A stretch of DNA of 49,846 bases from an uncultured Prevotellaceae bacterium. Its GTDB lineage: Bacteria; Bacteroidota; Bacteroidia; Bacteroidales; Muribaculaceae. The notes below the pieces were generated by a model. The model was not told where the DNA came from. It saw nothing but the letters and a program-made list of their open reading frames with translations, and made no database searches. Each line of letters opens with the position of its first letter. The stretch's first letter is position 1. This document shows positions 1 to 49,846 of this stretch, piece after piece. Both the position numbers and the translations under genes were made by a program. Location: assembly GCA_900318535.1 (NCBI GenBank), contig ONKU01000024.1:1-49846 (forward strand). Direction: 5' to 3'.

Positions 1-620
1 TTGGCTGGAGTGCCAAAGCCATCTCCTTCCTTATAATCAAACACATTGGTCATGCCCATTGTATAACGGCCTTGAACAAACACGTTTTCTGTAATGTTGT
101 AAGTCAAGCCAAGACCAAGACCGAAGTCCATATTTTTAGTCTTGGTACTAACAGTTTCCTTAGAATCTTTATTGTCTCCTTTTCCTTTTATTGTTCACTT
201 GTGATAAACGTTAATACCCAACTGTGGACCAAAATCGATACTCAGTGCAGGAGTCACGTTGTATTTCAACATTACAGGAACATTGATATAGTTCAGGTTA
301 TAGATGTAATCTGCTGAAATATAATCAGAGCCATATGGTGCAGTACCATAAGGCGGCATATTCTCAGGATTGATAACGGCTCCGTTATTCTTCCCTCCCT
401 GAGCAGCAAATACGATTTCAGGAGCGGTGGAGAATTTGTTGCTGAAGCGGTACTCCATAAACAAACCTGCCAGGTAGTTGAGCTGGCCACCATGAAACAG
501 TCTTTGCCCCAGAAATGAGTGTAATCCACGCCAATCTTTGGACCAAAAGTGAAAGTCTTCTGCGCCATGGCTGCGCCGGTTAAGAATCATGCACATCAGT
601 GCGATAATTGTTTTCTTCAT
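1..620 (-). pseudogene. Broken outer-membrane beta-barrel (porin/PorT-like) gene, runs off window start
   Basis: Seen: reading leftward from the ATG at 618-620, the frame starts MKKTIIALMCMIL, a signal-peptide start. The sensible continuation (AAMAQKTFTFGPKIGVDYTHFWGKD) is then in another frame, and from about 495 sense returns to the first frame (GGQLNYLAGLFMEYRFSNKF...). An in-frame TGA lies at 195-197. Beyond it the same frame stays open with convincing barrel sequence (MDFGLGLGLTYNITENVFVQGRYTMG) to the window edge. Known: small Bacteroidetes OMP_b-brl proteins have an AxAQ signal cleavage site followed by strands like FGPKIG. Inference: a once-functional 8-10-stranded barrel inactivated by two compensating indels and a nonsense mutation. 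Sequencing error could explain one lesion but is less likely for three. The neighbouring IS starts 38 bp upstream of its start codon. Confidence 0.7.
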
Positions 621-641
621 AAACAAAGTCTTTTTAATTAA

Positions 642-1811
642 TTAAATGTTGTCATTGCTGTCCACTAAAAATTGTGGACGGTTAATAAATAAAATTTTCA
701 AACAAACTCGGTTCACTTGAACCATTGAGCTCTTTGACATTGTTGAAATTGAGATGCTCAAGATCTGGAGCGTTTCATATATGCCGCGCTCAAGCTTCAT
801 GTCATGTTGCACGATTGCTACTAGGCAGTAAGTGATTATGGCACAGTATATTTGGATGCGGACAGCATTCTCCGTTGTGCCCCAAAACCGCTTGATCTTG
901 AGATGCTGTTTGAGCCATTTGAAGAACAACTCGATGCTCCACCTGTATTTATAGAGCAGCGCGATGGTCAACGCATCAGACTCAAAATCGTTCGTGAGGA
1001 AGATGTACACCTTGTCCGTTTCCGGGTCAGCATAGACGACCTTCCTTATCTCTTCGGGATAAACCTTAGCGCTTTTATAAACGGTGAAGCGTCCGACGGC
1101 ATCTGACAGTACGTTCTCGGGAAGTCTCCTTTTCCACGTTTCGGCCTTGAATTTGACATTGCGTTTCGCCCGGACCACGAAGAAGGCCTCTATCAGGTGG
1201 ATCTTGTATAGGTTCCCAAAATCGTTGTAACCTCGGTCGAAGATGTAATGTGCATCCTTCTCGTAAGGTATCTCTGGCATTACCTTGCTATCAAAAACCG
1301 AAGCGGGCGTAAAATGCACGTATGCAGGGATTTGTGTCTCAACATCATACAGGGTATGTATCTTGATGCCGCCCTTATGCTTGCGGAACTTGGCCCACCA
1401 GAACACCTCGAGGCACAAGTCGATTGTCGTGGAATCGAAGGCATAAACGTGGCCATCCAGGTCGAAAATCTTGGTCGCCCGCTTCTTTCTAGCCACATCG
1501 ATCATGTGGAAAGCGAACTCTTCAAAGATGCGATAATCCCGATTTTCGTTGGCTTTAGAAAGGTTGCTACGGGTCACGCTTTTTCCCATTCCGAGATGAT
1601 AAAGCTTGCCGTGATGAGCCTCAAGAGCAACGATCAAATCACGTAATCCATCGCGATTGCATAGTTGACCGAACATCATAGAAAGCAGCTGATTCCAACA
1701 ACTGAAGCTTTTTATGTATCTGTCACCCTGATACTTACGGACGAGATAGTTGAAGTGATTTCGGTCAAGGAAAGAAGCTAAAACGCTGAAAACGTATTTG
1801 TCTTTATTCAT
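642..1811 (-). CDS. IS4-type DDE transposase (DUF4372 + DDE_Tnp_1)
   Basis: Catalyses cut-and-paste movement of the surrounding insertion sequence. The 389-residue protein has the N-terminal DUF4372-like helical region (about residues 5-75) followed by an RNase-H-fold DDE domain. The acidic residues are visible in AFDSTTID, IFDRGYND and the C-terminal YKYRWSIELFFKWLK. The last segment fits the IS4 family signature Y-(2)-R-(3)-E-(6)-K exactly. Length is normal for the family and the frame is intact, so the protein is probably active. A consensus Bacteroidetes promoter lies just upstream (1831-1861). Odd point: the reading frame runs through the left terminal repeat (FLVDS is encoded by it) and stops about 15 bp outside, so the last five residues may be encoded by host flank. 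Confidence 0.92.
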   Translation of the reverse strand: MNKDKYVFSVLASFLDRNHFNYLVRKYQGDRYIKSFSCWNQLLSMMFGQLCNRDGLRDLIVALEAHHGKLYHLGMGKSVTRSNLSKANENRDYRIFEEFAFHMIDVARKKRATKIFDLDGHVYAFDSTTIDLCLEVFWWAKFRKHKGGIKIHTLYDVETQIPAYVHFTPASVFDSKVMPEIPYEKDAHYIFDRGYNDFGNLYKIHLIEAFFVVRAKRNVKFKAETWKRRLPENVLSDAVGRFTVYKSAKVYPEEIRKVVYADPETDKVYIFLTNDFESDALTIALLYKYRWSIELFFKWLKQHLKIKRFWGTTENAVRIQIYCAIITYCLVAIVQHDMKLERGIYETLQILSISISTMSKSSMVQVNRVCLKILFINRPQFLVDSNDNI

Positions 1812-1923
1812 AACTGTCTGATTATGACCGCAAAGATAATTTCAAATCCGTTGACTCCAAAAATCGCCGCAACTAACTGAATTTCAATAATTTCAAAGAA
1901 CTTTTATGATTTTTTAGTGGACA
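659..1923. mobile_element. Insertion sequence, IS4 family, about 1.27 kb
   Basis: Seen: the 13-bp terminal inverted repeat TGTCCACTAAAAA is at 659-671 and its exact reverse complement is at 1911-1923. The similarity extends outward (TCATT-xx on both sides, 652-658 and 1924-1930), so the true ends may be a few bases further out. One transposase gene fills the element. No convincing target-site duplication is visible at either choice of boundary. Inference: one insertion followed by rearrangement, or two copies recombined. That would also explain why the plus-strand TPR gene begins inside the right end with no 5' half on the other side. Confidence 0.88.
1831..1861 (-). promoter_or_regulatory. 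Transposase promoter (Bacteroidetes consensus)
   Basis: Read on the minus strand, TTTG (1858-1861) is followed after 19 bases by TATCTTTG (1831-1838). This is a perfect match to the Bacteroidetes -33/-7 consensus TTTG-N19-TAnnTTTG. It lies 20 bp before the transposase ATG. Confidence 0.7.
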
Positions 1924-3575
1924 CTAATGATAAAAACTATGAAGAAATTCAATCTGACTCTGCCATTAACGACGTCGTTATCTATTATCGTGAACACGAT
2001 AATAAAGTGTTACTTAAGCGCTCATTGATAGCAAAAGGATGCACTGAAGAAGTTATTGGCAATCTTGATGAAGCGGTAAAGAGTTTCCACCAAGCTGAAA
2101 AAATATCTATAAAAGATGATGCTGAAAATGATGCCTATGTTAAATTGAGACTTGCAGACTTATATCAATCCCAACTGATGGCGTCAGACTCAATCGCAAT
2201 TCAGAAATATCAAGAAGCACTAAGATTGTATCGTATCATTCAAGATAAACATTATCAAATTGTTTGTCTGGGAGAAATTGGAGGTCTTTATAGTGACATA
2301 CCCAGTAAATCGGATAGTGCTCTGTTTTATATAGAATCGGCCATTCAGTTGGCAGAGGAGACTCAAGATAATTACTTTATATTCGCTAATTATTATAGTA
2401 AATCGCTTTACTTCCTTAATGTTGTCGGTGATGCCAAGAGAGCAAAAGAGTCCGCTCTTAGGGCGATTTCATTTGAAAACGAAATTGACCATCCCAGAGC
2501 ACATTATTGTTTGTGTTCCGCATACCTGCGTTTAAATTGTATTGATTCTGCCAATTATTATTTGAATTGCGCACCAGCCCCTTCTAGTACAATGGATAGC
2601 GTTTCATATCTTAATCTTATGTCTGAGATTGAAGATTACAACCATAACGAGAAAATATCACGAACATATTTTTTAAGATCTAATTCTTTAGCCGATTCTA
2701 TCCTCATTAATGGGTTGGGCCACCGTCTATTGGAAATAGAGAAAAAATATGATATGCAACAAATAGAATTGAACAATGTATCTCTTCGTTCAAAATTAAG
2801 GGGTACTTGGCTATTTGTCGCATTAGTGTTACTTGTTGCTGGCACGCTATTCCATTTTGCATGGAGAAACCGCAAGAGGCTGAAAACTAAGGAAAACGAA
2901 TTAAACCTATTAAAAGATGAACTGAATTCATCATTGCTAAGTCTGGAACAGTTACAAAAAGCCATTAGCTTACACGAGGAGACATTGAAAAATACAGAGG
3001 CTGACTATCGTACCCAATTAGCGCAACAGGAAGCATTAGTTTCAGGTTTTACAGATGAAATAGTTGGTTTCAAATCATCTCTTCAAATTAAAGAGGATGA
3101 ACAGATGCAATTGAATAAACAACTTGCTGTTTTACAGGCAAAAAAAGGAAGATATGATGGCATTATGCCCATACTTGATGAACAGATCCAAGTAATTCAA
3201 GAACTTATTCATTCATCACATGAATTGGACAACAAAAGATTTGCAGATAAGTTTAACTTATTGATGACTGTTCCCGATAACAAAAGAGTTACAACCTATT
3301 GGACAAATCTACATGCACTGACGAATGATATTTATGGCAACATACTTGATAAGGCTCAAGAGCTTGCTAAAGGTCGACTCAGCATGAATGAATTAAGCCT
3401 CATTGCTTTATTATGCTTTGGTTACACCCGAACCGCTATAATGATTTGCCTGAAGTATAAACATGTTGCGACAATTTCAAACATGAAATACGCAATCGCA
3501 AGAAAAATGGGTGTTCCATTCCTTGATGATTTCATCCGCCCCTATCAAGAAGAATACAGAAATTCACTGAAATAG
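1917..3575 (+). CDS. TPR / transmembrane / coiled-coil regulator, 5' end removed by the IS
   Basis: Seen: 552 codons, AT-rich. Residues about 35-275 are helical tetratricopeptide-like repeats. A membrane helix follows at about 296-314 (GTWLFVALVLLVAGTLFHFAW), then a coiled coil to about 405 and a C-terminal helical domain (LSMNELSLIALLCFGYTRTAIMICLKYK) that looks like a helix-turn-helix. Known: Bacteroidales have many TPR-TM-coiled-coil-HTH one-component regulators that start with a lipoprotein or signal sequence. Here the only available start is a GTG inside the IS right repeat, and no signal sequence or first TPR is present. Inference: truncated at the N-terminus by the IS and probably non-functional as a sensor, although the cytoplasmic effector half is intact. 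The neighbours give no clear target. Confidence 0.75.
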   Translation: MDTNDKNYEEIQSDSAINDVVIYYREHDNKVLLKRSLIAKGCTEEVIGNLDEAVKSFHQAEKISIKDDAENDAYVKLRLADLYQSQLMASDSIAIQKYQEALRLYRIIQDKHYQIVCLGEIGGLYSDIPSKSDSALFYIESAIQLAEETQDNYFIFANYYSKSLYFLNVVGDAKRAKESALRAISFENEIDHPRAHYCLCSAYLRLNCIDSANYYLNCAPAPSSTMDSVSYLNLMSEIEDYNHNEKISRTYFLRSNSLADSILINGLGHRLLEIEKKYDMQQIELNNVSLRSKLRGTWLFVALVLLVAGTLFHFAWRNRKRLKTKENELNLLKDELNSSLLSLEQLQKAISLHEETLKNTEADYRTQLAQQEALVSGFTDEIVGFKSSLQIKEDEQMQLNKQLAVLQAKKGRYDGIMPILDEQIQVIQELIHSSHELDNKRFADKFNLLMTVPDNKRVTTYWTNLHALTNDIYGNILDKAQELAKGRLSMNELSLIALLCFGYTRTAIMICLKYKHVATISNMKYAIARKMGVPFLDDFIRPYQEEYRNSLK

Positions 3576-3912
3576 CTATTTCAAGTAATATGATTGTTGT
3601 TTTAATATGCCTGTGAGGACTCGAATATTCTTAATTATCGCAACTTCCGGCATAACACAGGTATGCTTATAGTAAATGTATCTCCATCAATCTTCAATTC
3701 TGTGCTACCTTGTACTTCCTCTATAAAAGGAAACCAATTGCCCTGCAAAGCAATAATTTGATAATCTTTATTATCGAGAAACCGGAAATGATTACTAAAT
3801 TTGCGACAAAACTTGTGCAAGTCGAACTCAAACTAGTTTGCTGAATATGATGAGATGCTGCCAAGTTTATCCAAAAATTGCTAACGAATAACGAAATCTC
3901 AAACAATAGCTT
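3576..3912. other. Gene-poor stretch with a possible decayed ORF
   Basis: A 337-bp AT-rich gap. The only thing with any protein character is a minus-strand frame at 3635-3820 (61 codons), whose end YQIIALQGNWFPFIEEV...LKIDGDTFTISIPVL alternates like beta strands. I do not recognise it. It could be the last piece of a deleted gene. No terminator or clear promoter was found before the reductase gene at 3913. Confidence 0.3.
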
Positions 3913-4452
3913 ATGAAAAGGATTCTATTCATTATCGGTTCATTAAGGAAAAAGTCCTTCAACCGCCAGTTGGCTATAATGGCCAAGGAAATCATCTGCA
4001 ACCGTGCCGAGGTGTCTGAACTCGATTACAGTGACCTGCCGTTGCTGAATCAGGACATCGAGCAACCAGAGCCCGCTGCCATTGCCCGTATCCGCAAGAC
4101 CGTCAGCGAGGCCGATGCGCTTTGGATTTTCACGCCCGAATACAATTCCAGTTATCCTAGCCATCTGAAGAACCTGCTCGACTGGCTCTCCCGTCCTGTC
4201 ATACCTCTGGACTATGGGACGCCTACCTGCATTAACGGCAAACGTGTCGCTGTCAGTGGTGCGGGCGGTAAAGCAGCCACTGCCAACTGTCGCGCCAAAC
4301 TCACCGAACTGCTCACCTTCATCAAGGCCGATGTGCTGGCAGAGCAGACAGGCATCGCTGTTCCTGCTGAGGCATGGGGAACGGATGTCCTTACCCTCAC
4401 CGATGAGCAGAAAGCCCAATTAAGCACCCAAGCAAATGCATTAATCGGATAA
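3913..4452 (+). CDS. NAD(P)H-dependent FMN reductase family protein
   Basis: Predicted cytoplasmic flavodoxin-fold oxidoreductase that uses bound FMN to reduce quinones, azo compounds or similar acceptors with NAD(P)H. The 179 residues match the family length. The FMN phosphate loop is GSLRKKSFNR near the N-terminus, and the family signature PEYNSSYPSHLKNLLDWLSR is at about residues 75-95. A glycine-rich SGAGGKAA follows at about 114, where the isoalloxazine ring binds. The lipocalin gene follows after 3 bp, so the two are probably co-transcribed. Base composition is visibly richer in G+C than the flanking accessory genes, like the core genes later in the window. The in vivo substrate cannot be told. 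Confidence 0.88.
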   Translation: MKRILFIIGSLRKKSFNRQLAIMAKEIICNRAEVSELDYSDLPLLNQDIEQPEPAAIARIRKTVSEADALWIFTPEYNSSYPSHLKNLLDWLSRPVIPLDYGTPTCINGKRVAVSGAGGKAATANCRAKLTELLTFIKADVLAEQTGIAVPAEAWGTDVLTLTDEQKAQLSTQANALIG

Positions 4453-4455
4453 GCG

Positions 4456-4956
4456 ATGAAGACCACGGCTTTTTTCACAAGGATTCACGGTTGGTTGACA
4501 GGCACCCGACTGACAGTAGATAACTCGGTGGTAAAAGATCTTGACTTCAACCGCTTTGCAGGGAGTTGGTACGAAGTAGCCCGCTTTGACCATTTTTTCG
4601 AGCGTGGCATGTCGTACACCAAGGCCAACTATGTGATTCGTGAAGACGTTCATATCGACGTTATCAACACCGGCATTAAGAACGGCAAGCCCAAGACGGC
4701 CAAGGGCAAAGCAAAGCAGACGGATATTCCTTCCTTGTTGCGAGTATCCTTCTTCGGTCCTTTCTACTCTGACTATCGCGTATTGCTGCTTGATGCCGAC
4801 TACCAGTATGTTCTCATTGGCAGCGGCTCAGACAACTATCTTTGGATTCTCTCCCGCACGCCCCTCCTCTCTGAAGAGGCCAAAACGAAAATTCTCTCCG
4901 AGGCTCAACGTCGAGGATACGATACAGATAAGCTCATTTGGGTGACACAGGAGTAG
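4456..4956 (+). CDS. Bacterial lipocalin (Blc-like)
   Basis: A 166-residue beta-barrel binding protein for lipids or other hydrophobic ligands. The lipocalin GxW motif is in FAGSWYEVARFDHFFERG (about residues 34-51). The family-typical RVSFFGPFYSDYRVLLLDADYQYVLIGSGSDNYLWILSRTP fills the centre, and the C-terminal helix ends in LIWVTQE. Most Blc proteins are outer-membrane lipoproteins, but here the N-terminus (MKTTAFFTRIHGWLTG) has no lipobox cysteine and no clear signal peptide. It may therefore be cytoplasmic, or the 5' end may have been altered. It lies 3 bp after the FMN reductase gene, which suggests a two-gene oxidative or membrane-repair unit (inference). Confidence 0.88.
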   Translation: MKTTAFFTRIHGWLTGTRLTVDNSVVKDLDFNRFAGSWYEVARFDHFFERGMSYTKANYVIREDVHIDVINTGIKNGKPKTAKGKAKQTDIPSLLRVSFFGPFYSDYRVLLLDADYQYVLIGSGSDNYLWILSRTPLLSEEAKTKILSEAQRRGYDTDKLIWVTQE

Positions 4957-4982
4957 AAAGGGAATCCCAAACATTGGACTAT

Positions 4983-5351
4983 ATGGAGAAACTAGGTAGC
5001 GGACTTACACGTATCTGCAATGAGACCAAAGCATTGGAAGGATATAAAGAGGAACTGAAGCCTGCGTTCAAATCTACTCCGGCCCAATTTCAGACTATTC
5101 TCTATGTCGCTGCCGACACACAGAATGTCGGAGACCATGACGGAGACGGGTCGGAGACGAAACTCACTGAGCGTCAGCATAAAATACTCAATCTTATCAA
5201 AGAATCTCCGACAATCACCGGCAAACAAATGTCGGAGACTTTGTCGGTGAGTCAACGCACCATCGAACGTGACCTTTCTGCTTTACAGAAGAAAGGTGTT
5301 CTGAAGCATGAAGGCAAGGACAATGATGGAGTGTGGGTGCTTAACACATAA
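4983..5351 (+). pseudogene. C-terminal fragment of an AlbA_2/RecG-like HATPase_c_4 helix-turn-helix protein
   Basis: Seen: DYMEKLGSGLTRICNETKALEGY at the start, then KPAFKSTPAQFQTILYV, then a winged-helix segment (KLTERQHKILNLIKESPTITGKQMSETLSVSQRTIERDLSALQKKGVLKHEG). Known: this is the normal C-terminal third of Bacteroidales Schlafen/AlbA_2-type transcriptional regulators, where the Y-x-E-K-x-G-S/T-G motif follows the HATPase_c_4 region. The N-terminal AlbA_2 domain is missing, and the frame upstream runs straight into the end of the lipocalin gene. Inference: a deletion fused the remnant here. The winged helix could still be expressed from ATG 4983 but is unlikely to have its normal role. 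Confidence 0.65.
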
Positions 5352-5640
5352 TCATTCCCTAAAGCCAAAGCAATGTATACCTAAACAGACAACATACCAT
5401 ATAAGAAGAGTTCTTGAATACAGTGAGACTTTCAAAGATGCCTCCCCCATTGATATACCTGCTACATTAAAACTCTATGATCGTAATACACTTCTTCTAA
5501 TGGAGGCTATTCTTATACTCAATTATGGTAATATGCATGTTCCTAATAATGAACGATCACTCTTCTCTGATTGTAGCAAGAAACATATACCTCATATAAA
5601 TGTACTCTTTCAGTCATATTGTCATCTACATAAAGAATAA
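5308..5640 (+). CDS. Unrecognised ORF, possible remnant
   Basis: 110 codons, AT-rich, overlapping the previous fragment in another frame. The first 25 residues lie in that overlap and are probably not real. From about residue 28 (TTYHIRRVLEYSETFKDA) to the end (HINVLFQSYCHLHKE) the composition is protein-like, but there is no start codon in that part and no motif I know. It is best read as the tail of a gene whose front was lost in the same rearrangement as its neighbour, or as chance. Confidence 0.25.
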   Translation: MKARTMMECGCLTHNHSLKPKQCIPKQTTYHIRRVLEYSETFKDASPIDIPATLKLYDRNTLLLMEAILILNYGNMHVPNNERSLFSDCSKKHIPHINVLFQSYCHLHKE

Positions 5641-5810
5641 GAGGGATAATCAATACATATGGCAGTCTGAGGGAAGAAATGATGCAAAGTAAACAATAAT
5701 ATGCTAGACAATAACGTTATTTATTACAAATGACGTTAAACTTACTTATATAAGACCTCAAAATAGCACAACTGGCGCTGTTTTTGTGTGATGATAGATA
5801 GAAATATTAA

Positions 5811-5818
5811 TATTTTTG
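5811..5818 (+). promoter_or_regulatory. Putative -7 element of the 5840 cassette
   Basis: TATTTTTG fits TAnnTTTG and lies 21 bp before the ATG at 5840. The nearest TTTG upstream (5783-5786) is 24 bases away, longer than the usual 19-20, so the -33 element is weak or absent. The 5641-5839 gap holds no other feature. Confidence 0.4.
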
Positions 5819-5839
5819 TGACAAAATATATAGAACTGT

Positions 5840-6601
5840 ATGAAGAATCTACCATTTGGTCCTGCTGATTATAGGCAATTCCAGAATACTTTTCTGGCTT
5901 CGACTGTGGTTGGTATGTCTTTTCCACCTGTCGAGGATACTAATTTGCATCTTGAACAGTGGGAGAAGTTTACCCGTGCCATGTTCTCGGTATCGCCAAT
6001 GGATGGCCTTTTCAAAAAGGCTATCGTTGTCAATCGTAGTGATAACAGACTGGCCTTTATCTTTGATAATGGTAGGATACAAGCGCATATAAGTGGCGAT
6101 GGCTATAGAAGCTTTGCGGATTCTGTTATACCCCACGCTTACAAGTTGAAAGATTTTGTTACAGATGTGGTAGGCCGCAACACAATTAATCAACTTGGTA
6201 TAAGAAAGATAGATGTGTTCCAAATTGAGACGGGAAAGGGTAAATCTCCCGTAGAAGCCGAGGTCCGCAAACATTTCTTTTCACAGAAATATCTTGGTTT
6301 GACAGGCTCTAATCGCGTGGGGTTAGAAGGTGATGAGAGCCAGATGCCTAATATGATAAAGCAAAGGTGGTCTGAGGATGCACATCAATTAAACCTTAGA
6401 ACTGTTTTCCTTAAAGCGCCCGAGGCTGAAAATCGCTATCGTTTGATTCTGGATATTGACGAACAATACACTCCTGAAGGTGGCATAGACCTCGGAAACC
6501 TTGATGTAGAATTGAAGAAGATGAATATGGACTTATTCAATGTCTTTATGGGTTGTATAAGCGAAAATGTAATAAAAATAATGGAAAATGGGAAAGAGTA
6601 A
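5840..6601 (+). CDS. TIGR04255-like protein, first gene of an unfamiliar cassette
   Basis: 253 residues, no signal peptide or membrane segment. The layout resembles the sporadically distributed TIGR04255 family: an N-terminal strand with hydrophobic-x-Val-x-hydrophobic-Phe-Pro (STVVGMSFPPVED), a central beta-rich part with a conserved Arg-Lys-Ile-Asp (LGIRKIDVFQIE), and a C-terminal helix (DLFNVFMGCISENVIKIMENGKE) like the family's ending with aromatic-x3-I-[ST]-x2-hydrophobic. The match is by eye only and its function is unknown in any case. The next gene starts inside its last 14 bases, so the two are translationally coupled. Lower G+C than the core genes and patchy family distribution suggest horizontal transfer. 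Confidence 0.6.
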   Translation: MKNLPFGPADYRQFQNTFLASTVVGMSFPPVEDTNLHLEQWEKFTRAMFSVSPMDGLFKKAIVVNRSDNRLAFIFDNGRIQAHISGDGYRSFADSVIPHAYKLKDFVTDVVGRNTINQLGIRKIDVFQIETGKGKSPVEAEVRKHFFSQKYLGLTGSNRVGLEGDESQMPNMIKQRWSEDAHQLNLRTVFLKAPEAENRYRLILDIDEQYTPEGGIDLGNLDVELKKMNMDLFNVFMGCISENVIKIMENGKE

Positions 6602-7241
6602 TAATATAGGATACACAACTATAACCTCAGATAGTGGTTTTGGGAGCTTGTCACAATTGTATAATGCGCCCCAGAGAAAGATTGGTTACGAGTTAAAAGT
6701 GGCTGGTCTTGCTATTATGCTCTTTGTTACACCAATATCCATAGGCGCCTACAAATCAATTCTTAGTGACGACCATTTCGAAAAAAGCCAAATGGAATTT
6801 GTTGAAAGATCGCATTACACTTTTCAACGGATCACTTTGGGGCAACAAATTGTAAATGTAAAAGTACAGCCTACTGCGGCTTGGTTGCAACGCCAAGAAA
6901 CCTTCGGATTCCTTTTTGAATCGTTTTCTGAGAATTTTGGTAAGGGGAAGCAAGATATTGGTGACTTCATGTCACTGTTTAAGACTATGGCGGGTCCACT
7001 AAGCCAGTTGACCATCAAGGACGCTTTTGTGGATGTGAGCCGCAAGAAGGGAATGATTGACTTCAACTTAAATTTGGAGAAGGGGATTTTCCTTTCAGTA
7101 GCAAAGCGCACAGACGAGATATCTGACGATGTAATGTTTACAATTGCCCGCAATCATGAAACATTAGTCATTGACGAAATGCCTATAAGTGAGTTGATGC
7201 CTAAAGTTTCTGAAATCATAATGGAACTTAAAGCCCTGTGA
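6588..7241 (+). CDS. Unknown single-pass membrane protein, second cassette gene
   Basis: 217 residues. A soluble N-terminus of about 33 residues is followed by one hydrophobic segment (VAGLAIMLFVTPISIGAY, about residues 37-55) and then a mixed alpha/beta domain (VSRKKGMIDFNLNLEKGIFLSVAKR..., ending with a helix PISELMPKVSEIIMELKAL). I do not recognise the family. It overlaps the preceding gene by 14 bp and the following start by 1-4 bp, so all three are probably translated as one unit. The second half reads like a small ligand- or partner-binding domain rather than an enzyme (inference). Confidence 0.6.
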   Translation: MGKSNNIGYTTITSDSGFGSLSQLYNAPQRKIGYELKVAGLAIMLFVTPISIGAYKSILSDDHFEKSQMEFVERSHYTFQRITLGQQIVNVKVQPTAAWLQRQETFGFLFESFSENFGKGKQDIGDFMSLFKTMAGPLSQLTIKDAFVDVSRKKGMIDFNLNLEKGIFLSVAKRTDEISDDVMFTIARNHETLVIDEMPISELMPKVSEIIMELKAL

Positions 7242-8095
7242 TGTTGATGAAAATGACATGCTACCCTTCATGTATGGTCCCCTATACGGGATTAAATCCA
7301 GATGTGAATGTGGACGAGTTGTTGACGCATGGTGATTTCTCCGTTGCGCGTAGGGTTGATAGGGAGTTTAGTGTTGATGACATAAGGCGTATGTCGGATA
7401 ACACTTGTATTGTCCGTGCTGACTCTACGCTACGGGACGAGACTATAAGCAGAATCCCGAATCTGTCAACGACTATGCTGAGGCTTTCATTTCCATTACA
7501 AGCCGCGATGCTTAATGTGAAAATGAAGTCGCCTGATGATGATTGGAAGGGTGGGATGATAAATGCCCGGAGATTTTGTGGTAGGGCAATAAAGCCAAAG
7601 ACTTCGTACTTGATGGTATATAAAGCAAAACTTATACACAGAAAGCCAGTTGATTATCAAAGAAAGTTTGAGAGGAGGGAAGAGGCAATTCCAGTCCAAA
7701 ACTGCTATGATGGATTAGAAGAGGATATTGTCAAAAATAAATTCACAAAGTCAAAGTTCTACCATGGCTTTGGTCTAATATGGCTAAAGCATTCTCCCAC
7801 AAAGTTAAACTATTGGCATTATGAATTAAAGCTAGAAAACAGCGAAGAACAGCTTATAAAGGATGCCAAATATAAGCCCGTTGATGACGCTGAGAAGCGG
7901 AATATGAAGCAGAGTTTCATAGAGTATGTGTGGGATAATTACCTTTATAAGCATTTCTGGGTAGACATGAATCCCTGCAAGGCTGATATAGCAATGTCCC
8001 ACTTTCATGATGGTCGGGTATGCTTTGCAAGAAGATGGGCGGCATCATATTTGACGAAATGTTTGTTCGGTATGGTTCCGATTGTAGCAAGGTAA
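7241..8095 (+). CDS. Unknown protein, third cassette gene
   Basis: About 284 residues from the ATG at 7241. A GTG at 7238 and further ATGs at 7247 and 7253 are alternatives. The ATG at 7241 shares its A with the preceding TGA stop. The protein is soluble and basic, with a cysteine pair near the start (CYPSC), a repeated helix-rich centre (RKFERREEAIPVQNCYDGLEEDI) and an aromatic C-terminal part (YVWDNYLYKHFWVDMNPCKAD). No known motif is visible. After about 8020 several frames are open and protein-like, and the last 20 residues (ASYLTKCLFGMVPIVAR) may be out of the original frame, so the 3' end may be damaged. Function unknown. Confidence 0.5.
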   Translation: MLMKMTCYPSCMVPYTGLNPDVNVDELLTHGDFSVARRVDREFSVDDIRRMSDNTCIVRADSTLRDETISRIPNLSTTMLRLSFPLQAAMLNVKMKSPDDDWKGGMINARRFCGRAIKPKTSYLMVYKAKLIHRKPVDYQRKFERREEAIPVQNCYDGLEEDIVKNKFTKSKFYHGFGLIWLKHSPTKLNYWHYELKLENSEEQLIKDAKYKPVDDAEKRNMKQSFIEYVWDNYLYKHFWVDMNPCKADIAMSHFHDGRVCFARRWAASYLTKCLFGMVPIVAR

Positions 8096-8216
8096 ATTAC
8101 ACAGGAGGGCTTTTCTTGGTACTACCAAAGGAAAACCCTCTTGCTTCCAGAGAATTTCGGACGGATACTTTGCTCTGGCAACATATCCTTATAATATATA
8201 TAGGGATAAGGTAACT

Positions 8217-8615
8217 GTGATTGACTTGCATGGTTGTGACCAAAGGGCTGTTCTCTATGGAACCGTCAAGCAGGATGGTCACTTGTTCTATGGGAAGTCA
8301 GCGTCAGGTGAGATGGTGTACTGGGATGGCAAAGGCAGGACGTACTACGACACTCCTCCCAAGTTTGAACGCATCGGCAACCTTGATATGGTAAGGGTTG
8401 GGCAAGGCCAGTACAAATTGAGAAGGCCGTCACCGTTGATGCCATATACAGTAAGCAAGGATGAAATCTTCTACAATGACAAACTGACGGTCATCAACGA
8501 TATCATCATCCTGAACGACGGAAACTCCACAGTACTAAAACCTCAATGGTATTTCGGACATAAAGTGCAAATAGTGGCAAGGACGGGCGGAAGCTATACC
8601 GGAAGATGTCTTTAG
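8217..8615 (+). CDS. Unknown beta-rich ORF, perhaps 5'-truncated
   Basis: 132 codons from a GTG. The frame is open back to 8088 with plausible protein sequence (DGYFALATYPYNIYRDKVTVIDLHG), so the true gene is probably longer and lost its start by frameshift near 8090. Content alternates hydrophobic and polar residues with many Gly/Tyr/Trp. YWDGKGRTYYDTPPKFERIG vaguely resembles a WG-type repeat, but I would not assign it. It overlaps the next ORF by 10 bp, which supports real coding. Lower G+C, like the cassette before it. Confidence 0.4.
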   Translation: MIDLHGCDQRAVLYGTVKQDGHLFYGKSASGEMVYWDGKGRTYYDTPPKFERIGNLDMVRVGQGQYKLRRPSPLMPYTVSKDEIFYNDKLTVINDIIILNDGNSTVLKPQWYFGHKVQIVARTGGSYTGRCL

Positions 8616-8869
8616 CAGAAGGCCTTATCGATGTATACACTACAAGTGAAATTGGTGACAGCTGTCGTCTTTACTGGAAGGATGCCAAGATGATAAATGC
8701 TGCCACGGGGAGGATGGAATACTTAAGTCTGGAATGGGTGAAGCAACAGAGGTGGCGAAAAGCATTCGAGGAATTGCGCAGCCAGGTGTCGCAGAAAAGG
8801 AACAATTGGGACATCTCCAAAGAAATGGAGCAGGCGTACTTAGACAGGAGAAAAAGGGAAGATGTATGA
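8606..8869 (+). CDS. Unknown small helical protein
   Basis: 87 residues. The ATG overlaps the end of the previous ORF by 10 bp. A short beta stretch (LIDVYTTSEIGDSCRLYW) is followed by a charged helical tail (WVKQQRWRKAFEELRSQVSQKRNNWDISKEMEQAYLDRRKRED), possibly a coiled coil. I do not recognise it. It could also be the C-terminal part of the previous protein after a frameshift. Confidence 0.4.
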   Translation: MSLAEGLIDVYTTSEIGDSCRLYWKDAKMINAATGRMEYLSLEWVKQQRWRKAFEELRSQVSQKRNNWDISKEMEQAYLDRRKREDV

Positions 8870-9236
8870 AGGGAAAAGTTAGAGGAAAGATGCTTCCACG
8901 ACGACAATAATACCTCACTGCTAAAACATCCGAATTCCGCGACAACAATCGCGCCTTGGTGTTAGAGCATCCAGGAAGACAGAAGAGGAAATACCATTAT
9001 GAGAGCCAGAGCAACAGTTTTGCAGTTCTGGCTCTCATCGTTACCCAACATGATACTGGTCGATTTGCACAAACATTGCACACTTAGACGCTTTTTGTGG
9101 TTTTCAAAAGTTAAAAATGTTAATACTTCATCTTTTTCTACACATAAAGAATCTACGTCATCACTTTTCTACCGTTTAGCTTGCAGGTTATTGATATTAA
9201 GCAATTTACAAATACTGCTATAGTTCATTAGGAAGC
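8870..9236. other. Non-coding stretch with one hairpin
   Basis: No convincing gene in these 367 bp. A perfect 11-bp inverted repeat ATGAGAGCCAG / CTGGCTCTCAT lies at 8999-9009 and 9028-9038 with an 18-base loop. It has no following T-run, so it is not a typical intrinsic terminator. The last 40 bp are in frame with the truncated LRR protein that follows. Confidence 0.4.
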
Positions 9237-9935
9237 GTGAATATACCTAATTCTGTCACTGAGATTGGTACAATGGCATTTGCAGCATCTAACTTAAGGA
9301 GCGTGACACTGCCTGATTCAATTACCATTCTCAATGAAGGGATTTTCTCCCTGTGTACAGATCTTGCGGACATTGTTATTCCCAATTCAGTTAAAGAAAT
9401 CAAGTTAGAAGCTTTTACTCATTGTTGGGCTCTCAAAAAAATGGTTATTCCTAATTCAGTCGAGAGGATTGGAGCAATGGCATTCTATTGGTGCACTCAT
9501 CTTGACACATTAGTCATTGGTAGCGGGATTAAGAGTATTGGCGATTGGGCTTTCAACTCTCCGGGCATTCCTGGTCCAGGAGGCGACGGTTTCTTTAATT
9601 CAATTGAATCTATCACCTGTTTTGCGCCCACTCCAGCGTCAATGGTTGCCGACGCATTTGAATCAAGTTATTCAACTGCCAAACTCACCGTACCTCATGG
9701 TTCACTTGAAGAATATAGGAATGCTGCAGGCTGGAAGCGCTTTGCAAAAATAGTCACTGATACTCCAAACGACATTAATGATGATGGAGAGGTAAATATT
9801 GCAGATGTGAATGTCCTTATAAATGCCATTCTAAACGATTCTGGTGCATTTAACCTGGCTCTCGATGTAAATGAGGACGGTGAAATCAATATCGCAGACG
9901 TCAATGCCATCATCAATGTGATTCGTAATGAGTGA
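9237..9935 (+). CDS. BspA-type leucine-rich repeat protein with dockerin-like tail, N-terminus missing
   Basis: Seen: LRR_5-type repeats with the IPNSVTEIGTMAF / LPDSITILNEGIF / IPNSVKEIKLEAF / IPNSVERIGAMAF pattern over about residues 1-120, a linker with YRNAAGWKRF typical of BspA proteins, and two calcium-loop repeats at the end (INDDGEVNIADVNVLINAI and VNEDGEINIADVNAIINVI). Known: such proteins are secreted surface adhesins or scaffolds in gut Bacteroidales. The frame is open for about 36 bp before the GTG (SSLGSVNIPNSV), so the protein begins in the middle of a repeat and has no signal peptide. Inference: a 5'-deleted gene, probably silent. The tail may serve as a secretion or sorting domain rather than true cellulosome docking. 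Confidence 0.7.
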   Translation: MNIPNSVTEIGTMAFAASNLRSVTLPDSITILNEGIFSLCTDLADIVIPNSVKEIKLEAFTHCWALKKMVIPNSVERIGAMAFYWCTHLDTLVIGSGIKSIGDWAFNSPGIPGPGGDGFFNSIESITCFAPTPASMVADAFESSYSTAKLTVPHGSLEEYRNAAGWKRFAKIVTDTPNDINDDGEVNIADVNVLINAILNDSGAFNLALDVNEDGEINIADVNAIINVIRNE

Positions 9936-9938
9936 CTT

Positions 9939-10016
9939 ATGAGCCAGACGGTCAACGAGGTGCTCGACTCCCTCGGCGTCGATCCCTCATCCATCCACTA
10001 CGACAACTTCGGGTAA
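9939..10016 (+). pseudogene. nqrF: Last 25 codons resembling NqrF (Na+-NQR subunit F)
   Basis: Seen: a short frame MSQTVNEVLDSLGVDPSSIHYDNFG ending in TAA, in GC-rich codons unlike the AT-rich LRR gene 3 bp before. A clear terminator follows at 10048. Known: NqrF proteins end with a helix of the form xxVxxxLxxLGV followed by xxxIxxDxFG, the end of the NADH-binding reductase domain. Inference: this is the 3' end of nqrF left behind when accessory DNA replaced everything upstream, so it marks a recombination junction at about 9936. With only 25 residues the assignment is tentative. Confidence 0.45.
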
Positions 10017-10047
10017 TCCCTACCCCCGTTCCTAGAGGATAAATTAA

Positions 10048-10104
10048 AACTCGGACAGTTTTAACAACAATCATCGGTTGTTATCGCTGTCCGAGTTCTT
10101 TTTA
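10048..10104 (+). terminator. Intrinsic terminator
   Basis: The 11-bp perfect stem AACTCGGACAG (10048-10058) / CTGTCCGAGTT (10087-10097) is followed by CTTTTTAT. The loop contains a second small stem (AACAA/TTGTT). It ends the nqrF-like remnant transcript. Confidence 0.85.
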
Positions 10105-10115
10105 TACCTTATTTA

Positions 10116-10147
10116 TTTGCTTTATTACAAAATTATGGGTATTTTTG
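10116..10147 (+). promoter_or_regulatory. Promoter of the transglutaminase-like gene
   Basis: TTTG (10116-10119), 20 bases, then TATTTTTG (10140-10147) fits the Bacteroidetes consensus. Transcription would start near 10153, which allows either the GTG at 10164 or the ATG at 10176 as start. Confidence 0.6.
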
Positions 10148-10175
10148 CATCATCAATCAAAATGTGCGTCTATTT

Positions 10176-11498
10176 ATGGCACATCCTGGCAAATATCTAT
10201 ATTCTCTGATGGTATGCATCTGCTGCCTGCTGTCAATGACGCTGATGGCCGGAGACGGCTTACCTTCCATCACGGACGCACAGACAATCCCCGAGAACGA
10301 AATCGTGTTTTCATTCTATGGCAAACCTGTGCGGGCCGCTAAACTGAAATCTTCAGTCGTGCGGTCGGTTCACGCCCACGATGTGAAGCAGGCCTGGCAT
10401 GAGTATGAGAACCGTGATGTCAAGGATGTGCTCTCGTCGTTACGGTCACTCACCGACGAGCTGGGACTGAACGACTGGTTTACCTTCGAACTCGTCAGGA
10501 ACTATGTCGATGCACTGCTCAATGCCGCCACGCCACGGGACCGGGTGCTCATGGAGCATTTCCTGCTCGTCTCGATGGGCTATGACGTGCGGCTGGCACG
10601 CACCGAGCAGCAGTTGCTGCTCCTTGTCCCTATCGAGCAGGAAGTGTTTGAGCGCAACTTCATCCACATCAGTGACAAGGACTATTACCTGTTCTATGAC
10701 GATCTGGAGGCCAACGAGAATGAGATTTCGGTCATCTATCCCTGCGACCCCGTCAAGGAGGTGGGCAAGGGCCACGCGTTGAGCCTTTCGTTCGATGGCC
10801 GGATGCTCAACATGGACACGGGCGTGGATAAGAAGTGCGACCTGGACGATGGACTCATTCACATGGATTGCACACTGAATTCTACCGTCATGCAGATGCT
10901 GAACAACTACCCGCTCATGGACCTGCGCAGTTATGCGACTTCGGTCGTGCTGCCGCAATTCCATCAATGCATCTTCGAGCAACTGAAGCCGCAGCTCAAG
11001 GAGATGTCACAATGCGAAGCCGTCGATGCCCTGCTGCACTTCGTTCAATCGGTCTTTGACTATGAGGCCGACGATGAGTTCCTCAGCCATGACAAAATCA
11101 ATTTCCTCGAAGAGAACTTCTATTACGACAAGAACGATTGCGAGGACCGTTCCCTCATCTTCGCCGTCCTCGTGCGCAGCCTGCTGGGGCTGGACGTGCA
11201 GTTTGTCCAGTTTGCCGACCACATGTGCACCGCAGTCCATTTCACCGATTGCCTGACCAAGGGCAATGGCTATTACTTTGACGGAAAATTCTACCTCATC
11301 TGCGACCCCACCTATATCGGGGCATCTATCGGCAGGTGCATGCCCAAATACCGTTCCAGCAAGCCGCAAGTCAGGCCCATCGGCCCCGATGGTGGCGATT
11401 ATTCCATCTCGATTCATCAGCTGTCCGGCCCCAAAATCGACAGCCATGTGCTGAATCCTCAACTCACCCTGAACTCTGCCCCGTCGCTCCCGCTGTAG
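10176..11498 (+). CDS. Secreted transglutaminase-like (papain-fold) protein
   Basis: 440 residues from ATG 10176; GTG 10164 would add four. The N-terminus (YLYSLMVCICCLLSMTLMAG) is a signal peptide. The C-terminal half carries the transglutaminase-like core. The cysteine is in NDCEDRSLIFAVLVRSLLGLDVQFVQF (the usual Asp-Cys-Glu/Asp-Arg before a buried helix), the histidine in DHMCTAVHF and the aspartate in YLICDPTYIG, giving a Cys-His-Asp triad in the right order. The first half is an uncharacterised all-alpha/beta region. Known: Bacteroidetes have many periplasmic transglut-core proteins of unknown substrate (protease or peptide cross-linking). It has its own promoter and stands alone. Confidence 0.75.
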   Translation: MAHPGKYLYSLMVCICCLLSMTLMAGDGLPSITDAQTIPENEIVFSFYGKPVRAAKLKSSVVRSVHAHDVKQAWHEYENRDVKDVLSSLRSLTDELGLNDWFTFELVRNYVDALLNAATPRDRVLMEHFLLVSMGYDVRLARTEQQLLLLVPIEQEVFERNFIHISDKDYYLFYDDLEANENEISVIYPCDPVKEVGKGHALSLSFDGRMLNMDTGVDKKCDLDDGLIHMDCTLNSTVMQMLNNYPLMDLRSYATSVVLPQFHQCIFEQLKPQLKEMSQCEAVDALLHFVQSVFDYEADDEFLSHDKINFLEENFYYDKNDCEDRSLIFAVLVRSLLGLDVQFVQFADHMCTAVHFTDCLTKGNGYYFDGKFYLICDPTYIGASIGRCMPKYRSSKPQVRPIGPDGGDYSISIHQLSGPKIDSHVLNPQLTLNSAPSLPL

Positions 11499-11518
11499 CC
11501 GTGAGAATATATAACAAT

Positions 11519-11556
11519 CGGGACCGTATCATCCTGGAGGGATAGACACGGTCCCG
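11519..11556. other. Hairpin after the transglutaminase-like gene
   Basis: The 9-bp perfect inverted repeat CGGGACCGT / ACGGTCCCG has a 20-base loop and no T-run on either side. It may help end the transcripts converging here but is not a standard terminator. Confidence 0.4.
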
Positions 11557-11649
11557 TGGTATAGCAGTTAATGTGATTCAGCTTGCTGTCAATAGGGACT
11601 CAAAAGCCCTACATCAGTCAACAAGTCTCTAATTTGGCCCGGATAGACT

Positions 11650-12255
11650 TTACTTCAGGGTCTCGATCCACACCTTGAGGCTGTCGACGGGAGGATTGCC
11701 GTTGAGCACCTTGCCGGGGAGGATCCAGTTGGCATTAGGAGCGCTGGCCTTCTTCAGGTCCTCGCCGCTCTTGCCCATGTCGCTGCCGCCACTGGTGGCA
11801 AACGGGATGATGGTCTTGCCGGTGAGGTCATACTGCTCCAGGAAGGTGTTGACGATGCGGGGAGCAGTGTACCACCAGATGGGGAAGCCCACATAGATGG
11901 TCGTGTACTGGCCCATGTTCTCGACCTTGCTGGCCACAGCGGGACGAGCGGTGCTGTCCTTCATCTCGATGGTCGAGCGGCTCTGTTCATTTTTCCAGTC
12001 GAGGTCCTCGACAGTGTAGATCTGTTCGGGGACGATCTCAAACAAGTCGGCATCAGCAGCCTCGGCAAGAGTCTTGGCCACCTGGGCGGTAATGTGCTCG
12101 GGGCTGGCCGAGAAATAAGCCACGAGCGTGGTCTTGGCAGCGCTGTCGGCAGCGGCATTCTCATCACCGCTGGCAGCTGTGTTCTGGTTCGTGTTCTGGC
12201 ATGCGCCCAGCATCAGGGCAAAAGCCACAGCAAATAAAACTGAAATCTTCTTCAT
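11650..12255 (-). CDS. Flavodoxin-like lipoprotein
   Basis: 201 residues. The N-terminal MKKISVLFAVAFALMLGAC is a lipoprotein signal with lipobox LGAC at residue 19. After a low-complexity linker the flavodoxin fold starts with TTLVAYFSASPEHITAQVAKTLAEAADADLFEI (phosphate loop SASPEHIT). It continues with YTTIYVGFPIWWYTAPRIVNTFLEQYDLTGKTIIPFATSGGSDMG, the Flavodoxin_4 signature. It is predicted to bind FMN on the periplasmic face and carry electrons or reduce a small molecule. The partner is not evident. Monocistronic: the gene on its 3' side converges, and the Skp-like gene upstream has its own terminator. Confidence 0.88.
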   Translation of the reverse strand: MKKISVLFAVAFALMLGACQNTNQNTAASGDENAAADSAAKTTLVAYFSASPEHITAQVAKTLAEAADADLFEIVPEQIYTVEDLDWKNEQSRSTIEMKDSTARPAVASKVENMGQYTTIYVGFPIWWYTAPRIVNTFLEQYDLTGKTIIPFATSGGSDMGKSGEDLKKASAPNANWILPGKVLNGNPPVDSLKVWIETLK

Positions 12256-12292
12256 AATGTTGATTTATAATGATAAAAACGTGATTCGCATC

Positions 12293-12335
12293 AAAAAAAC
12301 TGTCTGCCGTGCAACAAAACCTTGACGACAGACAG
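12293..12335 (-). terminator. Intrinsic terminator of the Skp-like gene
   Basis: The inverted repeat CTGTCTGCCG (12300-12309) / CGACAGACAG (12326-12335) has one mismatch that becomes a G-U pair in the minus-strand transcript. It is followed on that strand by seven T (12293-12299). Confidence 0.8.
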
Positions 12336-12367
12336 CATTACCTCTAAAGAATGATTATTCTGGAAAC

Positions 12368-13072
12368 TTAATCTTTCTTCTTCAAGTCCACCTTGCCGGG
12401 AGTGGCAGGCTTCTCGGTGCTCAGCTTGGGAACATCGGCCTTGGCAGGAGCAGCCTCGGCAGGCTTGACGGGAGCGGGAGCGACCTTGCCGCCCACCTTA
12501 TTGTAGCGCTTGTTCAAGCCCTCAACCACTTCCTTGGTCACGTCATACTTCTCGTCGATGAACAACGTGGCGCTCTTGCGCAGCACCATGTCAAAGCCTT
12601 TCTTCTTGGCATAGTCCTTCATGAAGTTGTCGATGGAGTCGAGCAGCTGGATCTGGCTCTGGTTGAGCTCGTTCTGGATGCTCTGCTGCAAGCTGGCCAG
12701 GTAATTCTCGGCATCGGCCTGCATCTTCTGCAACTTAGCCTGGTCGGCATTGAAGGCCTCCTCGGTCAGGTATTGGTTGTTCTGGTACTTCTGCTGCATG
12801 GCGTTGCCAAACTTGTTGATTTCGTTGCCGCGCTGCTTTTGGGCGGCATCAAACTGGTTCTGCCTGCGCAACATGGCCTCGTTGATGTCCTTGGCCAGGT
12901 TGTAGTTAGCCATGATGGAGTCCTCGTCGATGTAACGGATCTTGAGATTCTCAAGAGCAGGACCGCCAGCCTTGGGAGCCTCGGCAGTTTGTTTATCGTT
13001 ACAGGACGTTGCGGCCATCAGCACGACAGCGGCAAACACAGCAAGCTTGGTGTAGTTCTTGATGAAGTTCAT
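12368..13072 (-). CDS. OmpH/Skp-family periplasmic chaperone-like lipoprotein
   Basis: 234 residues from the ATG at 13070-13072; the frame is open further upstream, but only this start gives a signal sequence. MNFIKNYTKLAVFAAVVLMAATSC has a lipobox cysteine at about residue 24, so it is probably a membrane-attached form. The middle (about residues 45-165) is a long charged helical hairpin (NEAMLRRQNQFDAAQKQRGNEINKF...LQQSIQNELNQSQIQLLDS), then FMKDYAKKKGFDMVLRKSATLFIDEKYDVTKEVVEGLNKRY, the conserved Skp end. A Pro/Ala/Lys-rich tail follows. Role: holds unfolded outer-membrane proteins in the periplasm. Terminator at 12293-12335. Confidence 0.85.
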   Translation of the reverse strand: MNFIKNYTKLAVFAAVVLMAATSCNDKQTAEAPKAGGPALENLKIRYIDEDSIMANYNLAKDINEAMLRRQNQFDAAQKQRGNEINKFGNAMQQKYQNNQYLTEEAFNADQAKLQKMQADAENYLASLQQSIQNELNQSQIQLLDSIDNFMKDYAKKKGFDMVLRKSATLFIDEKYDVTKEVVEGLNKRYNKVGGKVAPAPVKPAEAAPAKADVPKLSTEKPATPGKVDLKKKD

Positions 13073-13106
13073 TTCAAACAGTGTTTTTTGACTTTTTCTT
13101 ATCGTT

Positions 13107-13277
13107 TTAGTTGTAAAATTCCTTGTCCTTGGCACAGGTGATGCCACGTTTGCGCATCTCGGCATTGTCATGGATGTGGGTATTGGGGAAACGGCCGCCT
13201 TTCACGAAGAAAATCTTCACGCCCAGCAGCACAACTGCCAGTCCCACAATCGCCAATGTCAATAGTAGCGTAGCCAT
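13107..13277 (-). CDS. Small conserved Bacteroidales membrane protein
   Basis: About 56 residues from one of two adjacent ATGs (13280 or 13277). The longer frame start at 13307 lies inside the predicted -7 element and is excluded. One membrane helix (MATLLLTLAIVGLAVVLLGVKIFF) is followed by a short cytoplasmic or periplasmic tail with FPNTHIHDNAEMRKRGITCAKDKEFYN. I recognise the tail pattern FPxxHxxxNxxxRKxGIxC from small unnamed proteins of this order. Function unknown. The Skp-like gene begins 34 bp downstream, so they are probably co-transcribed. Confidence 0.7.
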   Translation of the reverse strand: MATLLLTLAIVGLAVVLLGVKIFFVKGGRFPNTHIHDNAEMRKRGITCAKDKEFYN

Positions 13278-13304
13278 CATCTGCGTTTTTTGCAAAAAGA
13301 CCTG

Positions 13305-13332
13305 CAAATTTAGTCATACTTTGTGACTCCAA
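13305..13332 (-). promoter_or_regulatory. Promoter of the small membrane protein and Skp-like gene
   Basis: On the minus strand TAAATTTG (13305-13312) matches TAnnTTTG, with TTG (13330-13332) 17 bases upstream. It supports starting the small protein at 13277/13280. Confidence 0.5.
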
Positions 13333-13472
13333 CCACGACATTTTGCAATTATTTTGTCCAAAATGACACTTCAAGCCCTTGTTTTAACTAATTTTTAAAG
13401 TGCTAAAGATTAACTAACACTTCCGCCCCACCCCCTAAGTACATCTCAAAGGGAAAAAAGAGTAACTTTGTG

Positions 13473-13555
13473 GTCCCGTCTGTTGCGTTGTCAACGCAAC
13501 AAACAAGCAACGCAACAAACAAGCAACGCAACAAACAAGCAACGCAACAAACAAG
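13473..13555. repeat. REP-like palindrome followed by a 16-bp tandem repeat
   Basis: Seen: a 32-bp block (13473-13504) contains a perfect palindrome with arms TGTTGCGTTG and CAACGCAACA around a single T (13481-13501). From 13493 the unit AACGCAACAAACAAGC is repeated four times in tandem (the last copy lacks one base). The 32-bp block occurs again, identically, at 14001-14032 inside the RAYT gene. The array ends 22 bp before the RAYT start codon. Known: RAYT transposases sit next to the palindromes they process. Confidence 0.85.
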
Positions 13556-13577
13556 AACCGATTACCACTCACTCCCA

Positions 13578-14639
13578 ATGAAAAAAGAGACCTACAAAGC
13601 ACAACAGCCCTTTGCTGGAGAGAAAAAGCCCTCCATGCTTCGTCGCTGCGTGGGTCATGATTACACAGGGCGTCAGATTTACATGATCACAATGGTAACC
13701 GAGGGGCGGCGCCAGCTCTTCGGGCAAGTGGTGGGCAAGAGCGATGCGCCAGCTGGCAGCGACGATGCGCCCCGCATCGAGCTGTCACCACTCGGTCAGC
13801 GCGTGAGCGACGAGTGGTGGGCGGCCTCTCATCACCATCCCGAGGTCAAAGTCCTCGCCCTGCAGATGATGCCCGACCACCTGCACGGCATCCTGTTTGT
13901 TCAAGAACAGATGGAGAAGCCCCTGGGGATGCTCCTGCGCGGCTTCAAGCAGAGCTGCAACCGCCACTACCGCGAGCTGGTGCTCGGCATCACCTCGCCC
14001 GTCCCGTCTGTTGCGTTGTCAACGCAACAAACTCGACAAGCACCCGTTAAGACGGACCGCCGCAACGAGGACCGCTCCCACGGCATGCTCTTTGCCCGCG
14101 GCTATAATGACAAACTGCTGCTGCGTGAAGGCCAACTGGAAACCTGGATTCATTACCTCAACGACAACCCCCGCCGCCTGTTGATGAAACGCGAGCATCC
14201 CGACCTGTTTCGTGTCCAGCGTAACGTCGAGGCTGCCGGGATGACCTTCTCGGCCATCGGCAACCGCTTCCTGCTCGACCGTCCCGTGCGCCTGCAGGTG
14301 CAATGCTCACGCCGCCTGAGTGAAGCCGAGATCCAAGAGCAGGTCGCACACTTCCTGACAGCAGCTCGTCAAGGAGCCGTGCTAGTGTCACCCGCCATCT
14401 CACCTGGCGAGAAAGCCGTCATGCGTGCCGCATTCAACGAGGGACTCCCGCTCATCTATCTGCAGGAAAACGGTTTCACCGACCTGGCAAGGCCCGGTGG
14501 CAAGCGAATGGAAGCCTGTGCCCACGGCCAACTGCTCATCCTCGCCCCATGGGAACACCACAACGAGCAAATGACCATCAGACGTAGCCAATGCCTCAAA
14601 CTCAACGACATCGCCCGCCTGCTAACGGCTGTTCCTTGA
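13578..14639 (+). CDS. REP-associated tyrosine (RAYT/Y1) transposase with extra C-terminal domain
   Basis: 353 residues from the ATG at 13578; the frame upstream only translates the repeats. The HUH motif is HLH at residues 101-103 in LQMMPDHLHGILFV, and the likely catalytic tyrosine is Tyr131 in GFKQSCNRHYREL. Known: Y1 single-strand transposases nick palindromic REP sequences. Residues 142-152 (VPSVALSTQQT) are encoded by an in-frame copy of the palindrome block. After the Y1 domain (to about 215) comes a second domain of about 140 residues with a Rossmann-like pattern (QGAVLVSPAISPGEKAVMRAA... LPLIYLQENGF) that recalls DprA/SLOG folds (inference). G+C-rich like the core, so the gene is probably long resident. 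Confidence 0.85.
   Translation: MKKETYKAQQPFAGEKKPSMLRRCVGHDYTGRQIYMITMVTEGRRQLFGQVVGKSDAPAGSDDAPRIELSPLGQRVSDEWWAASHHHPEVKVLALQMMPDHLHGILFVQEQMEKPLGMLLRGFKQSCNRHYRELVLGITSPVPSVALSTQQTRQAPVKTDRRNEDRSHGMLFARGYNDKLLLREGQLETWIHYLNDNPRRLLMKREHPDLFRVQRNVEAAGMTFSAIGNRFLLDRPVRLQVQCSRRLSEAEIQEQVAHFLTAARQGAVLVSPAISPGEKAVMRAAFNEGLPLIYLQENGFTDLARPGGKRMEACAHGQLLILAPWEHHNEQMTIRRSQCLKLNDIARLLTAVP
14001..14032. repeat. Second copy of the REP-like block, inside the RAYT coding frame
   Basis: All 32 bases are identical to 13473-13504, including the 10-1-10 palindrome (14009-14029). It begins on a codon boundary and adds residues VPSVALSTQQT without a frameshift. The spacing to the first copy is 528 bp, a multiple of three. 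Confidence 0.9.
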
Positions 14640-14665
14640 AGTATTGTAAAAAATAGCAATGGTCG

Positions 14666-14694
14666 TGCAGTCTTTTCATCCAATATGGCATCAT
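14666..14694 (+). promoter_or_regulatory. Putative ECF-sigma promoter of the sigma-barrel gene
   Basis: TGCAGTCTTTT, nine bases, then TGGCATCAT. The same arrangement (identical first block, identical spacing, one base different in the second block) occurs at 16405-16433 before the next gene. The position implies transcription starting near 14700, so the gene should start at 14719 or 14725, not at the earlier ATG 14659. Autoregulation is inferred. Confidence 0.6.
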
Positions 14695-14718
14695 AACAAT
14701 AAAGGACAACTTTATTGG

Positions 14719-16386
14719 ATGGACATGGAGCGTGTCATCGGGGCAGCTCTGGCTGGTGACCAACAGGCTATCGCCAAGCTCTATAATGCGTATTCCCACA
14801 AGGTATTGGGTATATGCTATAACGTTGTGGGCAACCGTGCCGTGGCCGAGGAATTGTCCCATGACGCCTTTGTGCTTGCTTTCTCCAAACTGGATCATCT
14901 GCGAAACCCTGAACGTTTTGACGCTTGGCTGTCAAGCATTGCGGCCAACGTGGCGTTGCGCTACAAGCAACGACATCATACGTTGGTCACGGTCCCTGTT
15001 GATGACATGCCAGATGAGAGCAGGATTGAAGATGAGCCCTCGGACATGCCGACGATGGCCGAAATCATGGCAGCGGTAAATGCCTTACCCAACGGTTATG
15101 GCAAGGTGTTCAAGATGGCTGTCATGCAGGATATGTCGCACAAGGAAATCGGTGAAATCCTGGGCATTGCCGCCCATTCCTCGTCATCGCAACTGGCACG
15201 CGCCAAGAAGATGTTGCAGCATTCGTTGGCCAAATATTGGGCTATCATCCTGCTTGCGTTGCTCACGCCCCTGGCCTTGCTACTCCTGCGCCAGCCCAAG
15301 AGAATCGTTGAGCAGCCCAAGACGGCTGAGACGAACGAGCCTGCTGTCACTGAAGGCAATCCACAAGTGACCGAGCCCGACAAACAGCAGCGCAAAGAAA
15401 GCCGCAACATGGCCATCACTGTCCCCGAAAAATACAAGCAGCCAAATGTGAGCATCACAGACACGGCTCAGCATGAGGAAGTTCCAAGACAGATGGTTGA
15501 CACGACAACTGTTCCTGTTGAAAATGCACTGCCTCATCTCAAACTGAATGGCGGCATCCACTTTGCAAACGTCGGTCAAGGCACCACCATCCGGCCCAAG
15601 AGAGACGATTTCAAGCGCTGGTCAGCTGATTTGGCCTACACGGGGCAACCATCCCCAGAGTCAGATAGGATAATTCCTCAAAACTTCATCGTCACCGATT
15701 ATACAGCACCAAGCGTTCCAGGAGAGCCAGATCCCACCTTATCGATTGACAACTGGACCGATTACATCAATTACCTCAATGAGTGCAGCGAAATCTTTGG
15801 TGAACTGCCTGAAAAGGAACTCATCATGCGCAAGATTGCATTGAGCAACGAGCCGCTGAACAATGGCCAGATCGTGCGCAAGACTCACCACAGCCTACCG
15901 CTGACTTTTTCCTTGTCACTGAGATATCAAGCCAACAAGAGAATCGGACTGGAGAGCGGCCTCCAGTACACAAGACTCAACTCACTGTTCCAAACGGGTG
16001 AAGGCATCAACCGCATCGATGAGAAACAGCGCATCGATTACCTGGGCGTGCCGTTGAGAGCCTCTTATCGTATTTGGAGCGGCAAGCATGTGGGCATCTA
16101 TACCTCGGCTGGTGTGACGCTGGAGATTCCAGTCAAGTCAACAGTTTCGACAGAATATATCTTGAACAACCAGCCAGAACTGCGCGACAGTCATCATCTG
16201 GATGTGCCGCTGCAATGGTCAACGGGCATTGGAATAGGTGTTCAGTACAATATCACTCCCAGCATCAGCATCTTTGCAGAGCCTGGCGTACAGTACTATA
16301 TCCCTGATGGCAGCGGCTTTGAGACCTACCGCACACAGCATCCGTTCACCATCACGATTCCTGCCGGCTTGCGATTCACGTGGTAG
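14719..16386 (+). CDS. Fusion: ECF sigma factor - membrane helix - outer-membrane beta-barrel
   Basis: Seen in one uninterrupted frame of 555 residues (ATG 14725 is an alternative start). Sigma region 2 is at about 6-83 (AIAKLYNAYSHKVLGICYNVVGNRAVAEELSHDAFVLAFSKL). Sigma region 4 is at about 112-168 (VNALPNGYGKVFKMAVMQDMSHKEIGEILGI...QLARAKKML). A membrane helix is at about 172-190 (KYWAIILLALLTPLALLLL), then a polar linker to about 390. An eight-strand-like barrel at about 392-555 starts SLPLTFSLSLRYQANKRIGLESGLQYTRL and ends in FTITIPAGLRFTW with terminal aromatic. Known: in Bacteroidales an ECF sigma gene is often followed by a separate inner-membrane/barrel protein ending in just this way. 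Here they form one chain, which would put sigma in the cytoplasm and the barrel in the outer membrane. Inference: signal transfer across the envelope or proteolytic release of sigma. A lost stop codon is the simple alternative. Confidence 0.85.
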   Translation: MDMERVIGAALAGDQQAIAKLYNAYSHKVLGICYNVVGNRAVAEELSHDAFVLAFSKLDHLRNPERFDAWLSSIAANVALRYKQRHHTLVTVPVDDMPDESRIEDEPSDMPTMAEIMAAVNALPNGYGKVFKMAVMQDMSHKEIGEILGIAAHSSSSQLARAKKMLQHSLAKYWAIILLALLTPLALLLLRQPKRIVEQPKTAETNEPAVTEGNPQVTEPDKQQRKESRNMAITVPEKYKQPNVSITDTAQHEEVPRQMVDTTTVPVENALPHLKLNGGIHFANVGQGTTIRPKRDDFKRWSADLAYTGQPSPESDRIIPQNFIVTDYTAPSVPGEPDPTLSIDNWTDYINYLNECSEIFGELPEKELIMRKIALSNEPLNNGQIVRKTHHSLPLTFSLSLRYQANKRIGLESGLQYTRLNSLFQTGEGINRIDEKQRIDYLGVPLRASYRIWSGKHVGIYTSAGVTLEIPVKSTVSTEYILNNQPELRDSHHLDVPLQWSTGIGIGVQYNITPSISIFAEPGVQYYIPDGSGFETYRTQHPFTITIPAGLRFTW

Positions 16387-16404
16387 TTAAAATCAGCAAA
16401 ATGA

Positions 16405-16433
16405 TGCAGTCTTTTATCGCCTTGTGGTATCAT
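16405..16433 (+). promoter_or_regulatory. Matching putative ECF-sigma promoter before the dockerin-tailed secreted protein
   Basis: TGCAGTCTTTT (16405-16415), nine bases, TGGTATCAT (16425-16433): same blocks and spacing as 14666-14694. It lies 51 bp before the ATG at 16485. It does not resemble the housekeeping TTTG/TAnnTTTG pattern. Confidence 0.6.
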
Positions 16434-16484
16434 TAGGTTATAGAACGATATAATCATCTTTAATAACCTAAAAAATTAACTGCT

Positions 16485-17294
16485 ATGATGAAAAGAAGCA
16501 TTCTGTTAGTAGCCCTTGCCTTGTTGGCGGTGTCACAGGTTGCGGCAAACGAGTACATGTATACGCCTTTTGTACGAGAGGGTGTGAAGTGGGTTTACTA
16601 TTATGTCAATGAGGATGGTTTCTATCCGGCTGACACCGCATTGGGAAAAGGCAAAGTCTATATGAACCTTGAATTCAAGGGCGATACCGTCATCAACGGA
16701 CTCACCTACAAAGCCATGCACAAGTACCATGGCGGTGCCATTAACGCCAATAATGACACAGTGCCTATCTACATGCGTGAGAAGGACAAGATTGTATACG
16801 CGATAGTGCCAGACGGCAAAGTATATCCCGATTGCCCTATCGGCAACTCCTATTCACCCGACATTTATGACCTCATCAGTGAAGGCAAGGAGTTTATCTT
16901 ATATGATTTCAATGATCCCGTAGCCTATTGGGATAGACTTGTAAACCAATCAGGTTATGATGACCAGTATCAGCATTGTTACACAGACACTATAGCACTT
17001 GGCACTCATCTGGCCAAACAATATGTTGGAAACCTATGGGGTGACTTCCGCATGATTGAGGGTGTGGGCATCGATGCATTATCAAGTTACACACTTGATT
17101 TCTTCATGGTGTTGCCAACGGGTTACAGTACCTATTTTGGCCTGAGCCATGTTGTCGAAGGCGGTGAAATAGTCTATAAGGGACAAAAGTTTGACGAGAG
17201 CATACTGGAAAACAAGCGTGGTGATGTCAACGGGGATGGTGAAGTCAGCATCTCAGATGTCACAACCTTGATTGATATCTTGCTGGGACGTTAA
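16485..17294 (+). CDS. Secreted protein with C-terminal dockerin-like calcium repeat
   Basis: 269 residues; the second ATG (16488) is equally possible. The signal peptide MKRSILLVALALLAVSQVAA is cleaved before NEYMYTPF. The body is beta-rich with a repeated theme seen in Bacteroidales surface proteins (FVREGVKWVYYYVNEDGF... FKGDTVINGLTYKAMHKY... MREKDKIVYAIVPDG). The C-terminus RGDVNGDGEVSISDVTTLID is a single dockerin type I-like calcium loop plus helix. No enzyme motif is visible. It has a promoter like that of the sigma-barrel fusion, so it is the most likely member of that regulon. Inference: a surface or secreted protein made in response to the fusion's signal. Confidence 0.75.
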   Translation: MMKRSILLVALALLAVSQVAANEYMYTPFVREGVKWVYYYVNEDGFYPADTALGKGKVYMNLEFKGDTVINGLTYKAMHKYHGGAINANNDTVPIYMREKDKIVYAIVPDGKVYPDCPIGNSYSPDIYDLISEGKEFILYDFNDPVAYWDRLVNQSGYDDQYQHCYTDTIALGTHLAKQYVGNLWGDFRMIEGVGIDALSSYTLDFFMVLPTGYSTYFGLSHVVEGGEIVYKGQKFDESILENKRGDVNGDGEVSISDVTTLIDILLGR

Positions 17295-17343
17295 ATCCTC
17301 CACAATAGCACGATAACACTGTTTTATCGCACTTTCTATGCAG

Positions 17344-17400
17344 TCCTTGGTGGTTTGGTGGAATCTCAACTTGTAGAAAACCAAACCACCAAGGATTTTT
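17344..17400 (+). terminator. Strong hairpin-plus-T-run abutting the next start codon
   Basis: The perfect 16-bp stem TCCTTGGTGGTTTGGT (17344-17359) / ACCAAACCACCAAGGA (17380-17395) has a 20-base loop followed directly by TTTTT and then the ATG at 17401. As a terminator it ends the 16485 gene. Its contact with the start codon is unusual and could mean attenuation, or that the next gene starts later. Confidence 0.85.
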
Positions 17401-18420
17401 ATGTACAAACTGACGGATTACCTTTTCAACGGGCTATTGTATGCCAACAACATGGCACGGCCACGGCACAAGCGGCTGAGCCAACTGATGATTTATGCCA
17501 CAACGGCATGCCAGTCACATTGCAAGCACTGCAACATCTGGCAGAAAAAGCGTGAACACCTGTCGCTCGACGACATCAGGCACATCATGCAGAGCCGCTG
17601 CATCACGAGCAGGACAACCGTCGGGCTAGAAGGCGGCGAATTCATCCTGCATCCTCAAGCCGATGAAATCATGGCATGGTTTCATGAGCACCACCCCAAC
17701 TACACCCTGCTCACTAACGGTCTTGCTCCACAACGTGTCATACAGTCCGTGAGGCGCCACCGTCCTCGTCACCTGTATATCTCACTCGATGGAGACAAGA
17801 AGACCTACAAGAGAATGCGCGGCTGCGACGGCTATGACAAGGCGATTGAAGTCGTTGAGACATTGAAGGACGAGGTACCGCTGTCGCTCATGTTCTGCCT
17901 GTCGCCGTGGAACTCGTTCAACGACATGGAGCATGCCATCAACGTGGCCTTGCATAATGGCATTGACGTGCGCATCGGTATCTATGGCACGATGGCGTTC
18001 TTTGATACCACGAGCGAGCTGATTGAGGCGACCGATTTTGTGGGCCGTATTCCCTCTAACATCCACAAGACACAAGAGAACTATGACTTTGTAGCACTTT
18101 ATGACCAATGGCGGAGTGGCAACCTGCGACTTCGGTGTCAAAGCATCATGAGCAGCCAAAATCTTGATGTCAAGTTAGGCAACATCCACGACCAATCACT
18201 GGACGAAATCTTCAACGGTCATGACAGTGCGCTCACTCAGTGCCGATACTCCAAGCAGTGCAACGGCTGCTGGATTAACTTCCACCGCAAGTATGACATC
18301 ATCCTGATGCGCAACCTTGAACGCTTCATACCCAAACAGATAATTGAACGATTCTATGGTCCTTATCAATGGTGCAACAATCCCAAATTCACTTATCGCA
18401 AACATCTTCAATCATCATGA
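17401..18420 (+). CDS. Radical SAM protein with SPASM-like C-terminal cysteines
   Basis: 339 residues. The [4Fe-4S] motif is CX3CX2C in TTACQSHCKHCNIW (Cys37, 41, 44). It is followed by the GGE-type SAM-binding segment GLEGGEFILHPQADEI and strand LTNGLAP, then YISLDGDKKTYKRMRG. The C-terminal third has further cysteines (LRLRCQ..., TQCRYSKQCNGCWINF) as in SPASM/Twitch domains that hold a second cluster. It is predicted to make radicals for modification of a peptide or small molecule; the substrate is unknown. The next gene overlaps its stop by 4 bp (ATGA). Met18 (17452) is an alternative start, worth noting because a terminator touches the first ATG. Confidence 0.85.
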   Translation: MYKLTDYLFNGLLYANNMARPRHKRLSQLMIYATTACQSHCKHCNIWQKKREHLSLDDIRHIMQSRCITSRTTVGLEGGEFILHPQADEIMAWFHEHHPNYTLLTNGLAPQRVIQSVRRHRPRHLYISLDGDKKTYKRMRGCDGYDKAIEVVETLKDEVPLSLMFCLSPWNSFNDMEHAINVALHNGIDVRIGIYGTMAFFDTTSELIEATDFVGRIPSNIHKTQENYDFVALYDQWRSGNLRLRCQSIMSSQNLDVKLGNIHDQSLDEIFNGHDSALTQCRYSKQCNGCWINFHRKYDIILMRNLERFIPKQIIERFYGPYQWCNNPKFTYRKHLQSS

Positions 18421-19445
18421 TACAACAACTCATTAACCGCTATAAGCGCATGCGCACCGAGCGCTATCTGAATCAAACCTACAAGTGTCAATATGCCTTC
18501 GTCGGCATGGGACAGCACAGCCTGACCAACCTCTATCCTGTGCTCCATTACCTGCAAGTACCGTTGAAATACATCTGCGTGACCAATGAACGTAAAGCAC
18601 GGCTCATCGAGCAAAAATTTAAAGGAATAAAAGCCACCACCAGGCTTGATGACATACTTAATGATGAAGACGTGAAGGGCGTCCTGGTCGCGACATCGCC
18701 TAATGCTCATTTCTCCATCGCTTCACAAGTATTGCAAAGCGGCAAATCTTTATTTATCGAGAAGCCGCCATGCCAGTCATTAGAACAATTGCAGGAACTT
18801 ATCAAGTTACAACGAGAATTCGGTTCACGGGTAGTGATGGTTGGACTTCAACAACGCTACGCACCAGCTGTCCAGATAATCAAGCGCCGATTGAAAGGGG
18901 AACAACTACTCAACTATGACCTGCACTATCTCACGGGGGCTTATCCCGAGGGCAATGCCCTGATCGACTTGTACATCCACCCGATAGACCTGGCCACATG
19001 GCTGTTTGGTAAGGCCGAAATCGTTTCCTATTTAGAGATTGATAAACAATCCTATATCCTGATGCTTCGGCACCAACACATTGTCGGCACGATAGAGTTG
19101 TCCACCTGCCACTGCTGGCAAGACGCGCGACAGTCACTCACTGTCCACACCCGCTCAGGCAGCTATCACCTGGCCCAATGCGAAGAGTTGAGTTTTGTTT
19201 CCAAACAGGCTGTCATCGCAGGCGTTCCCATCGAGAAACTTCTTCCTCGCCGTCAATCGGTCGAATGCCTGTACCGTCACAACGGTTTCTCCCCTACCAT
19301 TGTCAACAACTCCATCTACACTCAAGGCTTTTTTCAAGAGGTCTACACCTTTGTCAACGCCGTTGAAGGGAAAAAGAAAAGCATTTTGACCGACCTCCAA
19401 TCCGTCAAACCCACACTAAAACTGATAGACGACATCATGGGATAA
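18417..19445 (+). CDS. Gfo/Idh/MocA-family NAD(P)-dependent oxidoreductase
   Basis: 342 residues from the ATG overlapping the radical SAM stop. A short N-terminal helix is followed by a Rossmann fold (CQYAFVGMGQHSLTNLYPVLHYL; the usual GxGxxG is altered to GMGQHS). Then come VLVATSPNAHFSIASQVLQSGKSLFIEKPPCQS with the family EKP motif, and the C-terminal alpha/beta substrate domain with the conserved DLYIHPIDLATWLFG (HxxD). Known: these enzymes oxidise or reduce sugars, sugar nucleotides or inositols. Coupling to a radical SAM enzyme suggests a two-step modification of a sugar-like or peptide-bound substrate (inference). The 3' end meets guanine deaminase tail to tail. Confidence 0.87.
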   Translation: MIQQLINRYKRMRTERYLNQTYKCQYAFVGMGQHSLTNLYPVLHYLQVPLKYICVTNERKARLIEQKFKGIKATTRLDDILNDEDVKGVLVATSPNAHFSIASQVLQSGKSLFIEKPPCQSLEQLQELIKLQREFGSRVVMVGLQQRYAPAVQIIKRRLKGEQLLNYDLHYLTGAYPEGNALIDLYIHPIDLATWLFGKAEIVSYLEIDKQSYILMLRHQHIVGTIELSTCHCWQDARQSLTVHTRSGSYHLAQCEELSFVSKQAVIAGVPIEKLLPRRQSVECLYRHNGFSPTIVNNSIYTQGFFQEVYTFVNAVEGKKKSILTDLQSVKPTLKLIDDIMG

Positions 19446-19459
19446 TGGCTGATAGCGCC

Positions 19460-20734
19460 TTAGTCCAGGATGCGGGGTTCGGGAATTTCCTGGCCGCGGC
19501 AGAAGCGGACGGCAATGTGGCGGTCATCGCCTATGTAAATGAAGCGTTCAAGGCGTTGAGTCAATGTGTAGTTGCCGTGGTTCAGGTCGCTGTCGTCAAT
19601 AACGAGGGCATCGAACTCGTAGCCCGGCTCGAAGCTGCCCACGCGCCCAAAGAAGCTGCCTGCCGACTTGGTGGCAATCCAGAAGGCCTCGGGGAGCGTG
19701 AGGAAATGCTTGCCCTCATACTTCTGGTCATAAAGTTTGCTTACCTGAATGGCATAGACCATCACACGCATGATGCTCATGTCATGGCCTCCGCTGATGT
19801 CACTGCCAAAGCCCACCTTGATGCCCTTGTCGAGGAAGGAGCGGATGGGCGCGATGCCTGTCTTCAGGTTGATGTTCGACGTGGGGCAATGCGCCACCAT
19901 CACGTTGCGACGGCTCATCAGTTCCAGCTCTTCGCCTTCACTAAAGACGCAGTGCGCCATGATGGTTGGTGTCTGCCCGAAGAGGCCATAGCGGTCGTAG
20001 GCGTCGCCATAGAAACGGCTCTCGGGCTCCAACTGCTGCACCAAGACGATTTCACCCAGGTTCTCCGACAGGTGAGACTGCACGGGCACCTGGTACTTTT
20101 GTGCCTGTTCGCCGCAAGCCCACAGCATGGCTGGCGAGCATGAGGGAATGAAACGGGGCGTGATGATGGGTCTGACGAGACCGTCGGGGTCGTGCCACTC
20201 GGTAATGAGCGCCTCGTTCCTGGCCACGGCTTCATCGACACTTTCTAACAGGGCATCGATAGAGTTGCGGTCCATATTCACCTTGCCGACCAATGCTCCC
20301 ATGCCAGCCTCGCGGAACAGTTCCATGAGCAGGCGCGTGCTCTCGAGATGGGTGGTGGCGAAGGTAGCGGTGCGCATCGTGCCATAGCGCCACAGGTCGT
20401 GCACAAAACGGCTGTACATGCGCCTTGCGTAGCGCGTATCACTGTATTTCGCCTCCTCGGGGAAGGTGTAGCTGTTGAGCCATTCCAGCAGTTCCATGTC
20501 CATGGAGATGCCCTGGTTGCGGTACTGCCCCGCATGCACATGCATGTCGTTCATGGCCGGTATGAGTAGGCAGTCGCCATAATCTATCACCTCCTCGGGC
20601 TGCATGCCAAAAGCGTCGGCACTACTGGCCACGTCCACGACGCGCCCGTTCTCAACGCCCACATAGCCATGTTCCACAACCTCAAAGTGATCCTTCTCGC
20701 GAGTAAAGATGATGTTAGCCTTATATAGTTTCAT
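19460..20734 (-). CDS. guaD: Guanine deaminase (amidohydrolase)
   Basis: 424 residues, cytoplasmic zinc enzyme that converts guanine to xanthine and ammonia in purine salvage. The metal motif HxH is at residues 65-67 (AMNDMHVHAGQYRNQGISMD), then LLEWLNSYTFPEE, ATTHLESTRLL, VKPI-like RPIITPRFIPSCS, QSHLSEN, MAHCVFS, AHCPTSN and GFGSDISGG, in the order found in eukaryotic and bacterial guanine deaminases. The LLEWL-x-x-YTFPxE stretch is distinctive for guanine over other amidohydrolases. Full length. A TATCTTTG -7-like element (20779-20786, minus strand) lies 45 bp before the ATG. Confidence 0.92.
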   Translation of the reverse strand: MKLYKANIIFTREKDHFEVVEHGYVGVENGRVVDVASSADAFGMQPEEVIDYGDCLLIPAMNDMHVHAGQYRNQGISMDMELLEWLNSYTFPEEAKYSDTRYARRMYSRFVHDLWRYGTMRTATFATTHLESTRLLMELFREAGMGALVGKVNMDRNSIDALLESVDEAVARNEALITEWHDPDGLVRPIITPRFIPSCSPAMLWACGEQAQKYQVPVQSHLSENLGEIVLVQQLEPESRFYGDAYDRYGLFGQTPTIMAHCVFSEGEELELMSRRNVMVAHCPTSNINLKTGIAPIRSFLDKGIKVGFGSDISGGHDMSIMRVMVYAIQVSKLYDQKYEGKHFLTLPEAFWIATKSAGSFFGRVGSFEPGYEFDALVIDDSDLNHGNYTLTQRLERFIYIGDDRHIAVRFCRGQEIPEPRILD

Positions 20735-20807
20735 AAAGATGTTTTTTATCGATATCGATGATGATGAATTGTTTGTTGCAAAGATAGCTAAATTTTGAAT
20801 TCCACGG

Positions 20808-20826
20808 TTTTTTTATTGACAATTGG
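20808..20826. repeat. Upstream motif copy 1
   Basis: TTTTTTTATTGACAATTGG, identical to 22628-22646, with two preceding G and a downstream GGTA also shared. It lies in the divergent gap between guaD and the TlpA-like gene. Confidence 0.6.
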
Positions 20827-20910
20827 TCGGTAATCCATAAATACGGTGTTAACTACATCCAATAAGTCTTATTTAGTCTTAAATATCACCGACGGGGCGG
20901 CTTGATGTGC

Positions 20911-20940
20911 TTGCCCTGTAGGTTTGTTATATTACATTTG
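20911..20940 (+). promoter_or_regulatory. Promoter of the TlpA-like gene
   Basis: TTG (20911-20913), 19 bases, TACATTTG (20933-20940): a close match to the Bacteroidetes consensus, 33 bp before the ATG at 20974. Confidence 0.6.
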
Positions 20941-20973
20941 TGGCATTTTATTAACCAAAACGAACTGAATAAA

Positions 20974-21735
20974 ATGAAAAAAGCAACTACAATTCTGCTG
21001 ACTCTACTTGCCGCAGTCTTGACTTTTACCGCCATGGCCCAGGAGGATGGAAGCGCCATTCAAGCCAAGGTAATAATCAATGGTTATTTCTTCACCGAGA
21101 CTCCAGAGGTCACCGATTGCGGCAGTCCGTCAATCATTAGGGTCGATGATGGGCAGAAGAGCCGCATGATTGCCTATATCTACCCCAGCGAGTTACCAGA
21201 ATCCATCACCAGTCAAGCCATACCTGTCGAAAAGGTGTTTCACGGTCAGGCATTCCTCGACAAGTATAACCAGGCGCGGGAAATGATACAGGTGACCAGC
21301 CAGTCGAGTGATTTGGCAAAACCTGTTGTTGGAGAACCGTTCCCCGCCTTCAGCGAGAAGGACGTTGACGGCAAGATGTGGACCAATGAGGACGTTAAGG
21401 GCAAGGTGTGGGTACTGAACATGTGGTATCAGGGATGTGGTCCCTGCCGCAAGGAGATGCCCGAACTCTCGACCTGGCGTGAACAGTTTCCCGACGTGAT
21501 GTTTTTCTCGGCCACTTACCACGACGAGGCTTTGACCCGCAAGATTACCGAGCAGCACCACTTCACCTGGACCCACCTCATCGAGGCTCGTGACATGATG
21601 TCATGGATACAAGGGCAAGGATTCCCGTTGACTATCGTGGTTGACAAGCAGGGCATCGTCCGCCACCTGGTTCACGGCACTAACAGCGAGAAGCGGGCTG
21701 CCATCCTCGACTGCATCCGCCAACTCAATCAATAA
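20974..21735 (+). CDS. TlpA/ResA-like periplasmic thiol-disulfide oxidoreductase
   Basis: 253 residues from the ATG that gives a signal peptide (MKKATTILLTLLAAVLTFTAMAQ); the frame is open 72 bp upstream but without one. The first 100 residues are an uncharacterised domain. From about 115 the thioredoxin fold starts (VGEPFPAFSEKDVDGKMWTNEDVKGKVWVLNMWYQGCGPCRKEMPEL). The active site is CGPC at residues 155-158 and the cis-proline is in QGFPLTIVVDKQGIVRHL. Role: reduces disulfides in periplasmic proteins or in cytochrome c/metal-site assembly. The next gene follows after 9 bp. Confidence 0.88.
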   Translation: MKKATTILLTLLAAVLTFTAMAQEDGSAIQAKVIINGYFFTETPEVTDCGSPSIIRVDDGQKSRMIAYIYPSELPESITSQAIPVEKVFHGQAFLDKYNQAREMIQVTSQSSDLAKPVVGEPFPAFSEKDVDGKMWTNEDVKGKVWVLNMWYQGCGPCRKEMPELSTWREQFPDVMFFSATYHDEALTRKITEQHHFTWTHLIEARDMMSWIQGQGFPLTIVVDKQGIVRHLVHGTNSEKRAAILDCIRQLNQ

Positions 21736-21744
21736 CCGTCTGTC

Positions 21745-22557
21745 ATGACACGCTTGTTTTCCATACTCTCGGCTGCCATCATCGCCCAGTGCGCGATGGC
21801 ACAGACTATTGTCACAGGACGCATTTCCAATGAGCGGGGCGAAGCCGTCGAGTATGCTACTGTAGCGCTTGTTGGTGACACCATCGGCACGCTTGCCGAC
21901 GCCCAGGGGCATTTCTCCCTAACAATCCCTCATGGCAAGAGGAACGACCTGTCCATCACTCATGTTTCTTATGACAAAGCAATAATTCCCCACTCCACTT
22001 ATAGCGCGGGCAAGCCGCTGTCCATCATCGTCAAGGACAAAAATGTGAAACTGGATGAAGTTGTCGTCGGCAAGAAGAACAAATTAAAGACCATTCTGGG
22101 CAAGAAATGGCCCGGCCCATCGGGCAGTTTCCGTGGCAAGTGGGAGGAAAACAGGCTAGAATGGGGACCGACATTCAAGGTCAAGAAGGATTGGGTCGTG
22201 AGTGATATCTTTTTCACGATAAAAAAGAGCACCTACAGCCGCTGCGTCCTCAGTTTCACCATCTATGAGATCAGGGGCAAGGAATTTGTCAACATCCTCA
22301 ACAAGCCCATCTACAAAACAGTCACAGCAACCGCTCAAAAGACAAAACTCGCCGTCCAGCCCAACGAAAACATCGTCCTCAAAGCCGGTAAACAATATTA
22401 CGTGAGTGTCACTATCGTTGACTGTGACGAAAGCGGCATACTGGAATTCAACTCTCAATTGAGAAGTTGCATTGCCCGCCACCTCTCCGCAGGCAGGACG
22501 CGCAAACTGCCCGCTGGCCCCACCATCACCCTTATGGGCTACGAATTGAGCCGATAG
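21745..22557 (+). CDS. CarboxypepD_reg-like domain surface protein
   Basis: 270 residues. Signal peptide MTRLFSILSAAIIAQCAMAQ, then an Ig-like CarboxypepD_reg domain (TIVTGRISNERGEAVEYATVALVGDTIGTLADAQGHFSLTIP..., about residues 21-105) as found at the front of SusC/TonB receptors. It is followed not by a barrel but by about 150 residues of unknown fold (KKNKLKTILGKKWPGPSGSFRGKWEEN... VVSDIFFTIKKSTYSRCVLSFTIYEIRG). The pattern resembles unnamed Bacteroidales proteins annotated only as carboxypeptidase-like regulatory. It is probably co-transcribed with the TlpA-like protein, which could keep it reduced or fold it (inference). Confidence 0.75.
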   Translation: MTRLFSILSAAIIAQCAMAQTIVTGRISNERGEAVEYATVALVGDTIGTLADAQGHFSLTIPHGKRNDLSITHVSYDKAIIPHSTYSAGKPLSIIVKDKNVKLDEVVVGKKNKLKTILGKKWPGPSGSFRGKWEENRLEWGPTFKVKKDWVVSDIFFTIKKSTYSRCVLSFTIYEIRGKEFVNILNKPIYKTVTATAQKTKLAVQPNENIVLKAGKQYYVSVTIVDCDESGILEFNSQLRSCIARHLSAGRTRKLPAGPTITLMGYELSR

Positions 22558-22627
22558 GGAGCGAAAACATGTGATTTCTATCCCAATTTCGCCCCTTACC
22601 GGGCACTTGCAGACATAGGTGTTCAGG

Positions 22628-22646
22628 TTTTTTTATTGACAATTGG
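22628..22646. repeat. Upstream motif copy 2
   Basis: TTTTTTTATTGACAATTGG again, 107 bp before pepD. Between the two copies a stretch of about 27 bases has only two differences. It may be a regulator site or a promoter part. No consensus -7 lies at the proper distance in either copy. Confidence 0.6.
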
Positions 22647-22752
22647 ATGGTATGTCACGAAAAAGTTGTAAATTAGCGGTGAAATTGAATTTGCTTTGAC
22701 AACAATTCTATTAACTACTTAAATACTAACAATTTAACCATCATTTTTTACA

Positions 22753-24231
22753 ATGCAAGTAAAAGATTTGAATCCGCAGGCAGTATGGTCAATCTTTGAC
22801 GAGATTACCAAGGTGCCCCGCCCCAGTGGCAACGAAGAAGGCAAGTTAGACAAAATCCGCGCATGGCTCGTGGACTTCGCCAAGAAGCACAATCTGGAGT
22901 ATAAGATCGACAAGACCGGCAACGTGGCCATCTTCAGGCCCGCCGCTCCCGGCTACGAGAAGTGCAAGGGCATCGTGCTGCAAGGTCACATGGATATGGT
23001 CGCCGAGAAAGGTCCCGGCTCGACCCACAACTTCGACACCGACCCCATCGAGACCATCATTGATGGCGAGTGGGTACGTGCCAACAACACTACGCTGGGT
23101 GCCGACGACGGTATGGGCCTGGCCATCGCTCTGGCTGCCGTTATCGAACCCTCGCTGCAGTGCGGTCCCCTGGAGGCCCTAGCCACCGTTGACGAGGAGA
23201 CCGGCCTGACCGGCGCCAGCAACATCGAGGCCGACATGCTCGTGGGTGACTACCTGCTCAACCTCGACGAGGAGGAGGATGGCGTCATCACCATGGGTTG
23301 CGCCGGTGGTCTGGTGAGCATCTTCAAGTTCAACTACAAGCCCGAGGCTGCTCCCAAGGATCGCACCTACTTCGAAATCAAGTTTGAACACTTCCACGGC
23401 GGTCACAGCGGTGCCGACATCCACATGGGCTTCGCCACCACCACCAAGCTGAGCAGCCGTCTGCTGTGGAACATCGGTGAGGAAATGGACTACGTGCTGG
23501 CCAAGATCGACGCCGGTAACCTGCACAACGCCATCGCTCACGCCGCTACCCTCGTTATCGGTATCAAGCCCGAGGACAAGGAGAAACTGAGCGTCGTGCT
23601 CAACACCTTCATCGCCGAGGTGAAGAACGAGTACAAGCGCACCGAGCCCAAGATGGAAATCACCTGCAAGAGCGTTGACGCTCCCGAGACCATCATCGAC
23701 ACCGACACCGCCCGCCGCGTTGTCAATGCCGTTTATGTCGCTCCTCACGGCATCGCTGCCATGAGCATGGAGATTCCCGGCCTCGTTGAGACCTCGACCA
23801 ACCTCGCCAGCGTCAAGATGCGTCCGGGCAACCAGATCGTTGTCGAGATGTTCCACCGCTCGTCGATCGAGAGTGGCAAGTATGACCTGACCCACAAGTG
23901 CGAGACCGTCTTCCGCATGGCAGGTGCCGACGAAATCATCAGCGAGGGTGGCTACCAGGGCTGGGAGCCCATCAGCGACAGCCACCTCCTCTCGGTTGCT
24001 AAGGACTCGTGGGAGAAGCTCTTCGGTGTACGTCCCGAGGTTCGTGCTATCCACGCCGGTCTGGAGTGCGGTCTGTTCCTGAAGGCCCGTCCCGACATGG
24101 AGATGATTTCCTTCGGTCCCACCCTGCGCGATGTGCACTCGCCCGCCGAGCGCTGCCACATCCCCGCTGTGGAGAAGGCATGGAAGCAAGTTCAGAACAT
24201 CCTCAAGGTCATTGCCGAGGAGAGCAAGTAA
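22753..24231 (+). CDS. pepD: Aminoacyl-histidine dipeptidase (PepD, M20C)
   Basis: 492 residues, cytosolic zinc dipeptidase that cleaves Xaa-His (carnosine-type) and related dipeptides. Metal motifs: GHMDMV (His79, Asp81), LGADDGMG (Asp118/119) and the catalytic ATVDEETGLTG (Glu148/149). The large dimerisation insert starts FEHFHGGHSGADIH, and the C-terminal histidine is in AIHAGLECGLF. Length and order are normal for PepD. Very strong G+C-rich codon bias suggests high expression. A leader of more than 60 bp with the 22628 motif lies upstream; no standard promoter is evident. Confidence 0.95.
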   Translation: MQVKDLNPQAVWSIFDEITKVPRPSGNEEGKLDKIRAWLVDFAKKHNLEYKIDKTGNVAIFRPAAPGYEKCKGIVLQGHMDMVAEKGPGSTHNFDTDPIETIIDGEWVRANNTTLGADDGMGLAIALAAVIEPSLQCGPLEALATVDEETGLTGASNIEADMLVGDYLLNLDEEEDGVITMGCAGGLVSIFKFNYKPEAAPKDRTYFEIKFEHFHGGHSGADIHMGFATTTKLSSRLLWNIGEEMDYVLAKIDAGNLHNAIAHAATLVIGIKPEDKEKLSVVLNTFIAEVKNEYKRTEPKMEITCKSVDAPETIIDTDTARRVVNAVYVAPHGIAAMSMEIPGLVETSTNLASVKMRPGNQIVVEMFHRSSIESGKYDLTHKCETVFRMAGADEIISEGGYQGWEPISDSHLLSVAKDSWEKLFGVRPEVRAIHAGLECGLFLKARPDMEMISFGPTLRDVHSPAERCHIPAVEKAWKQVQNILKVIAEESK

Positions 24232-24253
24232 AAAATATTTAAGTTTCAAGTCA

Positions 24254-24330
24254 TTAGTCCCTAGTTTCTAGTTGGCATCCGCTAACAAAGACCAACAACT
24301 AAGGACTAGGAACTAGAAACTAAAAACTAA
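24254..24330. repeat. CTAG-rich intergenic repeat, copy 1
   Basis: TTAGTCCCTAGTTTCTAGTTGG (24254-24275, split here as TTAGTCCCTAG and TTTCTAGTTGG) is followed by GCATCCGC and then a string of CTAG-like units in the opposite sense (AAGGACTAGG, AACTAGAAAC, TAAAAACTAA). Related units occur at 31421-31470. It lies between pepD and the DUF3127 gene. Confidence 0.6.
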
Positions 24331-24336
24331 GACGAA

Positions 24337-24744
24337 ATGGACATTAAAGGTAAGATTATCCAGAAGATGGAGCCCGTGGGCGGCGTTTCCAAAGCTGGCA
24401 ACCAGTGGAAGAAACAGGAATATGTCCTCGAGACGCTCGACAGCTATCCCAAGAAGGTGAAATTCGACTTCTTTGGCGACCGTGCTGACCAGTACCCCCT
24501 TGAGGTGGGCGACGTTATCACGCTGAGCTACGACATCGAGAGCCGCGAGTTCAACGGCCGCTGGTACACCGACATCCGTGGCTTCAAGGCCATGAAGGAA
24601 GACCCCAACATGGCGTCTGCAGCTCCTGCACCCTACCCACCCGCAGCCGGTGAGCCCGCTCCCGCCCCCGAGGGTGTGCCTGCACCCCCTCCCGTCGACA
24701 CCACGTTTGATCAGTCAGCTCCCGCCGACGATCTGCCCTTCTAA
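24337..24744 (+). CDS. DUF3127 protein with SSB-like acidic C-terminal tip
   Basis: 135 residues. The N-terminal 90 residues (MDIKGKIIQKMEPVGGVSKAGNQWKKQEYVLET... YPLEVGDVITLSYDIESREFNGRWYTDIRGFK) are the DUF3127 domain, an OB-fold-like small domain of Bacteroidetes. A flexible Pro/Ala-rich linker (about 95-125) leads to the tip FDQSAPADDLPF. Known: single-strand DNA-binding proteins end in an acidic tip like DDDIPF that recruits repair proteins. Inference: this is an SSB-like nucleic-acid-binding protein that binds the same partners; RecQ is also encoded in this window. A strong terminator follows. Confidence 0.85.
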   Translation: MDIKGKIIQKMEPVGGVSKAGNQWKKQEYVLETLDSYPKKVKFDFFGDRADQYPLEVGDVITLSYDIESREFNGRWYTDIRGFKAMKEDPNMASAAPAPYPPAAGEPAPAPEGVPAPPPVDTTFDQSAPADDLPF

Positions 24745-24772
24745 GCAACGACAATCGACTTAAAAACATAGA

Positions 24773-24810
24773 AAAACCGCTGGAACACTCCGAGTCCAGC
24801 GGTTTTCTTT
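24773..24810 (+). terminator. Intrinsic terminator of the DUF3127 gene
   Basis: The perfect 12-bp stem AAAACCGCTGGA / TCCAGCGGTTTT (24773-24784, 24795-24806) has a 10-base loop and continues into CTTTT. The A-rich left side also makes it work for the converging minus-strand gene. Confidence 0.9.
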
Positions 24811-24850
24811 TGGCAGCCAAATCAAAACTTAGCGCGACGCCAGTGCAGCG

Positions 24851-25504
24851 TTACAGGGAGCCCACGATGAGGCACTGGCCGTCGTGGTACTGTAAATCAA
24901 CCACACCCATGCTGTGGAGGGCGACGACAATGCGGGTGGCGCTCTCCTCGCTGATGTGGGCCAGGCGCATGTAACCCTCGAGGGTGATACCGCCGTGATT
25001 GCGCAGGTAGTCGAGCAGCACCTGCTCACGCTCGCTGTAGCTGATGGTCTCGGCAGTGCGGGTCTCCTCGATAGCCGTCTCGGCGCTCATGATGCGCTCG
25101 TGCAGGCGGCTGGCGAGCATGTTCTCGTCGGCTACGCGGTAATACACGTGCCAGTTGCCGTTGTCGTCTGGGGCCTCGACAGGTTTTTCGTCGGCTTCGG
25201 CGATATCGGCCTTGACCACCGACTTGCCGTTGATATTGAACACTTTGAAGGTTACATGCTGCTCGGGGCGGCAGTACATCTGCGCCGCCGTCTCAATCAT
25301 GTAAATCTCTTCCTCGCTGCGCACACCGGCGATGTTGCCGTTATCCTTCACGCCGATCAGCAGGTGGCCTCCGCTGTTGTTGGCAAAGGCGGCGATTGAT
25401 CGGGCAATCTTGCGGGCATCGGTAATCTGGTACTTGAAGTCCTGATGCTCGTGCTCGCCCTCAAGGATAAGGTCTTGTATATAATGGCTCTTCTTGGTTC
25501 TCAC
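24851..25504 (-). CDS. AlbA_2 (Schlafen-like) domain DNA-binding regulator
   Basis: 217 residues. The AlbA_2 domain is at about 8-125: DLILEGEHEHQDFKYQITDARKIARSIAAFANNSGGHLLIGVKDNGNIAGV holds the conserved E-x-x-x-x-E/D-K/R-x, AFAN(T/N)xGG and GVxDxGxIxG motifs. A C-terminal helix-turn-helix follows (REQVLLDYLRNHGGITLEGYMRLAHISEESATRIVVALHSMGVVD). A short intact form (no HATPase_c_4 region), apparently conserved in Bacteroidales. Predicted cytoplasmic DNA- or RNA-binding protein; target unknown. The repeat cluster at 25508-25658 begins 4 bp upstream of its start, so any promoter must lie inside it. Confidence 0.82.
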   Translation of the reverse strand: MRTKKSHYIQDLILEGEHEHQDFKYQITDARKIARSIAAFANNSGGHLLIGVKDNGNIAGVRSEEEIYMIETAAQMYCRPEQHVTFKVFNINGKSVVKADIAEADEKPVEAPDDNGNWHVYYRVADENMLASRLHERIMSAETAIEETRTAETISYSEREQVLLDYLRNHGGITLEGYMRLAHISEESATRIVVALHSMGVVDLQYHDGQCLIVGSL

Positions 25505-25507
25505 TAT

Positions 25508-25658
25508 CTTAATAAACTACGAATTACGCGAATTTTACAAATTTGCATCCGCACTCTCATTATTGCATGTTTCCTTAATTGACACTATTCTTAATAAACT
25601 ACGAATTACGCGAATTCACTGGCTAACCATTAGTTCAATTCGCGTAATTCGTAGTTTA
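25508..25658. repeat. Direct and inverted repeat cluster
   Basis: A 27-bp unit, CTTAATAAACTACG plus AATTACGCGAATT, occurs at 25508-25534 and again at 25590-25616. Its 22-bp core is present inverted at 25637-25658, making a perfect 22-bp stem with the second copy (20-base loop). Between the direct copies is TGCATCCGCACTCT (25544-25557), shared with 49110-49123. The inverted pair sits 3 bp after the GDSL stop codon and may end that long operon, though no T-run follows. Confidence 0.8.
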
Positions 25659-25661
25659 ATG

Positions 25662-26846
25662 TCAACGTGGGTCGTCCACCCCGGGCTCCTGCGGAACTGG
25701 AGTGCCGTCAAGCACGGCGCGCAGGTAGGGTTCCAGCTTTTGGGCATACCACCAGAAGCCGATGTCGGTCAGGTGGATGCCGTCGACTGTGCCCTCGTTG
25801 TTCGGGCCGAAGAGGTCCTTGCAGGTGATGTAGTACAGGTTATTGGGATTGTCGGCCTTCAGTTTCAGATAGTTCTTGTGGTATTCGTCGTTCTTGGCGG
25901 GCAGATACTCGCTGTAGAAGGCGCTGTACTTGGCATAACTGTACATCTGCCCCTCAACCATGAAGATGGGCACCTCGGGACGCAGCGTGCGCAGGATGTT
26001 CACGAAACCATAGGTCACCGTGTCGCACATGTCCTTGGTGCAGTTGGGTATCGGGTCCAGGATATAGGCAGCCACATCGGGTATCGTGGCCATGGCCTGT
26101 GCCATACAGGAATCCATCTTGCCCTCGCCGCTGAAGCCCAGGTTGACGCACTCCACATCCAGGTCGCGCTGGATGATGCTCGTGGCCACCATGCCAGGAC
26201 GGCAGGCACAGCCACCCTGCAGGATGCTCGTGCCGTAGAAGACGAACTTCTTGCCCTGCTTGGGAGAGTCCATCATGGGCTGCATGATCACGGCGCTGCT
26301 GTCCACACCGATCTCGATCCAGCGCACGCCGTCATACAGCGGCAGGTAGATCATGTACTCATGCATCTTGCCGTCGAGCCGGTCCACATACACCTTGCTC
26401 TGGATGGAGTCTTGGCGGGGACGGATATCATTGTCGATGCGCACAGGGCGGTTGCAGTTCACAAACTGCCAACTCTCGGTATCCTTGTCCCAGATGTAGA
26501 GGTCTGTGCCCTTGATGCCGGTGTCAGCCATGTGCATCATGTGCATGTTGGTCAACAGGTTATAGCGCACGGCGACGGCCGTGGAATTGGTGGCAAATCG
26601 AATGGCCTTGCCGCTGGTGCAACTGGCACGGTCCCACAAGGTGGGGCGCACATTGCCATAGAATTCCAGGGGGATGCGCGACTTCAACGTGCGGTCAAAT
26701 GCCCAGTTGATCAAGCGATAATGCATCGCATCCACATAGCGCAGGGTGTCCTTGTCGGTAAAATCCTGGGCTTTCGTCACACTAGGCAACAGTGCGGCAA
26801 ACAGCAGGACCACTGTCCAAACCTTTACATTGATGATCTTCTTCAT
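25662..26846 (-). CDS. Secreted SGNH/GDSL hydrolase with SGNH_N domain
   Basis: 394 residues. Signal peptide MKKIINVKVWTVVLLFAALLPSVTKAQ. The N-terminal beta domain (about 30-175, SGNH_N type: YRLINWAFDRTLKSRIPLEFYGNVRPTLWDRASCTSGKAIRFATNS...) is followed by the SGNH esterase domain. Block I serine is in FVFYGTSILQGGCACRPGM, the glycine block in VNLGFSGEGKMDS, and the catalytic Asp/His in EGTVDGIHLTDIGFWW. Known: this architecture is found in Bacteroidetes acyl- or acetyl-esterases acting on polysaccharides. It is the last gene of the mutL operon, 20 bp after the PHP gene. Confidence 0.87.
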   Translation of the reverse strand: MKKIINVKVWTVVLLFAALLPSVTKAQDFTDKDTLRYVDAMHYRLINWAFDRTLKSRIPLEFYGNVRPTLWDRASCTSGKAIRFATNSTAVAVRYNLLTNMHMMHMADTGIKGTDLYIWDKDTESWQFVNCNRPVRIDNDIRPRQDSIQSKVYVDRLDGKMHEYMIYLPLYDGVRWIEIGVDSSAVIMQPMMDSPKQGKKFVFYGTSILQGGCACRPGMVATSIIQRDLDVECVNLGFSGEGKMDSCMAQAMATIPDVAAYILDPIPNCTKDMCDTVTYGFVNILRTLRPEVPIFMVEGQMYSYAKYSAFYSEYLPAKNDEYHKNYLKLKADNPNNLYYITCKDLFGPNNEGTVDGIHLTDIGFWWYAQKLEPYLRAVLDGTPVPQEPGVDDPR

Positions 26847-26866
26847 ATCATTTGGATTTTGGTTAT

Positions 26867-27682
26867 TTATAGCACGTTAAGCAACTTGAGGGCTTCCATG
26901 CGGCCGTTGTTGAGCAATGTGGGATAATGGGCATCGCTGTTGACGACTACCGGGGCATTGAAACGCTTGAGCATGCCGAAATACTTCAGGTTGGGATAAA
27001 ACCTGTTGCGCTGCAGCCAGGCCTTGGTATTGATCTCGATAACGAGATGATGGTCCATGATATTCTCAAACAGGTCGATGACCAGCTTGTCATACCACGG
27101 TTCCTCGTCAATACCGTCGAGGTACTGGCTGGCATTGAAGCCGATTTTGTCCATGTGACCCACAATCTCAAATCCACCCTCCTCGACCATGGCCATCATC
27201 TGGGAATAGAACGTCTTGACCACATACTCGATGTCGCCGTCAAAATTCTTGCCCATGCGTTCCTTGAAGCCCGGGAACTTGCCGTCGATATCCACCATCA
27301 GGTTAGGGTCGTTGATGGCGGGAATAAAGTGCACCGAACCGATGCGGTAATCGAGCGGCAACTGCTGGAAATAATCGCTGGCAGGGCCGTCGCCTGCGCC
27401 CACATAGTCCACTTCCATCGACGTGTACAGGTTGATGCGGTCGCCGTAAATGTGACGCAGGCGCTCCATCTCGTCGAAGTACTCCTGTACCTGCTCACGG
27501 GTCATATTGACGGGGCTCTCGACCGAAATGGGCGAATGCGGAGTAAAGCCCAGATGGGTAAAGCCCAAGGCTATGGCCTCGGTCACAAACTCCTCCATGG
27601 GAGCGTGGCCGTCACAAAACTGGGTGTGGGTGTGGAGATTATATAGGTCGGTTTCTTGGGTAATTCGGTTGGTGTCAAACAT
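26867..27682 (-). CDS. Histidinol-phosphatase-like PHP-domain protein
   Basis: 271 residues. The PHP metal motifs are NLHTHTQFCDGHAPMEEFV near the N-terminus, LGFTPHSPISVESP, the central YTSMEVDYVGAG, YRIGSVHFIPA and the C-terminal VVNSDAHYP. The order and GFTPHSP segment are those of HisK/HisJ histidinol phosphatases (histidine biosynthesis, last phosphatase step). Related PHP phosphoesterases with other substrates cannot be excluded, since no other his genes are nearby. It starts 2 bp after the mutL stop and is therefore part of the same operon. Confidence 0.85.
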   Translation of the reverse strand: MFDTNRITQETDLYNLHTHTQFCDGHAPMEEFVTEAIALGFTHLGFTPHSPISVESPVNMTREQVQEYFDEMERLRHIYGDRINLYTSMEVDYVGAGDGPASDYFQQLPLDYRIGSVHFIPAINDPNLMVDIDGKFPGFKERMGKNFDGDIEYVVKTFYSQMMAMVEEGGFEIVGHMDKIGFNASQYLDGIDEEPWYDKLVIDLFENIMDHHLVIEINTKAWLQRNRFYPNLKYFGMLKRFNAPVVVNSDAHYPTLLNNGRMEALKLLNVL

Positions 27683-27684
27683 GA

Positions 27685-29538
27685 TTAAAACAATTTAGTG
27701 ATTTGTTCCATCGGAATGACCGTGATGATGGTCTTTCCGTCAGGGGTGTAATTGGGCTCCGGCAGACGCAGCAAGTCGGCGACAAGCACCTCCATTTCCT
27801 CCTGCTGGAGTGTGCGCCCGACGGGAATCGCTGCCGAGCGGGCCACCGTGAGCGACAAGTGCTCCATGATGCGGCGCTTGACGGGCATACCGCCATTGTC
27901 CACCGATTCCAGTATCTGCTGCACCATCGCCACTGGGTCCACGCCCTCGATTCCGGCAGGAATGGCATTGATGGCCCAGTCGTTCCCGCCCATGCTGTCA
28001 AGCTGGAAGCCCATCTGCTCCATTTCGGGCAGCAGCTCCTGCAGGGCTACGCTCTGGGCAGCACTCAGATGCAGCACCTCGGGGAAAAGGATGGCCTGGG
28101 ATGACAGATTTCCCGTGTGCAGCTGACCGATGTAACGGTCAAACAGGATACGCACGTGGGCACGGTGCTGGTCAATGACCATCAGACCCGATTTGGCGGG
28201 CGACAGGATATAGCGCCCCTTGAGCTGCAGATATACCGATTGCACATCATCCACGGGCAACACGGTCTGCTGGGCATCACTGGTATCCTCGGCCATGGAA
28301 TTGGCGCCCTGCTGCTCCAGTCCCTCGCGTTTCTTACGCTCAAAGTTGGCAAACAGGTCGTCCCAGTTGCTCATCGGGCGGTTATCGGGCACATGATGAT
28401 GCGCAGCACCGCCGCCAGGCTTGTTTTGGGACTTAAACGGGTTGTAGGACGGGTCCACAGCAATCTCGGGGTGATGCACCTCGACATGGCCGCTATAGGC
28501 CGGGATTGCGGGAGCGTCCTTGGTGTCAAAGTCGATGGCAGGCACCTCGCTGAAGCGCCCCAGCGTCTCCTTGACTCCAGCAGCCAGAATCTGCCAGATG
28601 GGCATCTCGTCCTCAAACTTGATCTCGGTCTTGGTGGGATGGATGTTCACGTCGATGGCCTCGGGCTCGACGGTGAATCGCAGGAAGTAGTTGGGTTGCT
28701 CACCCTCGGGGATGAGTTGCTCGTAGGCCGACATCACCGCCTTATGGAAATATGGATGACGCATGTATCGCCCGTTGACGAACATGAACTGCAGGGCATT
28801 GCGCTTGCGGGCGTTTTCGGGTTTGCCGATGTAGCCCTGCACCTTCACCATCGACGTGTCGATCGTCACCGGCAGCAGCTGCTGGTCGATATTGTTGCCC
28901 ATCAGGGCGGCGATGCGTTGGCGGAAAGTGCCCTGCATCAGCTTGTACATCACATTATCGTTGTGGATGAGCGTGAATTCCACCTCATGGTTGACCAAGG
29001 CCAGTTTCTCAAATTCCTTGACGATGTTGCTCAACTCCACTTGGTTGGATTTCAAGAACTTGCGGCGCGCAGGAACATTAAAAAAGATGTTCTTGACCAT
29101 GAAGTTGCTACCCACCGGGCACATGTCCGGTTCCTGACTCTCGCACTGCGACGCATTGATGACCAGCCGTGTTCCCAGCTGGGCGTCGTGACGGCGCGTG
29201 CGCAGTTCCACCTGCGAGATGGCGGCAATCGAGGCCAGTGCCTCGCCGCGGAAACCCATCGTGTGCAGCGTGAACAGGTCGTCGGCACAGCGTATTTTGC
29301 TCGTGCTGTGACGTTCAAAGGCCAGACGCGCGTCGGTCTCGCTCATGCCCACGCCATCGTCAATGATCTGGATGAGCGTGCGTCCCGCATCCTTGAGGAT
29401 GATCTGCACATGCGTCGCCTGGGCGTCGATGGCATTCTCCACCAGCTCCTTGATGACACTGGCAGGCCGCTGGATGACTTCGCCGGCAGCAATCTGGTTG
29501 GCAACCGAGTCGGGCAACAGTTTTATCACATCGCTCAT
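27685..29538 (-). CDS. mutL: DNA mismatch repair protein MutL
   Basis: 617 residues. The N-terminal GHKL ATPase has IAAGEVIQRPASVIKELVENAIDA, IIDDGVGM and TMGFRGEALASI (motifs I-III). It is followed by the transducer domain with KVQGYIGKPENARKRNALQFMFVNGRYM. A proline/polar linker runs over about 345-420 and a C-terminal dimerisation domain follows. In the C-terminal domain the endonuclease motif DQHA(X)2E(X)4E reads DQHRAHVRILFD, so both glutamates are replaced (Val, Asp). The protein is therefore probably not a nicking MutL (inference). It overlaps the OstA-like gene by 4 bp. Role: couples MutS mismatch recognition to strand removal. Confidence 0.96.
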   Translation of the reverse strand: MSDVIKLLPDSVANQIAAGEVIQRPASVIKELVENAIDAQATHVQIILKDAGRTLIQIIDDGVGMSETDARLAFERHSTSKIRCADDLFTLHTMGFRGEALASIAAISQVELRTRRHDAQLGTRLVINASQCESQEPDMCPVGSNFMVKNIFFNVPARRKFLKSNQVELSNIVKEFEKLALVNHEVEFTLIHNDNVMYKLMQGTFRQRIAALMGNNIDQQLLPVTIDTSMVKVQGYIGKPENARKRNALQFMFVNGRYMRHPYFHKAVMSAYEQLIPEGEQPNYFLRFTVEPEAIDVNIHPTKTEIKFEDEMPIWQILAAGVKETLGRFSEVPAIDFDTKDAPAIPAYSGHVEVHHPEIAVDPSYNPFKSQNKPGGGAAHHHVPDNRPMSNWDDLFANFERKKREGLEQQGANSMAEDTSDAQQTVLPVDDVQSVYLQLKGRYILSPAKSGLMVIDQHRAHVRILFDRYIGQLHTGNLSSQAILFPEVLHLSAAQSVALQELLPEMEQMGFQLDSMGGNDWAINAIPAGIEGVDPVAMVQQILESVDNGGMPVKRRIMEHLSLTVARSAAIPVGRTLQQEEMEVLVADLLRLPEPNYTPDGKTIITVIPMEQITKLF

Positions 29539-31415
29539 GGCACATCAATTCGTTGAAGGTTCTTCACATCGGGCGACGGTTGCGAAGCGGCCTCTGCGGC
29601 TACGGCATTGCTGCCCGAGCGGCGGCGCGTGCCGCCCTCGATGCTGCGCATGAGCTGCTTGAGCTCATCGCTCACGTCATAGATATCATCGGGCGACTTG
29701 GGCCTCAACTCGTCATACCACTTGAACTGCGGCAGGTACATGTCGGCACGCTTGGCCAGATACAGCGGTGTCACCTTGCCGGTGACCTCGGGCCACATGG
29801 TGATACGGTCCACCTCCTGCTTGGGCTTGAGGTTCAAGCGCATATAGCTGGACTCAGCGTTGACCATCTTATTGTAGGTCGAATCCTTCTCCTGCGGGAA
29901 CATGATGACCTGGACATTGCCGTCCACGTCGAGCCGCCGCAGTTCCTTATCCTCGAACCATGCCTTCATTTTCTTGCCGCTCAGCTGGTCGTAGTAGATC
30001 TCGCCCAAATGCTCGGCCATGAAGCCGCCTGTGGGCAATGTTGCCCAGTCGGCAGCGCTGTCGTTGAGATGCACGTTGATTTCGTCGCCAAAGATCTGGC
30101 GCTCCAGGTTCCACACCACTGCATGACGGTACATGTTGATAATGGTGTCGGCCTCGCTCAACTGCAGCGAGTCGCAGATGCCCTGCACGTCGTTGCGGTA
30201 AAAGCGCACCTGGTTGAAGGCCCGCAGCACTCGCACCGAGTCGCCCGCCGAATTGGCAGCCGAATCGTTGACGACATAGTTGATGAGCGTGCACAGGGTG
30301 TCGGCATGCAGGTAGATAGTATCTTTCTGCGAGAACTCGCGTGCTCTTGCACGGCCCGTCACATAGCTGTAGTGGGCATTCTCGTCGTGATAGCCGTAGT
30401 TGCCGTCCAGAATGACCTTGTTGCCGGGATCGGTGATAATCACATTGCCTCGGGCCTCGCCGTAATTGCGGTTGCGGTTATAATAAACCGTGTCGCCCAA
30501 CAGCGTCTTGCCATCCTTAGCGGTAATGAGCGCGCGCTCATACAGGGTGGCATCGTCGGCACTGGTGTTGTACCAGCCGTTGGTCGTGTTGATCGTGTTG
30601 CTGTCGCTCACGATGAGCGTCTCGCTGGTGATGTGGGCAAAGTGGGTCTGGGTGTTGTAGTCGAGCAGTTCGGTAAACATCTCGTAGCGGTCGTTGATCA
30701 GGTGAACGTTGCGCGAGAATTCCGCCTGCTTGGTATCCAGCTCATAGCGGCCATACTGGGAACTCAACTCGGTGTTGTTGCGGTTATCGACAATGGTGCC
30801 GCCGTCAAAGTAGTAGCCCACGTTGCTGTTGATTTCATAGTCCAGCGCATCGGTCAGCAGCGTGGTGCTGCGGTTCTCCAGACGCACATTGTTGCGCAAT
30901 TCGGCCACGCCCTGGTCACCGTAGTAGTGCAGCACGTCGCTATAGACCCACAGGGTATCGCCTTGGGTCATGCGAACGTTGCCAAAGGCGTCCAGCGAAC
31001 TGGTCTCGGCATAGAAATAGGCACTGTCACAGAACATATACATGTCGCCACGGCGAAAACGCACATTGCCTTTCAGCACCTGATAGTCGCGGCTGATGTT
31101 CTCGTTGGCCTTGAGCAGGTCGGCATTCTCCAGGAACACCTTATTCGTCTGGTTGCGGTTGGCTTTGGGAATCTGCGGCGTGATGCGCGACACCTTCGGG
31201 CCTTTTGACCCCTTGCGGGCGGCCTGGGCAGGTTGAGGATTGGTCGGCGCCGGGCGTTTTTTCATGGGCTGCACCGTGCGGGGCTTGACAGCGCGCACGG
31301 GATTCTGGGCCCACACCACTGGCGACATGAGCAGAGCCATCAGGCACGAGGCCACAACGACGTGCCGCCATCGTGAGCCACTGACCCGCTGTCTATCGAC
31401 CAAGCCCATCATCAA
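29535..31415 (-). CDS. OstA-like (LptA/LptD-N-type) periplasmic protein
   Basis: 626 residues. A long positively charged start and hydrophobic segment (VVVASCLMALLMSPVVWAQ) form the signal peptide; the second or third ATG could also start it. The body is a chain of OstA/LptA beta-jellyroll repeats (VLKGNVRFRRGDMYMFCDSAYFYAETSSLDAFGNVRMTQGDTLWVYSDVLHY..., VYSDV/AELRNNVRL/ALDYE and so on). These fold as the lipopolysaccharide-carrying bridge. Known: Bacteroidetes have a large OstA_2 protein like this in place of, or beside, LptA. Inference: lipooligosaccharide transport to the outer membrane. Neighbours are SurA-type isomerases that fold LptD, which fits. Confidence 0.85.
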   Translation of the reverse strand: MMMGLVDRQRVSGSRWRHVVVASCLMALLMSPVVWAQNPVRAVKPRTVQPMKKRPAPTNPQPAQAARKGSKGPKVSRITPQIPKANRNQTNKVFLENADLLKANENISRDYQVLKGNVRFRRGDMYMFCDSAYFYAETSSLDAFGNVRMTQGDTLWVYSDVLHYYGDQGVAELRNNVRLENRSTTLLTDALDYEINSNVGYYFDGGTIVDNRNNTELSSQYGRYELDTKQAEFSRNVHLINDRYEMFTELLDYNTQTHFAHITSETLIVSDSNTINTTNGWYNTSADDATLYERALITAKDGKTLLGDTVYYNRNRNYGEARGNVIITDPGNKVILDGNYGYHDENAHYSYVTGRARAREFSQKDTIYLHADTLCTLINYVVNDSAANSAGDSVRVLRAFNQVRFYRNDVQGICDSLQLSEADTIINMYRHAVVWNLERQIFGDEINVHLNDSAADWATLPTGGFMAEHLGEIYYDQLSGKKMKAWFEDKELRRLDVDGNVQVIMFPQEKDSTYNKMVNAESSYMRLNLKPKQEVDRITMWPEVTGKVTPLYLAKRADMYLPQFKWYDELRPKSPDDIYDVSDELKQLMRSIEGGTRRRSGSNAVAAEAASQPSPDVKNLQRIDVP

Positions 31416-31420
31416 AAAAA

Positions 31421-31470
31421 CTAAAAACCAGGGACTAGAAAACTAGAAACTAGGGACTAGAAACTAAAGA
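31421..31470. repeat. CTAG-rich intergenic repeat, copy 2
   Basis: Units CTAAAAACCA, GGGACTAGAA, AACTAGAAAC, TAGGGACTAG, AAACTAAAGA run from the OstA-like start to the stop codon of the SurA-type gene, whose TAG is formed by the next CTA. The same motif family as 24254-24330. Confidence 0.6.
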
Positions 31471-32826
31471 CTACTTCCCCTTCTTGAGCCAGTCGTACTT
31501 GAAGTCGCAGTCACGCCAGCCCTCCTCGATATAGACGTATACCTTCTTCTGTTTCTCCACCACCCAGTCATGGATGATCTTCTCCTTCTCGCTAGCCTCG
31601 CACATGTCCTTGATGATCATGTAGTCATCAGCCAAATCGGCCTTATGGCCGTCGATGCGCTTAACCAGCTTGACGATAGCGACCTGCTCGCGGCGCGTCT
31701 TGGGGTTGACCATGACAAAAGGCTCGCTCACGTCACCGGGCTGCATCATATTCACCTTTTTGCCCACCTCGGCAGGCAGGTCGGCCATCTCAAAGCGGCC
31801 ACTGTGGGTTTTCTCGTTGAGCATGTTGCCGCCGTTGTTACGCGAGTCCTTGTCCTGGGAGATGAACAACGCCATCTCCTCGAAGGTGTGCCTGCCGTCC
31901 AGGATGTCGGTGCGCACGCTGTCCAGGCGCGTCAGGGCGTCGGTCAGGTCCTTGTCGCTCACACGGGGGCGCAACAGGATGTGGCGCGTGTTGATGCGGT
32001 CGCCGCGTTTCTCGATGAGCTGGATGATATGGTAGCCATCGTCGGTCTCGACGATGTTGCTCACGCGCTTGTTGTCATTCAGGTTAAACGCTGCCGTGGC
32101 ATACTCGGGCAACAGCACCGAGCGGCTCTGGAAACCCGTCTCGCCGCCATACACGGCAGTGGCCTGGTCCTGACTGTAGAGAATCGCCAGTGTCGAGAAC
32201 TCTCGCTCTCCGCTGTTGACCTGCTGGGCATAGTCGCGCAGACGCGACTTCACCTCGTCGATTTCCTGCTGCGGAATTGCGGGGTTGATCGTGATGATCT
32301 GGGCCTCGACCTGCATGGGAATGTAGGGCAACGAGTCCTTGTTCAAGGCATTATAGTAGCGCTGCACGGTGGCAGGAGTGGCCTTGACGTTCTTGGTCAG
32401 GTCCTGCTGCACTTGTTGGATGCAGTATTGGTCACTGTAAACCTCGTTGAGCTTCTCACGCAGGCGCGGCAGCGGCATGCGGAAGTATTCCTCTACCTTT
32501 TCCTTGCTGCCCAGGTTGGCGATAAAGAAGTTGATGCGGTTCTCGACCTCGGCGCTGATGGTCGAAGCCTGCACCTCGACAGTGTCGATGCGCGCCTGGT
32601 CCAGGAACAGTTTGTCAATCGCCATCTGCTCGGGAATGACGCAATAAGGGTTACCTTCAATAGGCACACGCTCATAGAGTGCCTGCTGATACTGTTCCTC
32701 GATATCGCTCTTGTAGATGGGCTCGTCGCCGATGACCCAAGCCACCTCCTCGGCCACGTTGTTCTGGGCCAGGAGGGCGAGAGATGCCATGGCAAACAGC
32801 ACTGCGGTAAATAATCTGATTTTCAC
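31471..32826 (-). CDS. SurA-type periplasmic peptidyl-prolyl isomerase
   Basis: 451 residues from a GTG at 32824-32826. The frame is open to 33024, but only this start gives a signal peptide (VKIRLFTAVLFAMASLALLAQ), and a TATCTTTG -7 element lies at 32866-32873 just before it. SurA-like N-terminal helices (AWVIGDEPIYKSDIEEQYQQAL...) are followed by a first parvulin-like part (PMQVEAQIITINPAIPQQEI... GGETGFQSRSVLLPEYATAAFNLN) and a second (INTRHILLRPRVSDKDLTDALTRLDSVRTDILDG... NNGGNMLNEKTHSGRFEMADLP). Role: folding of outer-membrane barrels. Second in the operon with the PpiC-type gene upstream and the OstA-like gene downstream. Confidence 0.88.
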   Translation of the reverse strand: MKIRLFTAVLFAMASLALLAQNNVAEEVAWVIGDEPIYKSDIEEQYQQALYERVPIEGNPYCVIPEQMAIDKLFLDQARIDTVEVQASTISAEVENRINFFIANLGSKEKVEEYFRMPLPRLREKLNEVYSDQYCIQQVQQDLTKNVKATPATVQRYYNALNKDSLPYIPMQVEAQIITINPAIPQQEIDEVKSRLRDYAQQVNSGEREFSTLAILYSQDQATAVYGGETGFQSRSVLLPEYATAAFNLNDNKRVSNIVETDDGYHIIQLIEKRGDRINTRHILLRPRVSDKDLTDALTRLDSVRTDILDGRHTFEEMALFISQDKDSRNNGGNMLNEKTHSGRFEMADLPAEVGKKVNMMQPGDVSEPFVMVNPKTRREQVAIVKLVKRIDGHKADLADDYMIIKDMCEASEKEKIIHDWVVEKQKKVYVYIEEGWRDCDFKYDWLKKGK

Positions 32827-32992
32827 TTGTATTTTCGTTTTGTATGGTTGTATTTGTTGTGGCGGCAAAGATAGTAAAAATTCCCCATACCCTTGTGCCC
32901 CGTGGGCAGCAATTTCCCAAATGTTTGTTAAAGTCACCCGCCCGCCCTGTGCCAGCCCCTGCGATAGGCCCCGATGGGCTGTCGTTGAACGG

Positions 32993-33038
32993 CCTGGGGG
33001 CTCACGGCGGCACCCTTTGTCCATCGTGAGCCCCCAGG
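32993..33038. other. GC-rich hairpins after the PpiC-type gene
   Basis: The perfect 13-bp stem CCTGGGGGCTCAC (32993-33005) / GTGAGCCCCCAGG (33026-33038) has a 20-base loop. A second small one, CCGCCG/CGGCGG, is at 33052-33068. No T-run follows. They lie between the two isomerase genes and may reduce read-through or stabilise the upstream mRNA. Confidence 0.5.
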
Positions 33039-33074
33039 GGCGATGCGGTTCCCGCCGTCAAGCGGCGGCAACGG

Positions 33075-35000
33075 TTATTTCACTTTCTTAAGCACCTTTT
33101 TGTTGATCTTGGCAGGATACTTCTTGGCAAGTTCCTGTTTCCAGCGCTGCTCCAGCACATCCTGGTAACCGCTGGTTACAGCACCGCGCACGTCAGCCAT
33201 CTCCTCGGGCTGGTCGATGATACCGCCCTCAATGATGATGAACTCGGGATAATTCGGACGATTGGGCTTGTCACCGACATGGAAAGCAAGATAATCGGCG
33301 AAAGGATTCTCGCCCTTCTTGACTACCATGTGTTCCATGCGGATATCATTGCCATATTTGTTGTATAAGGCATCGGCCAACGTGTCGGCACCAAACTTCG
33401 TCAAATCGGCCTTGACCAGGTTGAGCACGCTGTCGCTCTTGGCATACAGGATGATGCCTTTGAAGTGAGGCTCGTCCCAACCATACTTGCTGCGGTTCTC
33501 ATTGTAGTGCTGAATCAGACCAGCAGTGTCCTTTTCGGCAGCCTTCCACACGCGGCGGTTGCTGATTTCGAACAGCATCATGCCATCGCGATACTCATTC
33601 AACAGGTTGCGGTACTCGGGATTGTTCTTGACCGCCTCATAGGCATCATAATCCTTCAGGGCCTGCTCGGCCATGGCGTTCACCTTAGTCATGATTTCCT
33701 TTTTTGCATTGGCAGGATCGGGAATGACAGTAGTGGTGTTCAACTGCGACATCAGCGCCTTAACGGGCACCGACTGCTTGGCGCCATAGGTGAAGAGCGG
33801 AGTCTTCGCGCCCTTGATATACTGTGCCACAAAAGCAGAGTCCAAACGGCCATGAGCCATGAGCGTGTTGTTCAGCAGCGACTCAAAGGCGGGGTCGAGG
33901 CGATAGTTGTACTTGTTCTTGAGATCGTTGAGACGACGCTCCTCGACCAGCTTCATGCGGCCATCGCGTTTGAAGGCGTTCTCAATACCCTGGCGCACCT
34001 CGCCAAGCGAAGGCACGCCGTGAGCCACTTTCTTGATGATGTGGTAGCCGAACTGTGTGGCAAACGGCTCACTGATTGCACCGTCGGGGAGATTGAAGGC
34101 AATGCTGTCAAAGGGCTGAACCATCCTGCCGGGGCCAAACCAGCGAAGGTCGCCACCATTTTTGGCATTGGAATGGTCATCCGACTCGGTGCGGGCAAGT
34201 TCCTCAAAGTCGGCACCAGCCTTGATCAGCTGATAAATCGAATCTATCTTAGCCTTGCAGACTGCTTTCTGCTCCTCAGTAGCATTCTGGGGGAACATCT
34301 TCAGGATATGCTTGGCATGGACATCGTTGCGGTCACGCATCTTGTTGACGCGGAACATGCTGATACCAAACGAGTTCACAAAGGGCTTGGACACCTCGCC
34401 AACGGGGGTACTGTAGATCACGTTCTCCATGTCAGCGGGGAACATGCCCGCTGAAACGAAGCCGAAGTGGCCGTGGTTGCGCTGCTTGTACGGGTCGGTA
34501 GAATAACGGTCAGCCAAGGCCGTCCAATCCTCACCGGCAATCACGCAGTTGCGCAGGCTATCCAGCATTGCGATGCGTTGAGCATTCACCGCATCATTAG
34601 TGCCCAAGGGCAGCATGATGTGGTCAATATCTAATTCCTTCTTGTAACGGTCATAGGTTTCATTGATCATCTGCCACAGATAAGTGGTGTCCTCGGTCAG
34701 ATAGGGAGCGGCGAGTTGTTTCTGATAGACCTCAAACTCCTTGATGAACGCCTGGGTCGTGTCAATGCCTGCAGCCTCGGCGTCGGCAACCTTCTGCTTG
34801 TACAGCACAAAGAGCTCAACGTACTTGTCAAGGGGTTCTTTCTCGATCTGCTGCTGATTGTTCTTGTTATACAGGTATTCAAACTCCGAGAGCCTGACAT
34901 CCTTTCCGTTAATAGTCATCAGGACAGGATCCTCGTTCTTTGCAAGAGCGAGAATCGCAATGCCCAACAACAATGAAGAAATCAAAAGTTTTGCTTTCAT
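33075..35000 (-). CDS. Large PpiC-type periplasmic peptidyl-prolyl isomerase
   Basis: 641 residues, signal peptide MKAKLLISSLLLGIAILALA. The N-terminal SurA/PrsA-like segment contains LMTINGKDVRLSEFEYLYNKNNQQQIEKEPLDKYVELFVLYKQKVADAEAAGID. Two parvulin domains follow: LDIDHIMLPLG...GHFGFVSAGMFPADMENVIYSTPVGEVSKPFVNSFGISMFRV (about 125-220) and VHAKHILKMFPQ...NGGDLRWFGPGRMVQPFDSIAFNLPDGAISEPFATQFGYHIIKK (about 225-330). A helical C-terminal half completes it. Together with the SurA-type protein it is the chaperone pair for outer-membrane biogenesis at the head of the mutL operon. Confidence 0.88.
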   Translation of the reverse strand: MKAKLLISSLLLGIAILALAKNEDPVLMTINGKDVRLSEFEYLYNKNNQQQIEKEPLDKYVELFVLYKQKVADAEAAGIDTTQAFIKEFEVYQKQLAAPYLTEDTTYLWQMINETYDRYKKELDIDHIMLPLGTNDAVNAQRIAMLDSLRNCVIAGEDWTALADRYSTDPYKQRNHGHFGFVSAGMFPADMENVIYSTPVGEVSKPFVNSFGISMFRVNKMRDRNDVHAKHILKMFPQNATEEQKAVCKAKIDSIYQLIKAGADFEELARTESDDHSNAKNGGDLRWFGPGRMVQPFDSIAFNLPDGAISEPFATQFGYHIIKKVAHGVPSLGEVRQGIENAFKRDGRMKLVEERRLNDLKNKYNYRLDPAFESLLNNTLMAHGRLDSAFVAQYIKGAKTPLFTYGAKQSVPVKALMSQLNTTTVIPDPANAKKEIMTKVNAMAEQALKDYDAYEAVKNNPEYRNLLNEYRDGMMLFEISNRRVWKAAEKDTAGLIQHYNENRSKYGWDEPHFKGIILYAKSDSVLNLVKADLTKFGADTLADALYNKYGNDIRMEHMVVKKGENPFADYLAFHVGDKPNRPNYPEFIIIEGGIIDQPEEMADVRGAVTSGYQDVLEQRWKQELAKKYPAKINKKVLKKVK

Positions 35001-35211
35001 CTTCTTTAGGTTGGTTTGATCTATATTTTACGTTTTTTCATTCTAATATAAGAGTATAACGCAAGCGCATGAGAAAAATTATATTCTCCACCCACTTTTT
35101 TTTGCACTCACAACTCACATTTGCACAAAAAAAATTGAAAGCAACCTCCCATTCCTCTCAGTAAGAGGCATCATAGCCCAACCCATAACCGCCGACATCA
35201 CAATAAAAAAA

Positions 35212-35266
35212 CGGTTGGCTTACCGCAAAGACAACCCAACCGCGTATGCTGTGAAAAGACGTACCG
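35212..35266. repeat. Flanking direct repeat, copy 1
   Basis: CGGTTGGCTTAC, GCAAAGAC, CCAACCGC, ATGCTGTGAAAAGACG and ACCG occur in this order. The same blocks, with a few changes, are at 36714-36774 in the same orientation. The CGGTTGG/CCAACCG arms form a small hairpin. The rest of the 35001-35278 gap is A/T-rich with no gene. Confidence 0.6.
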
Positions 35267-35278
35267 ATAAATTGGAAT

Positions 35279-35608
35279 TTATCTGGCAACAACAATAGTG
35301 AACAGCACCAGATCCTCTGTCCCAGTATTGATTATACTGTGTTCCGATCCTTTAGGGCAAATATGCAGGACGCCGGGGCGCAGTTCTTCTTCTACACCAT
35401 CGCAGATGGCTCTGCCAATACCTGACAAGATATAGTTCATATCATCGCCGGATGTCTGCCTGTGCATTCCGATGCTCCCGCCCGAATGGATTGTTGTGGG
35501 AATGATACGGTATTTTTCATCGTTGTACATCCGCACGGTCATCAACCCTGTTCCCCCGTTCATACCAGGGAATGCTCGTTCTTCTATCTTGTTAAAATCA
35601 ATAATCAT
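35279..35608 (-). CDS. Small cupin-domain protein
   Basis: 109 residues from the ATG at 35606-35608; three codons more are possible. Single-domain beta-barrel cupin: motif 1 HSGGSIGMHRQTSGDDMNYILSGIGRAIC (metal ligands His, His/Asp, with the usual Glu replaced by Asp) and motif 2 LRPGVLHICPKGSEHSIINTGTEDL (His). It probably binds a metal and a small ligand as a lyase, isomerase or sensor; no specific substrate can be named. It stands alone within the segment bounded by the two direct repeats. Confidence 0.85.
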   Translation of the reverse strand: MIIDFNKIEERAFPGMNGGTGLMTVRMYNDEKYRIIPTTIHSGGSIGMHRQTSGDDMNYILSGIGRAICDGVEEELRPGVLHICPKGSEHSIINTGTEDLVLFTIVVAR

Positions 35609-35720
35609 AAGTTCCAATAAATTCCAATTTCATGGCATTTAGGGCTGCACCTCAGCATAGTTCAAGTAAACTTGGCTCTGCGCTCGGCTTGCACTTAAAT
35701 TCCGATTTCTCTGTTTTTTA

Positions 35721-36410
35721 TTAATCAGTTTTGAAGAGAATATGCATATAGTTCCCATTCTCATAGCCGAAGCGCTGTATGAGAGTGGAACCGTCATAGA
35801 TAGCTTCCAGTTGCAGAGCGATGCCGTTTTCAGCAAGTGAGCCGAATGCTTTCGGCTGTTTCAGTTCGTTCTCCGTAAACTTGTAAGTCTGACTGTTGTT
35901 ATTAAACTCTATGCGGATATGGTGATCGGTATCGCCGTAGTTTAAGTTCAGCAGCATGACATTGGGGATGAAAGCCCATATGATGTGCAAAAAGTCCGTG
36001 TCGTAGTCGAAGCCATAGCGTGCAGTGATGGCCTGTGGGGAGGCTCCGGCGAGTGCATGGCTCAGCCCTTCGTCCGCATCCACGACCTTTGAAATCAGCG
36101 AAACGGGGAAGTCTTGAAAGAATACATGCAGCATCTTATTGTCAGACACATCAACTTGCACGTCACCAAAGGCTTCACTATGGGCAACCGTTATAGGTCG
36201 ACCCGCCTCGTCTTTGCCTTCGATACAATCTTTGTTTTTGTATATAATGACGTACTGGCCAGGATATTCGCCCGAAATGTTCTGCGCATAGGTCTCCTTT
36301 TGTTTGTTCGTCAACCGCTTCACAACATCGTCTTCGTTGCTGCAAGATGCAAGGGAGAACAATGAGAATAATAGTAGGATAAATCCTAAATACTTTAACT
36401 TACTTATCAT
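35721..36410 (-). CDS. DUF4840-type lipoprotein
   Basis: 229 residues. Lipoprotein signal MISKLKYLGFILLLFSLFSLASC (lipobox LASC). Then NEDDVVKRLTNKQKETYAQNISGEYPGQYVIIYKNKD..., a start I associate with the DUF4840 lipoproteins of Bacteroides. The body alternates short strands (VQVDVSDNKMLHVFFQDFPVSLI... IRIEFNNNSQTYKFTENEL... IALQLEAIYDGSTLIQRFGYENGNY). Predicted to be anchored on the outer or inner membrane facing the periplasm or surface. Function unknown. Moderately AT-rich, within the repeat-bounded segment. Confidence 0.75.
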   Translation of the reverse strand: MISKLKYLGFILLLFSLFSLASCSNEDDVVKRLTNKQKETYAQNISGEYPGQYVIIYKNKDCIEGKDEAGRPITVAHSEAFGDVQVDVSDNKMLHVFFQDFPVSLISKVVDADEGLSHALAGASPQAITARYGFDYDTDFLHIIWAFIPNVMLLNLNYGDTDHHIRIEFNNNSQTYKFTENELKQPKAFGSLAENGIALQLEAIYDGSTLIQRFGYENGNYMHILFKTD

Positions 36411-36436
36411 GGCTCTAATTTTAATATTACTACTAA

Positions 36437-36706
36437 TTAACGTTGGCCAAATGCAATTATTATGCTACCTGAGCTTGTTTTTGAGCGATAGTCGCCTTTA
36501 AGTCCTCGCTCTCCTGGACCGTCACCTACGGCTGGTTTTCGGGTGATCATGCCGAAGATGTCGAGGTTCTGGGGACAGTCGGCCAGGGGCAGTTCTATCT
36601 CCATGCTGTAGTCGTCGGCGCCGGTGAAGATGCGGTTCTCCGATACGTACTCTATCGAAGACCCCTTCTTCAGCGCTGCCTGCTTTCCGTTTATCGTCAG
36701 TATCAT
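36437..36706 (-). CDS. Short N-terminal fragment of an accessory (phage-like) protein
   Basis: 89 codons. The first 60 residues (MILTINGKQAALKKGSSIEYVSENRIFTGADDYSMEIELPLADCPQNLDIFGMITRK) resemble the beginning of a larger Bacteroidales protein that I have seen in phage or integrative-element contexts. The last 28 (GDGPGERGLKGDYRSKTSSGSIIIAFGQR) look like out-of-frame sequence. Inference: a 3'-deleted remnant. Its start lies just after the palindromic repeat at 36714-36774, which contains a TACCTTTG -7 element, so it may still be transcribed. Confidence 0.5.
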   Translation of the reverse strand: MILTINGKQAALKKGSSIEYVSENRIFTGADDYSMEIELPLADCPQNLDIFGMITRKPAVGDGPGERGLKGDYRSKTSSGSIIIAFGQR

Positions 36707-36713
36707 AAAATAG

Positions 36714-36774
36714 CGGTTGATTTACTTAATGCAAAGGTAAATCAACCGCTTTATGCTGAGAAAAGACGGAACCG
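36714..36774. repeat. Flanking direct repeat, copy 2, with hairpin and -7 element
   Basis: It contains the 13-bp inverted repeat AGCGGTTGATTTA (36712-36724) / TAAATCAACCGCT (36738-36750), then ATGCTGAGAAAAGACGG and ACCG. It corresponds block by block to 35212-35266. TACCTTTG (minus strand, 36732-36739) is part of it. Confidence 0.6.
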
Positions 36775-36812
36775 TATTTTTTCCCTTTCGTGAAACTAGC
36801 TATTTCTTCCCC

Positions 36813-38870
36813 TCATCGGGTTATGATTCCATTATCAGTATCACTTAGATTGATGGTTTTATCTGCCGACTGATGCTCCCGGCCTTTGCTCAATCGCCAT
36901 GAAATGTTAAGTGACAGACTGTTGCCACCATCTCTACTGTAGTGCACCATGTGCTTGTAAAGATTGCGGTTCAGGATCTCGCTTTCTGTGGACTTGTAGC
37001 TATTGATGAAAGGATTAGACCATGTGAGTGAGAATTGCCAATCCCCATAGTTGTAGGAGCATTGTAAGATTGTATTAGCTCCGTTATATGCCTTTGTCTC
37101 TCCCTCTAAGAATCGAAAGCCATTGTCCGCGTAAGCCAGTAAAGTGAATTTTCCGAGATATGCCGTGACACCTGCCGAATAGAACCACGATGTATAGCAA
37201 TGCGTATAGTCAAAGCCATAGTTGAAGCAACGCATCATTCCTCCGTTTGCATAAATTTGTAGTTTCTCGGGTGTAATCCAATAACTTGCGTATGCCATTG
37301 TATTCAATACGTTAATAGCTTTCTGATTTATCTGTGTATAGATGAACTTGTCATCAGCGGTGCGCTCGTAGTGCGCCATATTGGGTTTATTGCAATGTCT
37401 GTAGAATCCTTCGGCAAATGCACTCCAGCGATCATCGTTATAAGACAGACGCAATGTATGTTCTGTGTCACGGGACGGCTTGAGGCTGGGGTTACCCACA
37501 ATATATTCCATGCTGTTTGTCTGAATTGTTGCATCGCTGATCATGGCAATGCGCGAAGCACGGTCTTTCATCTCAAAGGTGTAGTTTAGTTGCATCCCAT
37601 TCATGATACTATAAGCCAGCGTCGCCTTGGGGCGGAATGTCCAGAAGTCATAGTTGTGCTCATTTTGATTGTAGTGGATGTAGCTTGTTCCCAAACCAAG
37701 AGAATAGCGTAAACCCTTGAGCCAACCTTTTATCTCGCTGAACGCATAGACACTATTCTGATTCAACTCTGTCAGGGCAAAGGCATCGCCCGTATAATTA
37801 TTATTTGTGTATTTATAGCGATAGTTCACACCAGCAGATAACGTGAATGGGTTCAGTCGGTTTTCGTAGATTATTTCAGATAAAGCAGAGACGGTCTTGC
37901 CATTTACATCATATTGATAAGGAGCTCCCTCATCGTAGTAATTGCTGTTCTTGGTGGCTATGTATGTGCCAACAGCATTTGCCGTGACTGACTGACGTGG
38001 AGTGAGTTGGCGGAAGAAGTACAAGTCGAGGACAGGTGAGTTGGACTTGCCGCTCTCTTTGTTGGTTGATCGATATCGGTTTGTGCCATTAATGATGTCT
38101 TTGATCGAATAATTGCCTGGAGTTTTATTCAGACTCTCACTCAAGGATGCCTGAAAGACGTATGCTGTGGAATCCGCCAGATTGTAGGTCAGCTTCACGT
38201 CATGGCTGCGGGCTTTTCTGAGCGTCTTTACATCATCACGCTCTATAGCATAGATGTCATCATTATTCAGGGTATATTCTGCCAACTCAGTTGCCTTTGT
38301 TCCTTTCAATTGATGACCGCTAAAATTGTAGGAAAGAGTAAACTCACTTTTCTTATGGTTCCATTTACCATACACCGTTCCATCACCTTGCCAAGAAGTG
38401 AGCGTGGGCGTGACGTCAGTGCCTAACGTATAACCGGAGTCATCGCGCTTGGTGATGATGTTGATGACGTAGGCCACGTCTTCCCCATAACGCACACCAG
38501 GATTATCAACGAAGTCAATCTTGCTGATGAGTTTGGGGTCAAGCGCCAACATTTCCTCTTTACCGACGATGATGCCATTGATTCTAAGTTGTACACCGCC
38601 TCTGCCATCAATTGCAGTTACAGAATGTGCCACATTATCAATACGGAGGTTGGGCAACGAGAGTTTCTGCAGGAGGCCAAAACCATTGTTTGAGGCATCC
38701 TTCTGGGCATCTGTAGGATAAATCATCTGGCCGTCAGCCTTGCTTACAACCTTGGGAGCGTTGACAATGACTTCATCAAGAGCGACAGTCTTGTCCTCAT
38801 TCTGAGTAAACGCCTGGAAAGGACAAAGACAAAGGATAACGAAAAATAAAAATAATTGTTTCATTTGCAT
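36813..38870 (-). CDS. TonB-receptor-like outer-membrane protein (OMP_b-brl_3 family)
   Basis: 685 residues. Signal peptide KQLFLFFVILCLCPFQAFTQ. A plug-like domain follows at about 25-145 (VALDEVIVNAPKVVSKADGQMIYPTDAQ... LSLPNLRIDNVAHSVTAIDGRGGVQLRINGIIVGKEEMLALDPKLISKIDFVDNPGVRYGEDVAYVINIITKR). A 14-22-stranded barrel then runs to the end. Unlike many relatives it lacks an N-terminal CarboxypepD_reg domain. Known: such proteins import small ligands or act as receptors with a membrane regulator. The regulator gene lies directly upstream and tandem 11-bp repeats precede this gene. AT-richer than core genes. Confidence 0.85.
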   Translation of the reverse strand: MQMKQLFLFFVILCLCPFQAFTQNEDKTVALDEVIVNAPKVVSKADGQMIYPTDAQKDASNNGFGLLQKLSLPNLRIDNVAHSVTAIDGRGGVQLRINGIIVGKEEMLALDPKLISKIDFVDNPGVRYGEDVAYVINIITKRDDSGYTLGTDVTPTLTSWQGDGTVYGKWNHKKSEFTLSYNFSGHQLKGTKATELAEYTLNNDDIYAIERDDVKTLRKARSHDVKLTYNLADSTAYVFQASLSESLNKTPGNYSIKDIINGTNRYRSTNKESGKSNSPVLDLYFFRQLTPRQSVTANAVGTYIATKNSNYYDEGAPYQYDVNGKTVSALSEIIYENRLNPFTLSAGVNYRYKYTNNNYTGDAFALTELNQNSVYAFSEIKGWLKGLRYSLGLGTSYIHYNQNEHNYDFWTFRPKATLAYSIMNGMQLNYTFEMKDRASRIAMISDATIQTNSMEYIVGNPSLKPSRDTEHTLRLSYNDDRWSAFAEGFYRHCNKPNMAHYERTADDKFIYTQINQKAINVLNTMAYASYWITPEKLQIYANGGMMRCFNYGFDYTHCYTSWFYSAGVTAYLGKFTLLAYADNGFRFLEGETKAYNGANTILQCSYNYGDWQFSLTWSNPFINSYKSTESEILNRNLYKHMVHYSRDGGNSLSLNISWRLSKGREHQSADKTINLSDTDNGIITR

Positions 38871-38895
38871 CGAACATTTTTTTTGATTTTCGATG

Positions 38896-38967
38896 CAAAG
38901 GTATTACCGAATCAGAAGAGTGTCAGAAATTCTTACCTGACATTTGTCTGACATTTGCCTGACAACG
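38896..38967 (-). promoter_or_regulatory. Promoter with tandem operator repeats before the TonB-receptor-like gene
   Basis: On the minus strand TACCTTTG (38896-38903) is a good -7 element, but no TTTG is present 19 bases upstream. Just beyond, CTGACATTTG is repeated at 38937-38946 and 38948-38957, and CTGACAACG follows at 38959: an 11-bp period. A weak -33 with helically phased repeats upstream suggests activation by the adjacent OmpR-type winged-helix protein (inference). Confidence 0.65.
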
Positions 38968-38973
38968 ACCTAT

Positions 38974-39672
38974 CTATTTGATTTTCAGTGCGTAGCTTCT
39001 ACCTCTGTCCGACTCAATTTTCAGGTTACTATAGGCTTCTAAGATGGGTTTCACTCGTTTGATAAGCGTGTAAAGCGTATCGCTGGCATTGGGTTTCTTG
39101 GGCCACAGGCGGTCACAGATTTCTTGCTTGGAGAGTGAATGAGATTCTGTCATCATAAACATCTCCATAAGGCAGTGCTGCATCGGAGTAAAATGAATGG
39201 GTTCACCTTTTGCGGTAATGAATTTGTCGTTGGCAAATACAATTCCACCATAACTCAGTGCTTCTGCAAACATCTCAGGCTTAAACCTGCGCATATACCA
39301 CAGGCTGCACATCATCCATAGAAGGCCGGCAAACAACAATGCCCCGGATGCCCGCTGGTCAGAAAGCGCAAATATGGTCAAAACGTCGCAATTAGCCTGT
39401 GCCACCATCTGAGTTTCCTGTCGGCCAGCCCTGCTCACGGATGTCATGGCAATGCTGGCCGTGTTTTTTAGTTCGGCGATGGTGAGATGACTACGATAAC
39501 AGCGGATAGTATCGGCATTGATCACGTCTGTCGGCATCTCGGCAAGAGTAAGCTTCAGTGCATTGTTTACATCTCGTGTTATCCCCTTTTCAACACTTTT
39601 ATAGCTGCACACACTTGAACATAACGCACAAAGCATTATGAAAACAAATATGACAAAAGGAAGTTTCTTCAT
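38974..39672 (-). CDS. Membrane-anchored winged-helix regulator with periplasmic domain
   Basis: 232 residues. Membrane helix 1 (KLPFVIFVFIMLCALCSSV, residues 3-21) is followed by a periplasmic domain of about 85 residues and membrane helix 2 at about 108-127 (ASGALLFAGLLWMMCSLWYM). The C-terminal cytoplasmic OmpR/PhoB-type winged helix (about 142-232) has FTPMQHCLMEMFMMTESHSLSKQEICDRLWPKKPNASDTLYTLIKRVKPILEA. Known: ToxR/CadC-like one-component regulators bind DNA from the membrane. It probably senses a periplasmic or outer-membrane signal and activates the receptor gene downstream. Its start overlaps the stop of a 47-codon ORF (ATGA). Confidence 0.85.
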   Translation of the reverse strand: MKKLPFVIFVFIMLCALCSSVCSYKSVEKGITRDVNNALKLTLAEMPTDVINADTIRCYRSHLTIAELKNTASIAMTSVSRAGRQETQMVAQANCDVLTIFALSDQRASGALLFAGLLWMMCSLWYMRRFKPEMFAEALSYGGIVFANDKFITAKGEPIHFTPMQHCLMEMFMMTESHSLSKQEICDRLWPKKPNASDTLYTLIKRVKPILEAYSNLKIESDRGRSYALKIK

Positions 39673-39812
39673 CTGTCTGAATTCTTAATGGTATTCAACA
39701 TTTCAATCATTTTCTTTACATATGGCAATGCACAGCGGAAACCCTCTGGCATGTCATCATTCGCAACCCGTGAGAGACATATCGACAAGTATGATATAAG
39801 GAATACTCTCAT
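39669..39812 (-). CDS. 47-residue small ORF translationally coupled to the regulator
   Basis: Seen: ATG at 39810-39812, 47 codons, TGA at 39669-39671 sharing ATGA with the regulator's start. The sequence begins MRVFLISYLSICLSRVANDD and continues MPEGFRCALPYVKKMIEMLNTIKNSDR. The first 15 residues are hydrophobic, the rest a likely amphipathic helix. A TACCTTTG -7 element lies 23 bp before the ATG (39835-39842). I do not recognise it. The overlap makes it very likely translated, either as a leader peptide that controls the regulator or as a small partner protein. It is too short for usual gene finders. Confidence 0.55.
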   Translation of the reverse strand: MRVFLISYLSICLSRVANDDMPEGFRCALPYVKKMIEMLNTIKNSDR

Positions 39813-39834
39813 TGAATAAAGGTGTTTGATCTTG

Positions 39835-39842
39835 CAAAGGTA
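39835..39842 (-). promoter_or_regulatory. Putative -7 element of the small ORF/regulator operon
   Basis: TACCTTTG on the minus strand, 23 bp before the small ORF. No TTTG at the ordinary distance. The rest of the gap to 40038 shows nothing I can name. Confidence 0.45.
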
Positions 39843-40038
39843 AACATAATTCTGCTATTTTCTCTTAGATTTCGGTGATTTATTGACTTCGTCTTCAATG
39901 CTCACGCTCGGCAATATTCATGCAAGCATGACATTGCGCTCGTTTACTCGCATTGGTGTTCATGAGGCGCTGGTGTTTGCTCTGACTTTTATAATTTTGG
40001 AAAAGTCGTCAACTGCGTATGCCGGGGAGAGACGGGTG

Positions 40039-40746
40039 CTATTTTCTCGAGACGCGAACAGCACGCACGGGCAAGCCGACGTACCGGCTGTCGTACCACA
40101 CCACTTTGCGCCACGAATTAGCGAACAGGATATAGGCTTCGCGAGAGCCGGCCGCTTCGAGGATGAGTTTATCGGGCGAACAGAGCGTTCGTGACCAGTA
40201 GTAGCAGCACACGCCATCGTTATAAAGAGTAGTCGAAAGGCCGCCCGCAGAGGGTAAGAATAGGGTTTTCCCGTTGGGGCCAGTAAGCAAATGGCCACTC
40301 ACACCCTTCTGCTCAACCCACTGCCATTCGCACTCGACCAACAACTCTTGCAACTGTCCCAACGTCGGCATGCACCACCGTGGTCCCCAGTTGATGGTAG
40401 CAGCATCATCTTCCGGCTCCAGTTCACGCTTGCCATCAAATATGCCGCTATTCTCGTCGACCCAATACTTTGTCAGCGCATCTAACCAGCCACTGCTATC
40501 TGAGCCGCTCCACTTATAATTGTTCCACTGGTAGGAATCCTTAGGAATGGTCTCGCCCCAGGAGAAGTAGTCACCGTATTCCTCGGGGCTATCGGCACCG
40601 ACGTTACACGTCGCCCACAACGTGCCGCTGGGCAGACCCAGGTCAACATATTCGTGATTATCGGGAATGGGCTCATCTTTATCGTCTTTGCATGAATTGA
40701 AAACAATAGGCAATGCAATAGCCAATAACAAAAATACCTTCTTCAT
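40039..40746 (-). CDS. FISUMP/DUF1566-like lipoprotein
   Basis: 235 residues. Lipoprotein signal MKKVFLLLAIALPIVFNSC (Cys19). Then the widespread Bacteroidales module HEYVDLGLPSGTLWATCNVGADSPEEYGDYFSWGET, followed by a C-type-lectin-like/FISUMP region with WCMPTLGQLQELLVEC, LLTGPNGKTLFLPSAGG, YYWSRTLCSPDK and ending RYVGLPVRAVRVS. Known: these sit on the cell surface or in the outer membrane, often in many copies; the function is not known. One domain, normal length. No operon partner. Confidence 0.85.
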   Translation of the reverse strand: MKKVFLLLAIALPIVFNSCKDDKDEPIPDNHEYVDLGLPSGTLWATCNVGADSPEEYGDYFSWGETIPKDSYQWNNYKWSGSDSSGWLDALTKYWVDENSGIFDGKRELEPEDDAATINWGPRWCMPTLGQLQELLVECEWQWVEQKGVSGHLLTGPNGKTLFLPSAGGLSTTLYNDGVCCYYWSRTLCSPDKLILEAAGSREAYILFANSWRKVVWYDSRYVGLPVRAVRVSRK

Positions 40747-40893
40747 AAATTCCTTCTAAAATTATACGGTGATTAATCATGGGCTTTCTCCAGCAATCTG
40801 CTCGAAAAATGTCATATATGATAATAACGCTATCGCAACCTGAATATTTTATGCCAAGCTTTAAGCATTACTGAATGCTGCTATACCAAATTA

Positions 40894-40930
40894 ATTAGCC
40901 ACTATGGGCATCAGGTCCACAGTGGCTAAT
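40894..40930 (-). terminator. Possible terminator of recQ
   Basis: The 10-bp perfect stem ATTAGCCACT / AGTGGCTAAT has a 17-base loop, 25 bp after the recQ stop. On the minus strand it is followed by TAATTTGG, only a weak T-run. Confidence 0.5.
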
Positions 40931-40954
40931 CATTAAACGGTGGTTTGCTTAATT

Positions 40955-43132
40955 TTAATTGCCCATCTCGCTCAGGAACTTGATGCGCACCAGGCGGATT
41001 TCCTCCTCGGTGTAGTCGTCGCCCAGTTCCTCCATAGCCTTCTCGATGTTGTCGGTGTCGCTCTCCTTGAAATATTCAAAAATGTCATCCTCGATATCCG
41101 AGTCGATGGCCTCATCGATGTAATATGACACGTTGATTTTGGTTCCGCTATAAACGATGGCCTCCAATTCATCGAGCAATTCTTCAAATTCCAGGTCCTT
41201 GCTCTCGGCCAGCGCGTCGAGAGACACCTTGCGGTCGATGGCCGTGATGATCTCGACCTTGAGCTTGCTCTTGTTGGCGACAGTGCGCACCCGCATGTCC
41301 TCAGGGCGCTCGATCTCGTTCTCATCGACATATTTCTTGATCAGCTCAACGAATTCCTTGCCATAACGCTTGGCCTTGCCGGGGCCCACGCCGGGAATGT
41401 TCTGCAGCTCGTCCAGTGTGATGGGATAGGTCGTCGCCATGGCATCGAGCGAGGGCTCCTGGAAAATGACATAAGTGGGCAGACCGTGCTGCTTGGCGAT
41501 TTTGCGTCTCAAGTCCTTGAGGATGCTGAACAGCTCGGCATCGACAGCACCGCTGCCACCGCCGCGCAATTCCTCGTCAAGCATCTCGGTATACTCGTTG
41601 TCCTCGACAATCCAGAACTTCTCACGGCTCTTGAGGAACTCCTTGCCCTCCTTGGTAACCTTGATCACACCGTAGTTCTCGATGTCCTTGGCCAGATAGT
41701 CGGCAAAGACGCCCTGGCGTATCACGGCCATGAGGAATTTCTCGTCACGCTGATCAGCACAGCCGAACACGTCCAGCTCATTATGCTTGTAGCCCTGAAT
41801 CTCGGAAGTGGCATCACCCATCATCACATGGGCGACATATTCGGGTTTGAAGCGTTCTCGCAGGGTCAGGATGGTCTCGATGGCGGCACGCAGTTCCTCG
41901 CTGGCCTCAACACGCTTCTTGGGCTTGAGGCAGTTGTCGCAGTTGCCGCAGTTGTCCTGCTCATAGGACTCACCGAAGTAGTGCAGCAGCGAGCGGCGGC
42001 GGCACACCGACGACTCGGCATAGTCGCGCGTCTCGAGCAGCAGCTGCTTGCCGATTTCCTGCTCGGCGATGGGCTTGCCCTGCATGAATTTCTCCAGTTT
42101 GTCCAGGTCCTTTCGGGAGTAGAAAGTGATGCACTTGCCCTCACCGCCGTCACGTCCGGCACGTCCGGTTTCCTGGTAATACCCTTCCAGACTCTTGGGA
42201 ATGTCGTAGTGGATGACAAACCTCACGTCGGGTTTGTCGATGCCCATACCAAAGGCGATGGTAGCCACGATCACGTCAACATCCTCGCTCAAGAAGGCAT
42301 CCTGGTTATTGCTGCGCATGGCGCTCTCCATGCCGGCATGGTAGGGCAACGCCTTGATGTCGTTGAGGCGCAGCACCTCGGCCAGTTCCTCCACCTTCTT
42401 GCGGCTCAGGCAATAGATGATGCCCGACTTGCCCTCGTTGCCCTTAATGAACTTGATGATCTCGCGGTCCACGTCCTTGGTCTTGGGACGCACCTCATAA
42501 TAAAGGTTGGGACGGTTGAACGACGACTTGAACACGGCAGCGCCGGTCATGCCCAGGTTCTTCTGGATATCATGCTGCACCTTGGGTGTCGCGGTCGCCG
42601 TCAGGGCGATGATCGGACGCACACCGATGCGGTTGATGATCGGGCGGATATTGCGGTACTCAGGGCGGAAATCGTGTCCCCACTCCGAGATACAGTGTGC
42701 CTCGTCAATGGCATAGAAAGAGATGGGCACATCTTTCAAGAAGGCCACATTATCTTCCTTGGTAAGCGACTCGGGAGCGACATACAGGAGCTTGGTGCGA
42801 CCGTTGCGCACGTCTTCCTTCACCTCCTCGATGGCCTGCTTGGTGAGGGATGAGTTCAGGAAATGGGCGATACCGTCCTCCTCGCTGTAACTGCGCATGG
42901 CATCGACCTGATTCTTCATCAGGGCGATAAGCGGCGAGATGACGATTGCGGTACCCTCCATGATGCGCGCCGGCAACTGGTAACACAGCGATTTACCGCC
43001 GCCTGTCGGCATCAGCACGAATGTGTCGCGCTCGGCCAGCAGGTTCTCGATTATCGCCTCTTGATTGCCTTTAAACGTCTCAAAACCGAAGTACTCCTTC
43101 AGCGCCGATATCAGCTTACTGTTTTTCGCCAT
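40955..43132 (-). CDS. recQ: ATP-dependent DNA helicase RecQ
   Basis: 725 residues. Superfamily 2 helicase: Walker A MPTGGGKSLCYQLPA (about 41-55), TSPL-like VISPLIALMKNQVDAM, DEAH box YAIDEAHCISEWGHDFRPEY, TATATPKV, and C-terminal lobe with VIVATIAFGMGIDKPDVRFVIHYDIPKSLEGYYQETGRAGRDG. A zinc-binding cluster CRRRSLLHYFGESYEQDNCGNCDNC and a winged helix follow. An HRDC domain (LRRKIAKQHGLPTYVIFQEPSLDAMA... LDELQNIPGVGPGKAKRYG) and a C-terminal acidic extension of about 110 residues complete it. Role: unwinding in recombination and replication repair. Downstream of clpX but with a 75-bp gap. Confidence 0.96.
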   Translation of the reverse strand: MAKNSKLISALKEYFGFETFKGNQEAIIENLLAERDTFVLMPTGGGKSLCYQLPARIMEGTAIVISPLIALMKNQVDAMRSYSEEDGIAHFLNSSLTKQAIEEVKEDVRNGRTKLLYVAPESLTKEDNVAFLKDVPISFYAIDEAHCISEWGHDFRPEYRNIRPIINRIGVRPIIALTATATPKVQHDIQKNLGMTGAAVFKSSFNRPNLYYEVRPKTKDVDREIIKFIKGNEGKSGIIYCLSRKKVEELAEVLRLNDIKALPYHAGMESAMRSNNQDAFLSEDVDVIVATIAFGMGIDKPDVRFVIHYDIPKSLEGYYQETGRAGRDGGEGKCITFYSRKDLDKLEKFMQGKPIAEQEIGKQLLLETRDYAESSVCRRRSLLHYFGESYEQDNCGNCDNCLKPKKRVEASEELRAAIETILTLRERFKPEYVAHVMMGDATSEIQGYKHNELDVFGCADQRDEKFLMAVIRQGVFADYLAKDIENYGVIKVTKEGKEFLKSREKFWIVEDNEYTEMLDEELRGGGSGAVDAELFSILKDLRRKIAKQHGLPTYVIFQEPSLDAMATTYPITLDELQNIPGVGPGKAKRYGKEFVELIKKYVDENEIERPEDMRVRTVANKSKLKVEIITAIDRKVSLDALAESKDLEFEELLDELEAIVYSGTKINVSYYIDEAIDSDIEDDIFEYFKESDTDNIEKAMEELGDDYTEEEIRLVRIKFLSEMGN

Positions 43133-43207
43133 AATCCAAGGTTTAGGGTTTCTATGATTCTACAAATATAGTATGTTTTTATGAACTGGGCAATTTTTAA
43201 GAAAATT

Positions 43208-44446
43208 TTATGGTGTCAGGAGCTCATAATTCGAGCGGGACAGTTGCCGCTCGGCAAACTCGCGCGTGAGCACATAGCGTTTCTTGCCCATCGACGGCGC
43301 CTGATACATGACATCGATCATGATGGTCTCGAACAGGCTTCTCAAGCCGCGGGCACCCAGTTTGTACTCGATGGCCTTGTCAACGACATATCCCAGCACA
43401 TCGTCCTCGATGACCAGCTCCACACCGTCCATCGCCAGCAGTTTCTTGTACTGGCGCACGATGGCGTTCTTGGGCTCGGTGAGGATGCGCAACAGGGCGT
43501 CGCGGTCCAGCGGCTCAAGGTTGGTGAGAATGGGCAGACGGCCGATGATTTCGGGAATGAGGCCGTAGCTGCGCAGGTCCTGCGGGGCCACAAAGTGCAG
43601 CAGCTTTTCGCGTTCGGCCCTGCTCACGTGGTTGCTGGCGCCGTAGCCCACGACGTGGGTGTTGAGGCGCTGAGCAATCTTGCGCTCGATGCCCTCAAAG
43701 GCGCCGCCGCAGATGAACAGGATATTTTTGGTGTCAACGGCAATCATCTTCTGCTCAGGGTGCTTGCGACCGCCTTGGGGCGGAACATTCACTACCGACC
43801 CCTCGAGCAGCTTGAGCAGGCCCTGCTGCACGCCCTCGCCGCTCACGTCGCGCGTGATGGACGGGTTGTCGCCCTTGCGCGCGATTTTGTCGATTTCGTC
43901 AATGAAGACGATGCCGCGTTCAGCCTCGGCGACGTTGTAGTCACAAGCCGCCAGCAGCCTGGTCAACAGGCTCTCGATATCCTCGCCAACGTAACCGGCC
44001 TCGGTCAGCACCGTGGCATCGACGATGGCAAAGGGCACCTTCAGCATCTGGGCAATGGTCTTGGCCAGCAAGGTCTTGCCGGTGCCCGTCGGTCCCACGA
44101 TGATGATGTTGCTCTTCTCGATATCGATATCGTCGTCACGCTTCTGGTTCAGGCGCTTGTAGTGGTTATAGACAGCGACCGACAGGTAGCGCTTGGCGGT
44201 TTCCTGGCCGATGACATACTGGTCAAGATAGGCCTTGATCTCCTCGGGCTTGGGCAATGACTCCATGTCCAGGTCGGGGAGCATCGATGATGACATCTTA
44301 TTGAGGTACTCACGGGAGAGCTCCACGGCCCGCTCGGCACAGTCGTTGCAGATGCAGCCGTTCATGCCCGGCAGCATCAGCTCGACCTCGCGGTCGCTGC
44401 GCCCACAAAAGCTGCAATACAGTGTTGTGTCTTTCTTTTTCGCCAT
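43208..44446 (-). CDS. clpX: ATP-dependent protease ATPase subunit ClpX
   Basis: 412 residues from the ATG at 44444-44446 ([17 protein letters not shown]). The frame is open 60 bp upstream, but that part overlaps clpP. Zinc-binding domain with Cys11, Cys14, Cys33 and Cys36. AAA+ core: Walker A GPTGTGKT (118-125), Walker [11 protein letters not shown] (180-189), the GYVG pore loop (151-154), sensor 2 region [10 protein letters not shown]. Unfolds tagged substrates and feeds them to ClpP. The clpP stop is 7 bp upstream, so the two are co-transcribed in the order clpP-clpX. Confidence 0.97.
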
Positions 44447-44453
44447 TATACTA

Positions 44454-45149
44454 TTACTCAGCGGGTTTCTCGGCAGCGGGTTTCTCGCGGACAAGCACTC
44501 TGTCAATCATGCCATAGTCCTTGGCCTCGGCAGCGGTCATCCAGTAGTCGCGGTCGCTGTCGGCATACACCTTGTCATAGGGCTGACCCGAGTGGTCGCT
44601 GATGATGGTGTACAGTTCCTGCTTGAGTTTGAGAATCTCACGCGAGGTAATCTCGATGTCCGATGCCTGGCCGCTGATGCCGCCCATCGGTTGGTGAATC
44701 ATCACACGGCTGTGCTTCAGGGCAAAGCGCTTGTCCTTCTGGCCAGCAACCAGCAGCACGGCAGCCATCGATGCGGCCATGCCGGTGCAGATGGTGGACA
44801 CGTCGCTGTTGATGAACTGCATCGTGTCATAGATGCCCAAGCCGGCATAAACCGAGCCGCCGGGCGAGTTGATGTACAACGAGATGTCCTTGCCGGGATC
44901 CGAGGTGTCGAGATAGAGCAGCTGGGCCTGCACCACGTTGGCGCTGTAGTCATCGACCTGGGTGCCCAGGAAGATGATGCGGTCCATCATCAGACGCGAG
45001 AACACGTCGAGCTGGGTCACATTCAGCTTGCGCTCCTCCATGATGGTGGGCGAGATATAGTTATTGGACACGCCAGCGGCATACTGGTCAAGTGCCAAAC
45101 CGTTCATTCCAAGGTGGTGTACAGCAAATTTTCTGAAATCGTTTTCCAT
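44454..45149 (-). CDS. clpP: ATP-dependent Clp protease proteolytic subunit ClpP
   Basis: 231 residues. Catalytic triad Ser127 (CTGMAASMAAVLL), His152 (SRVMIHQPMGG) and Asp201 (SDRDYWMTA). The family block SLYINSPGGSVYAGLGIYDTMQ is intact. About 25 residues longer than E. coli ClpP, with extra residues at both ends (C-terminal EKPAAEKPAE). A TATCTTTG -7-like element (45179-45186) lies 30 bp upstream. The tetradecamer forms the degradation chamber for ClpX. Confidence 0.97.
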   Translation of the reverse strand: MENDFRKFAVHHLGMNGLALDQYAAGVSNNYISPTIMEERKLNVTQLDVFSRLMMDRIIFLGTQVDDYSANVVQAQLLYLDTSDPGKDISLYINSPGGSVYAGLGIYDTMQFINSDVSTICTGMAASMAAVLLVAGQKDKRFALKHSRVMIHQPMGGISGQASDIEITSREILKLKQELYTIISDHSGQPYDKVYADSDRDYWMTAAEAKDYGMIDRVLVREKPAAEKPAE

Positions 45150-45282
45150 AAATCTTGTAGTTAAAATTAATTTTTGTTCAAAGATACTATTTTTTTCTCA
45201 ATCCCACGTCAACTTGGGGAAATATTTTTATCGGTTTTACTCAAAAACCGAGCCAACCGACATTTTGTCACCCTGTCCCGAT

Positions 45283-45320
45283 AAAAAAGTGCAGGCCGGG
45301 CACATCGGCCCGGCCTGCAC
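45283..45320 (-). terminator. Intrinsic terminator of tig
   Basis: The perfect 13-bp GC-rich stem GTGCAGGCCGGGC / GCCCGGCCTGCAC (45289-45301, 45308-45320) has a six-base loop and is followed on the minus strand by six T. Confidence 0.92.
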
Positions 45321-45344
45321 TACTAGTTTACTATGAACTGAGAT

Positions 45345-46715
45345 TTACTTCTCGTCTTTCTCGTAGAGCTTGCGGAAGTCCTCTACGCTGATGCTCTTCT
45401 CGTTGACCTTAACGGCCTCCTTGACGGCAGCATAGAACTTGTTGTCCAATGCATGCTCCTGGATGGCATCGCGCGCGCGGTCATCCTGCATGAAGCGCTC
45501 GGCCTGCTGTTTGATCAGGTCCTCGGGAGCGTTGTAGATGCCGTACTGCGACAGCTGCTGCTGGGCAAAGATGAAGGCAGCGGTGTCGATGTCCTCTTTC
45601 TCGACCTTGATTTCCAGAGCCTGTGCCAGGTGGTCCTTCACGAGTTGCCAGCGCAGCTGCTTGAACATGTTCTGGGCCTCCTCGTCGGTCACCTCAACGT
45701 TCTGCTTCTCGTCCTGCTCGCGGCGCAGCTTCAGGAAGCGCTTCAGGAACTCCTCGGGCAGCGGCATTTCGCCGGCCTTCTCGGTGAGGATGCGCTGAGC
45801 GTCAACGGTGAAGCGGTAGTTGCTCTCGGGAATGTTGGCCTTGGCGATCATGTCGCGCATAGCCTCGCGGAAGGCAGCCTCGTCCTTGACATCGGTCTCG
45901 GTGCCCAGAACGCCCTTGAAGAACTCCTCGTTCATCTCGGCATCCTTGTTGACCTTGATCTCCTCGATGGTGATGCGGAAGTCGCTCTTCACGTCGGCAT
46001 CAGCGCGGTCAACGTTCAGCAGGCCCGACAGCTCGGCGGTGTTGCCGTTGTAGGCCTTGTGGGGATTGAAGGTGAAGGTGTCACCCACCTTGACGCCCAC
46101 AAACTTGGCAGCCTCGTCATCATCGGCCATGTAGCGCGGCGAGATCACGGTGCGCTCCACCTTGATGCCGTTCTCCTTGTCGTTGCCCTGCTCGTCGAGC
46201 TCTGCCATCGAGCCACGCAGCATCGACTCCTTGTCGCTCTCCTCGCCGTCGACGAGGGTGCCCAGGCGCTTGCGGTCGTGAGCAATGGCGTCATCGATCA
46301 TCTGGTCGGTCACCTCGATATTGTAGTAGGGCACATTGATGCGCTTGTTGAGCTTCAGCTCGATAGCGGGAGCCATACCCAGGTCATACTTGAAGGTCAT
46401 CTCCTCGTCCTTCATGATATCGACCTTGGTGTCCTCGTTGGGCAGGGGCTCGCCCAGGATCTGCAACTTGTTCTCGCGGATGTAGTCATACACCGCGCGG
46501 CCCACCATGCGGTCCACCACGTCGGCGGTCACGCTGGGTCCGTAAAACTTCATCAGCAGGCTCTTGGGGGCCTTGCCGGGGCGGAAGCCCTTCAGCGGGT
46601 GACGCACGCCCATCTGTGCCACTTCCTTGTTCACGTCAGCGGCGAAATCTTCTCTCTTGAGCTCCACGGTGAGCATTCCGTTCACCGCATCAATCTGTTC
46701 AAAATTTACGTTCAT
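45345..46715 (-). CDS. tig: Trigger factor
   Basis: 456 residues from the ATG at 46713-46715 (MNVNFEQIDAVNGML). The frame extends to 46784, but the predicted promoter (46766-46796) lies inside that extension. N-terminal ribosome-binding domain: LKREDFAADVNKEVAQMGVRHPLKGFRPGKAPKSLLMKFYG contains the GFRxGxxP signature. The middle FKBP-type region is poorly conserved, as usual in Bacteroidetes. The C-terminal helical cradle has ERFMQDDRARDAIQEHALDNKFYAAVKEAVKVNEKSISVEDF. Role: nascent-chain chaperone at the ribosome exit. Own terminator, then clpP-clpX downstream. Confidence 0.94.
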   Translation of the reverse strand: MNVNFEQIDAVNGMLTVELKREDFAADVNKEVAQMGVRHPLKGFRPGKAPKSLLMKFYGPSVTADVVDRMVGRAVYDYIRENKLQILGEPLPNEDTKVDIMKDEEMTFKYDLGMAPAIELKLNKRINVPYYNIEVTDQMIDDAIAHDRKRLGTLVDGEESDKESMLRGSMAELDEQGNDKENGIKVERTVISPRYMADDDEAAKFVGVKVGDTFTFNPHKAYNGNTAELSGLLNVDRADADVKSDFRITIEEIKVNKDAEMNEEFFKGVLGTETDVKDEAAFREAMRDMIAKANIPESNYRFTVDAQRILTEKAGEMPLPEEFLKRFLKLRREQDEKQNVEVTDEEAQNMFKQLRWQLVKDHLAQALEIKVEKEDIDTAAFIFAQQQLSQYGIYNAPEDLIKQQAERFMQDDRARDAIQEHALDNKFYAAVKEAVKVNEKSISVEDFRKLYEKDEK

Positions 46716-46765
46716 TACTTCGTTTATCTTGTCTGTTAACTGTTTGATTTTCTGAAAAGCGGGTG

Positions 46766-46796
46766 CAAAGGTACTACTTTTCACCCGATACGCAAA
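46766..46796 (-). promoter_or_regulatory. Promoter of tig
   Basis: On the minus strand TTTG (46793-46796), 19 bases, TACCTTTG (46766-46773): perfect Bacteroidetes consensus, placing the transcript start between the two candidate ATGs and deciding for 46715. Confidence 0.75.
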
Positions 46797-46837
46797 ATTT
46801 CCCCACTAAAAATCGCTAAAAACGACAAATATAAAAA

Positions 46838-46910
46838 GAAGACAATAAATACAACAAATACAAATTTACCCTAAAGAGTAAAGGTTGTACTTATTGTACT
46901 TATTGTCTTC
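46838..46910 (-). terminator. Terminator of the ECF sigma gene
   Basis: A 26-bp inverted repeat (46838-46863 and 46885-46910) has three mismatches. In the minus-strand RNA all three become G-U pairs, so the stem is complete only in the sigma transcript. CTTTTTAT follows on that strand. It begins 13 bp after the sigma stop codon. Confidence 0.8.
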
Positions 46911-46922
46911 CTTATCGGTTGG

Positions 46923-47513
46923 TCAGAGCGTGAGCACGATGTTGTGCTCCTCGGCCAGGCGGCGCATGTTCAGGATAGCATAGCGCATGCGTCCCAGCGC
47001 CGTGTTGATGCTCACGCCGGTGGTGTCGGCAATCTCCTTGAAGCTCATGTTCTTGTAGTAACGCATCACCAGCACCTGGCGCTGGCTGGCGGGCAGCGTC
47101 CTGATCAGGCGGCGCACGTCGGTATGGATCTGCGAGGCCACCATGTCGTCCTCGATAGTCGACTGGGAGAGCTCTTTGCGGTTCAGGATGTTGGATTCGT
47201 CATCGTCGGTCGACTGCAGGTTCTCGTTCTTCACCTGCCTGAAGTAGTCGATAATCAGGTTGTGTGCAATGCGGCTTACCCATGCGGCAAAATGGCCGTT
47301 CTCGACGTAACGTCCCTGCTTGATGGTAGTGATGGCTTTGACAAAGGTGTCCTGGAACAGGTCATTGGCCAAGTCCTCGTTTTTCACCGAGTGATATATA
47401 TACATGAATATTCGGTCCTTGTGACGCTCCAGGAGCTCATCAAAGGCCTCGTTCTTGCCATCGACATATAGCGATATCAGTTGGTCATCGCTCTTGTCCT
47501 TCAATAACTTCAT
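46923..47513 (-). CDS. ECF-type RNA polymerase sigma factor
   Basis: 196 residues. Region 2: LISLYVDGKNEAFDELLERHKDRIFMYIYHSVKNEDLANDLFQDTFVKAITTIKQGRY... FAAWVSRIAHNLIIDYFRQ. Region 4: LIRTLPASQRQVLVMRYYKNMSFKEIADTTGVSINTALGRMRYAILNMRRL. No anti-sigma gene is adjacent. I recognise this type as a widespread Bacteroidales sigma of the RpoE-like class encoded near tig/clp genes. A TATATTTG -7-like element at 47631-47638 lies about 118 bp upstream. Targets unknown. Confidence 0.93.
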   Translation of the reverse strand: MKLLKDKSDDQLISLYVDGKNEAFDELLERHKDRIFMYIYHSVKNEDLANDLFQDTFVKAITTIKQGRYVENGHFAAWVSRIAHNLIIDYFRQVKNENLQSTDDDESNILNRKELSQSTIEDDMVASQIHTDVRRLIRTLPASQRQVLVMRYYKNMSFKEIADTTGVSINTALGRMRYAILNMRRLAEEHNIVLTL

Positions 47514-47630
47514 TACTTATCTGTTTTGGTCAATAATGAGTAATGTTTGTCGATAGGCAGTCTGTTTTTTAGTTATTTATGATCATTTAAGTTTATTCTC
47601 TCTCACAGGAAATCATTAGATTTCGGGCTG

Positions 47631-47638
47631 CAAATATA
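47631..47638 (-). promoter_or_regulatory. Putative -7 element of the ECF sigma gene
   Basis: TATATTTG on the minus strand. A TTTG is found 16 bases upstream (47655-47658), shorter than the normal 19. It implies a leader of over 100 bases. Confidence 0.45.
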
Positions 47639-47713
47639 GGCAAAATCAAAAAAACAAAGACATTTTTTCAAAAAAAAGTGACTTTTTGCCCGTTTTTTTG
47701 ACATTTTGGCCCC

Positions 47714-48064
47714 TTAACGGCGGCGACGGCGGTTGTTGCGCAGGCCCATGAGCCAGCGTGTGAGCCTGAAGCCCAGCAGCACATAGTCGGCCGTTTTCAG
47801 GTGTGTGACGGTTTCGGGGGTAAACATGAGTGCCCGCACGCCGTTGGCGGCAACGTTGCTCTTCACGCCGTCGATGTTGTATTGCAGGGTGGCCCGCTCC
47901 ACCTCGCGGCGCACCAGTGCCTTGCCGCGCGCACGCCGCAGTTCCTCGAGCGTCATGCCCCGCCAGTTGTCGGGCGCGTCGGGCGTGGCCACGGGCAGTT
48001 GAGCCGGACGGGGCTGGCTGGCGCCGTCGCGGGTCTCGCCGATGTTGTTGCTACTGCTACTCAT
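47714..48064 (-). CDS. Unknown small protein of the YtxH/holin-like cluster
   Basis: 116 residues. Polar, proline-rich first 35 residues, then WRGMTLEELRRARGKALVRREVERATLQYNIDGVKSNVAANGVRALMFTPETVTHLKTADYVLLGFRLTRWLMGLRNNRRRRR: a helical body with a positively charged end. No signal sequence. Overlaps the holin-like gene by 8 bp, so they are translated together. I do not know the family, but the co-occurrence with holin-like and YtxH proteins suggests a membrane-associated role. Confidence 0.65.
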   Translation of the reverse strand: MSSSSNNIGETRDGASQPRPAQLPVATPDAPDNWRGMTLEELRRARGKALVRREVERATLQYNIDGVKSNVAANGVRALMFTPETVTHLKTADYVLLGFRLTRWLMGLRNNRRRRR

Positions 48065-48407
48065 TGTCCTCGGGTTTTAAAAACAGTTTGCTCACGAAGC
48101 GTGCCACGGGATCCACGATGAGCTGGCGCTTGAAGGCAAACACCACTAGCAGCAGCACCAGCAGGATAGCCGCCGCAATCAGGTGTGCCCCCCAGGCACA
48201 GCCCAGCGCCGAAGCCAGCACACCGATGAGCGCCGTGAACAGGTGGTGCATCACAAACGTGGCAATGATGATGACCACGGCGACAAACGCCACTGCCGAC
48301 AGCAGCACAGCCAGTTTCTCGACTGCCGTGAGCTTGGTATAGTCCCACTCCATCGAGAAGAATCGGCGCGCCTCGGTAAACAGTTTCTTGTAATCTATCT
48401 CGTTCAT
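48057..48407 (-). CDS. Phage-holin-3_6/DUF1469-like membrane protein
   Basis: 116 residues. Amphipathic N-terminus (IDYKKLFTEARRFFSMEWDYTKLTAVEKLAVLLSAVAFVAVVIIIATFVMHHLFTALIGVLASALG) with two membrane helices, then AWGAHLIAAAILLVLLLVVFAFKRQLIVDPVARFVSKLFL with a third and a basic end. The pattern of putative holin-superfamily/DUF1469 proteins, which despite the name are usually chromosomal and linked to envelope stress. It forms an operon with the two YtxH genes upstream and the 116-aa unknown downstream. Confidence 0.75.
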   Translation of the reverse strand: MNEIDYKKLFTEARRFFSMEWDYTKLTAVEKLAVLLSAVAFVAVVIIIATFVMHHLFTALIGVLASALGCAWGAHLIAAAILLVLLLVVFAFKRQLIVDPVARFVSKLFLKPEDNE

Positions 48408-48485
48408 GCCATTTCAACACATGGCCATGCCAGGCAATGTGTCAGTGTGTTGTCACATCGCCTGTCATGGTACAATGCTATTTTG

Positions 48486-48683
48486 TCAGTCCTCGATCTG
48501 GGCGCTGATTTGCTTCACCAGCTGCTCCACCTCGTCGTCGCTGAAGTCGATGCCGTTCTTCTTCAGCATCTCCTTGATGCGGCTGCGCAGGTCCGAACCT
48601 TTCTCAGGAGCAAACAGAATGGCTGCCGAAGCGCCTACCAGTGCGCCACCCAGGAATGCATATAATAAGCTTAATCCTCTCAT
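48486..48683 (-). CDS. YtxH-domain small membrane protein
   Basis: 65 residues. One glycine/alanine-rich membrane helix (LLYAFLGGALVGASAAILFAPEKGSDLRSRIKEML) with the YtxH signature G-x4-G-x2-A-x3-LFAP-x-KG, then an acidic helical tail (IDFSDDEVEQLVKQISAQIED). Known: YtxH proteins are general-stress membrane proteins. A paralogue is encoded 24 bp upstream. Confidence 0.82.
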   Translation of the reverse strand: MRGLSLLYAFLGGALVGASAAILFAPEKGSDLRSRIKEMLKKNGIDFSDDEVEQLVKQISAQIED

Positions 48684-48707
48684 TGTATCTCAGTCGTTAA
48701 TCGGTTA

Positions 48708-48914
48708 TTAATCCAGCTTGTCTTTAATCTCCTCGGCGATGTCGTCAACAAGGTTGTCGAGTTTCGACCCTTTGAGCTTCACGCCCTGTTCACGCAGTGC
48801 ATCAGCGATGCGCTTGCGGGTATCATCACCCTTGTCAGGGGCGAACAACAGTCCCACGGCTGCGCCAGCGATGGCGCCGCCCACTACAGCCATAACAATG
48901 TTAATCGGTCTCAT
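48708..48914 (-). CDS. YtxH-domain small membrane protein, paralogue
   Basis: 68 residues. MRPINIVMAVVGGAIAGAAVGLLFAPDKGDDTRKRIADALREQGVKLKGSKLDNLVDDIAEEIKDKLD: same helix and LFAPxKG motif as its neighbour (written here in two halves of the same protein, residues 1-30 membrane part, 31-68 soluble tail). Probably the first gene of the four-gene envelope-stress-like operon. Confidence 0.82.
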   Translation of the reverse strand: MRPINIVMAVVGGAIAGAAVGLLFAPDKGDDTRKRIADALREQGVKLKGSKLDNLVDDIAEEIKDKLD

Positions 48915-49084
48915 ATCGGTAAGTAAATTAAATAATTAATAATGTCTTAGTAATGTCACTACAAGCAATAATCATGCCAGTCATGTGGCACAGTGCTTGA
49001 TTTTGGGCAATAAAATTACTCCTTCTTTTTGATTCTGGCAAATAATTTCTCAAAAAAGTGGATTGTCAGCCCCAAAACCCACCT

Positions 49085-49260
49085 CACACTAAGCCGCAAA
49101 GCTCATTTCGGCATCCGCACTCTGAAATTATTAAAAACAACTCAAACAACTTTGACAATTTGCTAACGCATAAAATAATTGTTTTAGTTGTTCGAGTTGT
49201 TTTCTATTTAAAAGAACGCGGATGCCAATAATGAGCTTTGCGTCTTAGCGCCTTAGCGTG
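49085..49260. repeat. Nested palindromic intergenic element
   Basis: Outer arms: 49085-49118 (CACACTAAGCCGCAAAGCTC, ATTTCGGCATCCGC) pairs imperfectly with 49218-49260 (GCGGATGCC, AATAATGAGCTTTGCG, TCTTAGCGCCTTAGCGTG). Inner arms: AAAACAACTCAAACAACT (49134-49151) / AGTTGTTCGAGTTGTTTT (49186-49203), 17 of 18 paired. No ORF. The rest of the 48915-49305 gap (A/T-rich start, AACTCCTAACTCC end) holds nothing else. It may be a MITE-like element; GCATCCGCACTCT is shared with 25545-25557. Confidence 0.75.
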
Positions 49261-49305
49261 GGGCAAAAAGAACGCGGAAGCCAACTCCTAACTCCTAATT
49301 TCTAA

Positions 49306-49846
49306 TTACCAACGGCCGGAGAGCAGGTAGTCGATCAGAGCGGTCACATCGGCAATGTTGATGCTGCTGTCCCGGTTGCAGTCGGCTGCCGGGTTGCTGA
49401 TGCTGCCGCCGCCCAGCAGCAGGTCGATCAAGGCCGTCACGTCGGCAATGTTGACGTTGCCGTCGCCGTTCACGTCGCCACGCAGGCCTGCGTTCTTATC
49501 GGTGAAGTAGCCCGGGTTGCTCGTGCCGCCGTCGATGTGGGCGTAGGTCTTGTCTTTCGGGTTGGATGAACTCCAGGTCGTGCCCTGGCCGCCCACCAGG
49601 CTGGTGCAACCATCGAACATATTTGAAGAATACGTCACAGCAGCGGTGCTCCAGCCACTGGCAGCATAGATGGTTAGCAGATTGGTGCAGCTGGAGAACA
49701 TGTATTCCATATTGGTCACCTGGGAAGTGTTGAAACTGCTCAAGTCTAGACTCTCCAATGCCTGGCAACTGCCGAACATGGTACGCATAGTGGTCACACG
49801 GGAGGTGTTGAAATGACTCAAGTCAATGCCCGTCAAACCAGAGCAA
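49306..49846 (-). CDS. BspA-type DUF285 surface protein with double dockerin-like tail (5' part outside window)
   Basis: The visible 176+ residues are the C-terminus; the frame is open to the window edge. DUF285 repeats (LSHFNTSRVTTMRTMFGSCQALESLDLSSFNTSQVTNMEYMFSSCTNLLTIYAASGWSTAAV, about 25 residues per unit) are followed by a linker (GTTWSSSNPKDKTYAHIDGGTSNPGYFT). Two calcium loops complete it: GDVNGDGNVNIADVTALIDLL and DCNRDSSINIADVTALIDYLL. Known: secreted or surface proteins with such repeats bind host or microbial partners; the tail is dockerin type I-like. One of three proteins in this window with this tail. Confidence 0.85.
   Translation of the reverse strand, partial: CSGLTGIDLSHFNTSRVTTMRTMFGSCQALESLDLSSFNTSQVTNMEYMFSSCTNLLTIYAASGWSTAAVTYSSNMFDGCTSLVGGQGTTWSSSNPKDKTYAHIDGGTSNPGYFTDKNAGLRGDVNGDGNVNIADVTALIDLLLGGGSISNPAADCNRDSSINIADVTALIDYLLSGRW

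Follow-up and report, generated by a model that had tools for sequence, protein, structure and literature searches.

A Dma3-type regulator joining an ECF sigma factor to an outer-membrane barrel in uncultured Bacteroidales, and its candidate promoter

The fused gene and its neighborhood

The stretch of DNA analyzed here (the window; 49,846 nt; contig ONKU01000024.1 of assembly GCA_900318535.1) belongs to an uncultured Prevotellaceae bacterium. It includes a gene whose product combines an ECF sigma factor, an inner-membrane helix, a tether, and an outer-membrane β-barrel (Table 1). An earlier, sequence-only reading described one continuous frame of 555 codons with sigma regions 2 and 4, a single hydrophobic helix (residues 172 to 190), and a barrel with a terminal aromatic residue. 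All of these features were borne out: the frame extends from the ATG at 14719 to the stop codon at 16384 to 16386 (555 residues), Pfam matched both sigma regions, the helix was recovered, and the barrel matched OMP_b-brl above the cutoff (residues 396 to 521) in a chain ending in W555. The linker of roughly 200 residues in that reading was too long, because the disordered tether comprises only residues 191 to 295 and the barrel domain begins at about residue 301.

Table 1. Features of the fused locus (positions are those of the window)
Feature	Positions	Strand	Remarks
Promoter-like element 1, TGCAGTCTTT..GGCATC	14666..14692	+	Ends 26 nt before the ATG of the fused gene
Fused gene, ECF sigma + membrane helix + tether + outer-membrane barrel (Dma3-type)	14719..16386	+	555 aa, stop included
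Sigma region 2, residues 21-86	14779..14976	+	Pfam Sigma70_r2, above cutoff
Sigma region 4, residues 115-166	15061..15216	+	Pfam Sigma70_r4_2, above cutoff
Inner-membrane helix, residues 172-190, mid-helix proline	15232..15288	+	Hydrophobicity, structure model
Disordered periplasmic tether, residues 191-295 (about 105 aa)	15289..15603	+	pLDDT under 50
Outer-membrane beta-barrel domain, OmpA-like, residues 301-554	15619..16380	+	Pfam, structure model, fold neighbors
Promoter-like element 2, TGCAGTCTTT..GGTATC	16405..16431	+	18 nt past the fused stop, before the dockerin-like gene
Secreted-looking protein, weak C-terminal dockerin match	16485..17294	+	Dockerin_1, 20.7 bits, below the cutoff of 22.9
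Promoter-like element 3, TGCAGTCCTT..GGAATC	17339..17365	+	Before the radical SAM gene; one mismatch
Inverted repeat in the radical SAM leader	17342..17397	+	Arms 17342-17359 and 17380-17397; 5' arm in promoter spacer
Radical SAM protein	17401..18420	+	Same-strand downstream neighbor in 27/87 loci
GFO/IDH/MocA oxidoreductase	18417..19445	+	Overlaps the radical SAM gene (ATGA); same-strand downstream in 27/87 loci

Structure prediction, which the reading had proposed, was carried out with AlphaFold2 on 51 fused sequences (mean pLDDT, 75.5) and gave sigma2, sigma4, a helix at residues 152 to 190, disorder at 191 to 295, and a barrel at 301 to 554. In this predicted model (block pLDDT, about 65 to 84), residues 152 to 190 form one continuous helix that carries the last helix of sigma4 into the transmembrane segment (TM). 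An earlier model based on 13 sequences was poorer (mean pLDDT, 64.4), with the helix broken at residues 171 to 174. The fold neighbors of the model were SigW, AlgU, and RpoE for the sigma half and OmpA and other small barrels for the barrel half. Among the best 25 of 86 NCBIfam families matched by the chain, the ECF superfamily model alone was above its cutoff.

Scanning the source genome for sigma region 2 resulted in 11 matches, the sole other one on this contig being at 47232 to 47435; the fused gene thus has no separate cognate sigma gene adjoining it. A longer frame starting at ATG 14659 is unlikely because the conserved promoter-like element at 14666 to 14692 falls within it, and this 5' block is found again, as a promoter-like element, in other clades. 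The gene upstream (13470 to 14639) looks like a REP-associated tyrosine transposase; its protein cluster was found upstream in 9 of 87 loci. Median dN/dS values against 15 near relatives were 0.08 for sigma2, 0.02 for sigma4, 0.11 for the TM, 0.31 for the tether, and 0.06 for the barrel core. These ratios indicate purifying selection all along the chain, loosest in the tether.

Distribution and origin of the fused form

The reading had proposed a search for homologs of the same architecture, and such homologs were found. In a profile scan of named genomes, the frame was intact from the match start in 72 of 77 loci. Of the remaining five, L034, L035, and L071 are interrupted, L081 is truncated by the end of its contig, and L029 retains a frame of 515 aa with both ends present. 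The proposal that one chain must span the distance from cytoplasm to outer membrane was upheld, and the chain is conserved in other species. According to their titles, the 77 loci come from metagenome-assembled or uncultured Bacteroidales, many of them from ruminants; judging by its relatives, the source bacterium is one of animal guts.

Six apparently long common open frames (in G141, G435, G468, G393, G345, and G359) proved on reading to be separate sigma and Dma genes, so only frames that were read, or single alignments without stops, were counted as fused. Among 60 relatives searched, 12 of 36 congeners had a full-length match without stops and 2 more had an interrupted one; none of the matches listed for the 24 genomes of other families was full length. 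In the family of a Prevotella-titled locus, at least 36 of 201 genomes had a single near-full-length alignment without stops (counted from alignments, with seven candidates scored per genome). In the presumed Bacteroides genus, 15 of 158 genomes were matched at an E value of 1e-38; intact fused frames were read in ten of these, three were interrupted, and two were listed by sigma only. A phylum-wide draw of 296 genomes (four candidates scored per genome) resulted in two matches at 1e-60, both from Bacteroidales and one of them an interrupted copy. The fused clade is widespread in Bacteroidales.

Interrupted relatives, which may reflect decay or assembly error, comprised L034 and L035 (on contigs of G021 and G024), L071, L182, and L205 when listed by locus and included copies in G288, G567, and G360 when listed by genome. 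Some genomes carry two fused genes (L180/L181 in G487, L142/L143 in G257, and L137/L144 in G284). In G487, one has a methyltransferase gene downstream and the other has the radical SAM pair; in G284, the L144 frame (3523 to 5472) contains unread residues (X) near its end, over the barrel end.

The sequence-only reading stated that related Bacteroidales encode sigma and barrel separately. This holds, but both forms can share one genome: the source genome also carries a separate sigma/Dma pair (L146, 3253 to 4960), as do other genomes searched. We compared 96 distinct fused frames with 34 such pairs. The Dma N termini mostly have about 40 to 60 cytoplasmic residues before the TM, with a W-motif in 28 of 34. 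This motif, the mark of the anti-sigma segment, was found in 0 of the 96 fused chains; the fused forms lack an anti-sigma segment of the Dma1/Dma2 type, as far as the sequences tell. The gap between the end of the sigma match and the TM in fused chains had a median of 1 residue (range, −3 to 9). The lengths C-terminal of the TM were alike (medians, 367 for fused and 351 for Dma). In 94 of 96 fused chains, the flank of the TM facing sigma had the higher net charge, a bias that places sigma inside. A proline was present in the TM of 79 of the 96 fused chains versus 0 of the 34 Dma proteins (related sequences counted).

Trees of the sigma and barrel domains were constructed from 49 fused sequences (thinned from the 96) and the 34 pairs. 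In each tree, a single branch set the fused sequences apart from the pairs (SH-aLRT, 100 for sigma and 95 for barrel). When 25 of the fused sequences were analyzed with the pairs and 7 other ECF sigma factors of the source genome, the fused forms and the pairs grouped on the same side against the other ECFs (SH-aLRT: fused, 97; other ECFs, 95; pairs, 47). Inside the fused clade, the sigma and barrel trees disagree. We consider it very probable that the chain is a Dma3-type regulator, one half of which matches an ECF sigma factor and the other a Dma protein minus its anti-sigma segment, one old fusion being the simplest account. More than one fusion origin, or the splitting of an older fusion, would be compatible with the trees; neither tree needs several independent fusions.

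A candidate promoter, neighboring genes, and leader hairpins

The upstream flanks of fused genes, otherwise unrelated, have in common a block starting TGCAGTCTTT, which corresponds to a predicted ECF-type promoter, TGCAGTC followed about 17 nt on by ATC or GAC. Of 95 fused genes, 72 had TGCAGTC within 130 nt upstream of the start and 23 did not; elsewhere in the loci, the background was 0.014 per 130 nt. With the pattern relaxed to TGCAG[TC][AC], it was present in 86 of 95 and missing in 9. TGCAGTC also occurred within 300 nt after the fused stop in 68 of 93 loci (missing in 25), lying 16 to 18 or 3 to 5 nt past the stop codon in 63 of 69 cases. Where both sites were readable, the −10 triplet was identical at the upstream and post-stop sites in 55 of 55 loci (45 ATC and 10 GAC), a match for which the shuffle ignores kinship, most GAC users being one clade in the sigma tree. 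Sigma residues as the basis of the choice between ATC and GAC were indistinguishable from clade history. In eight fused genes (L082, L083, L087, L089, L092, L096, L009, and L138), TGCAGCA with GTC replaces TGCAGTC with ATC or GAC.

At the genome scale, the strict pattern had 4 matches in the source genome (reversed-pattern control, 2), 2 at the fused locus and 2 within other open frames. A looser pattern had 7 matches (control, 1), four of which sit outside the fused locus; the 27-base layout occurred only in elements 1 to 3. In ten other genomes with fused genes, 17 strict matches were found (control, 2), of which 15 flank fused genes and 2 lie elsewhere; two of the ten genomes had no strict match. 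Allowing one mismatch, the window contains 3 copies of the 10-mer versus 3.84 expected from shuffles, each placed ahead of one of three consecutive gene units in the fused locus. For the 10-mer, only placement and conservation appear telling; frequency does not.

We surveyed the neighbors of 87 loci (86 distinct fused proteins). The commonest same-strand downstream genes were the radical SAM and oxidoreductase genes, which adjoin and overlap (27 loci each), followed by a methyltransferase (25 loci; 22 distinct proteins) and a second methyltransferase-like family (MT2, named from its sequence; 7 loci); relatives of the dockerin-like gene were present in 9 of 87 loci, the window included. The promoter element was found near the start of every dockerin-like (9 of 9) and lipoprotein-like (8 of 8) gene, as well as of 25 of 27 radical SAM and 21 of 25 methyltransferase genes. 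It was found in 2 of 5 and 0 of 3 members of two further families (clusters 15 and 29, respectively). None of the 27 oxidoreductase genes, which come directly after the radical SAM gene, had the element near its start, and none of the 7 MT2 genes had TGCAGTC there. The fused clade using TGCAGCA with GTC (8 rows) partly overlaps the MT2 loci.

Among the separate sigma/Dma pairs, GCAGTATT with a −10 element of CATTT or ATTTA was found in 17 of 34, which is a lower bound because some pair starts are misplaced; TGCAGTC was found in 1 of 34. GCAGTATT was found in only 2 of 96 fused genes. With CATTT or ATTTA, it is a candidate promoter for Das-type sigma factors (L157, L158, L161-L163, L168, L169, L172-L175, L177-L179, and others). 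The TGCAGTC promoter appears to be related to, yet distinct from, that of the separate pairs. The layout of the elements is as expected of an autoregulated ECF sigma factor with a tiny local regulon. In all likelihood, then, the fused sigma factor is active and reads a dedicated promoter found both at its own gene and at the gene or genes that follow, with autoregulation and a very small local regulon; this prediction draws on motif conservation and placement.

The leaders of two enzyme genes contain a further element. The bases immediately preceding the start codon are complementary to the promoter spacer, with z scores below −2 in 18 of 19 radical SAM and 12 of 16 methyltransferase leaders; these counts leave out an alignment of 21 leaders, in which the clades are in different register. 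The two genes are unrelated, yet both leaders carry this spacer-to-start inverted repeat, and the sequences of the arms differ between clades (leaders in L021-L097 and L181). The hairpin is not a general feature of the promoter: scores below −2 were obtained for 2 of 59 of the fused genes' own leaders and 0 of 5 lipoprotein-like leaders. The 4 of 9 dockerin leaders below −2 are doubtful. Because transcripts initiated at the promoter are expected to begin downstream of the left arm, the hairpin would form only in read-through RNA. We take it to insulate the enzyme against read-through; the T-run after the hairpin in the window would also fit a terminator.

Proposed mechanism and comparison with known systems

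The reading had suggested direct outer-membrane-to-RNA polymerase signaling or proteolytic release of sigma, which are sensible options for a sigma chain that bridges both membranes. On balance, we favor a one-chain, autoregulated switch leading from the outer membrane to a promoter, probably activated by proteolytic release. At rest, the barrel would lie in the outer membrane, with the tether crossing the periplasm and the TM holding sigma at the inner face; as the last helix of sigma4 is predicted to run straight into the membrane, sigma would probably be unable to reach promoter DNA within RNA polymerase. A signal at the outer membrane (i.e., ligand binding to the barrel, damage to or misassembly of the barrel, or a change in membrane spacing) could lead first to a cut in the tether and then to one within the TM, which usually contains a proline, thereby freeing sigma. 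Free sigma would transcribe more of the fused regulator and the neighboring genes for SAM-dependent enzymes, and newly made full-length regulator would reset the switch. We infer sequestration by the membrane helix and sensing by the barrel from this architecture. The TM proline (79 of 96) would suit an intramembrane protease and is suggestive, although it is not required, because 17 of 96 fused TMs lack one. For the mode of activation taken by itself, we give proteolytic release about the same weight as all other ways together.

The main rival, which we consider unlikely, is that sigma acts while anchored: RNA polymerase and promoter DNA would come to the membrane, and the barrel would alter the shape or access of sigma with no cleavage. 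The protease site is hypothetical, and the 17 TMs without proline fit this alternative; moreover, the locus is its own main predicted target, so promoter DNA would stay near the anchored protein. Membrane-bound activators such as CadC or ToxR have a flexible linker. The fused chain offers no such linker, as the sigma match and the TM are separated by a median of 1 residue and the sigma4 helix is predicted to be continuous with the TM. Still less probable is a precursor that is always cut, with sigma and barrel as two working proteins and the fusion only setting their ratio. Such a precursor would agree with the similarly low dN/dS of sigma and barrel core around a looser tether (0.31) and with the disagreement of the two domain trees inside the fused clade. 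However, the frame, the TM, and the post-TM length are kept across the clade, and cut sigma would need another anti-sigma factor, none of which was recognized among the neighbors scanned.

We regard as slightly more improbable again that sigma is held by its tether together with an anti-sigma factor from another Dma protein of the same cell. The presence of a separate sigma/Dma pair in the source genome is consistent with this alternative, as is the upregulation of dma3 in both dma1 and dma2 mutants of Bacteroides thetaiotaomicron described in the available text of PMC13088901. The promoters differ, however (GCAGTATT with CATTT or ATTTA in half of the pairs at least, and GCAGTATT in very few fused genes). 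An assembly artifact, for which the reading had named a missed stop or a lack of other fused genomes as signs, or a decaying functionless fusion, would find some agreement in a few interrupted relatives (G021, G024, L071, G288, G567, and G360) but is in the main refuted by the 72 of 77 intact loci, the low dN/dS that marks purifying selection along the chain, and the conserved promoter elements.

A more far-reaching view of the chain is tentative, and we hold it to be somewhat less probable than its negation. In this view, a promoter-reading domain would extend as a single helix into the inner membrane and be joined, within the same chain, to an outer-membrane sensor, without any anti-sigma part; its regulon would comprise little beyond its own gene and the following gene for a SAM-dependent enzyme, and leader hairpins would block read-through expression, such that the enzyme is made only from sigma's own promoter. 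If the release model is true, few routes known to us would lead more directly from the cell surface to RNA polymerase, and the chain would offer a dedicated sigma/promoter pair for gut Bacteroidales. The comparison supplies a widespread clade, a candidate promoter, and a short list of candidate targets; with these candidates in hand, the role of an outer-membrane-tied sigma factor is reachable by a simple reporter experiment.

The founding paper of the family, the 2024 PNAS study of Dma1, reportedly names Dma3. The literature searched, which excluded that paper and the EcfO paper (either may report a promoter), yielded no account of the promoter, regulon, fused clade, target genes, missing anti-sigma segment, or hairpins. 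The promoter motif in the part of PMC12596196 available concerns SigW-1 and SigH-1.

The sequence-only reading knew of no described system of this kind, which was mistaken. Dma3 of B. thetaiotaomicron is described, in the portion of PMC13088901 (2026) available, as a Dual Membrane-spanning Anti-sigma protein whose N-terminal domain is its own sigma factor; its locus, bt_2778-2779, has no separate ECF21 sigma gene beside it. According to the same text, dma1 and dma2 mutants remain hypervesiculating when dma3 is deleted. BT2778, annotated as a sigma-70 family factor, rises 2.3-fold under iron depletion (PMC10434189, Table 5, in the part available), which is a possible lead to the signal. Compared by description only, the window chain resembles Dma3 in its N-terminal sigma in the same chain, single TM, long disordered tether, and C-terminal barrel. 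Dma3 forms a two-gene locus, and a fused gene with a methyltransferase gene likewise occurs in several presumed Bacteroides genomes. Downstream of the fused gene in the window lie the dockerin-like, radical SAM, and oxidoreductase genes. The kind is thus already known, and, by the published description of Dma3, the window chain is a new member in another lineage.

The two-gene relatives, as described in the available parts of PMC13088901 and PMC9308784, are Dma1/Das1 and Dma2/Das2 of B. thetaiotaomicron and the barrel-bearing anti-sigma factor M0N98_03760 of Phocaeicola vulgatus. They share with the fused chain a TM, a periplasm-spanning stretch, a C-terminal barrel, and an ECF sigma factor. 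By the same descriptions, they differ in comprising two genes and in having an N-terminal anti-sigma segment before the TM. The P. vulgatus relative answers envelope stress (PMC9308784), and the separate pairs of the genomes searched have a related promoter starting TGCAGT.

A likeness in another direction is provided by IutY of Pseudomonas putida (ECF243) and by ECF52/53, in which sigma is likewise fused to a membrane-anchored C-terminal extension; they differ in that an anti-sigma part is present and no outer-membrane barrel is described in the portion of PMC8999054 available. In that account, IutY answers aerobactin within a cell-surface signaling system, and its fused sigma/anti-sigma chain is cut by Prc and RseP in regulated intramembrane proteolysis. 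IutY therefore provides a precedent that a membrane-tied sigma factor can be freed by proteolysis.
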